From the NCBI GenBank assembly GCA_013327885.1, contig JABUMY010000009.1:1-64000 (forward strand): a stretch of 64,000 nucleotides of DNA, written 5' to 3'. The notes below the pieces were generated by a model, which ran no database searches, was not told the DNA's origin, and worked only from the letters and a program-made list of their open reading frames with translations. Below are positions 1 through 64,000 of this stretch, in pieces. Source of the DNA: Flavisolibacter longurius (GTDB lineage Bacteria; Bacteroidota; Bacteroidia; Chitinophagales; Chitinophagaceae). The position numbers and the translations under genes were made by a program. Each line of letters begins with the position of its first letter. Position 1 is the first letter of the stretch.

Positions 1-972
1 GTTTCTTACTACACGGCCTTCTGCATTGGCGATAGAGATCGAGGTCTTACCGTCGAAAGAAGGGTGCTGCAGGGTAAGGGTATTAGCCACCGGCTGCGGG
101 AAGGCCTTCAGTACAATGGAGCTTCTGCCACCAGAGATGCGGGCAATTGAGCTGTACTTAAAGGCACCATCGTTGTCTACGTTTTTAATGCGGTAGTAAG
201 CACTTGCTACCGGTGCATCATCAGAGAAGTTGTAGATGTCCTTGCCATGGCTTTGGATTTGGCCAATGCGGGTGTAGCTGCGACCATCTTCGCTGCGCTC
301 TACTTCGTAGCGGGCTACATTTTCTTCACCAGCGATCTTCCAGGTCAGCAGCACGGAGTTGCCCAGCTTTTTGGCGTCGAAGCCAATAAAGGTTACCGGC
401 AGAGCGGCTTGTGAGAAGGTACCATTGGTTTGGAAATCATCAAAGGTGATGGTTTGGCCCACAGCACCGGTGCCGGAGGCGGCCACTAATTCATACACCA
501 GGCGGTACTGTCCACCGGTAGGAAAACCGGGCAGATCAGCCAGGGATACGGTTTGGCAAACATTGGCTACGCCACCGCTATAAGTTGGGGTTACCTCTGC
601 CAATTGTACCGCTACGATCTCGTTGTTCAGTGTTGAGCGGAAAAGCACTTTGATGTTAACGGTTGCTACCTGCTGTGTACCGCCCAATTCAAAACCAAAA
701 AGCACTGAGGTGGCGGCATTGGGGAGTACGTAGGTTGGTGTGGTAACCGAATAAACACCAGGTGTGAGCACCCTGTCTTTTTGCAGGTAGCCATCATCAC
801 CCGTTGTCATAAGACCCAACTCTCCTGTGAATCCGGCTGTGCTGCCGCTGGTGTTGTCGAAATCTTCAACAATAGTGGTACAAGTGCCTTGTGCCGAACC
901 AACAAAATGACTTCCGAATAGCAATGCAAGTGAAAGCGAACCGTTTCTTAGGAACGTGTAAAATTTTGCCAT
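1..972 (-). CDS. Secreted protein with type IX secretion (type A) sorting domain, 3' end missing
   Basis: The gene starts at the ATG complementary to 970-972 and runs off the left edge, so 324 residues are visible and the C-terminus is missing. Residues 1-28 form a signal peptide ending in GSAQ. The middle carries the segment starting LPVTFIGFDAKKL, followed by YEVERSEDGRSYTRIG and YYRIKNVDNDG. This fibronectin-like module commonly precedes the sorting tail in Bacteroidota cargo proteins. The last visible stretch (SIVLKAFPQPVANTLTL onward) matches the start of a Por secretion tail, although the usual PNP is PQP here. The protein is therefore likely exported by the Sec system and then by T9SS to the surface or medium. 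No catalytic domain is visible, so its actual job cannot be named. Confidence 0.85.
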   Translation of the reverse strand, partial: MAKFYTFLRNGSLSLALLFGSHFVGSAQGTCTTIVEDFDNTSGSTAGFTGELGLMTTGDDGYLQKDRVLTPGVYSVTTPTYVLPNAATSVLFGFELGGTQQVATVNIKVLFRSTLNNEIVAVQLAEVTPTYSGGVANVCQTVSLADLPGFPTGGQYRLVYELVAASGTGAVGQTITFDDFQTNGTFSQAALPVTFIGFDAKKLGNSVLLTWKIAGEENVARYEVERSEDGRSYTRIGQIQSHGKDIYNFSDDAPVASAYYRIKNVDNDGAFKYSSIARISGGRSSIVLKAFPQPVANTLTLQHPSFDGKTSISIANAEGRVVRN

Positions 973-1137
973 GTTAAATATTTAAGGGTTTAAATAAAAT
1001 AAGCTGTGGCTTCAAGGATAGGGATCGTTGGTTCTTCGGGAGAATAAGGGAGGGTTAACATTTCCTTTCAAAAATTGTTCCTAATTGAAATGGCCCGGAT
1101 TGCTTGCGGAAACTGCTTCAGCTACTTGCGTTTTCCT

Positions 1138-1177
1138 GTAAAAGAAAACGTCCACACGGTAATGTGTGGACGTTTTC
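1138..1177 (-). terminator. Rho-independent terminator of the rpsF-rpsR-rplI operon
   Basis: There is a perfect 14-bp inverted repeat (1144-1157 with 1164-1177, 6-nt loop). On the minus strand it is followed by a T-rich run. It sits 18 nt past the rplI stop codon, which fits termination of the ribosomal protein operon. Confidence 0.85.
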
Positions 1178-1195
1178 GAAGCGAAAGTGTGGTTA

Positions 1196-1642
1196 TTATT
1201 CAGCAACTACTTCAAGGTCGATTTCGGCGGTCTGGCCGTTTCCGAAATCTACGGTTGCTTTATAAGTACCCAGTTCTTTTACATCGTCGTTGATGCTGAT
1301 CTTCTTGCGGTCGATATCGTAGCCTTTCTGATCGCGAATGGCACGGCTAACCTGCAGTGAAGTCACGCTACCGAAGATCTTACCGCTGGTACCGGTTTTG
1401 GCACCTACGCGAACAGGACCTTCCTGCAGTTTGCTGATTACGCTGTTGATCTGCGCCAGCATAGCATCTTCTTTCTTCTTGGCTACTTTCAGTCTTTCTT
1501 CCAGCTGCTTTTTGTTGGAAGGACTGGCTTCTACGGCAAATCCCTGGGGAATGAGGTAGTTACGGGCATAACCGTTTTTAACCTTGACCAGTTCGTTTTT
1601 GCCACCAAGATTATCAACGTCCTGAATTAAAATGATATCCAT
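1196..1642 (-). CDS. rplI: 50S ribosomal protein L9
   Basis: This 148-residue protein has the bL9 fold order. The N-terminal RNA-binding lobe begins MDIILIQDVDNLG and contains the signature KNGYARNYLIPQGFA (about residues 22-36). A charged connecting helix follows (about 40-75), then the C-terminal lobe containing TSGKIFGSVT. It binds domain V of 23S rRNA at the base of the L1 stalk. The frame is open further upstream, but the ATG at 1642 gives the conserved N-terminus and was chosen. It is the last gene of rpsF-rpsR-rplI; the 124-nt gap after rpsR is longer than usual for the operon. The identification is firm. Confidence 0.97.
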   Translation of the reverse strand: MDIILIQDVDNLGGKNELVKVKNGYARNYLIPQGFAVEASPSNKKQLEERLKVAKKKEDAMLAQINSVISKLQEGPVRVGAKTGTSGKIFGSVTSLQVSRAIRDQKGYDIDRKKISINDDVKELGTYKATVDFGNGQTAEIDLEVVAE

Positions 1643-1766
1643 TGTTTGATTGTTTAGTTCCCAAGAGCCCAATCTAAGATTGCGACTGTCTGGTATTTAA
1701 CCATTAGGGAAGGGTTACTACTGTGTGCAATGGCCAGCAGCAAAAAGCCGATAGCCTGAAGCATTT

Positions 1767-2033
1767 CTATTTCAAAAGATCCGTTACATACGGTAACAAC
1801 GCCATCTGACGAGCCTTTTTAATGGCATCAGATACTTTGCGCTGGTACTTCAGTGAGTTACCTGTAATGCGGCGGGGCAACATTTTACCCTGCTCGTTCA
1901 GGAACTTTTTCAGGAACTCTACATCTTTATAATCGATGTATTTAATGCCATACTTTTTAAAACGGCAAAACTTCTTGGGGCGTTTTTCCTGCTTAATGGC
2001 GGTCAGGTACTTGATTTCATTTGCTTTAGCCAT
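1767..2033 (-). CDS. rpsR: 30S ribosomal protein S18
   Basis: This 88-residue bS18 protein contains KKFCRFKK near residue 20 and the conserved C-terminal block [16 protein letters not shown]. It is followed by the basic helix [13 protein letters not shown]18 binds next to S6 on the platform of the small subunit, and here its start codon overlaps the end of rpsF by 8 nt, consistent with translational coupling of the S6-S18 pair. Length and sequence are normal for the family. Confidence 0.97.
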
Positions 2034-2391
2034 TGTTCACCTCCTCGAGTTTTTCGTTTCCTGTTGGCAAACCGCTGCGTTTTTTGTTGTTGTACTCAAC
2101 GGCGTATTTGTCAAGTTTCGTGGTCATGTGACGGAGCACAGACTCGTCACGCAGAAGCTGGATCTTCAGCTTCTCATTGAAGTCGGATGGCGCCTGAAAT
2201 TCAGCAACCCAGTACAAGCCTGTGGTCTTTTTCTGAATCGGGTACGCCAGTGATTTCAGTCCCCAGGCGTTTTCCGCTACCATCTGGCCACCGTTGTCGG
2301 TTACCAGCGTAGTGAATTTACGCTGTGCGTTCTTGAACTCTTCGTCGCTCAGAACGGGGGTAAAAATCACCATCAATTCGTAATTGTTCAT
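2026..2391 (-). CDS. rpsF: 30S ribosomal protein S6
   Basis: This 121-residue bS6 protein starts [18 protein letters not shown], the typical first strand of the S6 fold. It also contains [18 protein letters not shown] in the centre. The C-terminal extension after about residue 100 is charged (NNKKRSGLP), as is common in S6. It is the first gene of the operon. A TACCTTTG element lies 38 nt upstream, so the transcript leader is short. It overlaps rpsR by 8 nt. No priB or ssb homologue lies between rpsF and rpsR. Confidence 0.97.
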
Positions 2392-2428
2392 TACCCTGTT
2401 TTTTGATTAAAAAATAAAATTTGGAGCG

Positions 2429-2436
2429 CAAAGGTA
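2429..2436 (-). promoter_or_regulatory. Candidate -7 box of the rpsF operon promoter
   Basis: On the minus strand this reads TACCTTTG, an exact TAnnTTTG match, placed 38 nt before the rpsF start codon. No clear TTTG or TTG -33 element is found 17-21 nt further upstream, so only the -7 half is supported. Confidence 0.5.
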
Positions 2437-2589
2437 GGGTATCAGGCCCATACCCCGGAGGAAAGAAAAAGGAAATTTTCGGCGGGAGGTGTTAAAACTG
2501 GCCCATCCAAGGTTTTTTTCGCGTTGCCGACGTAATAAATGATTCTTTAAGAAGGGTAGAAGCAAAAACTGTTTCCGGCTTTCCATTCC

Positions 2590-4293
2590 TTAATCGGCAC
2601 TTACCCGTACATCGATCATTTTCAATTGCAGGTTTTTCTCGCCGTTCCATTCATTTTCTTCAATCTTAAACACAATATCGAGGGGTTTGTTGTTGAGTAG
2701 GAGAGGCATTTTTGCCGCCATATTAAAGCCAATGCCCGTAAGGGTTTGATTGTCCTGTTTCAGCACAAACCGCAGGTGCGCCTCTTTTACAACCTTGCTC
2801 CAGCCGGTGTTATAAACCCGGCGGGCACAAAAGGTAGGCGACATGTTTTCAGGACCAAAAGGTTCCATCTGGCATACGATGTCGTAAAAGGACTGCCGGA
2901 TATCGCTAAACTTTATTTCTGCATCGATGGTGATCTCCGGTATCAGCAACTCGGGGTGAATGGTGGCCTGCACCACCTCTTCAAACCGCTGGCAGAAAGC
3001 ATCCACGTTGCCCGGCTCCAGCGTCATGCCGGCGGCATAAAAATGGCCACCGTAGCCTAAGAGCAGGTCTTTGCATTGATGAATGGCTTCGTATACATTA
3101 AAGCCCGCCACGCTGCGGGCCGATCCGGCTACATAATCACCGCTTTGCGTAAGTACAATGGTAGGCCGGTAAAAATGATCGATCAGGCGGGAGGCGACAA
3201 TTCCCACAACGCCTTTGTGCCAATGCGGCTGGTAAAGCACGGTGCTCTTGCGCTCCAGCGATCCTTCATCACCCTGGATCAGGGCCAAGGCTTCTTCTGT
3301 GATATTGGTGTCGGCTTCTTTGCGGGTGGTATTGTCGGCATTCAGTTGTTCCGCCCAGTGCATGGCTTCTTCATAACTGTCAGAAATAAACATCATCACC
3401 GCCTTCCGGGCATCATCCATTCTACCGGCTGCATTCACCCTTGGGGCAATAATAAATACCAGGTTGGTGATATGAAACTGCTTTTGAAAGCTGCTTAAAT
3501 AGCTTAATGCCTTGATGCCGAAATTGGGGTTCTTGTTTGCTTTTTGAAGCCCGTAATACGCCAATATCCGGTTTTCGCCGGTGATAGGAACAATATCCGC
3601 GGCGATGGCGGTTGCCACCAGGTCGAGGTAAGTAAACGCAATTTCGTCGGGAAGGTGCATGGCGCGGCAAAGTGCGGTTATCAGTTTAAAGCCAACGCCG
3701 CAGCCACAAAGTTCTTTGTAAGGATAGGGGCAGTCCCACTGCTTTGGATTGAGGATGGCAACAGCCGGCGGCAGGTCCTCATCCGGCAGGTGGTGATCGC
3801 AAACCACGAAATCAATACCGAGGTCTTTTGCATATTGTATCAGCTCAATGGACTTAATGCCGCAATCGAGTGAAATAATAAGTGTGTAGTTGTTTTCAAA
3901 AGCAAAGTCAATCCCTTTTTTGCTGATACCATAACCTTCGCGGTAGCGGTGCGGAATATAAAATTCCGTTTGGGCATGGTGCTTTTTGAGGAACTGGTAC
4001 ATGCAGGAAACAGCCGTTGTGCCGTCAACGTCATAATCGCCAAATACCAGCACCTTTTCGCCTGAGGAAAATGCCTGTAAGATGCGGTCCACGGCCTTTT
4101 GCATGTCTTTCATCAGGAAAGGGTCATGCAGGTCGGTAAGTTGGGGACGAAAAAAAGACTTGGCCTGCTCAAACGTTTCGATACCTCTTTGCACCAGGAT
4201 AGCACAAAGGGTAGGATGCACCTTCAACTCTTTAAAAAGAGCCGCCGCTTTTTCTTTGTCAAATTGATTGACCCGCCACCGTTTCTCACCCAT
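2590..4293 (-). CDS. recJ: Single-stranded-DNA-specific 5'-3' exonuclease RecJ
   Basis: This 567-residue DHH-family nuclease carries the manganese-binding motifs in order: GDYDVDG (residues 85-91), SLDCG (141-145) and CDHH (165-168). The DHHA1 region with GYGGHFYAAGMTLE follows near residue 420, then an OB-fold-like C-terminus ending about residue 565. RecJ degrades single-stranded DNA with a 5' end in RecF-pathway recombination and mismatch repair. The start codon lies 4 nt after the stop of the polyprenyl synthase gene, so the two are almost certainly co-transcribed. Length is typical for the family. Confidence 0.95.
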   Translation of the reverse strand: MGEKRWRVNQFDKEKAAALFKELKVHPTLCAILVQRGIETFEQAKSFFRPQLTDLHDPFLMKDMQKAVDRILQAFSSGEKVLVFGDYDVDGTTAVSCMYQFLKKHHAQTEFYIPHRYREGYGISKKGIDFAFENNYTLIISLDCGIKSIELIQYAKDLGIDFVVCDHHLPDEDLPPAVAILNPKQWDCPYPYKELCGCGVGFKLITALCRAMHLPDEIAFTYLDLVATAIAADIVPITGENRILAYYGLQKANKNPNFGIKALSYLSSFQKQFHITNLVFIIAPRVNAAGRMDDARKAVMMFISDSYEEAMHWAEQLNADNTTRKEADTNITEEALALIQGDEGSLERKSTVLYQPHWHKGVVGIVASRLIDHFYRPTIVLTQSGDYVAGSARSVAGFNVYEAIHQCKDLLLGYGGHFYAAGMTLEPGNVDAFCQRFEEVVQATIHPELLIPEITIDAEIKFSDIRQSFYDIVCQMEPFGPENMSPTFCARRVYNTGWSKVVKEAHLRFVLKQDNQTLTGIGFNMAAKMPLLLNNKPLDIVFKIEENEWNGEKNLQLKMIDVRVSAD

Positions 4294-4297
4294 TTGC

Positions 4298-5260
4298 TCA
4301 GTATTTTCTATCGGTTACAAAATTGACCAGGTCTTCAAATCCATCCCTTATTGGCGATGGCGGAAAACTGTGCAGGATATCGAGGGCCTCCTGCTTGTAG
4401 GTATTCATTTTTTCAATGGTATAGGCAATGCCACCGCTTTTGCTCACCTCATCTACAATATAAGCAATTTTGTCTTTGCGGGTATTTTGGTTTTTGAGGA
4501 TGTAAATCAATTCGCGGCGCTTTTTTTTGTCAGCATTGTTTAGGGTGTAGATGAGCGGCAGCGTCAGTTTTTTTTCCTTGATATCATTGCCTGTTGGCTT
4601 GCCAATGTTGTTGGATGTATAATCAAACAGGTCATCTTTTATTTGGAAAGCAATGCCCACTTTTTCGCCAAAGACCTGCATTTTTTGGCTGGCTTCTTTG
4701 TCGCCGGATGCTGACCAGGCACCTGCTGCACAGGCTGATGAAAGGAGTGAGGCCGTTTTGTTTTTAATGATCTCCAGGTACACCGCTTCATCCATGTTCA
4801 GCGACCTCGATTTTTCCATTTGCAGAAGTTCCCCTTCGCTCATTTTTCGAACAGCTTCGGAAAGCAGCTTAAGTATCTCAAAATCATTATTATCAAGCGA
4901 TAGCAAAAGGCCCTTAGCCAGTAAATAGTCGCCAACGAGTACCGAAATCTTGTTTTTCCAAAGGGCATAAACTGAGAAAAAACCTCTACGTTCAAGGGAG
5001 TCGTCCACGACGTCATCGTGCACCAGGGTAGCCGTGTGCAGCAACTCTACCAGTGAGGCTGCCCGGTAGGTACTCTCACTGACACTGCCGCAAAGCTTTG
5101 CCGCCAGGAATACAAACATGGGGCGGATCTGCTTTCCTTTCCGTTTAACCACATAACGCATGATACGGTCGAGCATAAACGCATTACTCCGGGCGGCTTC
5201 TTTGAACTTTTTTTCAAAGACCAGCAACTCATCCTCAATCAAATTAACGGGTAGCTTCAT
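4298..5260 (-). CDS. Trans-polyprenyl diphosphate synthase (octaprenyl/heptaprenyl type)
   Basis: This 320-residue isoprenoid synthase has the first aspartate-rich motif HDDVVDDSLERRG (Asp at 82, 83 and 86) and the second KDDLFDYT (209-213). It also has GKQIRP near residue 43 for diphosphate binding. The enzyme adds isopentenyl units to an allylic primer and most likely makes the menaquinone side chain, the usual role in Bacteroidota. Chain length cannot be read reliably; a small residue five before the first motif (TATLV) suggests a long product. It sits directly upstream of recJ in one operon. Confidence 0.92.
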   Translation of the reverse strand: MKLPVNLIEDELLVFEKKFKEAARSNAFMLDRIMRYVVKRKGKQIRPMFVFLAAKLCGSVSESTYRAASLVELLHTATLVHDDVVDDSLERRGFFSVYALWKNKISVLVGDYLLAKGLLLSLDNNDFEILKLLSEAVRKMSEGELLQMEKSRSLNMDEAVYLEIIKNKTASLLSSACAAGAWSASGDKEASQKMQVFGEKVGIAFQIKDDLFDYTSNNIGKPTGNDIKEKKLTLPLIYTLNNADKKKRRELIYILKNQNTRKDKIAYIVDEVSKSGGIAYTIEKMNTYKQEALDILHSFPPSPIRDGFEDLVNFVTDRKY

Positions 5261-5283
5261 TCGTAGTTGAAAGATTGCAGCGG

Positions 5284-5314
5284 CAAAACAACAAATTCAT
5301 CTATGTGGTACAAG
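5284..5314 (-). promoter_or_regulatory. Candidate promoter of the polyprenyl synthase-recJ operon
   Basis: On the minus strand CTTG (5311-5314) is followed after 19 nt by TTGTTTTG (5284-5291). Each half has one mismatch to the Bacteroidota TTTG/TAnnTTTG consensus, and spacing is ideal. It lies 23 nt upstream of the start codon. Confidence 0.4.
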
Positions 5315-5378
5315 AATTGCTTATTTGAGCTGACAAATTATAGTGACTTGGCAATCGCCTCAAAAATAAATTTAAAAG

Positions 5379-5409
5379 TTTGGTAATTGTCGGTCAATTT
5401 ATATTTTTG
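5379..5409 (+). promoter_or_regulatory. Consensus Bacteroidota promoter of the OmpA-family gene
   Basis: TTTG at 5379-5382 and TATTTTTG at 5402-5409 are separated by exactly 19 nt, a perfect match to the known TTTG-N19-TAnnTTTG architecture. Transcription should begin near 5414-5416, giving a leader of about 35 nt that is A/T-rich and has no Shine-Dalgarno sequence. This suits a highly expressed outer-membrane protein. Confidence 0.8.
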
Positions 5410-5449
5410 CGCTGATTAGGACATTGTTTTTAAATTTTAATTCATAGTT

Positions 5450-7033
5450 ATGGCAAGCAAAAAGTACTCTTTTTTAGCAGGTGCATTGTGCCTGTTCGCC
5501 TCGGCCGGCTTCGCTCAAACGACGACCAGCGGTTCCGGATACGATGTAGCAGATTCCACTGTAGTTCCCACCCGAAAAATGCCCCAGCAAACAGAGTTTA
5601 TGCAAGGCACTTATAATTTCCCTGCAAAACCACGCAATATGTGGGAGCTTGGATTGAAGGTAGGTTCGTTTACAGTTAGGGGTGATGTTCCTTCTAAGTT
5701 TTTATCTCCTGGTTTCGGTGTTCACATCAGAAAGGCATTGGGTTACCTGTTCTCTCTGCGCCTTAACTACATGTATGGTATTGGCAAAGGTCTCGATTGG
5801 AGAGCTGCTGGTAACTATGGCAACAACACAGCTTGGACAAGCAATGGTTACGCTGCTGCTACTGATCCTCGCGTTTTCTACAACTACAAAACAAATGTGC
5901 AGGACCTTTCTTTGGAAGGTATCTTCTCTTTGAACAACATCAATTTTCATAAAGCCCGCACAAACGTAAATGCGTATGCGTTGGTTGGTATTGGTGCTTC
6001 TACGTACGATACCAAAGTGAATGCGCTCAATGGTAATGCCAAGTACAACTTCTCTGGTATTACTGGCTTCGGTGTTCACGAAAACAGGAAAGATGTAAAG
6101 GATCAATTGGAAAATCTCCTGGATGATTCTTACGAAACACCTGCTGAGTCTTACGGCGATACCCGCGCTAAATTGGGTGGTAACACGCTGATGCCAGTTG
6201 CACACGTTGGTCTTGGCCTGGCTTTCCGCCTTAGCCCCCGTATCAACCTGGCAATTGAAGACCGTTACACCTTTACCAACAGTGACCTGATTGATGGTCA
6301 GCGTTGGGCCGAGCAAGTTACTGGTCAACCCGTTCAGTCTAAATCAAATGATTCTTACAATAACCTGACAATTGGTTTGAACATCAACCTAGGTGGACGC
6401 TCTGTAGAACCACTGTGGTGGCTGAATCCGCTGGATTATGCTTACCAGGAAATCCGCAAGCCTCGCCTGATGATCCTGCCAAAGCCTGTACTTCCTGATA
6501 CAGATGGTGACGGTGTTACTGACCAATTTGACCAGGAAGTTACGCCTGCCGGTTGCCCTGTTGATTCTCATGGTGTAAGCCTGGATACAGATGGTGATGG
6601 TGTTCCTGATTGCCGCGATAAAGAAAAAGTTACTCCTTCTTCCTGGCAGCCTGTTGATGCTGATGGTGTTGGTAAAGCGCCATGTCCAGATTCAACTTGT
6701 TTTGAAGGTTACATGACCAAAATGGGTGACTGTGCTACGCAACTGGGAGCTATGCCTAGCATTGCTTTCACTGGAAGCAACTCTCGCCTGAACAACGATC
6801 AAAGAAGCCTGCTGGCTGGTGTAGCTGCGCGTCTGCGCAACACGCCAAACTGCCGCATCACTATCGTTGGTTATTGCACAGAAAGCAAAGCCAAGCAAGG
6901 TGCTGGTTCTGCAAGAGCTGAAAATGTTCGCAAATACCTGGTAGAGAACGAAGGTATCTCTAACGATCGTATCACTGTATTGCTGGCGCAAGAAGGCGGC
7001 GACTGTGGAACGGTTGACCTGAGAGCTGAATAA
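5450..7033 (+). CDS. OmpA-family outer-membrane protein with thrombospondin type 3 calcium repeats
   Basis: This 527-residue protein has a signal peptide (1-23, ending GFAQ) and an N-terminal eight-stranded-type beta-barrel region (about 45-330). Two thrombospondin type 3-like repeats follow (DTDGDGVTDQFD near 350 and DTDGDGVPDCRD near 378), then a C-terminal OmpA peptidoglycan-binding domain (about 430-525). The barrel sits in the outer membrane and the last domain anchors to peptidoglycan. The OmpA domain is a divergent form: NH-like binding residues are poorly conserved and it ends shortly after RITVLLAQEGG. Codon use and the perfect promoter suggest high expression. It is monocistronic, with its own terminator. 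Confidence 0.92.
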   Translation: MASKKYSFLAGALCLFASAGFAQTTTSGSGYDVADSTVVPTRKMPQQTEFMQGTYNFPAKPRNMWELGLKVGSFTVRGDVPSKFLSPGFGVHIRKALGYLFSLRLNYMYGIGKGLDWRAAGNYGNNTAWTSNGYAAATDPRVFYNYKTNVQDLSLEGIFSLNNINFHKARTNVNAYALVGIGASTYDTKVNALNGNAKYNFSGITGFGVHENRKDVKDQLENLLDDSYETPAESYGDTRAKLGGNTLMPVAHVGLGLAFRLSPRINLAIEDRYTFTNSDLIDGQRWAEQVTGQPVQSKSNDSYNNLTIGLNINLGGRSVEPLWWLNPLDYAYQEIRKPRLMILPKPVLPDTDGDGVTDQFDQEVTPAGCPVDSHGVSLDTDGDGVPDCRDKEKVTPSSWQPVDADGVGKAPCPDSTCFEGYMTKMGDCATQLGAMPSIAFTGSNSRLNNDQRSLLAGVAARLRNTPNCRITIVGYCTESKAKQGAGSARAENVRKYLVENEGISNDRITVLLAQEGGDCGTVDLRAE

Positions 7034-7050
7034 GACAATAATTCATTCAT

Positions 7051-7088
7051 ACTAAAAAAGTCCTGCTGCAAAGCAGGACTTTTTTAGT
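7051..7088 (+). terminator. Strong intrinsic terminator after the OmpA-family gene
   Basis: A 17-bp perfect stem (7051-7067 with 7072-7088) has a 4-nt loop, with an A tract at its base and a T tract on the other side. It starts 18 nt after the stop codon and separates this gene from bamD. Confidence 0.92.
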
Positions 7089-7178
7089 ATCCACTTTAGT
7101 TAAATCTTAACGGCATCTGGTAACACCTTTAAAGAATTTACTGAATATTTGCTGTTAGCGATTAATTTTGCCCTCTTT

Positions 7179-7994
7179 ATGAAGTTTCCTGCCGTCATTC
7201 TTTTCTGTTTCATTCTTTTGACCGGTTGCCAGTCGATCAATAAAGTACTCAAAAGCACTGACCCGCAGTACAAGTTGCGGATGGCAGAGCAGTATTATGC
7301 CAATAAGAAGTACAACCTTGCCCAGCAGGTGTATGAGGACATCATGCCTGCTTTCCGGGGACAACCGGAATTTGAGGATATCTATTATAAATATGCATAT
7401 ACCGCTTATTACCAGCGGGATTACCTGAACGCTGAAAACCTTTTTAAAGGCTACCTGGAGATTTTTTCAACCAGTCCGCGGGCAGAAGAAGTTGATTTTA
7501 TGCGGGCTTATACCTTTTATAAGCAATCGCCTAAGCCGGCATTGGACCAAACGGCTACACGAAAGGCCATTGGCATGTTCCAGACCTTTATCAATACTCA
7601 TCCCGGATCGGCCAAAAACAAAGAGGCCAACGAGATCATTGACCAGTTGCGGGGGAAACTGGAAACAAAAGACCAGCAATCAGCTTTACTCTATTACGAT
7701 ATTGGACAATTCAGGGCGGCAGCTGTGGCCTTCAACACCATGCTGAACGATTACGCCGAAAGCACCAAAGCCGACGAATACAAACTTATGGCCATAAAAT
7801 CGTATTTTCGCTTCGCTGAACTCAGCGTGGAAGACAAAAAAGCTGAGCGATTTGAAAAAGTAATTGAAGAAGCGGCTGATTTTATGGACCGCTTTCCGCA
7901 AAGCCCGTTGGTAAAAGATGTACAGGACTTTGTAAAACAATCGGAAAACAACTTAAAAATATACACGAATGAGCCTGTTAAGACGACAACTTAA
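7179..7994 (+). CDS. bamD: Outer-membrane protein assembly factor BamD (lipoprotein)
   Basis: From the ATG at 7179 the product has 271 residues and starts with a lipoprotein signal peptide whose lipobox LLTGC places the lipidated cysteine near residue 17. An alternative start 30 nt upstream would spoil the signal peptide, so it was not used. The remainder is a run of helical TPR-like repeats (YYANKKYNLAQQVYEDI, YQRDYLNAENLFKGYLE). BamD works with BamA in inserting beta-barrels such as the OmpA protein next door. Its 3' end overlaps rpoZ by 26 nt. The order bamD-rpoZ-coaBC is conserved in Bacteroidota. Confidence 0.92.
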   Translation: MKFPAVILFCFILLTGCQSINKVLKSTDPQYKLRMAEQYYANKKYNLAQQVYEDIMPAFRGQPEFEDIYYKYAYTAYYQRDYLNAENLFKGYLEIFSTSPRAEEVDFMRAYTFYKQSPKPALDQTATRKAIGMFQTFINTHPGSAKNKEANEIIDQLRGKLETKDQQSALLYYDIGQFRAAAVAFNTMLNDYAESTKADEYKLMAIKSYFRFAELSVEDKKAERFEKVIEEAADFMDRFPQSPLVKDVQDFVKQSENNLKIYTNEPVKTTT

Positions 7995-8313
7995 TACGAA
8001 CATCACTAATAATATTGAAACACGGGACCTGAACGAGCTGAAAAGCAAAACCGGTAATATTTACGAATCAATTGCCATCATTGCTAAAAGAGCCAACCAG
8101 ATTAACATCACTGTAAAGGAAGAGCTGCACAACAAGCTCGATGAATTTGCCAGCCATACCGATTCGCTGGAAGAAATTCACGAGAATAAGGAGCAGATTG
8201 AAATTTCTAAGGCCTACGAAAAAATGCCGAATCCTTCGATCCTGGCAACGTCTGAGTTTTTAGAAGGGAAGATCTATTACCGGAAAAACGAAGAAACTGA
8301 TCTTTTCCAGTAA
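7969..8313 (+). CDS. rpoZ: RNA polymerase omega subunit (Rpb6-like, Bacteroidota type)
   Basis: This 114-residue protein matches the Bacteroidota omega form. An N-terminal stretch NNIETRDLNELKSKTGNIYESI is followed by the core helix IIAKRANQINITVKEELHNKL (about residues 37-57, the ARRANQI-like motif of omega/Rpb6). A charged linker and a short tail, SEFLEGKIYYRK, follow. Omega binds the C-terminus of beta-prime and helps assemble RNA polymerase. The start codon lies inside bamD, so translation is likely coupled. The assignment rests on the motif and on gene order. Confidence 0.85.
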   Translation: MSLLRRQLNTNITNNIETRDLNELKSKTGNIYESIAIIAKRANQINITVKEELHNKLDEFASHTDSLEEIHENKEQIEISKAYEKMPNPSILATSEFLEGKIYYRKNEETDLFQ

Positions 8314-8336
8314 TTGGTAAAGGGATAAAATTGAAA

Positions 8337-8377
8337 AGGAGAAAAAGAGTGGCGTTTCAAAGCTCTCTTTTTCTCCT
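8337..8377 (+). terminator. Hairpin between rpoZ and coaBC, possible attenuator or terminator
   Basis: A 13-bp perfect stem (8337-8349 with 8365-8377) has a 15-nt loop. The right arm is itself T-rich. It could terminate some bamD-rpoZ transcripts ahead of coaBC, but there is no separate U tail beyond the stem. Confidence 0.5.
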
Positions 8378-8465
8378 TCTTTGTTTAGTGCTAAAGCCTT
8401 CCCAGACTGTAAATTCGATTTAAGTCATACTCATTTATTTCTTTTTCTCCTTTAACGCTTAGCTT

Positions 8466-9647
8466 ATGATAGCCGGCAAAAAGATTCTTTTAGGCATTTC
8501 CGGGAGTATTGCAGCCTACAAAACACCTAACCTTGTGCGGCAACTGGTGAAAAAGGGCGCCGAAGTAAAGGTGATCATGACGCCTGCAGCAACAGATTTC
8601 GTCTCTAAGCTCTCGCTTGCCACGGTTTCAAAAAATAATGTTCTGGTTGAGCTTTTTGATGAAGCAACCTGGGCAAATCATGTACACTTGGGACGGTGGG
8701 CTGATGCTATGGTTATTGCCCCGCTTAGCTGTAATACAATGAGCAAAATGGCCAATGCTGCATGCGACAACCTGCTTTTGGCAACATTTTTATCGGCAAC
8801 CTGTCCTGTCATTCTTGCCCCGGCAATGGACGAAGACATGTGGATACACCCGGCAACACAACAAAACCTGGCAAGACTGGAAGGTTTTGGCTGCATCAAT
8901 CTTTCGGTGCAATATGGCGAGTTGGCCAGCGGCTTGGTTGGTCAAGGGCGGATGGCTGAGCCGGAAGAAATCATCGCCTACCTGGAAACATTTTTCGGGC
9001 AGCAAACTGCCCTGAAAGGCAAAAAAGCACTGGTTACGGCAGGGCCTACATACGAAGCGATTGACCCTGTACGTTTTATTGGCAATCATTCTTCGGGGAA
9101 GATGGGCGTTGCCATTGCGGAAGAACTAAAACAAAGGGGTGCTGAAGTAACCTTGGTGGCAGGACCAATGCATTTGGAAACAAATGGTATCAGGCGAATT
9201 AATGTTACAAGTGCCGAACAAATGTATACGAGCTGCCTGGCTGAACCGTATGATATCGCCGTAATGGCGGCAGCTGTTGCTGATTACACACCTGCGGAAG
9301 TAGCTGAGCAGAAAATTAAGAAGGTGGGGGAAGAACTTACGCTGACCTTGCGTAAAACAAAAGATATTCTGGCTGCGTTGGGACAGAATAAACAAAACGA
9401 CCAGGTGCTGGTTGGTTTTGCACTGGAGACGAACAATGAAAAAGAAGGTGCGTTGAAAAAACTAGCGGAGAAAAATGCGGATATGATCGTTTTGAACTCT
9501 TTGCAGGATAGCGGCGCCGGTTTCGGCCACGATACGAACAAAGCCACGTTTTACCTGAAGAATGGCGAAGAAAAATCCTTTGCCTTGAAAACAAAGAAAG
9601 CATTGGCAAAAGACATTGTTGATACTATAACGAATTTATTACCATGA
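8466..9647 (+). CDS. coaBC: Bifunctional phosphopantothenoylcysteine synthetase/decarboxylase (CoaBC)
   Basis: This 393-residue protein carries both steps from phosphopantothenate to phosphopantetheine in coenzyme A synthesis. The N-terminal flavin decarboxylase half (CoaC, about 1-180) shows ISGSIAAYK, the catalytic-histidine region NHVHLGRWADAMVIAPLS, and an asparagine/methionine segment APAMDEDMW. The C-terminal synthetase half (CoaB, from about 187) shows VTAGPTYEAIDPVRFIGNHSSGKMG. Length is normal for the fused enzyme. The stop codon overlaps the next start as ATGA, so DUF4835 is translationally coupled. Confidence 0.96.
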   Translation: MIAGKKILLGISGSIAAYKTPNLVRQLVKKGAEVKVIMTPAATDFVSKLSLATVSKNNVLVELFDEATWANHVHLGRWADAMVIAPLSCNTMSKMANAACDNLLLATFLSATCPVILAPAMDEDMWIHPATQQNLARLEGFGCINLSVQYGELASGLVGQGRMAEPEEIIAYLETFFGQQTALKGKKALVTAGPTYEAIDPVRFIGNHSSGKMGVAIAEELKQRGAEVTLVAGPMHLETNGIRRINVTSAEQMYTSCLAEPYDIAVMAAAVADYTPAEVAEQKIKKVGEELTLTLRKTKDILAALGQNKQNDQVLVGFALETNNEKEGALKKLAEKNADMIVLNSLQDSGAGFGHDTNKATFYLKNGEEKSFALKTKKALAKDIVDTITNLLP

Positions 9648-10555
9648 AGTGGATAGCATTGCCGCTGTTGTTGTTGTTGATGCAACAAGCCGGCGCCCAG
9701 GAAATGCAGGCTCGGTTTACCGTTATGGCAAACCGCGTTAGCAACCAGGTTGACAAAAAAACCTTTACAACACTGCAAACAGCGTTAACCAATTTTGTAA
9801 ACAACCGCAAATGGTCGGCAGATGCTTACCAACCGCAGGAAAAGATCCGTTGCAACTTTCTGCTGAACATCGACCAGGAACTTGGTAACAATGTGTACAA
9901 AGCAACACTGACCGTTCAATCGGCACGACCTGCGTTTAGCACCACTTATGAGTCGCCACTTGTTAACTTCCAGGACAACGAGGTGACGTTTAAATACGTC
10001 GAGTTTCAGCCAATAGAGTTCAATGAAAACCGCGTACAAGGCAATGACCCTTTAACCGCCAACTTACCAGCTGTGGTTGCGTATTATGTCAACCTCATTT
10101 TAGGTATGGACTATGCATCATTTTCCCTACGTGGCGGCGATCCTTATTTTTTAAAAGCGCAGAACATTGCCAACAACGCACCGGAAGGCGGACAAATCAG
10201 TGGCTGGAAACCGTTTGACGGCTTGCGTAACCGCTTTAAACTGGTAGAAGGTTTTGTAGACAATCGTTTTGCATTAATGCACGATGCCATTTATTCTTAT
10301 TACCGGGGCGGATTGGACCTTTTTGCAGAAAGGGAGAAAGATGCTCGGGTCGGTGTGCTAAATGCATTAAATTATCTCAATACAGTAAGTCAGGAGAATC
10401 CTGGCGCCATGGTTATCCAATTCTTTTTCCAAGGGAAGAACAACGAGTTGCTGCGCATTTTTAGTAAAGCCGACGGGCAAATGAAAACGCAGGCCCGCAA
10501 TATTCTTTCCCGCCTCGATCTTACCAATGCCAATACTTACAAAGAATTAAAGTAA
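9644..10555 (+). CDS. DUF4835 family exported protein
   Basis: This 303-residue protein has a 19-residue signal peptide ending in AGAQ. It matches the DUF4835 family, which in Bacteroidota sits after coaBC. Recognisable stretches are NRVSNQVDKKTF near residue 30, NQL-like membrane-distal segments around VVAYYVNLILGMDYASF (about 145), and GWKPFDGLRNRF near 190. The function is unknown; a periplasmic or outer-membrane location is inferred from the signal peptide. It overlaps coaBC by 4 nt, and the following DUF4296 gene begins immediately after its stop codon, so the three are one operon. Confidence 0.85.
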   Translation: MKWIALPLLLLLMQQAGAQEMQARFTVMANRVSNQVDKKTFTTLQTALTNFVNNRKWSADAYQPQEKIRCNFLLNIDQELGNNVYKATLTVQSARPAFSTTYESPLVNFQDNEVTFKYVEFQPIEFNENRVQGNDPLTANLPAVVAYYVNLILGMDYASFSLRGGDPYFLKAQNIANNAPEGGQISGWKPFDGLRNRFKLVEGFVDNRFALMHDAIYSYYRGGLDLFAEREKDARVGVLNALNYLNTVSQENPGAMVIQFFFQGKNNELLRIFSKADGQMKTQARNILSRLDLTNANTYKELK

Positions 10556-10912
10556 ATGCGGAACTGGGTCTTTATTTGTTTGCTTTTTGTTGCCTGCTCA
10601 GGTGAATCTGTGCCTAAAAATGTATTGCCGCCGCAAAAAATGCAGGAGGTTATGTATGATGTGATTCGGGCAGATGAGATGGTGGAGTTTTTACGGATGA
10701 TGGATTCAACTTACCAGCCGTTTTCAAAACGAACGGCTTTGTATGATACGGTGTTTGGGCTTCATGCGGTAACGAAGGAGAAATTTCAACAAAGCCTGAA
10801 ATACTACCAGGGAAGACCTGACCTTTTAAAAGAAATGATCAATAATATTCATTCGAAGATCACCGATACCAGCCGTAAAACGCCAACACTCCCAAAAGAA
10901 GTTGTGCCTTAA
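10556..10912 (+). CDS. DUF4296 family lipoprotein
   Basis: This 118-residue protein has a short signal peptide and a lipobox-like LFVACSG, giving a lipidated cysteine near residue 14. The conserved core LPPQKMQEVMYDVIRADEM followed by SLKYYQGRPDLLKEMINNI is typical of DUF4296, a small Bacteroidota-only family of unknown function. It starts one base after the DUF4835 stop codon and ends the bamD-to-DUF4296 gene run. Its last codon overlaps the convergent methyltransferase gene by 4 nt. Confidence 0.82.
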   Translation: MRNWVFICLLFVACSGESVPKNVLPPQKMQEVMYDVIRADEMVEFLRMMDSTYQPFSKRTALYDTVFGLHAVTKEKFQQSLKYYQGRPDLLKEMINNIHSKITDTSRKTPTLPKEVVP

Positions 10913-11706
10913 AAGTTGGTTTGATTGCCCGCTGCTTCTTTGTCTTTTACGATCACGAGATAGGCTTTGTTATCGCCCATGCGAAAAGGTTTTTTGCGGG
11001 GCGTACTGTAAACAGCTTTTAGCTGCAAGCCTGCTTCTGCTAACATATATTCCAGTTCGTATAAGGTAAAAATATAATCTACACCCTGGATCACTTCCAC
11101 CGTGCCATCGGCTGCCAGCAATGTATGTTCCGATTCGATACGGCTGGGTGAAAAGTGGAATTTATAATCAAGCATGTATTTGTAGTCATCAATAGTATAC
11201 CACTCCTTTTCCTGGAAATGCCGGATAGCAATTTCTGCAATCATCCACGTATTTAGAATAAACACACCATCGGCAGTAAGATGATTGGCTATCTTTTGCA
11301 ACAGGGCTGTTGCATCCTCGCGGTTAAAAAAGGCAAAGCTGTTGCCCATGCAGAGGGCTGCTTTAAACGTTTGCTCCAGTTCTACTTCCAGCGCACCAAT
11401 AGCTGAAGCACTAACCGGAATACCTTCTGCCTTAGCAACCACATTGATCTCATCTACATAGGCCTGCAGGTTGTCGATGGCCGTAACCTGGTAACCACGA
11501 CGTCCAAGTTCAAGGGAGTGACGGCCATATCCGCACATCAGGTCAAGAACGTTGTCATCTTTTTGCAGGTTGGCAACTTCTTCAATAAAGCTGCATTCTA
11601 CTTCTGAAAGTCCTGCGGGGATCAGCTTGCGCCAAACATCTTTGTAGTGGCCTTCAAAAAAGCGATCGTTAATGTTCGTTTGTTGCGAGTTCAATTTGTT
11701 AATCAA
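10909..11706 (-). CDS. Class I SAM-dependent methyltransferase
   Basis: This 265-residue protein has a Rossmann methyltransferase core. Motif I is VLDLMCGYGRHSLELGRRGYQVTAID, near residue 55. Downstream are CMGNSFAFF near 118 and the helper segment DGVFILNTWM. The substrate cannot be read from sequence. The only plausible start is a TTG within the end of the regulator gene upstream, giving an 8-nt overlap; no earlier or better ATG exists. The overlap suggests the regulator and methyltransferase are co-transcribed and translationally coupled. It faces DUF4296 tail to tail. Confidence 0.82.
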   Translation of the reverse strand: MINKLNSQQTNINDRFFEGHYKDVWRKLIPAGLSEVECSFIEEVANLQKDDNVLDLMCGYGRHSLELGRRGYQVTAIDNLQAYVDEINVVAKAEGIPVSASAIGALEVELEQTFKAALCMGNSFAFFNREDATALLQKIANHLTADGVFILNTWMIAEIAIRHFQEKEWYTIDDYKYMLDYKFHFSPSRIESEHTLLAADGTVEVIQGVDYIFTLYELEYMLAEAGLQLKAVYSTPRKKPFRMGDNKAYLVIVKDKEAAGNQTNF

Positions 11707-12355
11707 TTAAACGGTTACGCATGGCATACATGACCAGGCCGGCGATGGTTTTAGCACCCACCTTTTGCTTCATGTTTTGCCGGATGGTTTCGATGGTTCT
11801 CGGACTCAGGAAAACATCTTTTGAAATCTCTTCTGTGGTTTTATCCTCTGCAATGCTTTTAAGGATGCGCAGTTCTTTTTCGGAAAATTTAACCGGTGCC
11901 GGGTAGTATTGGCGTACATTCTTTTTGTGCTGCAAGCGCATCAGCACCGCTTTGTTCACCAGGTCATTAAAGTAAAAGTCATCGGTCATGCAGGCAAGAA
12001 TGGCACGGTAGATCTCTTCGGGGTCTGATGTTTTGGTAAGGTAAGCGTTGGCGCCCATCTCCATCATTTTCGTAATCATCTCCTGGTCGTCGTACATGGT
12101 GAGTACAATCACCTTTACGGCTTCGTATTCTTTCCGAATCATGTTGATGGCATTTACGCCGTCAAGTTCCGGCATCCGAAGGTCCATCAGCAAAACGTCG
12201 GGTTGCTTTAGCTGTATCTTATGCATAAGATCTTTACCATCTTCAGCCTCCCACAAAAATTTTAGTTGATCGCGGCCAGCGAGGGCCATTTTGATTCCAT
12301 CGCGAAAAATTTTATGATCATCAGCGATGGCCACCTTGATAAATTGGGTATTCAT
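11699..12355 (-). CDS. NarL/FixJ-type response regulator (DNA-binding)
   Basis: This 218-residue two-domain regulator has a receiver domain (about 6-125) with the acidic pair in IADDHK, phospho-acceptor Asp in VLLMDLRMPELDG (about residue 57) and the lysine in YLTKTSDPEE. The C-terminal LuxR-type helix-turn-helix (about 150-215) contains FSEKELRILKSIAEDKTTEEISKDV followed by LSPRTIETI. It is clearly related to the regulator at 14586-15236, which lies on the other side of the peptide and sensor genes. No histidine kinase is adjacent on its own strand, so it may share the kinase at 13716. Confidence 0.93.
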   Translation of the reverse strand: MNTQFIKVAIADDHKIFRDGIKMALAGRDQLKFLWEAEDGKDLMHKIQLKQPDVLLMDLRMPELDGVNAINMIRKEYEAVKVIVLTMYDDQEMITKMMEMGANAYLTKTSDPEEIYRAILACMTDDFYFNDLVNKAVLMRLQHKKNVRQYYPAPVKFSEKELRILKSIAEDKTTEEISKDVFLSPRTIETIRQNMKQKVGAKTIAGLVMYAMRNRLID

Positions 12356-12386
12356 GGAAATTGGTTTTGCTTGTTTAGCAGTAGCG

Positions 12387-12394
12387 CAAAGCTA
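12387..12394 (-). promoter_or_regulatory. Candidate -7 box upstream of the minus-strand response regulator
   Basis: The minus strand reads TAGCTTTG, an exact TAnnTTTG, 31 nt ahead of the start codon. A -33 TTTG is not evident at the usual spacing. Confidence 0.45.
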
Positions 12395-12889
12395 ATCGAT
12401 TTTTAAACGACAGCATAGTACACGTAAAAGTATTTCACCGATGTTCACGTTGCATTCATCGAAAGGCTACTGTTGTTGAACCGTAGATGTACGTATAAAG
12501 GATGGGAAATTATCGATTGTGGAAAGAGAAAAAACAACACACTAAAAAACGGTTTTAAAATCCGCTAAATGTTAGTACCTTGCTGTTATAAGGGTTTATA
12601 CCTAACCGTTTGATCTCGCTCAAATGCACGTCCACAAAGGGTTTCAGTAGATTTGACAGGTCGTGTTGATTTTCCGAATTTTCAAATTTTTCATCCAAAA
12701 CTGCTGCGTAAAAATACTGTTTTGCCTACGCATAAACACGTTATTTTTCATCGTATCTGTAGCGTAAGAAAAAGCGCAAACGCTTGTTAATGCTGAATTA
12801 TTAAATTAATTACTTATTTGTTAGTGTAATCTTATCGGTTGTTTCCGAATTTTACACAGACCATATTTACAGTACAAAAACTTACTGAT
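12395..12889 (+). other. Long AT-rich intergenic region upstream of the peptide gene
   Basis: About 500 nt without a convincing ORF on either strand, visibly richer in A and T than the flanking genes. It holds a 12-nt direct repeat TTTCCGAATTTT at 12671-12682 and 12842-12853. It also holds an interrupted palindrome TGCGTA/TACGCA (12705-12710 and 12727-12732). The second repeat copy ends 36 nt before the peptide start codon. No TAnnTTTG promoter is seen for the plus strand here, so the peptide gene may depend on an alternative sigma factor or an activator. Confidence 0.4.
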
Positions 12890-12979
12890 ATGGTACCAAC
12901 TACAAAAATCTTCAGAGCTATGCCTCCCGGTGGACTGGGTGGTGGTGTTGTAGAAGAAACTACATGGTGGGAATTTTAA
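12890..12979 (+). CDS. 29-residue peptide gene ending in a double-tryptophan motif
   Basis: An ATG at 12890 opens a 29-codon frame. The first ten residues are basic and polar. They are followed by MPPGGLGGG (residues 11-19), then VVEE, and the C-terminus ETTWWEF (23-29). There is no signal peptide. A hairpin terminator starts 25 nt after its stop codon, so it looks like a discrete transcription unit. It is followed by a seven-helix membrane protein, a histidine kinase and a LuxR-type regulator. The WW near the C-terminus recalls ComS/XIP peptides of streptococci, but that is only an analogy. A second ATG (12920) would give a 19-residue peptide. I do not recognise the family. Confidence 0.55.
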   Translation: MVPTTKIFRAMPPGGLGGGVVEETTWWEF

Positions 12980-13004
12980 TTCTTGATTCCTTTTAAATTT
13001 TCAG

Positions 13005-13056
13005 AAGGTTTTCTATATTTGGCCCAAAACCAAAACTATAGAAAACCTTTTTTATT
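13005..13056 (+). terminator. Hairpin terminator or attenuator behind the peptide gene
   Basis: Arms 13005-13017 and 13037-13049 are perfectly complementary over 13 bp, with a 19-nt loop, and the right arm runs into TTTTTTATTTT. This is a good intrinsic terminator for the peptide gene. Its right arm also contains the probable start of the next protein, so read-through or refolding would be needed to express the sensor genes from the same transcript. Confidence 0.75.
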
Positions 13057-13703
13057 TTCTGGATGTCTTTTCTGCTCTTATTCCAATATCCTTCTTCCTG
13101 ATTTATTGGAAAAGTTCGTACTCTATTATTGGGTTGCGAATCCTATTCTTCTATGCTATAGCAATTTCAGTCATCAATTTATTGCAATATTTAGATGACA
13201 CTAACAGCTTTTGGTATGAGTTATTTACAGTAGTAGAAGCATGTGCCTTCATTGGATTCTTGTACCTCCAATTAAAATATTCTAAAGTAAAAAGAGCATT
13301 GCTCGTAATTGGAGGGGCATTTATTGTATTTAATATACTTTATCCTTATCTGATTTCAGAGGTCAAACAATTTGATTCTATTCCAATCGGGATTGAAACG
13401 ATCATTATCTTGATTTTTTCATTTTACTACCTGTATGAGAAAACCAACGATACAACAACTTTATACATTTATAGTACCTTTTCGTTTTGGATTGTGATTG
13501 GTATGGTACTTTATTTAGCCGGTTCATTTTTTATTTATCTCTTTGCAACTTCAATAAGCAAAAATATTTTGAAGTCGTATTGGTCAGTGACAAACATTTT
13601 AGCCATATTGAAGAATTTACTTTTTGCAATTGGTATTATTGTGAATTCTAAACCAACCAAAAAAATTTCATTGTCCGATTACGAATTGAGCAGCCTAAAC
13701 TAA
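13038..13703 (+). CDS. Seven-helix membrane protein, probable sensory partner of the histidine kinase
   Basis: The frame is open from 12987 to the stop at 13701-13703. The usual automated start, TTG at 13134, would begin inside the second membrane helix and cannot be right. Starting from the ATA at 13038 gives a natural N-terminus (ENLFYFLDVFSALIPISFF) and 221 residues. Seven hydrophobic helices are visible, roughly at residues 9-26, 33-52, 62-82, 87-109, 115-135, 146-170 and 180-204. There are no catalytic residues. CTG at 13059 is the other candidate start. I do not recognise a named family; its place 12 nt before a kinase that lacks a sensor domain suggests it supplies signal recognition. 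The gene is markedly AT-rich. Confidence 0.65.
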   Translation: MENLFYFLDVFSALIPISFFLIYWKSSYSIIGLRILFFYAIAISVINLLQYLDDTNSFWYELFTVVEACAFIGFLYLQLKYSKVKRALLVIGGAFIVFNILYPYLISEVKQFDSIPIGIETIIILIFSFYYLYEKTNDTTTLYIYSTFSFWIVIGMVLYLAGSFFIYLFATSISKNILKSYWSVTNILAILKNLLFAIGIIVNSKPTKKISLSDYELSSLN

Positions 13704-13715
13704 CCCTGGAAAATA

Positions 13716-14561
13716 ATGTACCTATTACAATCCAATACCAATAGTCCTATTTCTCTGGTGCTTTTTCTGGGTACTCTTGGCATGTTGATCCTTACCATTG
13801 GCCTTATTCTCTTTATTATATTTCACCAACGAAAAGTTATCCGCTTCCAGCTTCGCCTGCAGGAAATGGAAAAAAAGCAGCAGAAGATCTTGCTGAATGC
13901 CTCTATCCGTCTGCAAGAGGAAGAGCGCCAGCGACTGGCTGCTGACCTGCACGACGATGCAGGGCCGTTGCTGGCCACTGCCCGGTTGTACCTCAACGAA
14001 AACCTGGTGAACATGGACAAAGCCACCCAATTGCAGTCAATTTTCCAGGCACGTCAAATACTCGACGATACCATTCAACTGATCCGCAATATCAGCCACA
14101 GCCTGATGCCACCAACACTGAAGAATTTCGGTCTTGAGTCCGCGGTAAACGACCTTTTTCAAAAGATCAGCGGTTCGGGTGCCATCAATGCAAGCAGCCG
14201 CTTTCACGATTACAAGGAGCGTTTGAAGGCTGACAAGGAGCTTTTCATTTTTCGCGTGGTGCAGGAACTGGTCAATAATATTTTAAAGCATAGTGGTTCG
14301 AGCTTTATACATTTGACCCAAAATTTTCAAAACGATAACTGTTATATCCGCATACATCATGATGGCCGTGGACTGGTACAAAGTGATTTTGATAAGCTGA
14401 ACAAAAGCAAAAGCGGTTTAGGATTAAAAAATATATCCAGCCGCCTGCGGGTTTTACATGGTAAGATTCATTTTGAAAAAGATGTATCGCAAACGTATTT
14501 TAAAGTTACAATTGAAGTGCCCCGTGAAGATGTACCCGAGGAGATGCTCTACAATTCTTAA
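13716..14561 (+). CDS. Sensor histidine kinase, HisKA_3/NarX-DegS type
   Basis: This 281-residue kinase has one N-terminal membrane helix (about 14-36), a short coiled linker, and a HisKA_3 dimerisation domain. The phospho-acceptor His lies in LAADLHDDAGPLLA (about residue 78). The ATPase domain shows the N-box ELVNNILKHSGSS (about 190), G1-like HHDGRGLV and G2 SGLGLKNISSRL (about 232). There is no periplasmic sensor domain, so signals must come from a partner, most simply the seven-helix protein encoded 12 nt upstream. The downstream LuxR-type regulator is the expected phosphate receiver. Confidence 0.92.
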   Translation: MYLLQSNTNSPISLVLFLGTLGMLILTIGLILFIIFHQRKVIRFQLRLQEMEKKQQKILLNASIRLQEEERQRLAADLHDDAGPLLATARLYLNENLVNMDKATQLQSIFQARQILDDTIQLIRNISHSLMPPTLKNFGLESAVNDLFQKISGSGAINASSRFHDYKERLKADKELFIFRVVQELVNNILKHSGSSFIHLTQNFQNDNCYIRIHHDGRGLVQSDFDKLNKSKSGLGLKNISSRLRVLHGKIHFEKDVSQTYFKVTIEVPREDVPEEMLYNS

Positions 14562-14585
14562 TTTTAAAGTGAAATCTGATTTCCG

Positions 14586-15236
14586 ATGAATGTGATTAAA
14601 GTGGCGATTGCCGATGACCACAAGATCTTCCGTAAAGGCGTGATACTTTCTCTTCGTCCGTACACCAATATAAAATTTGTACTGGAAGCAGAGAACGGCG
14701 ATGAGTTGCTGGCCGGCCTGGCCGAAGCCTCCCCGGATGTGGTGCTGATGGACTTACGCATGCCACAAAAAGACGGTATCGAAACCACAAAGATCGTCAG
14801 CAAGCAATACCCAAACATGTTTGTACTGGTATTGAGCATGTACGAAGACGAACGCTTTGTTTCGCACCTGATGGAAAACGGTGCCAATGGCTACTTGCTG
14901 AAAAATGCAGAGCCCCAGGAGATTCGCAAAGCCATTATGGATGTATTTGAAAAAGGCTATTACCTCAATAATTTCGTGAACCGCATCCTAATAAAAAAAG
15001 CACACTCTAAACAAAAAGCTATTCCATCGCTCAACAGTGAAATCACCATCAGCGACAAGGAAAGAGATGTGTTGCGGTTTATTTGTATGGAATTTACCGC
15101 ACAGGAAATTGCACAAAAGATGGACATCAGTCCGCGTACCGTTGAAGCCATCAAAGACAGGTTAATGGAGCGTTTTGGCAGTAAGAACACGGCAGGCCTC
15201 GTATTTTTTGCGGTGAAAAACAACCTTGTCGATTAA
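14586..15236 (+). CDS. NarL/FixJ-type response regulator, partner of the adjacent kinase
   Basis: This 216-residue regulator begins MNVIKVAIADDHKIFRKGV. The phospho-acceptor Asp is in VVLMDLRMPQKDG (about residue 57) and the lysine in YLLKNAEPQE. The LuxR-type helix-turn-helix follows (about 148-213), containing ISDKERDVLRFICMEFTAQEIAQK. It lies 24 nt after the kinase gene in the same direction. Its receiver closely resembles that of the minus-strand regulator at 11699-12355. Targets may include the peptide promoter region, but no binding site can be assigned from sequence alone. Confidence 0.93.
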   Translation: MNVIKVAIADDHKIFRKGVILSLRPYTNIKFVLEAENGDELLAGLAEASPDVVLMDLRMPQKDGIETTKIVSKQYPNMFVLVLSMYEDERFVSHLMENGANGYLLKNAEPQEIRKAIMDVFEKGYYLNNFVNRILIKKAHSKQKAIPSLNSEITISDKERDVLRFICMEFTAQEIAQKMDISPRTVEAIKDRLMERFGSKNTAGLVFFAVKNNLVD

Positions 15237-15440
15237 GTCAGGATCGACCAACGTGAAATCATTTCTTACCAAACTTTACTGCCCCGTATTTGTTCCTTAG
15301 CTTAGCACAAGAGGAAAACGATCTGCATTTACCATTACCTATTTAAACAATGTATTCTGGTTTGCGTAGATAATTATTTCTGCTGCGCCGGTTTTTAAGT
15401 TTTTCGTGTGCTGATCCTTCACTCCCCTAAACAAATCAAC

Positions 15441-16007
15441 ATGGCATTTAAGATCTATACTAAAACAGGCGATAAAGGTTCGACTTCTTTGATTGGTGGT
15501 ACCAAGGTTCCCAAAAGCGATATCAGGATTGAAACCTACGGAACCGTTGATGAACTGAATTCATGGATTGGAAATATCAACGACCAACTACCCAACAGCG
15601 GTTTAAATGATGAATTGAAAGAAGTGCAGGACCGTTTATTTACCATTGGTTCGGCACTGGCAACGGATGGCGAAAAAGAACCGAAAATGAAATTGCCTGA
15701 CATCCTTCCTTCTGATATAACATTTCTTGAAAACAGGATAGATGCAATGACAGCGGCCTTGCCGCCAATGAAGTCATTTATTTTGCCGGGTGGGCACCCC
15801 GTTGTCTCCGCCATTCATATTGTGCGTTGTGTGTGCCGCCGTGCAGAGAGGCTGGCCGTTAACATGCAAATGAACGAACTTTTTATTGATGAAAAAATTA
15901 TTCAATACCTCAACCGGCTCAGTGATTACCTGTTTACCCTTGCCCGTTTTGTGGCGCAGCAATTAGGTGTAGAAGAGGTCCCCTGGAAGCCGCGGTTAAA
16001 CCCCTGA
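15441..16007 (+). CDS. Cob(I)alamin adenosyltransferase, PduO type
   Basis: This 188-residue protein shows the PduO/ATR signature. KIYTKTGDKGSTSLIGG at the N-terminus binds ATP, ETYGTVDELNSWIG follows near residue 35, and the C-terminal VCRRAERLAV and YLNRLSDYLFTLAR form the helical core. It transfers adenosyl from ATP to cob(I)alamin to make adenosylcobalamin. The ATG at 15441 was chosen because it gives the conserved N-terminus; a GTG 33 nt upstream would add an unlikely extension. No cobalamin riboswitch is recognisable in the 200 nt upstream. It is not near other B12 genes in this window. Confidence 0.93.
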   Translation: MAFKIYTKTGDKGSTSLIGGTKVPKSDIRIETYGTVDELNSWIGNINDQLPNSGLNDELKEVQDRLFTIGSALATDGEKEPKMKLPDILPSDITFLENRIDAMTAALPPMKSFILPGGHPVVSAIHIVRCVCRRAERLAVNMQMNELFIDEKIIQYLNRLSDYLFTLARFVAQQLGVEEVPWKPRLNP

Positions 16008-16066
16008 AAACCGCCGTTTACCGACATTTCGAAAGCTTTCGCATCTCGTTAATAATTTTTTTTGAG

Positions 16067-16690
16067 ATGGTTTCGTTACTTAAGGGTATGAAAGTTTTCC
16101 ACCTCCTTCCGTTACTCATACTCACACTGAACTATACCGGCAAACCCGTCCCGGCCAGTCCTGAGGCATTTGTAAGCGCAAATGCGGGAAACCCGGGCAG
16201 GGAAGAAGTGAAAGAAACCGACAAAATCATTCCCTGGTCATCGGCTCGTAAGCTGGCATGGGATGATTTTAAATCGGATCCAAAACGCGAAGGGGATGCA
16301 GTGGCCTCTACCAGCACATCGCTGGGGCTTTCATACCAATATAAAGAAAGCAAACTTTCTTACCGCATCACCTGCGACTTTTCAAAAGAAAAATCATGGG
16401 GTTCGTTAAAGACAGATTACATCCTGGCGCATGAGCAGGCACATTTTGATATAACTGAAATTCATGCCCGTAAGTTGTACCAGGCTTTATACAATTACGA
16501 GGTCAATCCATCTACTGTTAAAGCCGATGTAGCCGCCATCTACAACCAGATTGTAAAAGAAAAAGAAGAAATGCAGCGGGCTTATGACAAGCAAACAGAT
16601 CATAGCCGTAAACGGGGCAAGCAGGTAGAGTGGCTCGAAAGAATCGACAATGTTCTGTTGGAAACTGACTTGTTTGCAACCTATCCATAA
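16067..16690 (+). CDS. DUF922 family secreted protein (putative zinc protease)
   Basis: This 207-residue protein has an N-terminal signal sequence (an inner ATG at 16088 would also give one). The DUF922 core begins IIPWSSARKLAWDDFKSDP near residue 62. It contains the HEQAHFDITE segment near 130, which resembles a metal-binding HExxH site (HEQAH). The family is predicted to be zinc-dependent proteases acting outside the cytoplasm, but no substrate is known. The gene stands alone and is followed at once by a strong terminator. Confidence 0.82.
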   Translation: MVSLLKGMKVFHLLPLLILTLNYTGKPVPASPEAFVSANAGNPGREEVKETDKIIPWSSARKLAWDDFKSDPKREGDAVASTSTSLGLSYQYKESKLSYRITCDFSKEKSWGSLKTDYILAHEQAHFDITEIHARKLYQALYNYEVNPSTVKADVAAIYNQIVKEKEEMQRAYDKQTDHSRKRGKQVEWLERIDNVLLETDLFATYP

Positions 16691-16724
16691 AAAAATCCCC
16701 GCAACTCCTGCGGGGATTTTTTTT
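16691..16724 (+). terminator. Intrinsic terminator after the DUF922 gene
   Basis: A 13-bp stem (16691-16703 with 16709-16721) has a 5-nt loop and a run of eight T residues. It begins directly after the stop codon. Confidence 0.92.
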
Positions 16725-16876
16725 ATCTATTGTAGCCTTCAACTTGATATAGGGTTTTAGAACCTCCTTCCTGGTTTTTTTGTGCCTTTAAAAACCTCCG
16801 TACTCAATTATTGATTGAAATAAAATTGTATATTACCTTCTGATAGCGATAATAATCTTTAACCAAAACCACCTGT

Positions 16877-17602
16877 ATGCAATTTCTAAAATCGAAAATT
16901 GAAGCCGCGTTAGACTGTCGTATATACAGGAATTCACTGCCACGCGGCGCCGACTTGTATCATGATCTTTACCGGTCATTCCACAAGGAAATGTTCAGGA
17001 CGGTTTTTGATGTTGGCGCCAATGTGGGTCAATCTGCGTTAAAATATACGGAGGCCTTTCCCATTGCAGAGATCTATTCATTTGAACCGGTAAGAGCTAC
17101 CTACGAAAAACTTGTTTTAAATACAAAACAAAATCCACGGATTCATACTTTCAATGTAGGAATGGGACAGGAAAAAGCCAGCCTCAAGATCAATATCAAT
17201 GCAAACAGCACCATTAATTCTCTGCTTCGCCCTTCAGAAAGCAACCAAACGGAAGATATTATAATTGACACAGTTTCGGATTTTTGTACCACACAAAATA
17301 TCTCGACAATCGATTTTATGAAAACTGACACGGAAGGATTTGATCTGAGCGTTCTGGCAGGTTGCTCCTCGTTGCTCGAAAAGCAGCAGCTCAAAGTTGT
17401 GATGGTGGAATGTGAACCCGTATCAACAAACAATTATTTTGTTTCCATGGACGACGTGGCAACATTTTTTTCACCGTTTGGATACAAGCTTTTTGGTATT
17501 TACGAGCAGCAATTGGATTGGAATGGAGACATGAGCCTTCTGTTTTTCAACGCGGTATTTGTTTGCCCAGATCTTGTGTACAATAAGTTGCCTGCCAACT
17601 AA
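16877..17602 (+). CDS. FkbM family methyltransferase
   Basis: This 241-residue SAM-dependent methyltransferase contains motif I FDVGANVGQSALKYTEAFP (about residue 45) and the acidic strand IYSFEPV. The FkbM hallmark IDFMKTDTEGFDLSVLAG lies near 150. FkbM enzymes methylate hydroxyl groups, often on sugars of surface glycans or on natural products. No other glycan gene is next to it, so the substrate is open. It sits between a strong terminator and convergent genes and appears to be a single-gene unit. Confidence 0.85.
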   Translation: MQFLKSKIEAALDCRIYRNSLPRGADLYHDLYRSFHKEMFRTVFDVGANVGQSALKYTEAFPIAEIYSFEPVRATYEKLVLNTKQNPRIHTFNVGMGQEKASLKININANSTINSLLRPSESNQTEDIIIDTVSDFCTTQNISTIDFMKTDTEGFDLSVLAGCSSLLEKQQLKVVMVECEPVSTNNYFVSMDDVATFFSPFGYKLFGIYEQQLDWNGDMSLLFFNAVFVCPDLVYNKLPAN

Positions 17603-17708
17603 TGATTGTTTACAATCTAATGTTAGCTAAAAAGACCGTCGTTACGGATTAAGCAAGTTTTTTAGAAAAACATTGATGCCGAAACATATCAAGGAAATCC
17701 AAATATCA

Positions 17709-18341
17709 TTAGAACAGTCCAAACAACTGCGCATCCACCAGGTTGATAACCTTTCCCAGGTCTTCTTCTTTTTCCCCAAACTTATTCTCATCGCCATTGA
17801 TGATCAGGAGCGGACCTTCTTTGTACGACTCGATCCATTTGTTGTAATATTCGTTCAGCCGCTTTAAATAATCCAGGCGGATATTTTCTTCGTATTCCCT
17901 GCCACGTTTTTGAATTTGTCCAACAAGCGTTGGTACTGTTGCCTGGATGTAGATCAGCAGGTCAGGCGGTTTAACCATGGCCTTCAGCGTTTCAAAAAAC
18001 GAGAAATAGTTCTCAAAATCCCGTCCGCTCATCAGGCCCATTTCGTGCAGGTTGGGCGCAAAAATGTGTGCATCTTCATAGATGGTTCTGTCCTGTATAA
18101 CCGTTTCGGTTCCTTTATGAATTTCAAGCAACTGACCAAGCCGGCTTTGCAAAAAATAGATTTGTAACTGGAAACTCCACCGCGGCATGTCTTCGTAAAA
18201 ATCATTCAGGTAGGGGTTGTTCTCCACATCTTCAAAATGCGGTATCCATTTGTAATGTTTGCTGAGCTGTTGTGTCAGCGTGGTTTTCCCGGCCCCGATA
18301 TTCCCGGCTACTGCGATATGCTTTGGTTTGTTATTCTTCAT
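17709..18341 (-). CDS. Deoxynucleoside kinase (dNK/dGK family)
   Basis: The product from the ATG at 18341 has 210 residues. It carries the P-loop AGNIGAGKTTL (about 12-22), the catalytic Glu in HFEDV and the arginine motif QDRTIYEDAHIF, which corresponds to ERS/DRS of deoxynucleoside kinases. It ends with the lid region QKRGREYEENIRLDYLKRL. It phosphorylates deoxynucleosides in nucleotide salvage; whether dA, dG or dC is preferred is not clear. A TTG 18 nt upstream is possible but less likely as the start. It lies 67 nt after trpS on the same strand. Confidence 0.9.
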   Translation of the reverse strand: MKNNKPKHIAVAGNIGAGKTTLTQQLSKHYKWIPHFEDVENNPYLNDFYEDMPRWSFQLQIYFLQSRLGQLLEIHKGTETVIQDRTIYEDAHIFAPNLHEMGLMSGRDFENYFSFFETLKAMVKPPDLLIYIQATVPTLVGQIQKRGREYEENIRLDYLKRLNEYYNKWIESYKEGPLLIINGDENKFGEKEEDLGKVINLVDAQLFGLF

Positions 18342-18408
18342 GATGAGCGGCTCTGGCAAAAAATATAGAGCGTTAAAAATAGAGTTTTCCTGTTTCCCGG
18401 CAAGAGGG

Positions 18409-19407
18409 TTAGAAATAATTCAGACCAACCAATTGCCTTGCCTGCTCAATGGTGCGGCGGGCACTTTCCCTTGCTTTTTCGGCACCTTGCGCCACTACTT
18501 TTTTCAGGTAGGCTTCATCGTTGCGAATGCTTTGTGCTTTCTCTCGGATCGGCGCAATAAATTTCACCATGTCTTCCGCCAGTTGTTTTTTCATGTCGCC
18601 ATAACGGATAGAAGCGTTGTTGAAATCATCCCTGAATTTTTGCACAGTGCCTTCTTCACTCACAAGGCTCATAAGCTGAAAAATATTTTGGATGTAATCC
18701 GGCATTTCCGAATTGGGTTCAGTTGGACCGCTGTCGGTTTTTGCCTTCATTACTTTTTTCCGGATAAGGTCGTCATCATCGGCAAGGTATAAAGTAGCTA
18801 ACTGGTTTTCGCTCTTGCTCATCTTACCGGCACCATCAAGACTGGGCACTTTTAGCAGGCTGTTGCCGAAATTGAAAGCCTGCGGCTCGGGGAACAATTC
18901 ACCATAACGATGATTAAAGCGCTGCACATAATTGCGTGTGATCTCCAGGTGTTGCTCCTGGTCTTTCCCCACCGGAACATATTTGGCCCGGTGAATAATG
19001 ATATCAGCCGCCATCAGTACTGGATACGTGAGCAGGCCGGCATTAACGTTGTCGGGTTGCAGGCGTACTTTGTCCTTGAACGTGGGTGTTTTTTCCAACT
19101 CGCCTTTGTAGGCAAGCATGTTCAGGTAGAGGTAAAGTTCACTGATCTCCGGAACGCTGCTTTGCAGGTAAAGACAAACCTTCTCCGGATCGAGTCCGGC
19201 AGCAATGTTTTCTGCCAGCACATGCAGCACGCTGTTGCGGAGTTCTTTGGTATCGGGATGCGTTGTCAGCGAATGCCAGTCGGCAACAAAAAAATAGCAG
19301 TCATAGGCTTCCTGCATGCGTATATAATTGCGCATGGCGCCAAAATAATTGCCCAGGTGCAAATTGCCTGTAGGCCTGATTCCGCTGACAACAATCTCCT
19401 TTTGCAT
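18409..19407 (-). CDS. trpS: Tryptophanyl-tRNA synthetase
   Basis: This 332-residue class I synthetase has the HIGH motif as HLGN (17-20) within SGIRPTGNLHLGNYFGA and the KMSKS motif intact at 195-199. The tryptophan pocket segment ADWHSLTTH lies near 42-50. It charges tRNA-Trp using ATP. Length is normal. It is expressed from its own promoter, since an exact TATCTTTG box lies just upstream. The spacing between box and start codon is only 7 nt, implying a very short or absent leader. Confidence 0.96.
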   Translation of the reverse strand: MQKEIVVSGIRPTGNLHLGNYFGAMRNYIRMQEAYDCYFFVADWHSLTTHPDTKELRNSVLHVLAENIAAGLDPEKVCLYLQSSVPEISELYLYLNMLAYKGELEKTPTFKDKVRLQPDNVNAGLLTYPVLMAADIIIHRAKYVPVGKDQEQHLEITRNYVQRFNHRYGELFPEPQAFNFGNSLLKVPSLDGAGKMSKSENQLATLYLADDDDLIRKKVMKAKTDSGPTEPNSEMPDYIQNIFQLMSLVSEEGTVQKFRDDFNNASIRYGDMKKQLAEDMVKFIAPIREKAQSIRNDEAYLKKVVAQGAEKARESARRTIEQARQLVGLNYF

Positions 19408-19414
19408 AAGGCGG

Positions 19415-19422
19415 CAAAGATA
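19415..19422 (-). promoter_or_regulatory. -7 box upstream of trpS
   Basis: The minus strand reads TATCTTTG, an exact TAnnTTTG, 7 nt before the start codon. The same box recurs before tgt, rsmG and the glycosyltransferase at 24447. No -33 element is clear. Confidence 0.5.
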
Positions 19423-19436
19423 GGAGAGGGAAGTGA

Positions 19437-19475
19437 GTTTGGGGTTAGGGGTTTGGTGTTTGGAGTTGTTTGGCA
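19437..19475 (+). repeat. Degenerate G/T-rich short-word repeat, left arm
   Basis: A run of imperfect GTTTGG/GGGTTAG words forms this tract. It is largely complementary to the tract at 19581-19615, so together they form an imperfect inverted pair flanking about 105 nt between lptF-like and trpS. Confidence 0.6.
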
Positions 19476-19580
19476 GACTGCTTTTTTTGTATCACCTGTC
19501 ATTCAACGCAAACACATTTCATAAATAACACTTCGCACAAAAGAAAGATCAAAAGAAATAAAGAAGGATGAAATAGTTAC

Positions 19581-19615
19581 GCCAACCCCAAACCCCACAC
19601 GCCAAACACCAAACC
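19581..19615 (+). repeat. Degenerate C/A-rich short-word repeat, right arm
   Basis: A run of imperfect CCAAACC/CCACACG words forms this tract. It is the complementary partner of 19437-19475 and reaches the stop codon of the permease gene. Confidence 0.6.
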
Positions 19616-20706
19616 TATTTAGGCGCTTTTTCAAACAGGTAGATAGCTACCAGTGTAAAAACAATGTTGGGAATCCATGCAGCGAGTACAGGATGAAAAT
19701 TACTTTTAATGGCAAACACGGTTGAGAAACGATCGGATAAGATATAGACTGAAGCGATGATGATACCAATGGCCAGGTGAAGGCCACTGCCGCCACGGGT
19801 TTTGCGCCCGGCAATAATGGCACCGATCAGCGTCAGCAACAAAACCGTATATGGTGTTGCATTGCGCCGGGCCAGTTCTACTTTCAATGGCGCCAAACCT
19901 TCCGTGGCTCTTTGCTCTTCCAGTTGAATAAAGCGATACAATTCTGGCGAGGTAAGTTTGTCTTTCAGGAAATCGTCTTTACGCAATTCCGAAGGCTGCA
20001 GGTTCAGCTTCATGATCTTGTCGGGGAAATGCTGTACACGTTCACCGGCACTATCAAGCTTACGTTCAATTACATTGGTAAGTTTCCAGGCTTTTTTCGT
20101 AGAGTCCCACTCCATACGGTCGGCTCGCAGGTTGTAAACAACTTTGTTGTTCTGCACTTTTTCCATGAAAAAGCCTGAGGCGCTTTTTGAAGTGGCATCA
20201 AAATATTTAATGCCGGCATAGGTGATGGAGTCGAGCCGCTTGTAAAAGCAATTGGCGCAGCGCTGGTAGGTGTCCTGCGCATTGAAACTGGTCAGGTGTT
20301 TGGTCTCAAAGTCACTGCGAATTTCATTGGCTTTCGGGATGGCGTACAGGTTGGCAAACCAAAGCAGCAACCCCATAAAAACACCGCCCACAACATAAGG
20401 CCGCAGCCAGCGCCGGAACGATGTGCCGCTGGCAAGAATCGCGATCACTTCGGACCGCAGTGCCATTTTGGATGTAAAAAAAATAACGGCGATAAATACA
20501 AAAAGGGGAAAAAGCATACCCCAGATAAACGGTACAAAACCCACGTAATACTGCCGGATGATCTCAAAGGTGGAAAGACCGGTCTTTACAAAATCATCAG
20601 TCTTTTCGCTGCTGTCCACAGCTACGGCAATAACGGTAAAGGCCAGCATGCAGAACACGAAGGTGCTGAAGAATTTTCGAAGTATGTACCAGTCCAGCTT
20701 TTTCAT
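19615..20706 (-). CDS. LptF/LptG (YjgP/YjgQ) family permease
   Basis: This 363-residue inner-membrane protein starts MKKLDWYILRKFFSTFVFCMLAFTVI. It has the typical six-helix layout: three helices in the first 110 residues, a large periplasmic beta-jellyroll region (about 125-275), then three helices at the C-terminus including ARRNATPYTVLLLTLIGAIIAG. LptF/LptG extract lipopolysaccharide from the inner membrane with the LptB ATPase. Which of the two this is cannot be decided. It follows tgt by 103 nt, a frequent neighbour pairing in Bacteroidota. Confidence 0.9.
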   Translation of the reverse strand: MKKLDWYILRKFFSTFVFCMLAFTVIAVAVDSSEKTDDFVKTGLSTFEIIRQYYVGFVPFIWGMLFPLFVFIAVIFFTSKMALRSEVIAILASGTSFRRWLRPYVVGGVFMGLLLWFANLYAIPKANEIRSDFETKHLTSFNAQDTYQRCANCFYKRLDSITYAGIKYFDATSKSASGFFMEKVQNNKVVYNLRADRMEWDSTKKAWKLTNVIERKLDSAGERVQHFPDKIMKLNLQPSELRKDDFLKDKLTSPELYRFIQLEEQRATEGLAPLKVELARRNATPYTVLLLTLIGAIIAGRKTRGGSGLHLAIGIIIASVYILSDRFSTVFAIKSNFHPVLAAWIPNIVFTLVAIYLFEKAPK

Positions 20707-20809
20707 GTTGGGGCGACGAAGTAAACAAAAATGTACGAACCCTTGGTTAATGGAGACAGAGGATTAACAAGAAGTATGAAACTTTTTACGCATAACTCCA
20801 AACTTCGTT

Positions 20810-21949
20810 CTATAATCTTGTCTTCAGCACCGGCACCATCTCGTTCTTCCACGCCACAAAATCACCTGCCACAATATGCTTCCTGGCCTCTTTTACCAGC
20901 CAGAGATAGAACGCCAGGTTCTGCACCGAGGCAATGGTCAGTCCAAGCAATTCGCCTGACTTAAAAAGATGCCGCACATAAGCCTTGTTGTAATACTGGC
21001 TCCATACATTGTCCAGGCCTTCATCAATAGGAGAGAAGTCGCGTTCCCATTTTTTATTGTCGATGTTGATGATGCCTTTCGTGGTAAACAGCATCGCATT
21101 GCGGCCATTCCGGGTGGGCATCACGCAGTCAAACATATCCACCCCCAGCGCAATGCATTCCAGGATATTCCAGGGTGTGCCCACGCCCATCAGGTACCGG
21201 GGTTTGGACTGCGGCAGATTTTCGCAGCAAAGCTGGCAGATCTCGTACATCACGGGTTCCGGTTCGCCTACGCTTAAGCCGCCAATGGCGTTGCCGGTGG
21301 CTACTTTGGAGGCAATGTATTCGCAGGACGCTTTGCGCAGGTCGTGGTAAACCGCTCCCTGCACAATTGGGAAAAGGTTCTGCGTGTGACCCCATTTATC
21401 CGGCGTGTTATTGAAATGCGTAAAGCAGCGGTCGAGCCAGCGGTGCGTAAGATTCATCGAGTTCAGGGCATACTTGTATTCCGAATTGGCCGGCGGGCAT
21501 TCATCAAAGGCCATCATAATATCGGCACCGATGCTGCGTTCGATGTCCATTACTTTTTCGGGAGTAAAAAGATGCTTGCTGCCATCGATATGGCTTTGAA
21601 ACACCACGCCTTCTTCGTTGATCTTTCGGTTAGCCGCCAGCGAAAACACCTGGAAACCGCCGCTGTCCGTCAGGACCGGGCGATCCCAGTTCATAAAGCG
21701 GTGCAGGCCGCCGGCAGCCTCCATTGTTTCCATACCAGGACGGAGATACAAATGGTAGGTATTGCCCAGAATGATCTCGGCTTTCACCTGCTCTTTTAGT
21801 TGCTGCTGCGTCACGCCTTTTACACTGCCAATGGTGCCCACGGGCATAAAAATAGGCGTCTGTATCTGGCCATGATCGGTTGTGATGGTTCCGGCTCGTG
21901 CTGCCGACTGCGTATCCGTTTTCTCCAGGTCAAATTGTAATGCGGGCAT
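20810..21949 (-). CDS. tgt: tRNA-guanine transglycosylase, zinc ligands absent
   Basis: This 379-residue TIM-barrel enzyme exchanges guanine-34 for a queuine precursor in tRNAs with GUN anticodons. It shows MPVGTIGSVKG, the active-site segment TDSGGFQVFSLA (about residue 90), GGLSVGEPEPVM (about 220) and FDCVMPTRNGRNAMLF (about 263). The usual CxCxxC zinc cluster is missing: the aligned stretch reads GLDNVWSQYYNKAYVRHL. The later histidine aligns with Gln in SVQNLAFY. All catalytic aspartates are present. The ATG at 21949 was chosen over an upstream TTG. Confidence 0.93.
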   Translation of the reverse strand: MPALQFDLEKTDTQSAARAGTITTDHGQIQTPIFMPVGTIGSVKGVTQQQLKEQVKAEIILGNTYHLYLRPGMETMEAAGGLHRFMNWDRPVLTDSGGFQVFSLAANRKINEEGVVFQSHIDGSKHLFTPEKVMDIERSIGADIMMAFDECPPANSEYKYALNSMNLTHRWLDRCFTHFNNTPDKWGHTQNLFPIVQGAVYHDLRKASCEYIASKVATGNAIGGLSVGEPEPVMYEICQLCCENLPQSKPRYLMGVGTPWNILECIALGVDMFDCVMPTRNGRNAMLFTTKGIINIDNKKWERDFSPIDEGLDNVWSQYYNKAYVRHLFKSGELLGLTIASVQNLAFYLWLVKEARKHIVAGDFVAWKNEMVPVLKTRL

Positions 21950-21955
21950 AAGCGG

Positions 21956-21963
21956 CAAAGATA
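21956..21963 (-). promoter_or_regulatory. -7 box upstream of tgt
   Basis: TATCTTTG on the minus strand, 6 nt before the tgt start codon. No -33 partner is obvious. Confidence 0.45.
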
Positions 21964-22165
21964 ATCTCCCGGTTCACCGAAAGCGGAAACTTTAGCTTGT
22001 TAAACTTTTATGTGAAAGGGAGAATTCTCAACGTTAGTATCAGCCAAATAAAGATGCCCGCCACAAAATTGCGTTTCAGTTTTATGTACTTAGCTGACGT
22101 ACTACTATTGGGCTTCTCTTGCGTCGCACACTTGTACTTTCTGTAATTCTATTCAGCAAAAAGAC

Positions 22166-22198
22166 AAACATGCCATATCTCCCAGATATGGCATGTTT
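22166..22198 (+). repeat. Perfect 15-bp palindromic hairpin in the tgt-rsmG gap
   Basis: Arms 22166-22180 and 22184-22198 are fully complementary, with loop CCC. There is no long T run on either side, so it is a weak terminator candidate at best and may be a protein-binding or processing site. The rest of the 335-nt gap (21950-22285) holds no ORF that I would support. Confidence 0.6.
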
Positions 22199-22233
22199 GG
22201 CAAGGCAATCTTTTCCTTTATGAAAAGTTGAAA

Positions 22234-22263
22234 CCAAAAAAAGCCTGATCGCTTCAAGGCTTT
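22234..22263 (-). terminator. Likely intrinsic terminator of rsmG
   Basis: On the minus strand AAAGCCT pairs with AGGCTTT across a 10-nt loop, followed by a T tract. It lies 23 nt after the rsmG stop codon. Confidence 0.6.
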
Positions 22264-22285
22264 CCTTAAAGCTTCAAAAAAAGGC

Positions 22286-22930
22286 CTAGGTCGTATAGAG
22301 AATATATTTCTCCTTAAAGAAATCTTCTTCAAACAGATTACTGATCTCTGTCATTTTAGGACGTAGCCCGCTTTCCGAGATTTCCTGCGCCAGGTCGCCG
22401 CCTTTCAGGCAGATAAGCCCGGAGCGAAGCTGGATGGTACCGCCTTCGTTTTCTATCTTGTACGTACCGTTTTTAATCAGGGGCTTGCTCCAGCGCCACA
22501 GGTCAGCTAACGGCGCTACGGCACGGCTGACGGCAAAATCAAATTTGCGGTTTTTGATATCTTCTGCCCGGGTGTGTTGCGTAGTAATGTTGGTTAGTCC
22601 AATGGCTTCTTTTACGGCTTCAATGATCTTTAGTTTTTTGCCGATGCTGTCTACGAGGTGAAACGTTACCTCCGGAAAAAAAATAGCCAGGGGTACGCCG
22701 GGAAAACCGCCGCCGGTGCCAATGTCAACGATCTCAGCTCCGGCCGGAAAATCAAAGGCGGCGGCAATGCTCAGTGAGTGCAGGACATGTTTTTCGTACA
22801 GGCTGTCGATATCTTTCCGTGAGATCACATTGATCTTTGCATTCCACTCTTTGTATAATTCTTCCAGCGCCTGGAATTGTTCAATTTGTTTTTCGGTGAA
22901 ATCAGAAAAATATTTCAGCAGGATGTCCAT
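22286..22930 (-). CDS. rsmG: 16S rRNA (guanine-527-N7)-methyltransferase RsmG
   Basis: This 214-residue methyltransferase has NVISRKDIDSLYEKHVLHSL near residue 35 and motif I IVDIGTGGGFPGVPLAIFFP (about 65-84). The SRAVAPLADLWRW segment lies near 135. RsmG modifies G527 of 16S rRNA, and its loss gives low-level streptomycin resistance in other bacteria. It has its own promoter and terminator here. In many bacteria the gene sits by parA/parB at the origin, but here it does not. Confidence 0.95.
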   Translation of the reverse strand: MDILLKYFSDFTEKQIEQFQALEELYKEWNAKINVISRKDIDSLYEKHVLHSLSIAAAFDFPAGAEIVDIGTGGGFPGVPLAIFFPEVTFHLVDSIGKKLKIIEAVKEAIGLTNITTQHTRAEDIKNRKFDFAVSRAVAPLADLWRWSKPLIKNGTYKIENEGGTIQLRSGLICLKGGDLAQEISESGLRPKMTEISNLFEEDFFKEKYILYTT

Positions 22931-22934
22931 CGGG

Positions 22935-22965
22935 CAAAGATAGCGGTGGGGCCTTGCTTACCAAG
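22935..22965 (-). promoter_or_regulatory. Promoter of rsmG
   Basis: On the minus strand CTTG (22962-22965) is followed after exactly 19 nt by TATCTTTG (22935-22942). Only one base deviates from TTTG-N19-TAnnTTTG. The -7 box ends 4 nt before the start codon, so the mRNA would be nearly leaderless. Confidence 0.6.
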
Positions 22966-23176
22966 GGTTGCATAAATGAGAAGCTTCGTGTGTCTTAATT
23001 TGATTAATGGAGCACAGTGCAATGAATGCTGAATTGCGAATTCGTGCCAGGATAAAAACAGGTAGACCTGCGAATACAAGCCGCTAATCCGGGCAGTCTC
23101 TCCTTTTCCTGCATACATTATATTGCTCCTGAAAATTGAGGAAGAGTAACTCGGAAGACAATGATGGTGAAAACTA

Positions 23177-23215
23177 AAAAGGCCACATTCAAATGCTGCT
23201 TAAATGTGGCCTTTT
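23177..23215 (-). terminator. Terminator of the NTF2-like gene
   Basis: A 13-bp stem (23177-23189 with 23203-23215) has a 13-nt loop and A/T tracts on both sides, so it could work in either direction. It sits 36 nt after the stop codon of the minus-strand gene at 23251. The rest of 22966-23250 holds no convincing ORF. Confidence 0.8.
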
Positions 23216-23250
23216 CATAGCAAGTAAGTGTATTCGGAAGGTTTTTACCC

Positions 23251-23664
23251 TTATTGGCCATGCCAATGGAACATTTTCTGAACAATTTTCCAGCCGTCTT
23301 CCATCTTAACCAGGTTGAACAAATCAGACATGTGGACTCCCGAGCCTGCGTTTTTGCCCGACCACTGTTTTATTTCAAGACGAACAACAGCAACGGTTTC
23401 AAGTACCTCAATGCTGGCAAAATTGGGCTCGATGTCTGGCGCTGGCCCGTTTTCATTAATCCAATCGAACAATACCTGCACTGGCGTAAATAAAAGGTTG
23501 CCGCCAACGTAGCCAACAAGTTTAGCATCGTCGTGGAATCCGGGTCGCATCAGGTCACCGTTACCGGCCCGGGCTCCATCAATGTAATGCTGCAAAGTGC
23601 TGACAATGGCATCGTACTCAACGAGGAAGTCGGTCTGCGTGGGATTGACAGTTGCTGTCTCCAT
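23251..23664 (-). CDS. NTF2-like / putative lumazine-binding domain protein
   Basis: This 137-residue single-domain protein fits the SnoaL/NTF2-like cone fold of the putative lumazine-binding family. An N-terminal helix with ALQHYIDGARAGNGD-like features (LQHYIDGARAGNGDLMRPGF, about 25-44) is followed by NGPAPDIEPNFASIEVLETVAVV and a final strand MEDGWKIVQKMFHWH. Such proteins are small enzymes or ligand-binding proteins, and nothing here fixes the ligand. It has no partner gene and ends at a strong terminator. Confidence 0.75.
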   Translation of the reverse strand: METATVNPTQTDFLVEYDAIVSTLQHYIDGARAGNGDLMRPGFHDDAKLVGYVGGNLLFTPVQVLFDWINENGPAPDIEPNFASIEVLETVAVVRLEIKQWSGKNAGSGVHMSDLFNLVKMEDGWKIVQKMFHWHGQ

Positions 23665-24446
23665 GATGTTTCAGTTTTGGTAGGTGAATAATAGAAAGTA
23701 AATATATATAATAAATATAATTAGTTTATATTTTTGTTGGCTTCGGCTTTTGCCTGATTACATTTCAACTTCTCAACTTTGTAGGAATATTCGATCTGTC
23801 ACCTAAAGATTGATCTGTTTTGTTTGCCATCTATCGGCATCGATAGTAAATGCCTGATTGGTTCTGTTATTTTCAATTCACTTTTCGCATACTTTACTCT
23901 CTGTTATCAAGCGTTCTTCGGTTTTGTCGATACAGAAAAATGGTTGTGTATTGCCGTTTTCTTATTTAAAAATTGAACAGTGAGCGTTGCGTATTGAACA
24001 TTCATTCATGCAGTTAAGATGGTGAAATGAGTGATGAGAGATTTATTCATTCTCTAAATCCGGTTCGTCTCACCAAAGGAGCCATTTTCTGTTGGTATGC
24101 CGACTTGGTGTTCTCGATTGGTGTAATGACTCAAGTGTAGGATTACAAATTGCAACCGTATTCGATTCTTTGAAAAGGTGGGTGCAGCAATATTTTTAAA
24201 TGGGAAACCCTTCCCAAGTTCAGTTACCTTATTTTAATTTCTTCACCGGGTGAAACCCGGTGCTATTAACAGGAAAGACCTCCGGCTTTGAAGAGAGGAT
24301 GAAATAGTGAAAAGTATTTCGTATGTATAATGTATAAACAAAATGCCTTCTCATAAAAGACTGGCAAAGGCAAAGAATGTATCATGCAAAAGCATGGATA
24401 TGTGCTTTGATTACCCCTTCCGCCTGAGGCGGACCGGCGAGGCCCC
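23665..24446. other. Long gene-free AT-rich spacer with two short palindromes
   Basis: About 780 nt lack a supportable ORF or RNA. Two compact GC-rich palindromes stand out near its left-to-right end: CACCGGGT-GAA-ACCCGGTG at 24244-24262 and TCCGCC-TGA-GGCGGA at 24419-24433. They resemble dispersed REP-type elements seen between genes in related genomes. The second lies just after the stop codon of the glycosyltransferase on the minus strand. No direct repeats mark a transposon insertion. Confidence 0.5.
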
Positions 24447-25565
24447 TTAATTCCACGTCCTCCTCGGCTTCTTGTAAACCGATCTGGCAAAAATGATATA
24501 ATAAAAAAACTGCCAGAGATCCCAGAAAAAGAACAGGGGGAACAGGTCTTCTTCGCCCAACCGCTTCATGGCCCTTTGCCAGATAATGGCTTGCGTTAAC
24601 AACCGCACACCAAACGGTACCAAGGCATATCGCCAGTCAAAAAAAACAAGGGATAAAACAAACAAGGGATAAAAAAGAAAAAATGAACCCGTGTACAATC
24701 CTAATAACACCTGGTGTGATTTCTTGTAAAACTTGCCCGTTGAATAATGCCGGCTTTTCTGCCGCATCCAGTCCTTCCAGGTGGTTTTGGGCGGCGAAAT
24801 GGTAAAGGCTTCTTTGTCCAGTACAACGGCAGTATTGTGTTTGTTGGCTACCTGGTTAATAAACAGGTCATCGTCGCCGCTGGGAATATGATTGATGGAT
24901 GAAAAACCTTTGTTGCGCAAGAAAAGACTTCTGCGATAGGCCAGGTTCCTGCCCACACCCATATACGGTTTCCCGGCCAGTGCATAACCCAGGTACTGCA
25001 GGGCCGTATGAAAGGTTTCGAAGCGGATCACCTTGTTCAGAAAACCTTTGCTTTTTTGGTAAGCGCCATAACCCAATGCCACTTCCACGCCGTTGGCAAA
25101 AGCATCCTGCATTTTATACAGCCAGTTTTCCGATGCCGGAACACAGTCTGCATCGGTCAGCAACATGATCTCATGCTTTGCTTCTTTGATGCCGATGGAA
25201 AGCGGGTATTTTTTTCCGGCGATCAACTTGGCCTCCTGTGTCAGGTCAACGATCTGTAGCTTTTTAAAAGTCTTTTGCAATTCGGCCAGGATGTATTTGC
25301 TGTCGTCCACCGAATTGTCGTTTACCACGATCACTTCATGCGTGGTGGGATATTCCTGCACCAGCACACCGGGCAGGTGACGGGCAAGGTTCTCGTCCTC
25401 GTCCCTGGCGCAGATAATGACAGTAACAGGGTGCTGCTGACTCACCTGCCGTTCGGCCGGCTTGTAAAACGCTACTCTTCTGAAAAAATAGAGGTAGTAA
25501 AAAAGCTGTATGCAGGTGACCAGTACAAATACCAGAAACAAAATTCCTTCCCAACCCATAAGCAT
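24447..25565 (-). CDS. Family 2 glycosyltransferase, membrane-bound
   Basis: This 372-residue protein has an N-terminal membrane helix (about 5-27) and a GT-A catalytic domain. The nucleotide-sugar site lies at PVTVIICARDEDENL (about 46-60), the DxD motif is LLTDADCVPAS (about 134), GDDDLF supplies the acceptor-site acids (about 226), and QKSRHY is a variant of QxxRW (about 270). Two to three membrane helices follow (about 285-350). This is the layout of processive or lipid-acceptor glycosyltransferases of the cell envelope. The product is unknown; the gene stands alone. Confidence 0.87.
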   Translation of the reverse strand: MLMGWEGILFLVFVLVTCIQLFYYLYFFRRVAFYKPAERQVSQQHPVTVIICARDEDENLARHLPGVLVQEYPTTHEVIVVNDNSVDDSKYILAELQKTFKKLQIVDLTQEAKLIAGKKYPLSIGIKEAKHEIMLLTDADCVPASENWLYKMQDAFANGVEVALGYGAYQKSKGFLNKVIRFETFHTALQYLGYALAGKPYMGVGRNLAYRRSLFLRNKGFSSINHIPSGDDDLFINQVANKHNTAVVLDKEAFTISPPKTTWKDWMRQKSRHYSTGKFYKKSHQVLLGLYTGSFFLFYPLFVLSLVFFDWRYALVPFGVRLLTQAIIWQRAMKRLGEEDLFPLFFFWDLWQFFYYIIFARSVYKKPRRTWN

Positions 25566-25569
25566 GCGG

Positions 25570-25577
25570 CAAAGATA
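25570..25577 (-). promoter_or_regulatory. -7 box upstream of the glycosyltransferase
   Basis: TATCTTTG on the minus strand, 4 nt ahead of the start codon. A CAAA complement (TTTG) lies 14 nt further upstream, which is shorter than the usual spacing. Confidence 0.4.
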
Positions 25578-25765
25578 AGGGGGCTTGCCATCAAACCATT
25601 TCCGGCAGAAAGCTGGAAGACGAAACAGTTCATGTCAACGCCTTCAAACCTTCGGCGAAATGAACTTTCAGATATGATGAACTGTTATGCGTTAGCGGCA
25701 ACCCGGGCACTATGCTTATCTAATTGTTAAATGCCGGCACCTTGCACGCAACAGAAACTACTTTT

Positions 25766-28162
25766 ATGACTATGAACCGCATCCTGCTTTTTTGCTTTCT
25801 GTTGCTTGCCCAATTGGCAACTGCGCAAACCGTTGCCATTACAATTAAAGTTGGTAACCAAAAGGGCGAACCGGTTCCGGCAGCGACGGTTGTTGTTTGG
25901 CCGGTGGCCGATTCAACCGCTACGCAAAGCAGGATTTCGGACAGCACAGGGCAGGTTGTTTTGCAGTTGGGACAGCAACTGTACACGGTACGCATTACAT
26001 CAGTAGAATATGCCCCGCTGGAAAAGTCCATCAGTGTACGGCCGGATGCAACCACCTTTCGAATGGTGATGCAACCGCAGGAGAGTGCATTGAACAGTGT
26101 TGTGGTAACGGCACGTCGTCCGCTGATGCGGCAGGAAGATGACAAAACCATTGTTGACCCCGAGCCGCTTGCCAACGCTTCTACCAATGCTTACGAGATC
26201 ATGGAAAAGATACCGGGTCTTTTCGTGGACCAGGACGGCAATATTTACCTGAGCAGCACCACGCCTGCGAGGGTGTACATCAACGGCCGCGAACAACGCA
26301 TGAGTGCTGCCGATATCGCGACCATTTTAAAAAATCTTCCACCCAATGCCATTGCTTCCATCGAGATCCTGAGCACACCATCGGCACGGTACGATGCTTC
26401 GGGTAGCGGCGGTGTAGTAAACGTGGTGCTGCGTAAAGGCATTCGCATCGGTCTTACCGGCAGTGTCAATGGCGGCTTTAACCAGGGCCGCTACGGCAAC
26501 CAGTTTTTAGGTCTGAACCTCAATAACAGCAATGGCCCGCTATCCAGTTACCTCAACGTGCAGGTGTCCCGTCGCAATTCGTTTGAAGAACTGACTACCG
26601 ACCGCCTTTTTGCGCAGGACACGGCCCTCAACCAGGATGCCCTGACAAAATATCCCGCCAATAGCTACTACCTGGGTTATGGTATTAATTACAGTCCCGG
26701 TGATAAATGGGAGCTTGGCTATGATGGCCGCCTGAATTATAACGGGGGCCGAACCAACAGTGCTAACCAGTCCACCATCCGGAAGATCAGCACTGGAGAG
26801 GTACTGACCGATAACATTGCTTACATCAACAACCGCCAGTCTAACTTCTCCATCAGCCAGGGATTGAACGCAAAGTATAAGATTGATTCGGCCGGATCGG
26901 AATGGACAACCGACCTTTCATTCAGCTATTCGCCCAACAATACCGACCAGCAGTTTTACACCAATTTTATACAGCCGGTGCCGGTAACCACCAATGGCGA
27001 TGCCAGGATCGAAAACGGGCTCACCTTCTTTTCCGGCGCTACCAATTACCTGAAAAAGCTCCGTGGAAACATAACACTGGAAACAGGGCTGAAAGCAACG
27101 GCTACCCGTTTTGAAAACAGCAACCAGTATTACCGCGGCAAAGACGGCACCCGCACCATTGATGCCATTCGAACCGGCGCTTACAACTACAACGAAAACA
27201 TCAATGCGGCCTATGTACAGGCTTCCAAAACCCTGGGCGCCATCATCATCAAAGGCGGCGTTCGCCTTGAAAACACAAATATGCGTGGCCGGCAGTTGGT
27301 GCCGCGGGATACCTCGTTCTCCATCAACCGCACCGACTTTTTCCCTTACCTCTACCTGAGCCGCAACATCATGAAAATTGCCGGCTACGACCTGAAGGCT
27401 TATCTCGTTTACCGCCGTACCATTATTCGCCCGGCGTACGAAAACCTGAACCCTTCGCCGCGCTATATCGATCCTTACCTGTACGAATCGGGCAACCCCA
27501 CCTTGCGGCCCCAGTTCAACCAGAACTACGAGGCCAATATCTCCATTGATGAGCGGCCTATTATTGCCGTAGGCTTTAACGAAACAAAAGACATTTTTAA
27601 CCAGGTGGTGTACCAGGCCGACAGCAACCGCAGTCAGGCTTATCGTACCTATGTAAATCTGGGTAAGAACAGGGAAACTTATTTCCGGGCATTGGGTGCG
27701 ATACCGCCGGGTGGCAAATATTTTTTTGTGGTAGGATTGCAATACAATTACAATCACTACGAGGGTTTTTATGAAAACAAACCGCTGGGCTTTAAGCGGG
27801 GAAGCTGGCGCTTTTTCACCTATCACAACCTGCGCCTTTCGCCCAATACGCAGTTGTCGATGTATGGCTTTTTGATAAAGAACGGGCAGTTGCAGTTTTA
27901 CGAGCTGTCGGACTTTGGCCAACTGGGTATGAACATCAGCCAGCAATTACTAAAGAAAAAGCTTACGGTAACCCTTAATGCACAGGATCTTTTCTACACC
28001 AACAAGAACGATTTTGTGCTCACGCAGGGCTCCATCAATGCCATCGGTACAAGACGTGCAGATACCCGGCGTTTTGGCCTCAACCTGCGCTATAATTTTG
28101 GTTTCCGCAAGAGGGATGATAACAAGCTTCCGGATCTGTTGAACGGCGGCAGCCAGCAATAA
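25766..28162 (+). CDS. TonB-dependent receptor-like outer-membrane protein (OMP_b-brl_3 type)
   Basis: About 799 residues from the ATG at 25766 (an ATG two codons later is equally possible; an upstream TTG was rejected). A signal peptide ending ATAQ is followed by a carboxypeptidase-D regulatory-like beta-sandwich (about 22-108). The plug domain (about 115-225) contains YEIMEKIPGLFVDQDGNI, PPNAIASIEILSTPSARYD and GSGGVVNVVLRKG. A C-terminal beta-barrel of the outer-membrane-barrel family 3 completes it. There is no SusD partner next to it, so it is not a classic SusC; a siderophore, peptide or signalling role is open. Confidence 0.88.
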   Translation: MTMNRILLFCFLLLAQLATAQTVAITIKVGNQKGEPVPAATVVVWPVADSTATQSRISDSTGQVVLQLGQQLYTVRITSVEYAPLEKSISVRPDATTFRMVMQPQESALNSVVVTARRPLMRQEDDKTIVDPEPLANASTNAYEIMEKIPGLFVDQDGNIYLSSTTPARVYINGREQRMSAADIATILKNLPPNAIASIEILSTPSARYDASGSGGVVNVVLRKGIRIGLTGSVNGGFNQGRYGNQFLGLNLNNSNGPLSSYLNVQVSRRNSFEELTTDRLFAQDTALNQDALTKYPANSYYLGYGINYSPGDKWELGYDGRLNYNGGRTNSANQSTIRKISTGEVLTDNIAYINNRQSNFSISQGLNAKYKIDSAGSEWTTDLSFSYSPNNTDQQFYTNFIQPVPVTTNGDARIENGLTFFSGATNYLKKLRGNITLETGLKATATRFENSNQYYRGKDGTRTIDAIRTGAYNYNENINAAYVQASKTLGAIIIKGGVRLENTNMRGRQLVPRDTSFSINRTDFFPYLYLSRNIMKIAGYDLKAYLVYRRTIIRPAYENLNPSPRYIDPYLYESGNPTLRPQFNQNYEANISIDERPIIAVGFNETKDIFNQVVYQADSNRSQAYRTYVNLGKNRETYFRALGAIPPGGKYFFVVGLQYNYNHYEGFYENKPLGFKRGSWRFFTYHNLRLSPNTQLSMYGFLIKNGQLQFYELSDFGQLGMNISQQLLKKKLTVTLNAQDLFYTNKNDFVLTQGSINAIGTRRADTRRFGLNLRYNFGFRKRDDNKLPDLLNGGSQQ

Positions 28163-28259
28163 TTCTACTGAGGGCAATGCCGATGGAAGCATAGGTTAAA
28201 ATCGTAATTATTTGCCCTGCGTTGATGCTTCCGGCAGAGAGAGGAGTACAATCTTCGCT

Positions 28260-28267
28260 TACCTTTG
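28260..28267 (+). promoter_or_regulatory. -7 box upstream of gcvP
   Basis: TACCTTTG, an exact TAnnTTTG, 23 nt before the gcvP start codon. No TTTG is found at 17-21 nt upstream. An AAGGAGA sequence just before the ATG could act as a ribosome binding site, unusual for this phylum. Confidence 0.45.
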
Positions 28268-28290
28268 CGCCTTCCAAAGGAGAAAAAACT

Positions 28291-31185
28291 ATGAATCTTT
28301 TTGAAGCGCAGAACACAGAGTTCCAACGCCGCCACATTGGTCCCGACAGCCAGCAGCTTGCGGAAATGCTCAAAACCATTGGGGTAGCCAGTTTGGAAGA
28401 ACTGATCGACCGTACCGTACCTTCCGGTATCCGCATGAAAGAAGAGCTGGACCTGCCGGCTGCCATGAGTGAAGCAGACTACCTGCAACACATCAAGGAA
28501 GTGTCGATGAAAAACAAGATTTTCAAAAACTATATTGGCCAGGGTTATTATGACACCATCACACCCAGTGTGATCCTGCGCAACGTGTTTGAGAACCCGG
28601 GTTGGTACACCCAGTACACGCCTTACCAGGCGGAGATCTCGCAAGGCCGCTTAGAAAGCTTGCTGAACTTCCAGACCGTTGTGAGCGACCTGACAGCACT
28701 GCCGCTTACCAATGCTTCTCTTTTGGACGAGGCAACGGCTGCTGCCGAAGCCATGACCATGTTTTTTAACCTGCTCAACAAAGACATCAATACCATCACC
28801 CGCCCTAAATTTTTTGTGGACAACGACGTGTTCCCGCAAACAAAAGACGTGGTGGTAACAAGAGCTACGCCGGTGGGCATTGAAGTGGTGTACGGCGATT
28901 ACCGCACGGCGCAGATCGACGAAAGTTATTTTGGTGCGTTGGTGCAATATCCCAACGACAAAGGTTCTATTGAAGATTACCGCGAGTTTATCAATAAAGT
29001 TCATAGTGTGAGCGCCTATGTGGCCATGGCTACCGACCTGCTGGCACTGACCCTGTTAACGCCTCCCGGTGAACTGGGTGCTGATGTGGCGTTGGGCTCT
29101 TCGCAGCGTTTTGGCGTACCATTGGGTTACGGCGGTCCGCATGCGGGTTTCTTTGCCTGCAAGGATGATTTCAAGCGCAGCATTCCCGGTCGTATTATTG
29201 GTGTGAGTGTGGATGCACAGGGCAACCGTGCTTTGCGCATGGCCCTCCAAACAAGGGAACAACACATCAAGCGGGAAAAAGCAACTTCAAACATTTGTAC
29301 GGCCCAGGCTTTGTTGGCCAACATGGCTGCGTTTTATGCCGTGTACCATGGTCCCGATGGCATTCGCAACATTGCCAAGCGTGTAGCCCTGTTGACGCAA
29401 ACGCTGGCCAATGCGCTGGAAGAGCGTGGCTACGAATTGCTGCATGAATACTTCTTTGACACCATCGTGGTGAAAGTGGATGACGTGACGCTCTACCGCG
29501 AAAAAGCGGAGCGCCAGGGTATCAACTTCCGTTATTACAACAACCAGCTAATAGGTATTTCGCTGGATGAAACCACAACACCGTCGGACCTGTTTGATGT
29601 GATCAACTCGTTTGTGAACGATGTGGATCCTGTTGCCTATGAACTTGAACATGAAGACACGCTGGATATTATTCCCACTGCGTTGACACGTACGTCTGAT
29701 TTCCTCACACACCCGGTGTTCAACAGCCATCACAGCGAAACTGCCATGATGCGTTACATCACGCAACTGCAGAACAAAGACATTTCGCTGGTGCATAGCA
29801 TGATCCCCTTGGGTAGTTGTACCATGAAGCTGAATGCGGCTTCGGAAATGATTCCACTGAGCTGGACGCACTGGAGCAAGATGCACCCCTTTGCACCGGT
29901 AGCACAGGCCGAAGGTTATTCTTTCCTGGTGAAAGAATTGAGTCGTTACCTCTGCGAGATCACCAAGTTTGATGCCTGTAGCCTGCAACCTAACAGCGGC
30001 GCACAAGGCGAATATGCCGGCCTGTTGACCATCAAAGGTTACCACGAAAGCAGGGGCGAAGGGCATCGCGATGTGATGCTCATCCCGATCTCGGCACACG
30101 GCACCAACCCGGCTTCGGCTGTAATGTGCGGCATGCATGTAGTAGTGGTAAAAGCGCTGGAGAATGGCTACATCGACGTAGATGACCTGAAAGCAAAAGC
30201 CGCGCAGCATGCCGATAAGCTGGCCGGCATCATGATCACCTATCCATCCACTTATGGTGTGTATGAAGAAACCGTGACGGAGATCACGAAGATCGTTCAC
30301 GAGCATGGCGGACAGGTGTACATGGATGGTGCCAACATGAATGCGCAGGTGGGCCTCACCGCACCTGGATTGATCGGTGCCGATGTGTGCCACCTGAACC
30401 TGCACAAGACCTTTGCGATTCCGCACGGCGGCGGCGGTCCCGGCATGGGCCCAATCTGTGTAAAAGAACACCTGGCTCCTTTCCTTCCCGGTCATGTAGA
30501 ATTAGCAAAAGAAGCAACGACAAACCATAAACCACAAACGACAAACGCAGTCAGCGCGGCGCCGTATGGTTCTGCCTCCATCCTGCTTATTTCGTATGCG
30601 TATATCCGCATGCTGGGAGCGGATGGTGTGCGGCAGGCAACGGAGTATGCTATCCTCAATGCCAACTATATGCTGGCGCGGCTGAAAGAGCAGTTTGATA
30701 TTCTGTATACCAATCACCACGGCGCCTGTGCCCACGAGTTTATCGTTGACCTGCGTCCGTTTAAGCGGTCAGCGGAGATTGAAGCCGAAGATGTGGCCAA
30801 GCGGTTGATGGATTATGGTTTTCATGCACCTACACTTAGCTTCCCCGTTGCGGGCACTATTATGATAGAGCCAACGGAGAGCGAAGACAAAGGTGAACTG
30901 GACAGGTTGTGCAATGCCTTGCTTAGCATTCGCCGCGAAATAGCCATGGTGGAAGAAGGCGGACTGGATAAAAAAGACAACCCACTGAAGAATGCACCGC
31001 ATACCATGTTTACCGTTTGCAGTGATGAGTGGAACCGGCCTTACAGCCGCGAAACGGCAGCCTTCCCGCTGCCCTACGTAAAGGCAGCCAAGTTTTGGCC
31101 CAGCGTTTCAAGGGTGAACAATACCTATGGCGACCGCAACCTTATTTGCGTGTGCCTGCCTACAGAAATGTATGCCGAAGCATAA
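28291..31185 (+). CDS. gcvP: Glycine dehydrogenase (decarboxylating), P-protein of the glycine cleavage system
   Basis: This 964-residue single-chain P-protein begins [19 protein letters not shown], a typical N-terminus. The pyridoxal phosphate lysine lies in [14 protein letters not shown] (about residue 706). Other family stretches are [12 protein letters not shown]-like [31 protein letters not shown], and [10 protein letters not shown]. It decarboxylates glycine and passes the methylamine group to lipoyl H-protein. The ATG at 28291 was preferred to an upstream in-frame ATG because it restores the conserved start. No gcvT or gcvH is adjacent. A short stretch near residues 742-753 ([14 protein letters not shown]) is encoded by a repeat-like DNA tract. 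Confidence 0.95.
30514..30550 (+). repeat. Degenerate ACAAACC-word tract inside the gcvP reading frame
   Basis: The sequence is a run of ACGACAAACC, ATAAACCACAAACG and ACAAACG words. It resembles the intergenic tracts elsewhere in the window but lies within gcvP, where it encodes a polar Thr/Asn/Lys/Gln-rich loop just before [13 protein letters not shown]. Confidence 0.55.
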
Positions 31186-31205
31186 GGATTAAAAATATAC
31201 CTGTG

Positions 31206-31234
31206 AAAGGCTGCTCCTTTGAGCAGCCTTTTTT
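31206..31234 (+). terminator. Terminator of gcvP
   Basis: A 10-bp GC-rich stem (31207-31216 with 31221-31230), loop CTTT, followed by six T residues, starts about 20 nt past the stop codon. Confidence 0.9.
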
Positions 31235-31260
31235 ATATTTAGAACAGAATCACTTGCTGT

Positions 31261-31758
31261 ATGAATACAAAAAAGATCCTGCTGGAGAATATGCTCATTA
31301 CTCCCGGCATTGCCCAAACCCTGGATAAGATCGATTTTGTCCGCCTGGAAGAATTTGTGACAGAATTGTTTTCGGTGTTTGTTGCCAACCGCGGACCGGA
31401 GGCTGTAAAGTACGACCTGCATTACGATGTGCAAACGCCTACCGATGCCTTTATCTCCAATATGATCGAAGTGGGATCGGTGCAATTGCTGCAGGAGAAT
31501 AACCTGCAGCACGATGAGCAGTACATTGATGCGCTGTACGTGATCATTTCGGCCATCAATATTGTTGTTGCCAACTATTTGCGAACGCATACCATTGCCA
31601 ACGTAAAGCGGTACCGCTATTTCGATGCCGATCCGCAATATATTTTACTGGAGCGTGCCGTTGAACAGGTAGAAAAAATGCATTGCCAAACAGGATTTTC
31701 CATCGACTATTCAGGTTTTTTGTTGGTAGACACCTTAAACGAAACCATCGTTCATTAA
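31261..31758 (+). CDS. Conserved-looking hypothetical protein, 165 residues
   Basis: I do not recognise this family. It is a soluble protein without signal peptide or membrane helix and with a mixed helical pattern. Examples are FVRLEEFVTELFSVFVANRG near residue 26, VQLLQENNLQHDEQYIDALYVIISAINIVVANYLRTH (about 75-110), and a tail with one cysteine (KMHCQTGF). It is a plausible real gene because it starts just after the gcvP terminator with an ATG, has coding-like codon use, and has no overlapping rival frame. No function can be inferred. Confidence 0.7.
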   Translation: MNTKKILLENMLITPGIAQTLDKIDFVRLEEFVTELFSVFVANRGPEAVKYDLHYDVQTPTDAFISNMIEVGSVQLLQENNLQHDEQYIDALYVIISAINIVVANYLRTHTIANVKRYRYFDADPQYILLERAVEQVEKMHCQTGFSIDYSGFLLVDTLNETIVH

Positions 31759-31820
31759 CCACAAAATCTTTTGCATTGACAGACCATCAACCCGCTATAG
31801 TGTGTGTTGAACGGGGCAGC

Positions 31821-31853
31821 TAATATCCCACTATCCTAATATCTCAATATCCT
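31821..31853 (+). repeat. Degenerate ATATCC-word tract
   Basis: The words CTAATATCCCACTATCC and AATATCTCAATATCC repeat imperfectly here. Nearly the same string recurs at 41611-41638, so it is one dispersed repeat type. Confidence 0.6.
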
Positions 31854-31855
31854 TC

Positions 31856-32488
31856 CTACTCCTGCAACAACTCCCATTCTTTCCGCAGATTTTCTTTGGC
31901 TGTTATTTCGTAGCGGTCGTAGAAATGTTTTGTTTTAAAAAGAGGCTCTCTGTGCAGGAAGGTTTCCAGCACTTTGCGCCGGCCAATGCGGTAAATGGAA
32001 TCGGTGTAAACCGCGTATTCTTTTCGCACCTTATCCTTGTAAGCCGTGTAGTGAGACCAGGGTTTTCCTAAAATAGAAAGATCGGCATCGGTAAAAAGAT
32101 TGGTGTCGTTTTCCGGCGCCAGCTCGTGCTTTTGCGTAGCCATAATTTGGCCCCTGCATTTTTCGATGATAGCAGGCGGGAAGCCCATTGCCGTTAGTTG
32201 GCGAGTGGCAAATTCAGCGCTTTTTTCTTCGTTGTTGTTCAGCACCATATGCTGCTCCACGTTGTACACCACATCGTGGTAAACAAGCGAAAGAAATGTC
32301 GTATCCCAATCTTCAAACCGGGGCTTCAGGGGAATCAATTCTATCAGGAGATATTCAAGGTGCGACAGGTCGTGAAAAAAGCGGCCGGGTTCAAGGTAGG
32401 CCGTCTCAATTTCCAGCCAGTGGTCTTCGGCTTGCTCAACAGGCACACCGTGCCGCACAACCTGTGCAATGAAGTCTCTTTTAATCAT
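31856..32488 (-). CDS. HD-superfamily metal-dependent phosphohydrolase
   Basis: This 210-residue protein shows HD-type ligands in the pattern RFFHDLSHLEYLL (about 38-50), SLVYHDVVYN (about 66-75), and DADLSILG near 130. This is the arrangement of predicted HD phosphohydrolases. It should cleave phosphate from a nucleotide or similar substrate, but which one is unknown. A longer frame adds 35 residues upstream with no homologous look; the ATG at 32488 was chosen. The MpaB-like gene stops 9 nt upstream, so the two are likely one transcript. Confidence 0.85.
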   Translation of the reverse strand: MIKRDFIAQVVRHGVPVEQAEDHWLEIETAYLEPGRFFHDLSHLEYLLIELIPLKPRFEDWDTTFLSLVYHDVVYNVEQHMVLNNNEEKSAEFATRQLTAMGFPPAIIEKCRGQIMATQKHELAPENDTNLFTDADLSILGKPWSHYTAYKDKVRKEYAVYTDSIYRIGRRKVLETFLHREPLFKTKHFYDRYEITAKENLRKEWELLQE

Positions 32489-32496
32489 GGGCGGGT

Positions 32497-33261
32497 TTAG
32501 GATGTTTTCATGTCCAGTGCTCGGATCTGTTCTTTGTATTGCCCCGGTAACAGGAGGGCTTTTACCAGTCCGTCCAGTTTTAGCTGTTTGCAAAGCTGGT
32601 ACACAGGTACAACTACTGTAAGTAAAGAAAATTTTCTGAATTGTAAAAGTTTACGCACTGTTCGCGGTATCACCAAAATCTGTGCTTCTTTCATTACATG
32701 GTAGCGGAAGGCGCCAAGGCTTCGCTTGTATTGAACAAACAGGTCGCGGGTGTACTTGCTTTGCACAAGGTCTTCCCGCATGTGCTGCTGCCGTACCGGC
32801 AACCAGGCTTCATAGGTAGGCGGAAGCCCGGGAATTTGCATGCGCTGGCCAATGCGCAGGAACACGTTGTACATTTCTTCTTTCTCGGCTGGCGACAGCT
32901 TTCTCTCCAGCAATTCAAACGCAGCGATGGAGTAGTGGATCAGCATGAAAAGCACATCGCGGTAGGCCCAGTCGGGAATCTGCGCTCCTCTTGCTTTTTC
33001 AACACCGCTATGGATGGAGGTTATCTTGTCAATTGCTTTTTCCGCATCCTGCCGCGAGGCAAAAACAATCTGGCGTGCATAGCTGACCGTGGAAAACAGC
33101 CGCCCCACCGGGTCGGCGGGAAGCCGGCCGGTAAAGTAGAGCCAGTCAACCGCCCTGTTAAGGGCAAATTCCGCGGCAGCCCCGGAAAAGATCACGAGGA
33201 TCGTGTCGCTCCTTCCCCAGATCGTCCGTACGATTGAACCCGGTTGAACAAAATATTCCAT
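32497..33261 (-). CDS. Oxygenase MpaB-like / DUF2236 family protein
   Basis: This 254-residue helical protein matches the DUF2236/MpaB-like heme oxygenase family. Features are IVRTIWGRSDTILVIFSGAAAEF at the start, VGRLFSTVSYARQIVFAS (about 48-65) with a basic/aromatic pattern, a YRDVLFMLIHYSIAAFELL helix and a central histidine available for heme (HYSIAAFE). Family members include latex-clearing protein-type oxygenases acting on unsaturated lipids. The substrate is not known. It precedes the HD phosphohydrolase by 9 nt. Confidence 0.8.
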   Translation of the reverse strand: MEYFVQPGSIVRTIWGRSDTILVIFSGAAAEFALNRAVDWLYFTGRLPADPVGRLFSTVSYARQIVFASRQDAEKAIDKITSIHSGVEKARGAQIPDWAYRDVLFMLIHYSIAAFELLERKLSPAEKEEMYNVFLRIGQRMQIPGLPPTYEAWLPVRQQHMREDLVQSKYTRDLFVQYKRSLGAFRYHVMKEAQILVIPRTVRKLLQFRKFSLLTVVVPVYQLCKQLKLDGLVKALLLPGQYKEQIRALDMKTS

Positions 33262-33334
33262 CTACCTGCAACTTAAGATGAAGTTTCGGTCTGCGTGGTA
33301 AAAGTTCTCTTAATAAATGCCGCGTAAAGGTATC

Positions 33335-36300
33335 TTACCGCAACAGAGTTACATTTCCTTTGTACGAAAGCACTTCGTTGTTCATGCACACCACCTCGCA
33401 AACATATACATAGACATCCGAGGCCAGTTGTCTCCCTTTGAACCGTCCATCCCAGCCAGCTGCTGCATCATTGGCATTATAGTCTTCTTTACTGAAAACA
33501 ACTTCGCCCCAGCGGTTAAAGATGGTCATGGATTTGATCCGGCTGATGCCTGTGCCGCGTGGATAAAACTGTTCGTTGGCCCCATCGCCATTCGGCGAAA
33601 ATGTATTGGGGATAAAAAGGTTGCCGTTGTTACAAATCACCCGTACCGTTATCTCGTCTCTTGCCGCACAGCCGCCGTTGTTCTTCACCGTTACGCCATA
33701 GATGGTTTCCGCTTTTGGCTTGGCCGTAGGGTAGGGACAGTTAGCGCAGCTTAATGTTTGCGGATGCGACCACTGGTAAGCCGAAACATCCTGCGAGTAG
33801 GTCGGTTTCAGCGTAACGGTACTGCCTACAGAAAGCACAAAGTCTTCACCCATAGATACGGTTGGTATCGGCCACACGTCGATAGCCACAGAAGCCGTAT
33901 CGGTAAAACAACCAGCTTTGTCTTTCCCTACCACCGTATAGCGTGTAGATGTACGCGGCGCAACGGAAATGGTGTTGCTGGTTGCGTTGCTGATTCCGGC
34001 GGTAGGTGTCCAGTTGTACAATTCTGCGCCTGTTGCCACCAGTCGCCTTGTTTCGCCAACACAGATCACATCATTACCACTAACGGTCAGGGACATGGGC
34101 TGGTGTACGCGGATGGTCACCGAATCGGACGAACTGCAACCAAACTGGTTGTAGCCCGTTACAATGTATTGCGCCGAATCGGAAGGCGCTGCCAACGGGC
34201 TGGCACAGTCAATACAACTGAGGCTAGAAGCCGCCTGCCAGCTATACCTTGTGGCGCCGGATGCTTTTAGCTGCGCCGTGCTGCCATGGCAGATCCATTG
34301 GTCGGCGCCTACGCTTGTTTTGGGCGAAGGATGAACAGCAAGGGTTTTTGTAGCAGTATCACTGCAGCCATGGTTGTCGGTGGCAATCGCGGAAATGCGA
34401 TAAGTACCGTCTGTCGTATAAGTTTGCGGCGCCGGGTTTTGCACGGCTGCGGTTTGCCCGTTACCCAGGTTCCATGTCCAAGTTAACAGGGAGTCTACGC
34501 CTTCCTTCACCACACCGGCAAAGCTCACACCCACCGGGGCACAGGCTGCGGAATCACTTCCAATGGCAATCACGGGGCTTTTATAAATGGCAATGGTATC
34601 GGTTAGGGTGTAGGTTGCTGTACAGCCAATTTGCGTTGTCACATCCAGTTGCACGGTGTAGTTACCGGCTTTTTTATAGTCGTGTACCGGGTGCGCCGCC
34701 GTGCTTGTGGCGCCATCGCCAAAGCGCCACCGGTAACCGGTGATGTAGTCGTTGCTTACGGTTTTATTGGTAAACTGTACCTGCCCATTATCGCAAAACT
34801 GCGAGGCGCTGATGTCAAATGCAGTTGTTACGCCAACCACCCGGATCGTGTCTTTTCCAAGAATGGGTATGCTGCACCCGGCATCATCGGAAACAATAAG
34901 CTTGGGTACAAAATCACCGGCGGTAACATAAGTATGCGAGATGGTTTTTCCCTGCGAGGGAACGGTGGAGCCATCGCTGAAATCCCATACCAGGGACGTA
35001 CTGTTTTTTGTGCTGGCGGTAAAATTTACCTGGAGGGGTGTACAGCCAACCAGGGGACTGTACGTAAACGATCCGCTCGGTCCTTTTACCACGATCTTTT
35101 GGTAGGCCGTATCGGTGCAGCCGCCAGGACCGGTTACCACCAGCATGGCGATATAAGTGCCCGGTGCCGTATAAAAATGCGAGGGAGTGTCCAGTCTTGA
35201 ATTAGTACCATCGCCAAAATCCCAGCTTATTGCTGTATAGTTGGTTGACAGGTTGGTAAACTTCACCAGCAGGGGCGGGCAGGTGCCAATCGAATCAGAA
35301 ACGGCCATGCGGGCTTTGGGGTAAGAGATGGTCACCAGGTTCTTTTTGGTAACTGAATCTTTACAGCCGTATTTATCGGTAGCAACTAACGTTACCGTGT
35401 AAACGCCGGTCTTGCTGTAAGCATGTACCGGTGTTGCCGATGTGGCGGTGGCGCCATCGCCAAACGACCAGGCATAGGTTGGGCTCAATCCTTTTGAACT
35501 GTTGGTGAACGAAATGTTTTTGCCCGTACAGGTCAGCGTATCGTTCACACCAAACGAAGCTTCTGGCTGTGCGATCAACACAGCGGCAGGCAGGGTTTTG
35601 CTGTCGCGGCAGCCATAGGCATCCACTACGGTTAACCCAATGTTGTAGCTGCCGGCGGCTGCATAGCGGTGCTGGTAAGGCGCTGCTGCAACAGAGTCAA
35701 TGGTACCGTCGCCAAAGCTCCAGATGCGCTTTACGATGGCATGGCGACCGTCGGTTGCTGACGCTTCTTCAAAACTGATCCTGTTATCTTTTAAGCAGGA
35801 CTCGGTTACCAGTGGCGCAAACGCAGCGGTGGGACCGTAAACAGTTACCGGTACGGCGTAGCTGCTTTTGCATCCCAGATGGTCTATGATGGTCAGCGTA
35901 ACGACATAGCTACCCGGTTTGGTATAACTGTGTGTGGCCGATTGAACAGAAGCGCTGCTGCTGCCATCGCCAAAATCCCAATGCCAGGTAGCAATGTTGG
36001 CACTGTTGATACCCTGAGCGTTGAACGTAGCAAGCTGGTTGCGGCATAGAATGGTATCCACCGTCGTGAAAGCTGCTTTCTCATCCATCACCCGTATTGT
36101 ACGGAAAGAAGAATGTGTACAAGTACCATTGGTAACGGTTTGCTTTACCGTGTAAGTACCCGGTTTTGCATAGGTATGCGAAGGTGCCTGTTCTGTAGAG
36201 GTATTGCCATCGCCAAATTCCCAAAGCCAGGACTTGGCTCCGAGGGATTCATCCACCATTTTCTTGGTATAGGGGTTCTGACAGTCATTGATATGCGTAA

Positions 36301-38128
36301 AAATGGAGGCCGGCGGATTGACGTACACGGCATTCGGAATCACGATCGTGTCAGCGCAGGTATTGTTATAGGCAATCAGCGTTACGGTGTGGTAGCCCGT
36401 ATCGCTAAACGGCACTACCGGGTGTTGCGCTGTCGAATACATGCCGCCTCCAAAATCCCAGAGCCATTGATCCGGGGCGCCGGTACTTTTATCCGTAAAG
36501 TAGTCCATCTCGTAGGCACACACAACTTTGGGTTCGTTCACAAAAGCGGCTTTTGGCTTTTCACCAACCCGTACCGCCCTATCTATTACCACCGTATCGG
36601 TGCAGCCACCGGCTGTGGTGGCAACCAAGGTTACGGTATAGTTGCCGGCTTTGGTATAGGTATGCGAAGGATTGGCCTGGCTAGATGTGGCGCCATCGCC
36701 AAAATTCCACTGGTAACGGGTGATGGTTTGTCCTGGTGCCAGTGCAGCCGTTGGCGAAACCGCCAGCGGAATACAGCCTGTTTGCGGCAGTCCCTGCACG
36801 GCCAGGTTGGGCTTTTGAATGGTAATGAAGTTTTCTTTTGTCAGGGTATCGCTGCAACCGCCTTCCGTGGTCAGGATAAGGCGAACGGTAAAACGGCCTT
36901 CGCTTGTGTAGGTATGAACAGGTGCTGCGCCGGTAGCCGTTGCCCCGTCGCCAAAGCTCCACTGGTAGCGAAGGTTGCTGCCGGCCGTACCCTTGAAATG
37001 CACCGTGGCCGGAAGGCTGCAGAAATTTTCCCTGTTAGCAGTAAAGCTGGCAACGGGTTTTGCGGTGATGAGGATCTGTTTTTCGATCGTGTCGCGGCAG
37101 CCACCATAATCCGCAACAAGCTGCACCTTATAAGTGCCAGCTTTTGCAAACTGTTTGACCAGGTTGCGGTCAGTTGATGTGGTGCCATCGCCAAAAAGCC
37201 ATTGCACCGTTACGGCCGCAGGCGCCAGGCTGGTAAAAGAAACCGGTTCGCCCACACAGCCGGCTGTAGGTGCGGTAAATTCCGTTTTCCCGGTACCAAT
37301 CTTAATTGTCTCTACTTTGATGATGCTGTCAACACAACCCTGTGCACTGGTCACTTTCAGGCTAACCGTATACTGGCCATTGCTGGCATAGGTATGCGTA
37401 GGATTGGCGGCGGTGCTGCTGGTGCTGTCGCCAAAATCCCAGCGATAGGTGAGCGGACCCGTGCCTGTGCTGGTATTGGTAAAACTAACTGTTGCCGGTG
37501 CCGGGCAATTACCGGGATCGGAATGTGTGAAGCCGGCCTTAACGCCGTTGCTGACAACAATCGGCTGTGGCGAAGTATAAGAGGTAACGCAGCCAAAAGA
37601 ATTGGTCACCCGCAGGGTAACCACCGCATTGGCCGCTGCCGTGTACACATGCGATGGATTTTTTTCAGTAGATACTGTACCGTCGCCAAAGTCCCATTGC
37701 CATTTTACAATGGTACCGCTGCCTGCCGTGCTGTTATCGGTAAACTGTACGTTCAGCGGAAAACAGCCACCGGTTTTATCCTGGGTAAAACCGGCTTTCG
37801 GACTGGCATAAACGGTAATGAACTCTGTTTTTACCACGGTGTCCGTTCCCGAGGCATTGCTGGCAATGAGTTTTACCGTATAGGTGCCGGGATTAAAATA
37901 GGTGGCGGAAGGGTTTCGCAAAACAGAATTAACGCCATTGCCAAGGTCCCATTTCCAGTTGGTGGGATTGCCGGTGGAATTATCGGTAAAATAAACAACC
38001 AGGGGAGAACAGCCCGTGCGGGGCGTTGCGTTGAAACCAGCTTTGACCTGTGCCCCTGCAACGGCAGACAGGCAACAGAACAGGATAAGCAGCAGCGAAC
38101 GACGATGGTTGAAAACCAAAGCATTCAT
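33335..38128 (-). CDS. Giant PKD-repeat surface protein with type B T9SS sorting domain
   Basis: 1597 residues from the ATG at 38128, which gives a clean signal peptide (about 1-25, ending VAGAQ). I count 15 PKD-like modules by their WxFGDG-type cores, spaced roughly every 80-90 residues; at two points this core is WKWDLGNG or LVWDFSDG. Three Ig-like segments with paired cysteines follow (about 1280-1490). The C-terminal type B domain reads LFIPNTFSPNGDGANEQFYPRG, then a WDGRFKGRQLASDVYVYV core and NVTLLR at the end. Type B proteins are exported by T9SS and linked to the SprP/gliding machinery. It probably acts as an adhesin; ligand unknown. Confidence 0.92.
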   Translation of the reverse strand: MNALVFNHRRSLLLILFCCLSAVAGAQVKAGFNATPRTGCSPLVVYFTDNSTGNPTNWKWDLGNGVNSVLRNPSATYFNPGTYTVKLIASNASGTDTVVKTEFITVYASPKAGFTQDKTGGCFPLNVQFTDNSTAGSGTIVKWQWDFGDGTVSTEKNPSHVYTAAANAVVTLRVTNSFGCVTSYTSPQPIVVSNGVKAGFTHSDPGNCPAPATVSFTNTSTGTGPLTYRWDFGDSTSSTAANPTHTYASNGQYTVSLKVTSAQGCVDSIIKVETIKIGTGKTEFTAPTAGCVGEPVSFTSLAPAAVTVQWLFGDGTTSTDRNLVKQFAKAGTYKVQLVADYGGCRDTIEKQILITAKPVASFTANRENFCSLPATVHFKGTAGSNLRYQWSFGDGATATGAAPVHTYTSEGRFTVRLILTTEGGCSDTLTKENFITIQKPNLAVQGLPQTGCIPLAVSPTAALAPGQTITRYQWNFGDGATSSQANPSHTYTKAGNYTVTLVATTAGGCTDTVVIDRAVRVGEKPKAAFVNEPKVVCAYEMDYFTDKSTGAPDQWLWDFGGGMYSTAQHPVVPFSDTGYHTVTLIAYNNTCADTIVIPNAVYVNPPASIFTHINDCQNPYTKKMVDESLGAKSWLWEFGDGNTSTEQAPSHTYAKPGTYTVKQTVTNGTCTHSSFRTIRVMDEKAAFTTVDTILCRNQLATFNAQGINSANIATWHWDFGDGSSSASVQSATHSYTKPGSYVVTLTIIDHLGCKSSYAVPVTVYGPTAAFAPLVTESCLKDNRISFEEASATDGRHAIVKRIWSFGDGTIDSVAAAPYQHRYAAAGSYNIGLTVVDAYGCRDSKTLPAAVLIAQPEASFGVNDTLTCTGKNISFTNSSKGLSPTYAWSFGDGATATSATPVHAYSKTGVYTVTLVATDKYGCKDSVTKKNLVTISYPKARMAVSDSIGTCPPLLVKFTNLSTNYTAISWDFGDGTNSRLDTPSHFYTAPGTYIAMLVVTGPGGCTDTAYQKIVVKGPSGSFTYSPLVGCTPLQVNFTASTKNSTSLVWDFSDGSTVPSQGKTISHTYVTAGDFVPKLIVSDDAGCSIPILGKDTIRVVGVTTAFDISASQFCDNGQVQFTNKTVSNDYITGYRWRFGDGATSTAAHPVHDYKKAGNYTVQLDVTTQIGCTATYTLTDTIAIYKSPVIAIGSDSAACAPVGVSFAGVVKEGVDSLLTWTWNLGNGQTAAVQNPAPQTYTTDGTYRISAIATDNHGCSDTATKTLAVHPSPKTSVGADQWICHGSTAQLKASGATRYSWQAASSLSCIDCASPLAAPSDSAQYIVTGYNQFGCSSSDSVTIRVHQPMSLTVSGNDVICVGETRRLVATGAELYNWTPTAGISNATSNTISVAPRTSTRYTVVGKDKAGCFTDTASVAIDVWPIPTVSMGEDFVLSVGSTVTLKPTYSQDVSAYQWSHPQTLSCANCPYPTAKPKAETIYGVTVKNNGGCAARDEITVRVICNNGNLFIPNTFSPNGDGANEQFYPRGTGISRIKSMTIFNRWGEVVFSKEDYNANDAAAGWDGRFKGRQLASDVYVYVCEVVCMNNEVLSYKGNVTLLR

Positions 38129-38366
38129 AGGATATAAGTATTTAAGTTTTAAGGATCTTGGATACAGAACTAAGGTAACGCACCGGGTAAGAAAAACGAA
38201 TGCCAAAACTGTGAAAATCCTTGGTGCTGCTGAAGATCAGGCAAAACTACGCAGCCAAAATGGTAAAAATCCTAACTTGCGCTGCTTTGCTGTTGCCGGG
38301 TTGCAGCTTGCCAAAAACATCTCACCGGTAAGGGTACATTGCTTATTTTGTCGCCAAAATGAAAAC

Positions 38367-38825
38367 ATGCGTACAGTTCAAAACATATTAGACGCCAAGG
38401 CCAAACCGTTCAACCAGGTAGCGCCGCAAACCCTCGTCATCGATGCCCTGAGTCAACTGAATTCGCTCAACCTGAGTTACCTCATCGTGATGAGCGATGA
38501 AACCTACAAAGGCATTTTTTCGGAACGCGATTATAGCCGCAAGGTGATCCTGCAGGGGCGGCACAGCAACAGCACCACCGTAGAGGAAGTGATGAGCACC
38601 GATGTTCCCCTCATCGCCCCAACCGATACCGTAGAGCAATGCATGGTACTGATGGAAGAAACCAAATCCCGCTACCTGCTGGTATTCGACAATGACGAAA
38701 AGCTGCTGGGGGTTATTACCATCCATGATATTTTGCGCCAGGTGCTCAAAGACAAATCACAGGTGTTTGACATGGACCTGGCCCAACGGCTGGTTGACGA
38801 AGATGAAAACGGCCGTATCTACTAA
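38367..38825 (+). CDS. Two-CBS-domain protein
   Basis: This 152-residue protein comprises two CBS motifs. The first is MRTVQNILDAKAKPFNQVAPQT through GIFSERDYSRKVIL (about 1-70). The second is STDVPLIAPTDTVEQCMVLM through LGVITIHDILRQVL (about 75-135). CBS pairs bind adenosine nucleotides and regulate attached or partner proteins. This one is free-standing, so the partner is unknown. The start was placed at the ATG that gives a full first motif; other in-frame codons upstream read into the PKD gene promoter region and were not used. Confidence 0.88.
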   Translation: MRTVQNILDAKAKPFNQVAPQTLVIDALSQLNSLNLSYLIVMSDETYKGIFSERDYSRKVILQGRHSNSTTVEEVMSTDVPLIAPTDTVEQCMVLMEETKSRYLLVFDNDEKLLGVITIHDILRQVLKDKSQVFDMDLAQRLVDEDENGRIY

Positions 38826-38898
38826 AGCAATGGCAAAGGCGAATAGAAAGGGACAAGCTGCCCGTTTCTGAATCCTGACCTTTCCGTTTTGACGTTCT

Positions 38899-39810
38899 AT
38901 GATCCATTACAATCCTAAAAGCTGGTTGCAGTTTATTTTCAGCATCCACAAAACCGATACGGTTCGCAAGATGTTTCCCTTGCTGGTGGCCATGGCCGGC
39001 TATACCTGGCTGGTAGCCTACCTCGAGCTGGAATATTTCCGTCTGTCCGACCAAAGCCAGTTGAAGAACGTTTCGGTGCTGCACACCCTCCTCGGTTTTG
39101 CCATTTCCATGCTGCTTGTATTTCGTACCAACACCGCCTACGACCGGTGGTGGGAAGGCCGGCGGCAATGGGGCACCCTGGTAAATGCCAGTCGCAACTT
39201 TGCCGTAAAGCTTTCCGCCATGCTGCCACCCGGCGATGCCGACCGCCCGTTTTTTGCCCGCATGATCCCGGCTTTTGCCTTTGCCCTAAAAAAGCACTTA
39301 CTCGCCGAGTCCACGGCCTGGGTACTGGATGAAAAACCACATCCTGAATTCTCCAACCTGAACCGGGACGGGCATATTCCCAACCAGGTGGCAGCCACCC
39401 TTATGGCCAGGCTGCAGGCAGCTTACCGCGACCAAAAATTAACCGGCGAACAATTGCTTTTCCTGCAGGCCGATGCCAGTGCTTTTGTAGACGTGTGTGG
39501 TGCCTGCGAACGGATCAAGAACACGCCGATACCGTATTCTTACAGCGAGTTTATCAAGAAGTTTATTTTTCTCTATGTGATCACTTTGCCCATTGGGATG
39601 GTGTTCAGCCTTGGCTATTATGCCATCCCGGTGGTAGTATTTATTTCTTACGTGCTGGGCAGCCTGGAGCTGATTGCCGAAGAAATTGAAGACCCGTTCG
39701 GACGGGATGCCAATGACCTGCCCATGCAGCGAATGTGCGAGAACATTGAGCGGAACGTGGTGGAGATCTTTGGGACTGACGTTCCGGTTGCGAAGTCTCA
39801 GAAAATATAA
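38899..39810 (+). CDS. Bestrophin family ion channel protein
   Basis: This 303-residue protein has the bacterial bestrophin/UPF0187 layout. A membrane helix near 25-40 is followed by the signature RTNTAYDRWWEGRRQWGTLVN (about 75-95). Further helices follow, and the acid-rich IAEEIEDPFGRDANDLPMQ lies near 262. Bacterial bestrophins form pentameric channels, here probably for cations or chloride. Its stop codon overlaps that of the opposite-strand DUF2141 gene by 13 nt, so the two end inside each other. Confidence 0.9.
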   Translation: MIHYNPKSWLQFIFSIHKTDTVRKMFPLLVAMAGYTWLVAYLELEYFRLSDQSQLKNVSVLHTLLGFAISMLLVFRTNTAYDRWWEGRRQWGTLVNASRNFAVKLSAMLPPGDADRPFFARMIPAFAFALKKHLLAESTAWVLDEKPHPEFSNLNRDGHIPNQVAATLMARLQAAYRDQKLTGEQLLFLQADASAFVDVCGACERIKNTPIPYSYSEFIKKFIFLYVITLPIGMVFSLGYYAIPVVVFISYVLGSLELIAEEIEDPFGRDANDLPMQRMCENIERNVVEIFGTDVPVAKSQKI

Positions 39811-40235
39811 CGCAGCCTGATGTTGCTGGTGGTGGTGGCGTTGTCGGTTACCGTTATTTTGTTTTCTTCAAACTTAGGTGCGGCAGCAAATGGAAGCTTG
39901 TTTTGCGAAGCGCCATAGCCTTCTTTGGGAATTCCCAGGAAGTTGTTGTCGAACTTGCGGTTATTGTTGGCATCGTGTATCACCATAACAGCGTAGGAAC
40001 CGGGTTTCAGGTTTTCGAAAACAGCGGTGGCATTTTTGCCCGTAATCGGCACCGTTTGGCAGCTTACCGGCGTGCCGCCTTTTTCGGAGAAGGACCTGGC
40101 ATTGTCGTAAACACAAACAATGCAGCTTCCTTTGTCGTTTTCAAAATTGCTGATACGGACATTGATGCGGCCCTGCGCCGAGCCGCTCTGGTAAACGAGG
40201 AGAAAGGAGAGGCCCGCTAAGAACTTTCTAATCAT
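39798..40235 (-). CDS. DUF2141 family exported protein
   Basis: 145 residues from the ATG at 40235, with a signal peptide ending SGSAQG (about 1-21). The DUF2141 core follows: INVRISNFENDKGSCIVCVYDN, then AVFENLKPGSYAVMVIHDANNN (about 82-103) and the tail LRYIF. The family is secreted, beta-rich and of unknown function, and is common in Bacteroidota and other Gram-negatives. A longer frame reaches past the divergent DUF4230 promoter and was not used. It ends convergently with the bestrophin gene. Confidence 0.85.
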   Translation of the reverse strand: MIRKFLAGLSFLLVYQSGSAQGRINVRISNFENDKGSCIVCVYDNARSFSEKGGTPVSCQTVPITGKNATAVFENLKPGSYAVMVIHDANNNRKFDNNFLGIPKEGYGASQNKLPFAAAPKFEENKITVTDNATTTSNIRLRYIF

Positions 40236-40308
40236 GATCACAACACTTAGGCAAATAGTTTGTACAAGGAAGGGGCCCGGTAAAACCATTTGGTTAGAAA
40301 CAGGTAAA

Positions 40309-40857
40309 ATGAAGGTTCAAAAAACGTTTTTTCTTTTGACATTGGTCCTGCTTTTTTCCTGCGGCAAGCAGGAAAAGGCGGAACGGAACATTGTGCAAGC
40401 CATCCAGCAAAGCGGCAAGCTGGTAACAGCCGAATATTCGCTCAGCAAAATGGTAAAGGCCCGCGACAACCAAACCTGGTACAAGATCGGAGACCGGCGC
40501 ATCCTGATTTCAACAGAAGCCAGCGTAAAAGCCGGTGTTGACCTGCAAACGCTTTCTGCGGAAGATGTGGCGATCAAGGAGGAAAGCATCAGGGTTAACC
40601 TGCCGGCGGCACAGATCTTCAGCGTTTCCATTCCGCCGGAAAAGATCAGGGTGCTGTACCAGGATGTTTCTTTTTTCCGCAGCAAGTTTACCGCGGCTGA
40701 ACGGGAAAGCCTGCTGCGACAGGCCGAAGCGCAGGTAAAAAGCGTAGCCGATTCGCTGGGTATTTTGCAAACGGCAGAAAAAAATGCGGCGCTGTTTATT
40801 CGTAATCTTTTAGAACAGGCGGGCTACAAAACCATCACCGTTGATTATAAAAAATGA
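40309..40857 (+). CDS. DUF4230 family lipoprotein
   Basis: 182 residues from the ATG at 40309. A lipoprotein signal with lipobox LLFSCG lies at about residues 13-18. The DUF4230 body contains VTAEYSLSKMVKARDN, GDRRILISTEASVKAGVDL and VNLPAAQIFSVSIPPEK (about 110-126). The function is unknown. It overlaps the next DUF4230 gene by the 4 nt ATGA, and both share the pattern of a beta-rich core plus a C-terminal helix ending in ITVDYKK-type strand. This is a tandem duplicate pair with different anchors. Confidence 0.85.
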   Translation: MKVQKTFFLLTLVLLFSCGKQEKAERNIVQAIQQSGKLVTAEYSLSKMVKARDNQTWYKIGDRRILISTEASVKAGVDLQTLSAEDVAIKEESIRVNLPAAQIFSVSIPPEKIRVLYQDVSFFRSKFTAAERESLLRQAEAQVKSVADSLGILQTAEKNAALFIRNLLEQAGYKTITVDYKK

Positions 40858-41489
40858 AATGGCTGCGAAACATATTGTTGATCTTTCTGCTGGCGGTGGT
40901 GGCCTGGTGGCTTTTGGGTAAGATGGAAATCTTTCCTTCTATACGAAACCTCTTCACGCCAAAAGAAGTGGTGATTGACCAAACGCCGGTGGTGATCCGG
41001 CAGATCAAGCCCCTGGCGCAACTGGCTACCATAACGGCATACGCAGAAGTGGCGGCCGATACAACGGTACGCACCACGGTAGGCGAACGCCTGCGGGATG
41101 TGATCAACCCGTTTTCGGGGCGGGTAGCTATGGATCGTCAGCTGATTGTTGTGGGCAAGGTGGTGATTCATGCCGGGGTGAACCTGGAAAAGCTAACGCC
41201 GCAGGATGTATTTATCAGCGGCGATTCTGTCAGTATAAATTTGCCCGCCGCCGAGATACTTGATGTGATCGTAAATCCTTCGGGTACCGATATTTTTTTG
41301 GAAGAAGGCGAATGGAGCAATACGGCCGTTGTGGCCCTGAAGGAAAAGATCCGCCAAAAAGCCGAAGCCGAAGTAAAGGCCAATGGTATCCTTTTCCAGG
41401 CCGATGAACGGGCCCGTGACGTGCTGCTCAACTTTTTCCGTGCCGCTGGCTTTACGAAGATCACCATCACCAAGGCCCGGTTAGGATGA
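40854..41489 (+). CDS. DUF4230 family membrane-anchored protein
   Basis: This 211-residue protein has an N-terminal membrane anchor (about 5-21) rather than a lipobox. The DUF4230 domain contains TITAYAEVAADTTV, RQLIVVGKVVIHAGVNLEKL (about 95-114) and INLPAAEILDVIVNP (about 128-142). It ends in a strand KITITKARL. It is a paralogue of the lipoprotein immediately upstream; the two are translationally coupled and may form a heteromeric envelope complex. The function is unknown. Confidence 0.85.
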   Translation: MKWLRNILLIFLLAVVAWWLLGKMEIFPSIRNLFTPKEVVIDQTPVVIRQIKPLAQLATITAYAEVAADTTVRTTVGERLRDVINPFSGRVAMDRQLIVVGKVVIHAGVNLEKLTPQDVFISGDSVSINLPAAEILDVIVNPSGTDIFLEEGEWSNTAVVALKEKIRQKAEAEVKANGILFQADERARDVLLNFFRAAGFTKITITKARLG

Positions 41490-41640
41490 GATGGTGAGTG
41501 GTGAGTGGTCAGCGGTGAGTGAGGGGCGAGTAGTTAATAGCAAGTGGCAAGTAGCAAGAAAAGCCGCTCCGCAAATTTGTTTCCCAATAATTAATAACCA
41601 ATCATCAATAACCCAATATCTCAATATCCCACTATCCTCT
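41490..41640 (+). repeat. Two adjoining degenerate short-word repeat tracts
   Basis: 41490-41563 is made of GGTGAGTGGTGAGTGGTCAG and GCAAGTGGCAAGTAGCAAG-type words. 41583-41640 is made of AATAACCAATCATCAATAACC and CAATATCTCAATATCC-type words. The first tract follows directly on the DUF4230 stop codon. There are no coding features here that I support. Confidence 0.6.
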
Positions 41641-41687
41641 CTCATTCTTCACCCCACCTTAACGCTTGATTTCCGTTCTTTGCAGCC

Positions 41688-42173
41688 GTGCAAGGCGATA
41701 CGCTTCATAATTGGCAAAAAAAGAGCAAGGAAAAGCAAAAGCTTTTCAAAAACTACTTGGCCCGTGCCGATAAAAACACGGTGCTAAAGCAGTTGCCCAC
41801 CCTGCACGAAGAAGCCTTTGAAAAAGTGGATTGCCTGCAGTGTGCCGCTTGCTGCAAGAATTATTCGCCCCGCTTTAAAACGCCGGATGTGAAGCGCATC
41901 AGCAAACACCTGGGCATGAAGGAAAGCGCTTTTATTGAAACCTACCTGCGGGTGGATGAAGACGGTGACTTCGTGGTAAAAGCATCGCCCTGTCCTTTTT
42001 TGGGAAGCGATAATTTCTGTTCTATTTACGATGTGCGGCCATCCGATTGTTCCCGATTTCCCTACACCGACGAAGATGTGATCATCAAGCGGCAGAATCT
42101 TACACTAAAGAATTCCACGTTTTGCCCCATTACCTTTTATGTGCTGGACAGGTTAACGGCCGCAGCGAAATAA
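41688..42173 (+). CDS. YkgJ-family cysteine-cluster protein
   Basis: This 161-residue protein contains the family's cysteine pattern: DCLQCAACCKNY (about 49-60) and CPFLGSDNFCSIYDVRPSDCSRFP (about 102-125). Up to eight cysteines may bind a zinc or Fe-S centre. The YkgJ/UPF0153 family is of unknown biochemical role. The start is GTG at 41688; there is no in-frame ATG before the cysteine-rich region. A TTCTTTG-like element lies just ahead. It faces the MBL gene tail to tail across a shared terminator. Confidence 0.85.
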   Translation: MQGDTLHNWQKKSKEKQKLFKNYLARADKNTVLKQLPTLHEEAFEKVDCLQCAACCKNYSPRFKTPDVKRISKHLGMKESAFIETYLRVDEDGDFVVKASPCPFLGSDNFCSIYDVRPSDCSRFPYTDEDVIIKRQNLTLKNSTFCPITFYVLDRLTAAAK

Positions 42174-42227
42174 CAATCCCATTCCCTGCATTTCAGCAGT
42201 GTTAAACATTTGGTTGTTACAAATAGA

Positions 42228-42266
42228 AAACCCGGAAAGCATTCCAGTTATTGGCTTTCCGGGTTT
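42228..42266. terminator. Bidirectional terminator between YkgJ-like and MBL genes
   Basis: 13-bp perfect arms (42228-42240 with 42254-42266) have a 13-nt loop, with A and T tracts at the outer ends. It sits between two convergent genes and can serve both. Confidence 0.8.
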
Positions 42267-42332
42267 CTGTTTTATACCGTTCGCAGTCTGAACCATTCCT
42301 GCATCCTGCGTACTGCCTACTTCTCCCTATTA

Positions 42333-43232
42333 TCAGGCGCTGGCAAGTTCTTCATAAGCTGCCGTCAGCGGCCGTTCAATTCCTTGTCCGCTCCATTCCG
42401 TTACTCCCGGTATTGATGTGTTTTTGATGAATTCTTCTTTTGACACGCCCCGCTTGATCTCAGCTTCGGCAAACCGCAACACTTTGTCGAGGTAGTCCTG
42501 GAACTTTTTCAGGTTTTCGGCAGAACCGGTTTCTTCGCCGGGGTTCAGCGAATGGCCAAATATGTAAAGCGTGTCCTTCGTTCCTTTCTTTTGCACCAGC
42601 TCCAGCACATTGATCCAGTTGCGCATATTGGCGCCGGCGCTGCGGTCCACAAAGGGGTGGCGCTTGTTAAAAAGAAGGTCGCCCATGTGCATGATGTTGG
42701 GCCCTTTAAAATGATACACCGCATCGCCGTTGGTATGACCGGCACCAAAATAATAAGCTTCGATCTTTTCATCGCCGAGTTTTAGTTCAAGCGATTTGTC
42801 GAAGGTTTTATCCGGAAACAATTGTTTGTCTACAGTGTTTTGCTTTTCAGCCGTTGCTTTTTGATTTGCCAATGAATTATGGTGCGCCACCACATGCTCC
42901 ACGATGCCTTTAAAGGCAATGTTGCCCGAAGAATGATCGCCGTGGTGGTGTGTGTTCAGCAGGAAGCGAAACGGTGAGTCTTGCTGCTTTTTTATTTCTT
43001 CAATAAAGTGGGCGGAGGTATCGGGGAACTGCGAATCGATGGCGAGAATGCCGTCTTTCGAAAGCAAAAATCCGATGGTGCCGCCTCGCTCCGTAAAGAT
43101 GCCAACGTTGTTGCGCAGCATTTTAATGTTGAAGGCCGTTGGCCCGAAAAACGAAGCCAGTGCTTTTTGTTGCAGGAGGAGAGCAGCACCTGCCATAAGG
43201 CCGGTATGGCGAAGAAAATTTCGTCTGTGCAT
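42333..43232 (-). CDS. MBL-fold metallo-hydrolase with twin-arginine signal
   Basis: This 299-residue protein begins with RRNFLR and a hydrophobic stretch, a plausible Tat signal peptide (about 1-27). The metallo-beta-lactamase core has HHHGDH (95-100), the later ligand in GAGHTNGDAVYHF, IMHMGDLLFNKRHPFVD (about 182-197) and HSLNPGEE. It should act in the periplasm as a two-metal hydrolase; subgroup and substrate are unclear. There is no carbapenemase signature that I can point to. It is transcribed alone. Confidence 0.86.
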   Translation of the reverse strand: MHRRNFLRHTGLMAGAALLLQQKALASFFGPTAFNIKMLRNNVGIFTERGGTIGFLLSKDGILAIDSQFPDTSAHFIEEIKKQQDSPFRFLLNTHHHGDHSSGNIAFKGIVEHVVAHHNSLANQKATAEKQNTVDKQLFPDKTFDKSLELKLGDEKIEAYYFGAGHTNGDAVYHFKGPNIMHMGDLLFNKRHPFVDRSAGANMRNWINVLELVQKKGTKDTLYIFGHSLNPGEETGSAENLKKFQDYLDKVLRFAEAEIKRGVSKEEFIKNTSIPGVTEWSGQGIERPLTAAYEELASA

Positions 43233-43381
43233 GGGTCAATTTTTAATAAGGAAATGTACCATTTTTTATACCGGGAAAACAACCGGCAGGCCGCTTTGTT
43301 GCCGATAGGAGGGTGGTTTGCCTTAGGATTTTTCCTTCGCCTTTTAGATGTTGGTACAACGAGTTCTGAAATTTCAACCTT

Positions 43382-44686
43382 TCAGGGTAATGGCTCTTTT
43401 GTGGCCGGGGTGAGAATGCTAAAGCCGGATTCCTGTGCAGGTAACTCTTTTTGTCGTTGTAATGGCAGGCGTTTGCCATAGGTTAGTTGTCGCCAGATCC
43501 ATTCCACCGGGCCATATTGAAACTGGCGCAACCACCACTTGCTGAAGAAGGCTTGCAAGGTATAAACCACTAAAACAAGGCTAAAAAGAAACACGAGTCC
43601 AAACTGCTGCCCCAGGCCAAGCCCAATGTTATAAAACAGCAAGATCCCGATAAGGGTTTGCGAAAGATAGGTGGTAAGGGCCATCCGTCCCGCACGGGCA
43701 AAAAAGGTGAGTGCTTGCGGGTACCTGGTATACAGCAAACCAATGGTGGCAGCATAAGCAAGGGCAAGCGGTACCACGCTCAAGGCATACGAAACTGTAT
43801 CGGCTAAACCCCAGGCGCTGGTGAACACAGCCTTTTCGTCGTGTTCAAAATAGGCCATGGCAATGCTGAACGGAATCCCTACGCCGTAGCCCCACTGCAT
43901 TGTCTTTTTTAGCAAGCGTTTGTGTTCAGCAAGGCGAGCATAGATCATTTTCCGGCCGGCAAAAAGTCCCAGTAAAAAAACACCCAATACTTTGGGCAGC
44001 CGGTTTGAATCAAAAAGGTAATAAAAGCGAAAAGTCCACCCGCTTTCCAGCCAGGCACGCCACTCCCGCCACCCGCTGTTTTCGGTGAACAAAAAGCTTC
44101 GCCAGTTTTGTTCGGTAATACCGTTCTCTGTATCAATGGCAACGCCGATCGGCTGGAGGAACTGTGCAGGAGAGGCCTGCAGCCAAAGCTTCACGATATC
44201 GATTACGATCGGAGAAAGAATCAGTGCAAAGGCCCAGATCAAAACTGTTCGATTGGTACAGTTACGAAAGAGTGGCAACAAAGCTCCCAGCACTGCATAC
44301 AGCAGTAAAATGTCGCCTTCCCAAAGAAGAAAAAGGTGTGCTGCGCCGATTAGGAACAACACCAGCAAACGCCGGTAAAACAAAGCCGTTGTGTTGTGGC
44401 CCTTTTGTTCGCCACGCCGTAAAAGAATGCTGAAGCCAATGCCAAACAGGAAAGAAAAAAGCGAATAGAATTTTCCTTCCACGAAAATGATTTGCAGGTA
44501 ATCGGCGATGCGATCTACAGGATAGGAAGCGAATTTTTGCTGCTGCGCTTCTTCCAGGAAACCATACCCGCTGAAGCCGTAAATGTTATTGAGAAAAATG
44601 CCAATCAGCGCAAGGCCACGCATTACATCCAGCACCTGCGCCCGCTCGGAATTTTGTATTGGCGATGAAGGCGAAACATGTTGCAT
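43382..44686 (-). CDS. DUF418 family membrane protein
   Basis: This 434-residue polytopic protein begins with the family's conserved cytoplasmic patch RAQVLDVMRGLALIGIFLNNI (about 15-35). It has many membrane helices and ends with the DUF418 domain carrying QFGPVEWIWR-like QYGPVEWIWRQLTYGK near 400. DUF418 proteins are bacterial multi-spanning membrane proteins of unknown function, possibly acyltransferase-like. The length is standard. A 133-nt gap to the upstream tail-fibre-like gene has no supportable ORF. Confidence 0.88.
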   Translation of the reverse strand: MQHVSPSSPIQNSERAQVLDVMRGLALIGIFLNNIYGFSGYGFLEEAQQQKFASYPVDRIADYLQIIFVEGKFYSLFSFLFGIGFSILLRRGEQKGHNTTALFYRRLLVLFLIGAAHLFLLWEGDILLLYAVLGALLPLFRNCTNRTVLIWAFALILSPIVIDIVKLWLQASPAQFLQPIGVAIDTENGITEQNWRSFLFTENSGWREWRAWLESGWTFRFYYLFDSNRLPKVLGVFLLGLFAGRKMIYARLAEHKRLLKKTMQWGYGVGIPFSIAMAYFEHDEKAVFTSAWGLADTVSYALSVVPLALAYAATIGLLYTRYPQALTFFARAGRMALTTYLSQTLIGILLFYNIGLGLGQQFGLVFLFSLVLVVYTLQAFFSKWWLRQFQYGPVEWIWRQLTYGKRLPLQRQKELPAQESGFSILTPATKEPLP

Positions 44687-44819
44687 TTCAAACGTAATAT
44701 TACAGGTTTACGGTTTATTCCTTTGCATTCGCTGTGAATGTATTCGGCACAGGGAATCTTGCAGTCGATAGCTGAAATAATTTCCGATACAACGGAAGCA
44801 TACAGGCTTGTTTTTTTCA

Positions 44820-46001
44820 TCAATCGTTCTGATAGGCAACAAAGCTGAAACCGCCGTCTAGTTTTTCGCCATCGGATGAACTGCTGTTGAAAAACCGCAC
44901 CCGGTATTTTGTTGAGCCTGCCGGCCAGTTCTCTACGTTAGGATAAGCAATATATCCGCCCTGGTATTCATTCATGGTTACGACAAGAACCGTATTGGAC
45001 CCAAATTGGGGACAGTCAATTTCGTAGTCACCTCTCGCAAGCCTCACCACCGTAAAATTGGGCGTACCGGAATACGAATTAGCCATAAATTTCACCCGCC
45101 CGTAGCAAACCGGCAATAAATTTTTTGCTCCCGAAACCGTTCTTGTCATTTTTCCATTTGCCGGCAGGTTCATTCCATTTTCATCCACTACCACCTGATT
45201 GGCGCCTTGTGTCCGAACAATAAATCGTCCGGTGGTATTGGTGCTATACGTGCCTACACGAATGTCGTCGCCGCTGAGCTGAACAAATCCTTTGTCAACG
45301 CCTTCGTTCTGCAATTGCAAAGTTGGATTGGTAGCATTGATCAAGGCATTGCCGGCTACGTGCAGCCGTTCGGCTGGTTGCACCGTTCCAATACCGACGT
45401 TGCCCGCCTGCGTGATGGCCAACTGAGAGCCACCGATACCGTTTGTCGAGATACGAAAATAATCACCAAAGAACGGGCTGCTTGAATAGCCAATAAACCC
45501 CTTGTCAACATTAGCGATGGAAAATTTCAGGCCTTGATTTTCCACCGTGCTGCCCGATGCCGCCGGCATATTGAACAGCACACTGTTTTCGAACAGGCCT
45601 GTCCGTGACAGCCGTAATTGCCCGTTGGAAATGTGCAGCTTTTCTGTTGGTGTTGTGGTGCCTATGCCAACAAATCCACTGTTAGTATTGGAAATGCTGG
45701 TGCCGTTTGCTGTCCACGACGAGGCGCCGCCGGCGGCCAATTCCGTCCATGCGGTACCGTTATAAAACCAAAAGCTGGAGGTGGTGTTGTCAAAGACAAG
45801 CAAGCCTTTTACCACGTTTGCAATGGCTGTGCGCTGGGCGGAGGTCATGCGGGGAACCAGCATTCCTTTATCCGTGCTTTTGACATCCAGCATGGCACTG
45901 CTGGCCGGTGCACTGCCATCGGTTGTAATGGCAACACCTTGCTGCTGTGCGATGGCAGCAGTGGTAATCAAAAAGGAAAGAAAAAGAAGACCCGTTTTCA
46001 T
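44820..46001 (-). CDS. Secreted tail-fibre-like protein (GIGTTTP repeats)
   Basis: This 393-residue protein has a signal peptide (1-18) and the start QQGVAITTDGSAPASSAMLDVKS, then MLVPRMTSAQRTAI and WFYNGTAWTEL. These elements are typical of Bacteroidota secreted structural proteins. The repeated GIGTTTPTEKLHI and GIGTVQPAERLHV motifs (about 115 and 195) resemble phage tail-spike stalks. The C-terminal 100 residues look like an independent beta domain. There is no T9SS sorting tail. It may be a trimeric surface fibre, but its ligand is unknown. Confidence 0.75.
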   Translation of the reverse strand: MKTGLLFLSFLITTAAIAQQQGVAITTDGSAPASSAMLDVKSTDKGMLVPRMTSAQRTAIANVVKGLLVFDNTTSSFWFYNGTAWTELAAGGASSWTANGTSISNTNSGFVGIGTTTPTEKLHISNGQLRLSRTGLFENSVLFNMPAASGSTVENQGLKFSIANVDKGFIGYSSSPFFGDYFRISTNGIGGSQLAITQAGNVGIGTVQPAERLHVAGNALINATNPTLQLQNEGVDKGFVQLSGDDIRVGTYSTNTTGRFIVRTQGANQVVVDENGMNLPANGKMTRTVSGAKNLLPVCYGRVKFMANSYSGTPNFTVVRLARGDYEIDCPQFGSNTVLVVTMNEYQGGYIAYPNVENWPAGSTKYRVRFFNSSSSDGEKLDGGFSFVAYQND

Positions 46002-46322
46002 GGTTTATGCGTTTTAGAATTTTCTTTTTGGAATAAAAAAATCTTCAGTAAGGTGTGTTTCCGTGCCGGTTTTCTATTTCAGAGGATGCGTTGGAAATGG
46101 CTTTGTGACCATTCATAAAGGTAGCGAGGTGAATAAACAGGAGCCTACCCTGATGATGTGATGCTTTGGAAGAAAAGGTTGAGGATAAGGTTTAGGTTGA
46201 GGGTAAGGATGAAGAGTTATCGGTTATTGAGTTAGTAAGTTATTGCAGTAATTGGAAAGGGAAACTTGGTAAGCTAGTAGCTCATAGCTCATAGCTCGTG
46301 GCTCGCTGCTCACGGCTCACCG
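46002..46322. repeat. Gap with two degenerate repeat tracts
   Basis: 46176-46215 consists of GGTTGAGGATAAGG/GGTTTAGG words. 46270-46321 is a run of GCTCATAGCTCATAGCTCGTGGCTC words reaching the MFS stop codon. No ORF is supported in the remaining gap. Confidence 0.6.
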
Positions 46323-47564
46323 TTAATACTCAAACTTTCTCAATGCCTTCGACCGGAACCAGGTGAGTGCAACCACAAGTACCGTCATGCTGCCGCCGAA
46401 AATGACAGCCGGCACGGCGCCGCCAAAAATCCGCGCCGTAAAGCCGCTTTCAAACTGGCCCAATTCGTTGGAAGAATTGACAAACATCGAATTGACCGCA
46501 CTAACGCGGCCACGCATTTCGTCGGGTGTAGTTAGTTGCAGTACGGTACTGCGAATCACTACGCTGATGCCATCGAGGGCACCGGCCAGCATCAGGGCGG
46601 CGAAAGAGATCCAGTAAATACGGCTTAGCCCAAAAAGAATGATGCAAAGCCCAAAGCCACCAATGGCCCAGAACAGCTTGTAGCCCTGTCGCCGGGTGAT
46701 GGGTGCCAGCGTAATGGAAACGATCATAATGGCCGAGCCAATGTCCATGGCCGCATTGAGCCAGCCAAAACCAACCGGCCCAACCTTCAGCACCTGGTCG
46801 GCAAACTCCGGTATCAGGGCAACGGCACCGCCAAACAACACGGCAAACAGGTCAAGTGAAATGGTGCTCAGCAAGATCTTATTGTTGAAAACAAACTGCA
46901 GTCCTTCCTTTACGCTGTCCCAGGTTTTGGTGGCAAGGTTGGTTTGCACCACTGGTTTTTTAGCGATCCGCGACAGGATAAAGGTTGCTATCGCCGTCAG
47001 GCAAAAAATAACAATGAACGTTACATGGGCGCCAAAGCCTGCAATCAGAAAACCGGCGGAAGCATGACCTAAGATAGAGGCTGCCAGCCAGGAGGTGGAC
47101 GAAAGCGATGCGGCAAAGCGCAGCACGTCTTTCGGCACCAATTGCGCAATGATGGCACTGGAGGTAGGACCGGCAAAAGCACGGATCACACCGGAGAAAA
47201 AAATAATGATATAAAACAGGAGCGCTGTGCTGCCCGGGCTGATGCGGGCTTGCATAAAGGGCGAGGTGACAAGGATAAGTGCCAGTACGCATAGCGCATA
47301 GGAGCCAATGCCCTTTAACAGCAAGGTGCGTTTGTCCGAACGATCAATAACATGGCCGGCATAAAGGGCCAGCGCAAACACCGGCACAAACTCCGAGAGG
47401 CCGACAATGCCAATGGAAAAAGAGCTTTTGGTAAGCTGGAACAAGTGATAAGCTACCACCGTTGCCACCATGCGGAGCGACATGGTATAGAAAAACCGGC
47501 ACAGCAGAAAAAGGCGGAATTCCTTGTGGTTAAGTGGCGACAGGCTTTGCTTTTGAAACTGCAT
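46323..47564 (-). CDS. Major facilitator superfamily transporter
   Basis: This 413-residue protein has about 12 membrane helices. An MFS loop 2-3 motif is seen as GHVIDRSDKRTLLLKG (about 65-80) and a second-half counterpart TPDEMRGRVSAVNSMFVNSSNELG near 350. This pattern resembles the MFS_3/EntS-like exporters. The likely role is proton-driven efflux of a small molecule, but the substrate cannot be inferred. It begins 3 nt after the PAP2 phosphatase stop codon, so the two are co-expressed. Confidence 0.86.
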   Translation of the reverse strand: MQFQKQSLSPLNHKEFRLFLLCRFFYTMSLRMVATVVAYHLFQLTKSSFSIGIVGLSEFVPVFALALYAGHVIDRSDKRTLLLKGIGSYALCVLALILVTSPFMQARISPGSTALLFYIIIFFSGVIRAFAGPTSSAIIAQLVPKDVLRFAASLSSTSWLAASILGHASAGFLIAGFGAHVTFIVIFCLTAIATFILSRIAKKPVVQTNLATKTWDSVKEGLQFVFNNKILLSTISLDLFAVLFGGAVALIPEFADQVLKVGPVGFGWLNAAMDIGSAIMIVSITLAPITRRQGYKLFWAIGGFGLCIILFGLSRIYWISFAALMLAGALDGISVVIRSTVLQLTTPDEMRGRVSAVNSMFVNSSNELGQFESGFTARIFGGAVPAVIFGGSMTVLVVALTWFRSKALRKFEY

Positions 47565-47567
47565 CGG

Positions 47568-48239
47568 TTAGCGGGTGGGGGATGAAACACTGGCCGTCGC
47601 TTCTGTTTGTGACTTTCGTTTCTTTTTGCGGTAGCGATCGTAAATAACCAGCGCCAGGTAAGACGATACAATGCCGATAACGGTTCCGGCCAGTACATCC
47701 GTAACAAAATGCTGCGCCAGGTAAACCCGCGAATAACCCACCAGGAAAGCGATCAGAGGGAAAAGGTAGACGGCAAATTTGCGCTTCACCATATAATTAA
47801 AGAGAAGTGCAAAAGTAAAAGCCGTGCTGGTATGGCCGGAAGGAAAACTGTTGCTGTAGGCATCGCGGCCTGTCATTAGGGGCACAGCACGGGCCGTGTC
47901 TTCCAGTAGTCGAAGCGGACGCGGTGTTCCTTCGAATATCACCCGTTTGCCAAAATGCGTAATAAAGGTGCAGATGATCAGGGCTGCTAATACGGCAATA
48001 AAAAAATCGCGGCGATAAAGCAGGGTGTAAAGAAAAATGGGTACCCAAATAAGGCCATCACCCAGGTAGGTAAAATAGTTGAAAAAATAGTCGGCCTGCG
48101 GCGAATGATTGCCGTTGATCATCAGGAAGGACTGGTCTTTTCCATAGATGGCAACAAAGATGCTGAGCAGCACGGCAAGCATGGTGCTGAAAAGGACTGC
48201 CGCCCGGAAATACTGATATTCTTTACTTTGCAGTTTCAT
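47568..48239 (-). CDS. PAP2-family lipid phosphatase
   Basis: This 223-residue membrane protein has the three PAP2 motifs: KRVIFEGTPRP (about 97-107), PSGHTS (about 133-138) and SRVYLAQHFVTD (about 168-179). At least five membrane helices surround them. It dephosphorylates lipid phosphates such as undecaprenyl diphosphate or phosphatidic acid. It is transcribed divergently from the sugar epimerase, and its stop is followed 3 nt later by the MFS gene, suggesting an envelope-lipid context. Confidence 0.9.
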   Translation of the reverse strand: MKLQSKEYQYFRAAVLFSTMLAVLLSIFVAIYGKDQSFLMINGNHSPQADYFFNYFTYLGDGLIWVPIFLYTLLYRRDFFIAVLAALIICTFITHFGKRVIFEGTPRPLRLLEDTARAVPLMTGRDAYSNSFPSGHTSTAFTFALLFNYMVKRKFAVYLFPLIAFLVGYSRVYLAQHFVTDVLAGTVIGIVSSYLALVIYDRYRKKKRKSQTEATASVSSPTR

Positions 48240-48250
48240 AATTAAGGGAG

Positions 48251-48258
48251 CAAAGTTA
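48251..48258 (-). promoter_or_regulatory. Candidate -7 box of the PAP2-MFS transcript
   Basis: TAACTTTG on the minus strand, 11 nt upstream of the PAP2 start codon. A CAAA complement lies 22 nt beyond, inside the epimerase gene, slightly over the usual spacing. Confidence 0.4.
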
Positions 48259-48268
48259 AAATCAACAA

Positions 48269-49255
48269 ATGAGCCAGTACCAAAAACATTATCTGATCAC
48301 AGGCGGGGCGGGATTTATCGGCAGTCATCTGGTGAATGCGTTGAAAGAAGAGAAGGATCTGCTCATTACCGTTATCGACAACTTTGACCCTTTTTATCAC
48401 CGGCAGATAAAATTGCTGAACACGGAAAGCTGGGAAAACTATTCCAACGTACTTCTTTTTGACCGGGATATTGTTTCGCTGACGGCTGTTGAACTGGAAA
48501 AAATCCTTCCGCAGCCCGTGGATGTGATCATTCACCTGGCGGCCAGGGCGGGTGTGCGGCCCAGCATTTCTGACCCCGTAGGCTACCAGCAAACCAACGT
48601 AGTGGGTACGCAGATGCTGCTTGATTTTGCGAGGCGAACTGGCGTGCCGCAATTTGTATTTGCTTCCAGCAGCAGCGTGTACGGCGTCAATAAAAACCTG
48701 CCCTGGACCGAAGAAGAAAAGCTGCAACCCATATCCCCTTATGCCATGACCAAACTGGCCGGAGAAATGGCCGGGCATGTGGCCAGTCACCTTACCAGTT
48801 TGCGCTTTGTGGCCCTGCGCTTTTTTACGGTATACGGTCCTGCACAGCGGCCCGACCTGGCCATTCATAAATTTATCCGCGCCATTGCGCAGGGTGAGGC
48901 CATTCCTGTTTATGGTGATGGCTCTACCAGCCGCGATTATACATTTGTGGATGATATTGTAAAAGGTATTTTGGCTGCAATCCGGTATGATGCTTCCCGT
49001 TTTGAGATCATCAACCTGGGCAACCATTATTCCATTTCGCTGAACGAATTGATTCAAACCATAGAAGAAGTGACCGGCAGAAAAGCTGTCATTAATCGCC
49101 TGCCCGAGCAGGAAGGTGATGTGCCCCATACCTATGCCGATATCAGCAAAGCACAGCGTTTGCTGCACTACCAGCCATCTACCAACATAAAAGAAGGAAT
49201 TGAACGCTTTTACCAGTGGTTCTTGCAAAACAGGGAGTTGCTGCTGGTGCCTTAG
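48269..49255 (+). CDS. NAD-dependent sugar-nucleotide epimerase (UDP-glucuronate 4-epimerase-like)
   Basis: This 328-residue short-chain dehydrogenase/reductase has the N-terminal NAD site ITGGAGFIGSHLVN (about 9-22) and the DNFDPFYHRQIKLLN segment typical of UDP-glucuronate 4-epimerases (about 34-48). SSSSVYG lies near 125, and the catalytic YxxxK is YAMTK (about 153-157). It interconverts UDP-glucuronate and UDP-galacturonate or a close relative. Divergent from PAP2 and upstream of the glycosyltransferase, it fits an exopolysaccharide or lipid-sugar context. Confidence 0.86.
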   Translation: MSQYQKHYLITGGAGFIGSHLVNALKEEKDLLITVIDNFDPFYHRQIKLLNTESWENYSNVLLFDRDIVSLTAVELEKILPQPVDVIIHLAARAGVRPSISDPVGYQQTNVVGTQMLLDFARRTGVPQFVFASSSSVYGVNKNLPWTEEEKLQPISPYAMTKLAGEMAGHVASHLTSLRFVALRFFTVYGPAQRPDLAIHKFIRAIAQGEAIPVYGDGSTSRDYTFVDDIVKGILAAIRYDASRFEIINLGNHYSISLNELIQTIEEVTGRKAVINRLPEQEGDVPHTYADISKAQRLLHYQPSTNIKEGIERFYQWFLQNRELLLVP

Positions 49256-49258
49256 AGG

Positions 49259-49412
49259 CAGTTCACAAGTTTACAGGTTCACGTGTTCACAAGTTGAACA
49301 GCCCATGCAGGCTATAGGAAGGAGGCGTGAAAAGTAATGATCCTTCGGTTTCACGTCTGCCGTCTCTCGTCTGACGTTTAACGTTTCCCGTCTCACGTCT
49401 CACGTCCTACAC
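49259..49412 (+). repeat. Degenerate TTCACAAGTT and TCTCACGTC-word tracts
   Basis: 49259-49300 carries GTTCACAAGTTTACAGG-type words. 49347-49412 is a chain of TCACGTCTGCCGTCTC, TCGTCTGACGTTTAACG and TCTCACGTC words that ends in the C-terminal codons of the glycosyltransferase on the other strand. Confidence 0.6.
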
Positions 49413-50372
49413 CGTTATCTCCAGCGTTTGCGGTGCTTTTTCCTTGACATGGACCTTACGTACCTGGTAGGTTTTTTTGCTTTGCGATTCGTAGTAGGTA
49501 CGAACGGCTATCTCAGCCAAAATACCAATGGTAATAAGTTGTACGCCACCCAAAAGAAAAATCAGCCCAAGGATCAGGATCGGTTTACCCCAGATGTCCT
49601 GTCCCAGAATTTTTAATACAAGCAGGTAAAGGTTGATCAGCAGGCCAAGACCAAAGGAAACAAAACCAATGGGGCCAAACAGGTGCATGGGCTTTTGCAT
49701 ATAACGGCGGAAAAACACCATCAGCACCAGGTCCGACAACACCCGGAAGGTGCGGCCGATACCATACTTGCTTTGGCCAAAACGGCGGGGGTGGTGCTTT
49801 ACATCCACCTGCGTCATCCGTGCGCCCTGGAGCTTGGCCAGCACCGGAATAAAGCGGTGCAATTCGCCGTAAAGACCCAAGTCGTCGGCAATTTCTTTGC
49901 GGAAAACTTTTAGCGTACAGCCGTAATCTTTAATGTAAACACCTGTCATGCGACGAATAATGGCATTGGCAATCTTGCTCGGTATTTTGCGCAGCAGGGC
50001 ACCATCTTTCCGGTTCTTGCGGTTGCCGGCAACCACGTCCCAGTCTTCGCGTTTGAGCAGGTCCAGCATGAAAGGAATATCCGAAGGATCATTTTGCAGG
50101 TCACCGTCCAGCAGGGCCACATAGCGGCCGTTGGCGTGGTCAATGCCGGCTGTCATTGCTGTGCTCTGGCCATAATTTTTGCGGAGTTCCACCAGCATGG
50201 TGCGGTCGTCGGCATTTTCAACAATGCGCTTGCGGGTGGCATCGGAGGAGCCGTCATCCACTAAAATCACTTCATAATCAAAATCCTTCAGGGAAGCCCG
50301 AACGGTTTCCAGCAGGGGCTGGATATTGTCTTCTTCATTCATCACCGGGATGACAAGCGAAAGTTCTCTCAT
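49407..50372 (-). CDS. Family 2 glycosyltransferase, dolichyl/undecaprenyl-phosphate sugar synthase type
   Basis: 321 residues from the ATG at 50372. A GT-A domain begins SLVIPVMNEEDNI, then VDDGSSDATRKRIV (about 38-51) and the DxD region LLDGDLQNDP (about 87-96). Two C-terminal membrane helices (about 225-250 and 260-290) resemble GtrB/ArnC-like enzymes that transfer a sugar to a polyprenyl phosphate. The pathway is probably modification of LPS or a surface polymer. The C-terminal tail overlaps a repeat tract, so its last ten residues are probably not conserved. Confidence 0.88.
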   Translation of the reverse strand: MRELSLVIPVMNEEDNIQPLLETVRASLKDFDYEVILVDDGSSDATRKRIVENADDRTMLVELRKNYGQSTAMTAGIDHANGRYVALLDGDLQNDPSDIPFMLDLLKREDWDVVAGNRKNRKDGALLRKIPSKIANAIIRRMTGVYIKDYGCTLKVFRKEIADDLGLYGELHRFIPVLAKLQGARMTQVDVKHHPRRFGQSKYGIGRTFRVLSDLVLMVFFRRYMQKPMHLFGPIGFVSFGLGLLINLYLLVLKILGQDIWGKPILILGLIFLLGGVQLITIGILAEIAVRTYYESQSKKTYQVRKVHVKEKAPQTLEITV

Positions 50373-50380
50373 ACAGTCGG

Positions 50381-50409
50381 CAAAAGTACAGCAAACGGCA
50401 ATCGGCAAA
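50381..50409 (-). promoter_or_regulatory. Promoter of the polyprenyl-phosphate glycosyltransferase
   Basis: On the minus strand TTTG (50406-50409) is followed after 17 nt by TACTTTTG (50381-50388), an exact TAnnTTTG. The box ends 8 nt before the start codon. Confidence 0.55.
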
Positions 50410-50411
50410 CG

Positions 50412-51314
50412 TTAAACGTGTGCAGGGGCCGGCTTCGTTCCGGAGAAGCCTGCCAGTTCTCCTTTTGCAAGGGCTGCCATATAGGTTGCCAGTCTTGTTT
50501 CGCCAACAAGGGATGCCACGGTATCGTGTTTCATCACAGCTGTAAAAAACGCCAGCTTATCGTACATGTTTTTGGAGAAAAGCTTTACCAGCGGCAAACT
50601 AGCCTGTACAAGGCCGATGGGCACTTTTCGTACTTTTTTCCGGGGATTGATCGCCTGTTGAATGATCTCGTTGATGCCGTGGCGGGTGAGCACTTCTTTG
50701 CCACCGGCTTCGATAACGGCATTGGGCTGTTGGATGGCGTCTATACAGATTTGTGCAAGATCGCCTTCGTAGATCGGGTTTGTTTGCTTGTCGCCTTTGC
50801 CCATGGTAACCAGCATTCCCTTTTTTGCCATCTGGGCCAGGTCAATAAAGGCACTGAAAAGCGCCGGGGGCTTGATGATGGCGTAGTCCAGTCCTGAAGC
50901 CTTCAGCTTTTCGGAAAACTGGTGGTGAACGGAAAAATAGTCAAGCTCGGGGTAATGTTCGGCACCAAACGCCGATATGTAAATAAATTTTTTTACCCCG
51001 CAGTTTATGGCATCAGTAAGAATGTTGCTGTTCGTATCCAGGTCAATTTGCCGGAAGCTGGCCTTGCTGTACTCATTGGGCGAAACAGATTTGCCCAAGG
51101 CAGAAATAACTATGTCAAAACCTTGGCAGGTACCCGCCGGCAAATAGGCGTTGCCAACATCGCAAACCACCACGTTAGCTGTTACGTCTTTTAATACAGT
51201 TTTTCTTTTTTCGTTGCGCACGACAGCGGTGACGGTAAAGCCACGTTTTACTGCTGATTTTGCGATTTGCCGGCCCAGGTTACCGGTGGCGCCAAAAAGA
51301 AGAATGTTTTGCAT
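50412..51314 (-). CDS. NmrA/SDR-like NAD(P)-binding protein
   Basis: 300 residues from the ATG at 51314, with a Rossmann signature LLFGATGNLGRQIAKSA (about 5-21). Then VVRNEKRK, VISALGKSVSP (about 71-81) and YISAFGAEHYPEL (about 114-126) follow the atypical SDR/NmrA-like pattern without a typical catalytic YxxxK. It may be an oxidoreductase or a redox-sensing regulator; the ligand is unknown. It is divergent in function from its neighbours. A 39-nt gap separates it from the glycosyltransferase start. Confidence 0.82.
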   Translation of the reverse strand: MQNILLFGATGNLGRQIAKSAVKRGFTVTAVVRNEKRKTVLKDVTANVVVCDVGNAYLPAGTCQGFDIVISALGKSVSPNEYSKASFRQIDLDTNSNILTDAINCGVKKFIYISAFGAEHYPELDYFSVHHQFSEKLKASGLDYAIIKPPALFSAFIDLAQMAKKGMLVTMGKGDKQTNPIYEGDLAQICIDAIQQPNAVIEAGGKEVLTRHGINEIIQQAINPRKKVRKVPIGLVQASLPLVKLFSKNMYDKLAFFTAVMKHDTVASLVGETRLATYMAALAKGELAGFSGTKPAPAHV

Positions 51315-51393
51315 ACTGAAAGCTAAAAACAATGATGGCGGCTGCAAAGTGCATCTTTTTCAGAAAGGCAAAATCAGCGTATGAACTGCATAA

Positions 51394-51421
51394 AAAAAGG
51401 CTGCCCGACGGCAGCCTTTTT
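51394..51421 (-). terminator. Terminator of the porin-family gene
   Basis: A 12-bp stem (51394-51405 with 51410-51421) has a 4-nt loop and A/T tracts on both sides, 17 nt beyond the minus-strand stop codon at 51438. Confidence 0.88.
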
Positions 51422-51437
51422 CCAGTGATAAAATTGT

Positions 51438-52115
51438 TTAGAACCGGTAACCAAGCGACAGTCCAAAGCCCGTATTGCGGAAGCGGGTTTGGTCGTTGAC
51501 AGAAGAATTATCCGGTACATCGGGGTTGATGTCTTTCAGTCCCAATTGTGCTTTCAGGTTTACCGAAAGCTTGTTGGCAAATTCGTACCCGGCCAAAAAG
51601 TTGGCACCGGCATCGGACCTGCGGAGCTGCACCGTGGTCAGCGGCAGCGAAGGATCGTATTCGTCCTTGAATTCAACATCGGCAGAAGCACCGTTAGCGC
51701 TTTTTACCTTACCGCCAATACCAAAGCCCAGGTAAGGACCAAAGCCCAGTACCAGGTTGCCGCTTCCCAGGATCGGCTTGTACACAAAGTTCACCGGGAT
51801 GTCAATGTAGTTCAGGGTTGTTTTGATGTCGTTGCCGGTCTCGGTACCTTTTTGCGTAAAGTCCACGCCGGGCTGCACATAAAACCCACTACCCAGCGGA
51901 ACGGCGACGTTCACACCAGCGCTAAAGCCTGTTTTCAATTTATTGTCAAGGTCAGCGCCCAATGCGTTTTTACCGTTGATGTTAAACATGTTTACACCGG
52001 CGTGAATGCCAAAGGTTGTTCCATCGGTACGTACCATGGATACGGTTGTCTGTTGTGCCACTGCACCAAAAACCAATGCGCATCCAGCGCATGCTGTCAA
52101 AATGATCTTCTTCAT
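51438..52115 (-). CDS. Outer-membrane beta-barrel protein, PorT/porin family
   Basis: This 225-residue protein has a signal peptide ending GAVAQ (about 1-20). An alternating-strand barrel follows with TTFGIHAGVNMFNINGK, LKTGFSAGVNVAVPLGSGF, FYVQPGVDFTQKG and FGPYLGFGIGGKV. It ends GLSLGYRF, a typical C-terminal aromatic for outer-membrane insertion by BamA. It is likely a small structural or transport barrel of the outer membrane, with no identified ligand. The OmpA-type lipoprotein gene lies 76 nt upstream on the same strand. Confidence 0.86.
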   Translation of the reverse strand: MKKIILTACAGCALVFGAVAQQTTVSMVRTDGTTFGIHAGVNMFNINGKNALGADLDNKLKTGFSAGVNVAVPLGSGFYVQPGVDFTQKGTETGNDIKTTLNYIDIPVNFVYKPILGSGNLVLGFGPYLGFGIGGKVKSANGASADVEFKDEYDPSLPLTTVQLRRSDAGANFLAGYEFANKLSVNLKAQLGLKDINPDVPDNSSVNDQTRFRNTGFGLSLGYRF

Positions 52116-52191
52116 AGATTATGCCTGTTTAAATAAGATGAAAAGTTGCTAGAAGGAGCTTACTGCGCCTTTTTGTAAGAAATGTGAATGC

Positions 52192-52863
52192 TTATTGTCC
52201 CGCCTCACGCTTGGCTTCCTGCTTCATTTTTTCGTTAGCAGTGATCACAAACTCCACACGACGGTTGTTGGCACGGCCTTCGTCTGTGTCGTTGGTGGCA
52301 ATGGGATCACTTTCACCCATGCCTTTTGCTTTGAGACGGCTGGTTGTAATGTTGTGATTACGCAGGTAAGTCAATACGGCTTGGGCCCTACGTTCTGACA
52401 ATCCCTGGTTGTAAGCATCAGTGCCCTTGCTGTCGGTGTGGCCAATCACGGTAATGTCTGTGTCGGGATATCGATTCAGGATGGTCACCAGTTTGTCGAG
52501 GTTGGCCTGTGCACTGCTGCCGAGGCTTTCGCTGTCAAAGCCAAACAGCACCTGGTCTTTAAATTTCACCACAATGCCTTCTTCTTCGCGGCGCACTTCG
52601 GCATCACCCAAAACTTTTTCCATTTCCTCGGCCTGCTTGTCCATTTTCCGGCCAATGACGGCTCCAGTTGCACCACCCACAGCGGCACCAATAACAGCAC
52701 CCATGGCGGTATTACCGGAAGCTTTTCCAATTACGGCACCAATGGCGCCACCACCGGCGGCACCAATCACGGCACCTTTCTGGGTACGGTTTGCGGTTTT
52801 ACAACCGGCAAATAACAAGGCAGCAAAAACAGTCAGCAGTGTTGCAAGTTTAATTTGTTTCAT
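52192..52863 (-). CDS. OmpA-type lipoprotein with glycine zipper
   Basis: This 223-residue protein has a lipoprotein signal with lipobox LLFAGCK, giving a lipidated cysteine at 21. A glycine-zipper region with GAVIGAAGGGAIGAVIG and its repeat (about 30-72) suggests membrane insertion or oligomerisation. The C-terminal OmpA/Pal domain shows ITVIGHTDSKGTDAYNQGLSERRAQAV (about 132-160) and NNRRVEFVI near 200. It anchors the outer membrane to peptidoglycan. It may be constitutively expressed with the barrel protein downstream. Confidence 0.9.
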   Translation of the reverse strand: MKQIKLATLLTVFAALLFAGCKTANRTQKGAVIGAAGGGAIGAVIGKASGNTAMGAVIGAAVGGATGAVIGRKMDKQAEEMEKVLGDAEVRREEEGIVVKFKDQVLFGFDSESLGSSAQANLDKLVTILNRYPDTDITVIGHTDSKGTDAYNQGLSERRAQAVLTYLRNHNITTSRLKAKGMGESDPIATNDTDEGRANNRRVEFVITANEKMKQEAKREAGQ

Positions 52864-53170
52864 AGTACTTCATTTGTGCTCTGTTTTTTCAAACACTGTA
52901 CCATGCCACCGTTTGTAAGGTCTTGTTAAACAGAACTTTAAGAAACCATTAAGAGAATGTGTACAATAAGGTCATAAAAGAGGATGCGGCCTGTGTTTTG
53001 AGTTGATTTGCCACAATAACGGTACTGCTTATGGGCAGTACTTCTAACAAGAAACTGTTTTCAACGAGATAAAAACCGGGTAATGGGAGTATACGAAACA
53101 AAGGTGTGTCATTTCTTACCCTTACTTGTTATCGCGTATGCGATAACCGTGATTGGAATAGCATTAATAA
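52864..53170. other. Gene-free spacer
   Basis: About 300 nt upstream of the OmpA-type lipoprotein. No ORF, RNA or exact TAnnTTTG promoter with a -33 partner is visible in it. Confidence 0.3.
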
Positions 53171-53200
53171 AAAAAGGTCCCGGCAATGCGGGACCTTTTT
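53171..53200 (-). terminator. Terminator of the exported hypothetical gene
   Basis: A 12-bp perfect stem (53171-53182 with 53189-53200) has a 6-nt loop and A/T tracts on both ends, 19 nt past the minus-strand stop codon at 53219. Confidence 0.85.
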
Positions 53201-53218
53201 GTGGTTCAGGAACATAGG

Positions 53219-53800
53219 TTATTGTTTTTGCGAGGCTGGCAGCGTTGAAGTTGGCTCAGCATCGGCTTTCACGCCGTTGTATTGCCAAACTTTCGTTTTC
53301 TTGGAATTGATGGTTAAAACTGAGGTTGGGTCGGCATCGTTATAGGCTTTTCCTAATACGATGGACAATTCATTTGTTTCGGGGTTGAAGTACAGGATGC
53401 CTTCTGCAATGGACTGGCCACTTTCAGATTTCTGGGCCGGTACTTTATAGGTGGCCGGTGATTTTTTCATCAAGGCTTTAAAGCGTCCCTGGGGCAAGCC
53501 ATCTACCCACACGATTCCTTTGTTGGTTTCATCCAGCATCAGCGTTACATCTGCAGTGGAAGTACCGCTGGCTTTATAGTTACCCAGGGCAGGAAACACA
53601 TGCGAAGACGTAAGCGTTTCTGTTGTCAGTCCCTGCAGTCGCTGCGGGTTGGTAACATAGGCATTGCCAACACTGCTGTCTACATAGGTAACCGTTGCTG
53701 TATCATGCTCTGGTTGTGAAGGAACCGGTGCAGGGCTTGTTTGCGCTATGGCTGCTGTAGCCAGGAAAAAGGTTGTAGCGAATAAGAAAACGTTTTTCAT
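53219..53800 (-). CDS. Exported hypothetical protein, 193 residues
   Basis: From the ATG at 53800 there is a signal peptide ending AAIAQ (about 1-20). A Pro-rich linker (TSPAPVPSQPEHDTATV) comes next, and then a mixed region with VTLMLDETNKGIVWVDGLPQGRF (about 101-123). The C-terminal strands LSIVLGKAYNDADPTSVLTI and KTKVWQYNG close it. I do not recognise the family. The gene is real by its codon use, its terminator and the signal peptide. A longer frame upstream enters the uvrA promoter region and was not used. Confidence 0.7.
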   Translation of the reverse strand: MKNVFLFATTFFLATAAIAQTSPAPVPSQPEHDTATVTYVDSSVGNAYVTNPQRLQGLTTETLTSSHVFPALGNYKASGTSTADVTLMLDETNKGIVWVDGLPQGRFKALMKKSPATYKVPAQKSESGQSIAEGILYFNPETNELSIVLGKAYNDADPTSVLTINSKKTKVWQYNGVKADAEPTSTLPASQKQ

Positions 53801-53967
53801 ATCTGCGGTTTTTTGTGTTGTGAATGGTGTTTCGCCCATCTTACATAAAACTGTGCCAGAAACGAACGAAAGGTTAAAATCGGAGAAATATTTTTTGCTA
53901 AGAACTTTCGCAAACGCTGCCGCCAAACCCTTTCCTATCTTCGCTCACCCTGATGGGAAAGGTCTGA

Positions 53968-56900
53968 ATGAAAAAAACAAAACCGCCAGTCAATGGCATT
54001 CCGGAAGAAGAATTTATCGAGGTATTTGGCGCCAAGGAGCATAACCTGAAGAACGTTGATATCTCGATACCAAAAAATAAATTGGTGGTGATAACAGGCA
54101 TCAGTGGCAGCGGCAAAAGCTCCCTGGCCTTTGACACCATTTTTGCCGAAGGGCAGCGCCGTTACATGGAAACCTTTGGCGCCTATGCGCGGCAGTTCAT
54201 TGGCGAGATGGAGCGTCCCGATGTGGACAAGATCACCGGGCTTTCGCCGGTTATTTCCATTGAGCAAAAAACCACCAACAAAAACCCGCGGTCTACGGTT
54301 GGTACCGTCACAGAAATCTACGATTTCCTGCGCCTGCTATATGCAAGGGCCAGCGAAGCCTATTCGTACAACACGGGAAAAAAAATGGTGCGCTGGAGCG
54401 AAGACGAGATCGTGAACAACATCATGCAGCGCTTTGACGGGGCGAAGATCTCGCTGTTGGCACCCCTGGTGCGAGGCCGTAAAGGACATTACCGCGAGTT
54501 GTTTGAAGAAGTGCGCAAGAAAGGTTTTTTGAAAGTGCGAGTAGATGGCGAGATAAAGGACCTGGCGCCGAAGATGCAGGTCGATCGCTACAAGATTCAT
54601 GATATTGAACTGGTGGTGGACCGCCTGAAAGTAACAAAGGATATGCGTACCCGCATCAGTCAAAGCGTGCAGCAATCGCTCAAACTTGGCAAAGACCTGA
54701 TGTTTGTTGTAGCGGCCCCCTCTGACTCCCCCGGTGGGGGAGAACCCGACACACAGCCCACGCCTAAGCAAAAGACTGCAAAAAAAGCAGCAGTGTCGAA
54801 AAGCGGGGTTGGTGAAGAGGTCACTCCCCCACCGGGGGAGCAGGTGGGGGCCGAGGCCACCTATTCCCGTGCGCTTATGTGCGAAGACACCGGTCTTTCA
54901 TATGAAGAGCCTTCGCCCAATTCGTTTTCGTTCAACTCGCCTTATGGTGCCTGTCCCACCTGTAAAGGGTTAGGACAGGTGTACACGGTTGATATGGAAG
55001 CCATCATTCCCGATGACAACCTTAGCATCAACGATGGCGGCATTGCGCCCCTGGGTGGCGAACGCGAAGCGTATATTTTCCGGCAGGTACAACAGCTTTC
55101 AAAGAAAGAAAAATTCAGCCTGGACAAACCACTGAAAGACCTGCCCGAAAAAGCCCTGAACCTTGTGCTTTATGGTAAAGCAGAAGGCATCAGCAGCGAA
55201 GAGTTGCAGTACAACGATGACGAGATTGACACGTCCGTGTACAATGGCGAGTTTGAAGGGGTAGTGAACCAGGTGAAACGTTGGTTTGCCACCAGTACGT
55301 CGGAAGCCATTCAGCGCTGGGCCGAAGGATTTATGGAATTGACTACCTGCAAAACCTGCAACGGTACCCGCCTGAAAAAAGAAAGCCTTTGGTTTAAAGT
55401 AGCAGAGAAAAACATTGCAGAACTCAGCAACATGGACCTTACGGAAATGCAGCAATGGTTTACCGGTATTGAAGAGCGGATGAGCGCCAAGCAAAACGTA
55501 ATTGCCAAAGAGATCAACAAAGAGATCCGCGATCGCCTGCAGTTCCTGCTGGATGTTGGCTTGACCTATCTATCGCTCAACAGGCCAACCCGAACCCTCA
55601 GCGGCGGCGAATCGCAACGGATACGGCTGGCTACGCAGATCGGTTCGCAATTGCAGGGCATTACCTATGTGCTGGATGAACCTTCTATTGGCCTGCACCA
55701 ACGCGATAACCATCGCCTGATTACCGCATTAAAAAACCTCCGCGACATTGGTAACTCGGTGTTGGTGGTAGAACACGATAAAGACATTATGCTGGCCTCG
55801 GATCACCTGATCGACGTGGGCCCAAAAGCCGGTTACCATGGTGGTCGCATTATGGCCCAGGGAACGCCGCAGGAAGTATTGAAAAAAGACACGCTGACGG
55901 CACATTTCTTAAACGGTGAACGGGAGATCGCTGTGCCCGCAGAACGCCGCAAAGGCTCCGGAAAATTTATCGAGATCAAAGGCGCCAGTGGGCACAACCT
56001 GAAAAATGTTAGCGCTAAATTTCCGTTGGGCAAACTAACGGTGGTGACGGGTGTTAGTGGCAGTGGCAAATCAACGCTGATCAACGAAACCTTGTACCCC
56101 TTGCTGTCCACGCATTGCTACAACAGTAAGATGACACCCATGCCGCACAAGTCGGTAAAAGGACTGGATGAAATTGACAAAGTGATCGAGATCGACCAGT
56201 CGCCCATTGGCCGAACGCCGCGCAGCAACCCGGCAACCTATTGTGGTTTTTTTACCGAGATCAGAACGCTGTTCGCATCCATCCCTGAAGCAAAAATTCG
56301 TGGCTATAATGCCGGTCGTTTTTCGTTCAATGTAAAAGTGGGCCGTTGTGATATGTGCGAAGGCAGCGGCTTGCGCACCATCGAAATGAATTTCCTTCCC
56401 GATGTTTATGTGCATTGCGAAAAATGCAACGGCAAACGTTACAACCGCGAAACGCTGGAGATCCGTTACAAAGGCAAATCCATTTCCGATGTACTGGACA
56501 TGACTGTAGAAGAAGCCGTTGAATTTTTTCAGCCGATTCACTTCCTTCACCGCAAGATAAAAGTGTTGGCAGATGTTGGATTGGGATACATTACTTTGGG
56601 TCAATCGGCCGTAACCCTCAGTGGTGGCGAAGCACAAAGGGTGAAGCTGGCAACGGAGCTGGCCAAGCGGGATACCGGTAAAACATTTTACATTTTGGAT
56701 GAGCCAACAACAGGGCTTCACTTTGAAGACATCCATCACCTGCTGGAGGTGCTGAACAAACTTGTTGACCGTGGCAATACAGTGCTGGTGATTGAACACA
56801 ACATGGATGTGATTAAAGTGGCCGATCATATCATTGACCTTGGCCCTGAAGGCGGTTCCGGCGGCGGCAGAATTTTGTTTGAAGGCACACCGGAAGATTT

Positions 56901-56973
56901 GCTGAAAGTGAAAGAAAGCTTCACCGGGCAGTTTTTGAAAGAGGAACTGAAAGGAGTGGCGAGTGGTAAATAG
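53968..56973 (+). CDS. uvrA: Excinuclease ABC subunit A, with an in-frame palindromic insertion
   Basis: This 1001-residue UvrA has two ABC ATPase halves. It shows ITGISGSGKSS (about 42-52) and VVTGVSGSGKST (about 690), and two LSGGE signatures (LSGGESQRI near 546; LSGGEAQRV near 884). Zinc-type CxxC modules are CPTCKGLG, CKTCNGTRL, CDMCEGSG and CEKCNGKR. With UvrB it detects bulky lesions in nucleotide excision repair. Residues about 249-296 (PSDSPGGG...TPPPGEQVG) form a Pro/Gly/Lys-rich loop encoded by a 139-nt inverted-repeat element, so the protein is longer than usual. Its last codons overlap an intergenic-type repeat tract. Confidence 0.95.
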   Translation: MKKTKPPVNGIPEEEFIEVFGAKEHNLKNVDISIPKNKLVVITGISGSGKSSLAFDTIFAEGQRRYMETFGAYARQFIGEMERPDVDKITGLSPVISIEQKTTNKNPRSTVGTVTEIYDFLRLLYARASEAYSYNTGKKMVRWSEDEIVNNIMQRFDGAKISLLAPLVRGRKGHYRELFEEVRKKGFLKVRVDGEIKDLAPKMQVDRYKIHDIELVVDRLKVTKDMRTRISQSVQQSLKLGKDLMFVVAAPSDSPGGGEPDTQPTPKQKTAKKAAVSKSGVGEEVTPPPGEQVGAEATYSRALMCEDTGLSYEEPSPNSFSFNSPYGACPTCKGLGQVYTVDMEAIIPDDNLSINDGGIAPLGGEREAYIFRQVQQLSKKEKFSLDKPLKDLPEKALNLVLYGKAEGISSEELQYNDDEIDTSVYNGEFEGVVNQVKRWFATSTSEAIQRWAEGFMELTTCKTCNGTRLKKESLWFKVAEKNIAELSNMDLTEMQQWFTGIEERMSAKQNVIAKEINKEIRDRLQFLLDVGLTYLSLNRPTRTLSGGESQRIRLATQIGSQLQGITYVLDEPSIGLHQRDNHRLITALKNLRDIGNSVLVVEHDKDIMLASDHLIDVGPKAGYHGGRIMAQGTPQEVLKKDTLTAHFLNGEREIAVPAERRKGSGKFIEIKGASGHNLKNVSAKFPLGKLTVVTGVSGSGKSTLINETLYPLLSTHCYNSKMTPMPHKSVKGLDEIDKVIEIDQSPIGRTPRSNPATYCGFFTEIRTLFASIPEAKIRGYNAGRFSFNVKVGRCDMCEGSGLRTIEMNFLPDVYVHCEKCNGKRYNRETLEIRYKGKSISDVLDMTVEEAVEFFQPIHFLHRKIKVLADVGLGYITLGQSAVTLSGGEAQRVKLATELAKRDTGKTFYILDEPTTGLHFEDIHHLLEVLNKLVDRGNTVLVIEHNMDVIKVADHIIDLGPEGGSGGGRILFEGTPEDLLKVKESFTGQFLKEELKGVASGK
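54714..54852 (+). repeat. Inverted-repeat element inside uvrA
   Basis: Left arm 54714-54742 and right arm 54824-54852 are reciprocal complements over 24 of 29 nt. Each arm has an outer 7-nt GGCCCCC block, 5 free bases, and an inner 17-nt CTCCCCC(G/A)-type palindrome-like core. The arms are separated by 81 nt. It keeps the uvrA frame open. Confidence 0.75.
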
Positions 56974-56989
56974 CGAGTAGCGAGTAGCC
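56953..56989 (+). repeat. Degenerate GCGAGTAG-word tract at the uvrA 3' end
   Basis: Words GAGTGGCGAGTGGTAAATAG and CGAGTAGCGAGTAGCC form this tract, and the uvrA stop codon lies inside it. It is partly complementary to 57071-57104, forming an outer inverted pair around the central hairpin. Confidence 0.6.
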
Positions 56990-57006
56990 TCTTCCTGCGG
57001 ATGGCT

Positions 57007-57053
57007 TTATAAAACAAAACCTCTCTGTAAATCAGAGAGGTTTTGTTTTATAA
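57007..57053. terminator. Bidirectional terminator between uvrA and rnz
   Basis: Perfect 21-bp arms (57007-57027 with 57033-57053), 5-nt loop, A/T-rich ends. It serves two convergent genes and is bounded by the partly complementary short-word tracts at 56953-56989 and 57071-57104. Confidence 0.9.
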
Positions 57054-57070
57054 GATTTGTTGAACGGAAT

Positions 57071-57104
57071 GGCTACTTGCTCCTCGCCACTGACTACTCA
57101 CTTG
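57071..57104 (+). repeat. Degenerate CTACTTGC/GACTACTC-word tract at the rnz 3' end
   Basis: Imperfect complement of the tract at 56953-56989. It reaches into the last codons of rnz on the minus strand. Confidence 0.55.
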
Positions 57105-58003
57105 ATATTATACGTTACTCCTTCCAGCGCTAATTCCGTGTTAGGAAACACTTCCCTTGCTTCTTCGGCAAAAGGATCGAGAAGGCTGTACTTGGAAGAA
57201 AAGTGACCGATGAGCAGTTTGCCCACAGCCGCTTTTTGTGCGATGGTTGCCGCCTGCTTGGTGGTGCTGTGAAAACGTTCGGTTGCCTTTTCGCGAAGGC
57301 TATCCAGGTAAGTTGTTTCGTGGTAAATGGCATCCGCTCCCTGGATATAAGGAATAATGCTTTCATCGTATTTCGTGTCGGCGCAATACGCGTATTTTTT
57401 TGGTTTTTCCGGTGCGGTTGTTACCTCGCTGTTTCGTATTATTGTTCCATCAGGGCTGGTGTAATCCATTCCATTTTGCAGGTTGCTGTAAAAGCTGATG
57501 GGAATACCGGCTTCCTGCACTTTGTCGATCAGCAGTTTTCGGCGTCCTTCTTTTTCTTCAAACAAAAAACCAAAGCACTCAATGCGGTGGGCCGTGCGAA
57601 AGCAGGATATCCTGATCTTTTCATTGTCTACCAAAACACCCGGTTCGGTAAGGGTATGAAAATGCAGGGGATAAAAAAGTGTGTTGTCGGCCACCTTCAG
57701 TTGCATTTCAATGATCTGCTGCAGCGGTGCCGGTGCAAATACATGCAGGTCTTGCTGGTGGGAGAGAAGCGAGAACGTATTGAGCAGGCCAACCAATCCA
57801 AAATAATGGTCGCCGTGCAAGTGCGAAATAAAGATGTGCGTGATCTTGCTGCGGCGTATCCTGTATTTGATCATCTGGATCTGGGTGCCCTCACCGCAAT
57901 CCACCAAATAGTTTGTGCCATCGTGCGACACCACCTGGCTTGTGGGATGCCGTTCAAAAGCAGGAACAGCCGAGTTATTTCCAAGGATCGTTACCGATAA
58001 CAT
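57098..58003 (-). CDS. rnz: Ribonuclease Z (tRNA 3' processing)
   Basis: This 301-residue beta-CASP-independent MBL nuclease begins MLSVTILGNNSAVP. The metal motif SHLHGDHYFG lies at about 60-69. Further ligands lie in the CADTKYDE (about 212-219) and GHFSSKY (about 264-270) segments. RNase Z cleaves 3' trailers of tRNA precursors that lack encoded CCA. The protein is of normal length. It is convergent with uvrA. In Bacteroidota a STAS gene often sits nearby, as it does here. Confidence 0.94.
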   Translation of the reverse strand: MLSVTILGNNSAVPAFERHPTSQVVSHDGTNYLVDCGEGTQIQMIKYRIRRSKITHIFISHLHGDHYFGLVGLLNTFSLLSHQQDLHVFAPAPLQQIIEMQLKVADNTLFYPLHFHTLTEPGVLVDNEKIRISCFRTAHRIECFGFLFEEKEGRRKLLIDKVQEAGIPISFYSNLQNGMDYTSPDGTIIRNSEVTTAPEKPKKYAYCADTKYDESIIPYIQGADAIYHETTYLDSLREKATERFHSTTKQAATIAQKAAVGKLLIGHFSSKYSLLDPFAEEAREVFPNTELALEGVTYNIK

Positions 58004-58007
58004 GTTG

Positions 58008-58095
58008 GCAAGTTAAGTTGATAGGTTGAGAAGTGGATAGGTTTGTAGGTTGATATGTTGATTGGTTTATAGGTTGATAGGTTAATAGGTTTAAG
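58008..58095 (+). repeat. Tandem degenerate GGTTGATAG tract
   Basis: At least eight imperfect copies of a GGTTGATAG/GGTTTGTAG word lie between rnz and the fructosamine-kinase-like gene. It is the most regular of the short-word tracts in this window. Confidence 0.7.
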
Positions 58096-58124
58096 AGTGC
58101 GGTTATTTTTGGGTAGCGACTGGT

Positions 58125-59006
58125 TTATGAAAATTGCTGCAGTGTATTACGGATAGAAGGAAGGTAGCTGGTTCCGAAAAGATAAAGATGGATGAGCAGG
58201 GGATAAATGTTACAAACCGTCCATTGCTCCTTGTAATTCGATGGTAAGGGGTAATGGTAATGGTAAGCTTCATAAAACGATTGCTGAAAGCCACCGAACA
58301 AGGTTGTCATGGCCATGTCCACCGAGCGATGACCGTAATAGACGGCAGGATCGATCAGCACCGGCTCAAAATCTTCCGTACACAGAAAATTACCGCTCCA
58401 CAGATCACCATGCAACAGCGAAGGCTCTTCTTTATTGAAGATATTTGGAAGCTTTGTTGCCAGGTTTTCCAGCAAACTGCAATCCTTGCTGCTTAACAGG
58501 TTGTTTGCGCTGCACTTCTTCATCAAAGGGAAAAGACGATTCTCCATAAAGAAAGAGCACCACTTATCATGCTGGTTGTTTTGTTGCGGTACACTGCCCA
58601 TGTAGTTATCTTCGGCTAAGCCAAACCCATTACCGGTTACGCTGTGCAATGCAGCCAGTCGTTCACCAAAGGTTTTCCAAAAGCTTTCGTTCGGTATGCC
58701 CGGTTCTATCCATTCGAGCAGGAGAAACTGGAAGCCTTCCATTTCAAAGCAATCAATTACCTGCGGTGTTTTTTGGTTGCCCGTTTGCGCAAGCAAAGAA
58801 AGACCTGCTTTTTCGGTTTGAAATAAATGGGGAAATTTTGTAGCAGAATTGATCTTGCAAAAGACCGATTGGTTGGCAACAGAAATGCGGTAGGTGTCGT
58901 TAATGCTTCCGCCACCAACCAACGAGAAATTTATCTTCCCGGTAAAAGAAAAATGCGTTGTTAGTTTTTGCGCAATGACTGTTTGTAAGGCTGGTGAAGG
59001 GTTCAT
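58125..59006 (-). CDS. Fructosamine kinase-like (FN3K-type) protein
   Basis: This 293-residue kinase-fold protein shows the FN3K pattern: LVGGGSINDTYRIS at the glycine loop (about 29-42), EWIEPG near 99, the catalytic segment SLLHGDLWSGNFL (about 194-206), and DPAVYYGHRSVDMAMTTLFGGF (about 217-238). Family members phosphorylate ketosamines on glycated proteins, leading to deglycation. The substrate may differ here. It follows a tiny membrane ORF and a STAS gene on the same strand, with 88 nt to the former. Confidence 0.9.
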   Translation of the reverse strand: MNPSPALQTVIAQKLTTHFSFTGKINFSLVGGGSINDTYRISVANQSVFCKINSATKFPHLFQTEKAGLSLLAQTGNQKTPQVIDCFEMEGFQFLLLEWIEPGIPNESFWKTFGERLAALHSVTGNGFGLAEDNYMGSVPQQNNQHDKWCSFFMENRLFPLMKKCSANNLLSSKDCSLLENLATKLPNIFNKEEPSLLHGDLWSGNFLCTEDFEPVLIDPAVYYGHRSVDMAMTTLFGGFQQSFYEAYHYHYPLPSNYKEQWTVCNIYPLLIHLYLFGTSYLPSIRNTLQQFS

Positions 59007-59094
59007 TGCTGCCGAATAGGATTACAGAACGTAAAAGAGTGCGACGCAAGAGAAGCTAAATAGTAGTAGCGGCCCATGGCTCATTATCCAAATC

Positions 59095-59184
59095 CTATCC
59101 AAAGAGTTGAAATAAGATAAGAAAAATAATAAGAAGTACTGAGGCCGCAAACGCTGTGAAAACAAAATTTCTTACGTATTTCAT
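59095..59184 (-). CDS. Candidate 29-residue single-helix membrane protein
   Basis: An ATG at 59184 opens a frame MKYVRNFVFTAF... with a hydrophobic core (about residues 7-27, ending LILFQLFG) and stop TAG. Basic residues precede the helix. It lies between the STAS gene stop (59216) and the kinase-like gene start (59006), all on the same strand. The composition is that of a small membrane protein rather than a random frame, but no homology can be checked here. Confidence 0.4.
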   Translation of the reverse strand: MKYVRNFVFTAFAASVLLIIFLILFQLFG

Positions 59185-59215
59185 ACTTAATCCATTACCT
59201 AACAGGAATCGTGGT

Positions 59216-59602
59216 TCAGAAGTCTTCATCCTCATCGCCTAACAGTTCTCTTTCAATCTCTTCCATTTGCACAATGTCGCCGGCTTCGCTTTCGGTAGGC
59301 GTAACATTCATGAGTTCAAGCAAATCAATGTTGTCTAAAAAATCTTCCACCTTGTCAGTTAATTCGCAAACAACAAAAGAGGCACCTTCATCGTAGAATT
59401 TCTGTTGGGTACGAACGATTTTTTCAGCCGCTTCCTCTTGCATAGTTTTAACACCAGCCATGTTGAGCACAACATTTCTCACCTTACCTTTAAGTAGTTC
59501 TTGCAACTGAAGGTTCAGGTCACCTGCCATAGTAGCAGACATCTCCGGGGTTTCTACCCTAATGACATGAAATCTTTCTTTGGTATCAGTTTTGACTTCC
59601 AT
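59216..59602 (-). CDS. STAS-domain protein (anti-anti-sigma-like)
   Basis: This 128-residue protein has a STAS fold pattern. The LNLQLQELLKGKVRNVVLNMAGVKTMQEEAAEKIVRTQQ segment (about 28-66) is followed by GASFVVCELTDKVEDFLDNI (about 73-92), then an acidic C-terminal tail (EELERELLGDEDEDF). The usual phosphorylatable serine region reads NMAGVKTMQEE. No kinase partner is adjacent. It is divergent from clpC with 83 nt between the starts. Confidence 0.83.
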   Translation of the reverse strand: MEVKTDTKERFHVIRVETPEMSATMAGDLNLQLQELLKGKVRNVVLNMAGVKTMQEEAAEKIVRTQQKFYDEGASFVVCELTDKVEDFLDNIDLLELMNVTPTESEAGDIVQMEEIERELLGDEDEDF

Positions 59603-59685
59603 AGTATCTTACTCAGGCAAAGAAACGTGCCGGACGTTGCTCAAAAATATTTTTTATTATTGTACAAAGCATATAGGAGACTAAA

Positions 59686-62211
59686 ATGGATAATAATTTT
59701 TCCTCACAAGTAAAAGAGATCATCTCGTTCAGCCGGGAGGAAGCATTGCGTTTAGGCAATGACTTTATCGGTACGGAACATTTATTGCTAGGTCTCATTC
59801 GTGAGGGTGACAATACGGCGATTCGGATTCTGAAAAGCTTTAACGTTGACCTGTACGAATTACGCAAGGAAGTTGAATTGGCTGTAAAAGACAAGACCGG
59901 GAAGAACATCGCCAACATCAATAGCCTGCCACTGACCAAGCAGGCCGAAAAAGTGATTCGTGTAACCGTGCTCGAAGCAAAGGCCCTGAAAAGCCCAACT
60001 GTAGAAACCGAGCACCTGATGCTGTCCATCCTCAAGAACAAGGAAAATATTGCTACACAAATCTTAAATCAATTTGACGTGGATTACGACATCTTCAGAC
60101 AGGAACTGGGCATGGTAAAATCAAACGATACCCGTGCCGAATACCAGGAAGAAAACGACGACGATTTTGACGAGGAGAAAAAATACTCCGGTTCCAAATC
60201 GCGTCAGCAGGGTGCTGCCAAAAGCAAAACCCCGGTGCTGGACAATTTCGGCCGCGACATTACCAAGCTTGCCGAGACAGGACAGCTCGATCCTATCATT
60301 GGCCGCGAAAAAGAGATCGAAAGAGTATCGCAGATCCTTTCCCGCCGCAAAAAGAACAACCCCATCCTGATTGGTGAGCCCGGTGTGGGTAAAACCGCTA
60401 TCGTGGAAGGTTTGGCCCTGCGCATTGTGCAGCGCAAAGTTTCCAGGGTGTTGTTCGACAAGCGGGTGATCTCGCTTGACCTGGCAGCCCTTGTTGCGGG
60501 TACAAAGTACCGTGGCCAGTTTGAAGAGCGGATGAAAGCTATCATGAACGAGCTGGAAAAGAACCGTGACGTGATTCTTTTCATCGATGAGATCCACACC
60601 ATCGTTGGTGCGGGTGGCGCTTCCGGTTCGCTGGATGCTTCCAACATCTTTAAACCGGCACTTGCCCGTGGCGAACTCCAGTGCATCGGTGCCTCCACGC
60701 TGGATGAATACCGTATGTATATCGAAAAAGATGGCGCCCTTGATCGTCGTTTCCAAAAAGTAATGATTGATCCGCCATCGGTTGACGATACCATACAGAT
60801 CCTGAACAACATCAAGCCGAAATACGAAGAATATCACAACGTAGAATACGACCAGGAAGCGATTGATGCCTGCGTGAAGCTGAGCGACCGTTACATTACG
60901 GATCGCCTGTTGCCAGACAAGGCCATTGACGTGATGGATGAAGTAGGCGCAAGGGTCCACCTGAAGAACATCAACGTGCCGCAGAATATCCTTGACCTGG
61001 AGAAGAAGATTGAAGATATCAAGAGTGAAAAGAACAGGGTGGTAAAAAGCCAGAAGTTTGAAGAGGCGGCCGCCTTACGGGATACGGAAAAGCGTTTGGG
61101 TGAAGAATTAGAGAAAGCAAAAGCGCAGTGGGAAGAAGAAAGCAAGCACAAGCGTTACCCGATTGGTGAAGAAGAGATCGCTGAAGTGATCAGCATGATG
61201 ACGGGTATTCCTGTTCGCCGGATGGTGGAAGCAGAAACAGAGAAGCTGCGCAAGATGAGCGATGAGATGAAAGGTATGGTGGTAGGCCAGGACGAAGCCA
61301 TTTTGAAAGTAGTAAAAGCGATCCAGCGTAACCGTGTTGGCTTGAAAGATCCAAAGAAGCCCATTGGTACGTTCATCTTCTTAGGCCCGACCGGTGTGGG
61401 TAAAACAGAGTTGGCAAGAGCGCTGGCCCGTCATATGTTCGACAGTGAGGATGCGTTGATTCGCATTGATATGTCGGAGTACATGGAGAAGTTCACTGTA
61501 TCTCGTTTGATTGGTGCGCCTCCGGGATATGTAGGATACGAAGAAGGTGGACAGTTGACAGAACGTGTTCGGCGCAAGCCTTACAGTGTGATCCTGCTGG
61601 ACGAGATCGAAAAAGCACACCCGGATATTTACAACATCCTGTTGCAGGTGCTGGACGATGGCCAGTTGACCGATGGTTTAGGCCGTAAGGTTGACTTTAA
61701 AAATACGCTCATCATCATGACCTCGAACATTGGTGTGCGGCAGTTGAAAGACTTTGGTGCCGGTGTTGGTTTTGCCACACAGTCCAAAGTGCAGAACCAG
61801 GATGAGGCCAATAAGGCGGTGATTGAAAAAGCGCTGAAGCGCACCTTCTCACCGGAGTTCCTCAACCGTATCGATGATGTGATCATCTTCAACTCGCTGT
61901 CGAAAGAAAATATCTTCGAGATCATCGACATCCTGATGAAGAATGTACTGAAGCGACTGAACAATCTTGGCTTTAACCTGGAATTGACCGAGGATGCGAA
62001 AAGCTTCCTGGCCGACAAAGGTTACGACCAGCAGTTTGGTGCCCGTCCGCTGCACAGGGCCATCCAGAAATACCTGGAAGATCCGCTGGCGGAAGAGATT
62101 CTGAACATGAACATTAAGGCCGGCGATGTGTTGAAAGCCGACCTGGATAAGGAGAACAGCAAGCTGGTGTTCAGCATTCGATCTGAAGTGGAACAAGAGT
62201 CAAAAGCATAA
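59686..62211 (+). CDS. clpC: ATP-dependent Clp protease ATP-binding subunit ClpC
   Basis: This 841-residue Hsp100 has an N-terminal repeat domain with [23 protein letters not shown] (about 14-36). It has two AAA modules (GEPGVGKTA near 232; GPTGVGKTE near 568) and a UVR/coiled region [21 protein letters not shown] (about 446-466). ClpC unfolds proteins for ClpP; no clpP lies in this window. A possible LGF-type loop binds ClpP. The gene is alone, with an intrinsic terminator. Confidence 0.95.
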
Positions 62212-62230
62212 TGACCGGAACGTATAACCG

Positions 62231-62260
62231 AAAACCGTTGGGAGACCAACGGTTTTTTTT
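62231..62260 (+). terminator. Terminator of clpC
   Basis: An 11-bp stem (62231-62241 with 62246-62256), loop GAGA, followed by a run of T residues, begins 19 nt past the stop codon. Confidence 0.9.
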
Positions 62261-62343
62261 ATTTCTAATTGGTGATGGAGCCAGATGATGATGCGATAAG
62301 CAGGCTGCCTCAACAGCCGGTTTTTTGTTTGCCGGATTTATAC

Positions 62344-62374
62344 TTTGCGGATTAGGTTTTCCTCGTCATTTTTG
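62344..62374 (+). promoter_or_regulatory. Promoter of cmk
   Basis: TTTG at 62344-62347 and CATTTTTG at 62367-62374 are separated by exactly 19 nt; only one base differs from TTTG-N19-TAnnTTTG. Start codon follows 15 nt after the -7 box. Confidence 0.6.
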
Positions 62375-62389
62375 CAACATAGACATGCT

Positions 62390-63079
62390 ATGAAAAAAAT
62401 TATTATCACCATTGATGGCTGGTCGTCCTGTGGGAAAAGCACGCTGGCAAAACAGTTGGCGAAAGAGCTGAATTATGTGTACGTGGACAGTGGCGCAATG
62501 TACCGGGCCATTACGCTTTATTTTTTGCGTAACCATGTCGACTGGACGGACACAAAGGAAGTAGAGAAAGCCCTGAAGCAGATATCGCTGCAGTTTACAT
62601 ACAACGAGGATGCACAGCAGTCGGAGATCTATCTCAATGGCGAGAACGTAGAATATGTAATCAGGGACCTGGTGGTAGCGGAAAAAGTAAGTGATGTTGC
62701 CGCCATCAAAGAAGTACGCGATTTTGCCGTAGCACAGCAAAAGAAAATGGGCCGGCACCGCGGGATCGTAATGGACGGTCGGGATATTGGAACGGTTGTT
62801 TTTCCGGATGCGGAGCTTAAGATATTTATGACAGCCGACAACGCCGTAAGGGTTCAGCGCAGGTTTAAAGAAATGATCGAAAAGAACCCGGCAACGACCA
62901 TGGAAGAAGTAAAGGCCAACCTGGAGATGCGGGATTATATCGATTCGCACCGCGAAGTAAGCCCTTTGCGCAAAGCCGATGATGCCCGCATATTAGACAA
63001 TACCAATCTTACCGAAAAAGAACAGTTTCAAAAAGCGCTGAAATGGGCGCAGCAATTAAAGCTGGTTCCTTCGTCGTAA
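62390..63079 (+). CDS. cmk: Cytidylate kinase
   Basis: 229 residues from the ATG at 62390. The P-loop is IDGWSSCGKSTLAKQLAKEL (about 8-27; the usual PSGSGKS is WSSCGKS here). The substrate motif DSGAMYRAITLYF (about 35-47) and RHRGIVMDGRDIGTVVFPDAELK (about 122-144) are intact. It phosphorylates CMP and dCMP to the diphosphates. Length and motifs are typical. The start was chosen at the ATG before KKIIITIDG because the frame upstream is not conserved. A strong hairpin follows. Confidence 0.95.
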   Translation: MKKIIITIDGWSSCGKSTLAKQLAKELNYVYVDSGAMYRAITLYFLRNHVDWTDTKEVEKALKQISLQFTYNEDAQQSEIYLNGENVEYVIRDLVVAEKVSDVAAIKEVRDFAVAQQKKMGRHRGIVMDGRDIGTVVFPDAELKIFMTADNAVRVQRRFKEMIEKNPATTMEEVKANLEMRDYIDSHREVSPLRKADDARILDNTNLTEKEQFQKALKWAQQLKLVPSS

Positions 63080-63117
63080 AGCTTTACTGGTAGCCATTTT
63101 CCTGACGAAATAATTGA

Positions 63118-63163
63118 CGTGTTGTTGCTGTTCGAATACTTATCAGCAACAACACGTTTTTGT
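63118..63163 (+). terminator. Terminator of cmk
   Basis: 13-bp arms (63118-63130 with 63144-63156) have a 13-nt loop and TTTTTGTTTT after the stem, 38 nt past the stop codon. Confidence 0.88.
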
Positions 63164-63211
63164 TTTAATAACCATTGTTGATAAAAGGCGCAAAAAATAA
63201 TCCGCCTGCCC

Positions 63212-63243
63212 TTTGCATTTTTAAAACGGCCACATTACATTTG
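63212..63243 (+). promoter_or_regulatory. Strong consensus promoter with no following gene
   Basis: TTTG at 63212-63215 and TACATTTG at 63236-63243, an exact TAnnTTTG, are separated by 20 nt. A plus-strand transcript should begin near 63249-63251 and run into the terminator at 63626-63657, with no convincing protein-coding frame between. Confidence 0.65.
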
Positions 63244-63249
63244 TCGCAT

Positions 63250-63657
63250 CCGCATCTCCTTTACCGTATTCCTTTGAAACAAACCGCACACAATCCTTTC
63301 TTACGTAAACCGTACCTTTTATCCTTAGCCACATACTGTTTTTATCCTTACGAGTAATCGTATGGCCATCCGTCATCCTATCAATGATCAGCCTATCCTG
63401 TCTGCGAACAACCCTTGTGTCGTTTCCTTAAACCAACAACCATAAATAGTTGTCTGTTCCCTTGCGTCTGCATTGAGCACACATGTCCTAATACCTAATC
63501 ACCGGCGCAAACGTTCTGCGCCCTGACGTTGAGATCGTACCCTGTTCAGTTCCTGTTTGAAAAAGGGGACTGACAGTTGAAAATGTAATAAAGAGGCGAT
63601 AGTTTACGATTGATTCGTGAAACACGAGGTGGCTTTCTAGCCGCCTCTCTTTTTTTG
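63250..63657 (+). ncRNA. Candidate noncoding RNA of about 400 nt
   Basis: It lies between a consensus promoter and a hairpin-plus-T terminator and has no gene. It has unusual composition, poor in G over its first 230 nt. The 3' half contains hairpins GGCGCA/TGCGCC (63504-63522) and an 11-bp stem with one bulge (about 63552-63585). Signatures of tmRNA, RNase P RNA and SRP RNA are absent. A 27-codon frame at 63362-63445 is possible. Its boundaries are estimates. Confidence 0.4.
63626..63657 (+). terminator. Terminator of the putative noncoding transcript
   Basis: GAGGTGGCT (63626-63634) pairs with AGCCGCCTC (63639-63647), with one G-U pair, 4-nt loop and a TCTTTTTTT tail. Confidence 0.8.
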
Positions 63658-63773
63658 GTAGTATCGATGGCGACAAGTTTCAAAATGTCTCGTTATCATT
63701 AAATGTTTGTGTGAATTAAACAGCTTCTTTATAGTAAGTGTGACAGGCTAAACGTTCATTGTTTTTAATGCAT

Positions 63774-63806
63774 AAAAAAAGACCGGTTATCAACCGGTCT
63801 TTTTTG
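63774..63806 (-). terminator. Terminator of yidC
   Basis: GACCGGTT (63781-63788) pairs with AACCGGTC (63792-63799), extended by an A tract and a T tract on the two sides, 3-nt loop. It lies downstream of the yidC stop codon on the minus strand. Confidence 0.85.
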
Positions 63807-63829
63807 TTCACTGCATACTATCGAATGCA

Positions 63830-64000
63830 TTAGCGTTTGCGTTGCTGGCGTTCCTGCACCTGCTTTTGCTGCTCCTGCATTTGTTCCAGCCGCTCCTGCC
63901 ATTTTGATTTGGTCTTTGGCTTTTTACGGTTCTCCTCAATTTTTGCAAGGATCTTATCGTGGTTGATAATGTAGTTCTGGATAATGAACTGCAGCACCAG
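63830..64000 (-). CDS. yidC: Membrane protein insertase YidC, C-terminal end (partial)
   Basis: Only the last 56 codons are present. They read VLQFIIQNYIINHDKILAKIEENRKKPKTKSKWQERL with a Gln/Arg-rich ending (breaks at 20 residues added here: VLQFIIQNYI, INHDKILAK, IEENRKKPKTKSK, WQERLEQ). The last membrane helix is followed by a basic tail that in Bacteroidota YidC extends into the cytoplasm to meet the ribosome. The 5' end lies beyond the window. This is the end of the C-terminal 60YidC domain; identification rests on this tail. Confidence 0.78.
   Translation of the reverse strand: MVLQFIIQNYIINHDKILAKIEENRKKPKTKSKWQERLEQMQEQQKQVQERQQRKR

Follow-up and report, generated by a model that had tools for sequence, protein, structure and literature searches.

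Gene content of the locus

Does the short open reading frame (ORF) that lies before a seven-helix membrane protein gene in Flavisolibacter longurius encode a peptide signal, and is the membrane protein its receptor? The window, i.e. the whole stretch of 64,000 nucleotides that was analyzed, contains the following features at this locus.

10909-11706, minus strand: methyltransferase (Methyltransf_25), overlapping the gene of the divergent regulator; possible modifier of the peptide
11699-12355, minus strand: second NarL-type response regulator, divergent
12862-12889, plus strand: leader of the peptide gene, CATATTTACAGTACAAAAACTTACTGAT
12890-12979, plus strand: peptide gene, 29 residues (K-x-x-R-x-x-P ... 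WWE family)
13003-13053, plus strand: terminator-like hairpin and T run, 3' of the peptide gene
13014-13021, plus strand: TATATTTG box (TAnnTTTG), inside the hairpin
13038-13706, plus strand: seven-helix membrane protein (7TM), the putative receptor, with an uncertain start codon (ATA at 13038)
13716-14561, plus strand: histidine kinase (HisKA_3 and HATPase_c), with one N-terminal membrane helix read from the sequence
14586-15236, plus strand: NarL-type response regulator

An earlier note on this DNA had described a kinase, a NarL-type regulator and a second regulator on the opposite strand. All three were confirmed, the kinase exceeding the Pfam cut-offs for HisKA_3 and HATPase_c and both regulators those for Response_reg and GerE. 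The family was represented by 61 loci (60 of the best 63 matches, plus the locus of G006; the three not used included two near a contig start), and gene order was conserved among them. In 60 of the 61 loci the kinase gene was separate from the 7TM gene and adjoined it, the exception being L089, where the fetched stretch stops short of the kinase; 59 loci had a divergent regulator upstream, on the other strand. Among ten window neighbours, Pfam detected no transporter or peptidase.

The AlphaFold2 model of the 7TM had seven helices and a mean pLDDT of 92.5, in agreement with the earlier description. The protein had no Pfam or NCBIfam family and nothing at cut-off in PHROGs, and a PDB sequence search with its profile gave no match. 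Foldseek returned a marine rhodopsin as the best hit (E 0.03), followed by GPCRs; none reached 0.001, indicating general seven-helix likeness only. No difference in variability was seen between its outer and inner halves (p 0.65). The 7TM frame is open upstream of 13134, and ATG, GTG and TTG are absent before TM1.

A conserved peptide slot

The ORF at 12890-12979 encodes MVPTTKIFRAMPPGGLGGGVVEETTWWEF. In the family, the slot before the 7TM gene held a peptide of 15-29 residues at 27 loci and a protein of about 110 residues with a variable tail at 34. Of the 27 loci lacking the ~110-residue protein, 26 had, no more than 260 nt upstream of the 7TM, an ORF that starts with ATG, spans 14-35 codons and has a Trp among its five C-terminal residues. 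The reverse strand gave 2 of 27, and 200 dinucleotide shuffles gave a mean of 1.79 and a maximum of 5; the short-peptide loci are mutually related, so these counts are not independent. The Trp-tailed ORF in this slot is more than a chance occurrence, and the earlier observation of a 29-residue peptide gene holds up.

The locus was present in 16 of 18 genomes of the genus, including 13 of 13 that were at least 90% complete. Conservation in relatives had been set as a test beforehand, and its outcome did not refute peptide signalling: a K-x-x-R-x-x-P peptide occupied the slot at 15 of 15 readable genus loci (G004, whose locus spans just 2287 bases, is outside this count, since the part that was read did not reach the slot). 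The PPGGxGGG and WW pattern expected at the outset held in part: WW was found in 14 of the 15, whereas PPGG was common only to the window and its nearest relative. The genus peptides retain K-x-x-R-x-x-P and, mostly, WW with an acidic residue; that of G003 lacks Trp. The peptide of Flavisolibacter ginsengisoli (L143) is MTKKVFRAVPPIEWPTTPSWWEF. Of 79 named loci that had space for one, 12 showed no Trp peptide; this set overlaps the 61 family loci. A weak codon test, made on one pair only, gave 7 synonymous and 9 non-synonymous changes (pS 0.34, pN 0.14).

The long form (~110 residues) has a conserved domain with invariant residues, and its Trp column was invariant in 25 aligned sequences; many short peptides have a single Trp. 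Its structural model was poor (pLDDT 61) and the fold search with it uninformative. On inspection, neither the short nor the long form had an evident signal sequence. Pfam gave no families for the window peptide and two long forms, the peptide and the scanned small proteins had nothing at cut-off in Pfam or NCBIfam, and one long form had nothing in PHROGs. Weak NCBIfam matches of small proteins were to unrelated families, and were set aside. The 29-codon ORF is a member of a fast-diverging peptide family, and one form of a slot that holds larger small proteins elsewhere.

Divergence of the peptide and 7TM genes

Between the window and G006, the kinases were 97.9% and the regulators 97.7 and 99.5% identical, whereas the 7TMs were 58.8% identical. 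When 11 matched proteins of the two were compared, the 7TM ranked lowest, at 55.6% over 189 residues, and the next protein stood at 75.7%. Kinases and regulators were identical in three species of a single genus, although their 7TMs were only 42-45% identical and their peptides differed. Over 1540 pairs (from the 56 of 61 loci with all four genes), mean identity was 76.7% for the kinase, 81.1 and 84.2% for the regulators and 30.7% for the 7TM. Polymorphism is concentrated in the peptide and the 7TM.

The kinase genes of L062 and L086 were 97.1% identical (dN 0) and their 7TM genes 56.8% (dN 0.51), and comparison of L054 with both placed the edge of divergence at the 7TM/kinase junction. Where short-form pairs had kinases at least 95% identical, the 7TMs were below 60% in 7 of 8. 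The contrast was milder in the long form, in which 22 such pairs had 7TMs 68.9-97.3% identical. Non-coding DNA ahead of the peptide gene likewise showed reduced identity, as would be expected of unconstrained sequence. These data show a cassette-like replacement of peptide and 7TM.

L044 and L046 had 7TMs 99.6% identical, and identical peptides. With kinase distance held, peptide and 7TM distances were correlated (partial r 0.475, p 0.0002, n=25 of 27; L069 and L046, a near copy, were left out), and within the MKK class alone r was 0.21 (p 0.04, n=17). The short form occurred at two places on the 7TM tree, with one pair inside the long-form clade, so the long-form domain can be missing where a Trp tail persists. 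The kinase tree was built without L069 (partial) and L089 (none in the fetched stretch).

Putative control elements and a linked methyltransferase

The region 12980-13062 around the hairpin at 13003-13053 folded at -19.9 kcal/mol (z -3.97), a value equalled by 0 of 200 shuffles. The hairpin is followed by a T run, in line with the claim that the peptide gene has its own terminator. At 60 of 61 loci a TAnnTTTG box, the form of the Bacteroidota -7 element, stood 50-82 nt upstream of the proline in TM1, against a mean of 1.05 and a maximum of 4 loci in shuffles, which suggests a separate promoter for the 7TM. The motif [CGT]TTAC occurred within the 18 nt preceding the start of 20 of 26 short-peptide genes and, with several possible starts permitted, of 23 of 34 long-form genes (shuffle counts 1.4 and 4.2). 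The narrower motif [GT]TTAC, which excludes the C variant, occurred in 13 of 26 and 2 of 34, respectively. A promoter role is proposed for CATATTTAC.

In the main short-peptide clade, 24 of 25 loci had a methyltransferase gene behind the divergent regulator; of the 34 long-form loci, none did. Genome-wide, it was present in 9 of 9 main-clade genomes and 0 of 9 other genomes tested; the two short loci nested in the long-form clade were without it. It is a candidate peptide-modifying enzyme, by a pattern that rests on one clade.

Peptide signalling and its alternatives

The best-supported reading is peptide signalling through a split membrane receptor, with the peptide as a putative secreted signal, and we consider a pheromone-like system with a split sensor moderately probable. 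We infer peptide binding, modification, export, the direction of signalling and the targets as follows. The Trp-containing C-terminal part of the small gene's product would be the signal, perhaps modified by the adjoining methyltransferase and perhaps exported by general machinery. The 7TM, its N-terminus outside and its C-terminus inside, would recognise the peptide and switch the sensorless HisKA_3 kinase through membrane contacts; the kinase would phosphorylate the NarL-type regulator next to it, with the divergent regulator as a possible second target. Private channels would result from allelic pairs of peptide and 7TM that vary on a fixed kinase and regulators. Several observations weigh against this reading: the lack of an evident signal sequence and of a neighbouring transporter or peptidase, the loci that had space but no Trp peptide, the Trp-less peptide of G003, the nearly identical 7TMs and identical peptides of L044 and L046, the milder contrast among long-form pairs, the like variability of the two 7TM halves, the reduced identity of the non-coding DNA ahead of the peptide gene, and the single clade behind the methyltransferase pattern.

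The peptide or small protein could instead stay in the cell and adjust the 7TM and kinase of its own locus as their private cofactor, while these sense another stimulus; LiaF, which tunes LiaS, is the model. Co-diversification would then reflect subunit contact and not cell-to-cell signalling. This fits the lack of an evident signal sequence in both forms, the conserved domain of the long form and the weak likeness of the kinase to LiaS, but we regard it as rather unlikely, considering that the domain is missing from short forms at two places on the tree, that near-complete exchange of peptide and 7TM beside an unchanged kinase is more typical of signal specificity groups, and that some distant partners look exported.

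A role as pathway output, or as a bacteriocin-like product for which the 7TM would confer immunity or act as sensor, is improbable for the peptide. Toxin-immunity pairs can diverge likewise, and a modifying enzyme would suit such a product; against this stand the occurrence of the locus in nearly all genomes of the genus, the sensorless kinase adjoining the 7TM wherever the fetched stretch reaches it, and the absence of a transporter among the ten window neighbours. The hairpin after the WW codons also recalls a Trp-sensing attenuator, in which the peptide would be a leader and the hairpin would control the 7TM and kinase genes. That reading is very improbable: at 34 of 61 loci the slot is occupied not by a short leader but by a ~110-residue protein that has invariant residues, the TAnnTTTG box suggests a separate 7TM promoter, many peptides have only one Trp, and Rfam gave no match at gathering score.

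Comparison with known systems

The earlier proposal was supported in part: peptide signalling through a split membrane receptor stands as the best reading, but ComS/XIP is not the aptest analogue. In streptococcal ComRS the signal is, like the window peptide, short and leaderless with WW near the C-terminus, but ComR is a cytosolic Rgg regulator, whereas here no Rgg-type receptor lies beside the peptide gene, and two NarL-type regulators (Response_reg and GerE) accompany a 7TM and kinase. By analogy, Bacillus ComQXPA, whose regulator ComA is of NarL type, is apter. In ComQXPA, polymorphism affects signal and sensor and not the kinase end (PMC4008528, PMC5385187), and the ComX precursor is Pfam PF05952 (PMC4008528). 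Shared with it are a small precursor that is highly variable and carries Trp close to its end, a multi-helix sensor, a HisKA_3/HATPase_c kinase and a regulator as the most conserved part (PMC4008528, PMC5385187). Variation centred on signal and sensor (milder in long-form pairs here) and a candidate modifying enzyme at the locus are further likenesses. The sensor here differs in being a separate 7TM and not receptor and kinase in one protein, and the enzyme in being a methyltransferase (a candidate role) and not an isoprenyl transferase. This locus also has a second, divergent regulator, a precursor of 15-29 residues without a ComX family match, and a Gram-negative host phylum. An adjacent ComQ isoprenyl transferase (PF00348) was considered and rejected: G000 has two PF00348 genes, one of them about 8 kb away at 4298-5260. 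In 15 further genomes PF00348 lay at most about 11 kb from the 7TM in 12, with two copies in 14 and three in one, so ordinary synteny is the simplest reading.

In staphylococcal agr, peptide and receptor are hypervariable and the response regulator is conserved, as here; unlike agr, with its Cys-containing peptide cyclised by AgrB, the window peptide has no Cys, the 7TM has no Pfam or NCBIfam match such as AgrB, and the kinase is of HisKA_3 type. LiaFSR-type three-component systems likewise have a separate membrane protein, HisKA_3 kinase and NarL-type regulator, but we know of no peptide partner for them, and the kinase scored 64 bits against the Strep_LiaS cut-off of 450 (best NCBIfam match: MctS, 123 of 700).

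Wider occurrence and significance

Beyond the family, 19 genomes gave matches, and in 18 of these a locus was present and read. A small protein preceded the 7TM in 17 of the 18, with CPxxC-like tails in 14, which makes the window a possible minimal version of a more widespread cassette; some distant partners appeared to begin with signal- or lipoprotein-like stretches. We tentatively propose, at somewhat below an even chance, a split-receptor class across the Bacteroidota, consisting of a small-protein or peptide ligand (CPxxC- or Trp-tailed), a separate 7TM, a sensorless kinase and NarL-type regulators. For one clade of Chitinophagaceae, this proposal envisages a leaderless peptide as ligand, possibly methylated by a dedicated enzyme, with ligand-receptor cassettes swapped between species as pherotypes and a receptor start that is often non-AUG.

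Allelic specificity groups of peptide signals are known from Gram-positive bacteria; to our knowledge none is established in Bacteroidota. No description of such a system was found in the literature searched (preprints and most subscription journals were outside its scope). In many environmental bacteria a tiny Trp-tailed peptide gene and a fast-changing 7TM accompany a kinase and regulators that change slowly, which suggests a private peptide-receptor system. If true, a large group of bacteria from the environment would have a cell-to-cell signal open to testing, and specificity tests could draw on natural pairs of peptide and receptor. There would also be a bacterial seven-helix receptor that feeds a kinase made as a separate protein, and the methyltransferase might be a new peptide-modifying enzyme.

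Organization of the locus and conservation of the small gene

The following features make up the locus in the window:

10909-11706, minus strand: methyltransferase gene, overlapping the divergent NarL-type regulator gene
11699-12355, minus strand: divergent NarL-type regulator
12890-12979: 29-codon ORF, the peptide gene
13003-13053: hairpin between the 29-codon ORF and the 7TM gene
end at 13706: seven-helix membrane protein (7TM), the proposed receptor
13716-14561: HisKA_3/HATPase_c kinase
14586-15236: NarL-type regulator

Judged by sequence comparison, the 29-codon gene is real. When the peptide by itself served as query, one clear homologue outside the window was detected in 58 genomes (72% identical, in the nearest relative, G006), because the peptide diverges fast. 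The locus kinase was present in 16/18 genus genomes (13/13 where completeness was at least 90%), and in all 15 readable loci of these 16 the slot directly before the 7TM gene encoded a peptide of 21–29 residues with K-x-x-R-x-x-P. WW was found in 14 of the 15, followed by an acidic residue in 13 of those 14, the slot peptide of genome G003 having no Trp. These counts bear out the earlier note, which had proposed a short peptide gene with WW.

Sixty-one loci with related 7TM, kinase and regulators (the family) were fetched, and gene order was judged inside the fetched stretches. There the order 7TM, kinase, downstream regulator was seen in 58/61 loci and the divergent regulator in 59/61. The slot held a protein of about 110 residues (long form) in 34 loci and a peptide of 15–29 residues (short form) in 27. 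Trp was among the last five residues in 26/27 short-form loci, compared with two on the reverse strand and a mean of 1.79 (maximum 5) in shuffles, the loci being related to one another. A [CGT]TTAC motif lay just 5' of the start in 20/26 short genes (1.4 in shuffles) and 23/34 long genes (4.2 in shuffles).

The window 7TM was modeled by AlphaFold2 with seven helices (mean pLDDT 92.5). With an N-out, C-in topology taken as given, charges in 47 sequences agreed with it (614 K/R inner, 228 outer).

Possible operators and start of the 7TM gene

Perfect palindromes (arm length 6 or more) were found within 75 nt 5' of 14/26 peptide starts (12% in mononucleotide shuffles), mostly at 34–42 nt and with differing sequences (CAAATCGATTTG, AGAAATATTTCT), and may be operators for the regulators; none occurred within 75 nt of the peptide start in the window. 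Palindromes 5' of short-peptide genes, e.g. at L054, L069, L085, L040 and L080, included TCAAATCTGATTTGA, AGAAATATTTCT and TCGAATATTCGA.

In the stretch from a TAnnTTTG box to the TM1 proline of the 7TM gene (13014-13062 in the window; 61 loci, L006 and L037-L096), no ATG, GTG or TTG was present in 35/61 loci, TTG or GTG only in 21/61, and ATG in 5/61. ATA occupied the aligned start position in 32/61 loci, and by our reading several genus members (e.g. G010, G011, G015, G017) have an in-frame ATG four codons before it. Translation may start at a conserved non-AUG codon, on a transcript with little or no leader.

Divergence of the peptide and the 7TM

In the sequences compared, polymorphism is concentrated in the peptide and the 7TM. 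Mean column identity was 81% in the kinase (28 sequences) but 36% in the 7TM (47 sequences), and mean pairwise identity (1540 pairs) was 76.7% for the kinase, 81.1 and 84.2% for the regulators and 30.7% for the 7TM. Between the window and G006, identity was 58.8% for the 7TM, 97.9% for the kinase and 99.5 and 97.7% for the regulators, and the 7TM was the least conserved among 11 matched proteins. Three loci from three genomes of one genus (L054, L062, L086) encoded identical kinase and regulator proteins, different peptides, and 7TMs just 42–45% identical. For L062 and L086, the kinase genes were 97.1% identical (dS 0.145, dN 0) and the 7TM genes 56.8% (dN 0.51). When L054 was aligned with either, identity dropped in the non-coding stretch 5' of the peptide and climbed from 55–60% to 91–93% at the 7TM/kinase junction.

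Among short-form pairs with kinases at least 95% identical, the 7TMs were below 60% in 7/8 (exception L044/L046); in the 22 such long-form pairs they were 68.9–97.3% identical. Peptide distance correlated with 7TM distance when kinase distance was held. Such joint divergence would be expected of a signal and its receptor, and could also come from a pair of subunits.

Short and long forms

The long-form proteins have a common domain with an invariant Cys (QPxCxGI) and mostly a GIVADR-like motif, followed by a variable tail with an invariant Trp column (25 aligned rows). The distribution of the two forms required two changes on the 7TM tree and three on the kinase tree. Two short-form loci (L088, L092) are nested within the long-form clade; with a long-form ancestor, such as the distant cassettes have, the short form would have two separate origins.

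Among 80 named loci, partly from the same genomes as the other locus set, 79 had the 7TM. The long form accompanied it in 28 and a Trp peptide in 33, and 18 lacked both. Six of these 18 lay at contig starts and 12 had room, 11 of the 12 ranking among the 14 lowest kinase matches. Loci with more distant kinases (L207-L220) had no Trp peptide. A stretch resembling MKFM.QLFINHK recurs in several of them and may represent a further class of peptide or an element in the DNA.

The 7TM profile gave matches in 31/395 Bacteroidota genomes at 1e-10, family members included, and the window locus may be a reduced version of a more widespread cassette. In raw counts taken with no chance control, 17/18 non-family loci had a small ORF of 104–249 codons directly 5' of the 7TM on the same strand (11–101 nt before the profile match; in L120 a second 7TM takes its place), 14/18 a CPxxC-like tail and 10/18 a crude kinase motif 3' of the 7TM. 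By our reading, the small proteins of L118, L124, L133 and L136 begin with signal- or lipoprotein-like stretches. At L103-L108, read by eye, distant long-form homologues precede 7TM-like and kinase-like ORFs. The window's genome has two more 7TM/kinase pairs (G000:C22:377157, L098; G000:C50:9132, L099), one of them preceded by a protein of 87 residues whose tail contains CPKPPC. In L212, CPPYC and a terminal WW occur within a single protein.

Linked methyltransferase and neighboring genes

A homologue of the window methyltransferase (linked METHYLTRANSFERASE) lay directly behind the divergent regulator, on the same strand, in 23/60 other loci, all short form. With the window included it was present in 24/25 loci of the main short clade, the remaining one (L082) having neither methyltransferase nor divergent regulator. 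None of the 34 long-form loci had it, although 31 offered room for it, and it was also missing from both nested short-form loci. Searches of whole genomes at 1e-12 detected one copy in each of 9/9 main-clade genomes and none in nine genomes carrying the long or the nested short form. The enzyme could modify the peptide, as ComQ modifies ComX in the quorum-sensing system ComQXPA of Bacillus, but the pattern comes from a single clade, and plain synteny may explain the linkage instead.

Nine other window neighbors were scanned (polyprenyl synthase, OmpA, YfiO, DFP/Flavoprotein, DUF4835, DUF4296, cobalamin adenosyltransferase, DUF922 and FkbM methyltransferase), and none was a transporter or peptidase. 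The block at 4298-10912 contains the polyprenyl synthase, YfiO, DFP/Flavoprotein, DUF4835 and DUF4296 genes. Homologues of parts of this block are found in other loci mostly 3' of the 7TM and on the other strand, so that the cassette seems to lie in inverted orientation to the block.

Comparison with ComQXPA and proposed mechanism

Membership in ComQXPA was rejected: the window system gave no ComX family match, has no PF00348 gene adjacent to the locus and, unlike ComQXPA, has receptor (7TM) and kinase as separate proteins. By analogy, ComQXPA is still the closest working likeness (PMC4008528, PMC5385187). In that system ComX varies extremely and has a Trp close to its end, where ComQ modifies it; ComP has a polymorphic membrane domain followed by HisKA_3 and HATPase_c; and ComA is the most conserved component. 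In the proposed peptide signaling with a split sensor, the tail peptide, perhaps methylated, would be the ligand of the 7TM; the 7TM would control the kinase, which in turn would act on the regulators.
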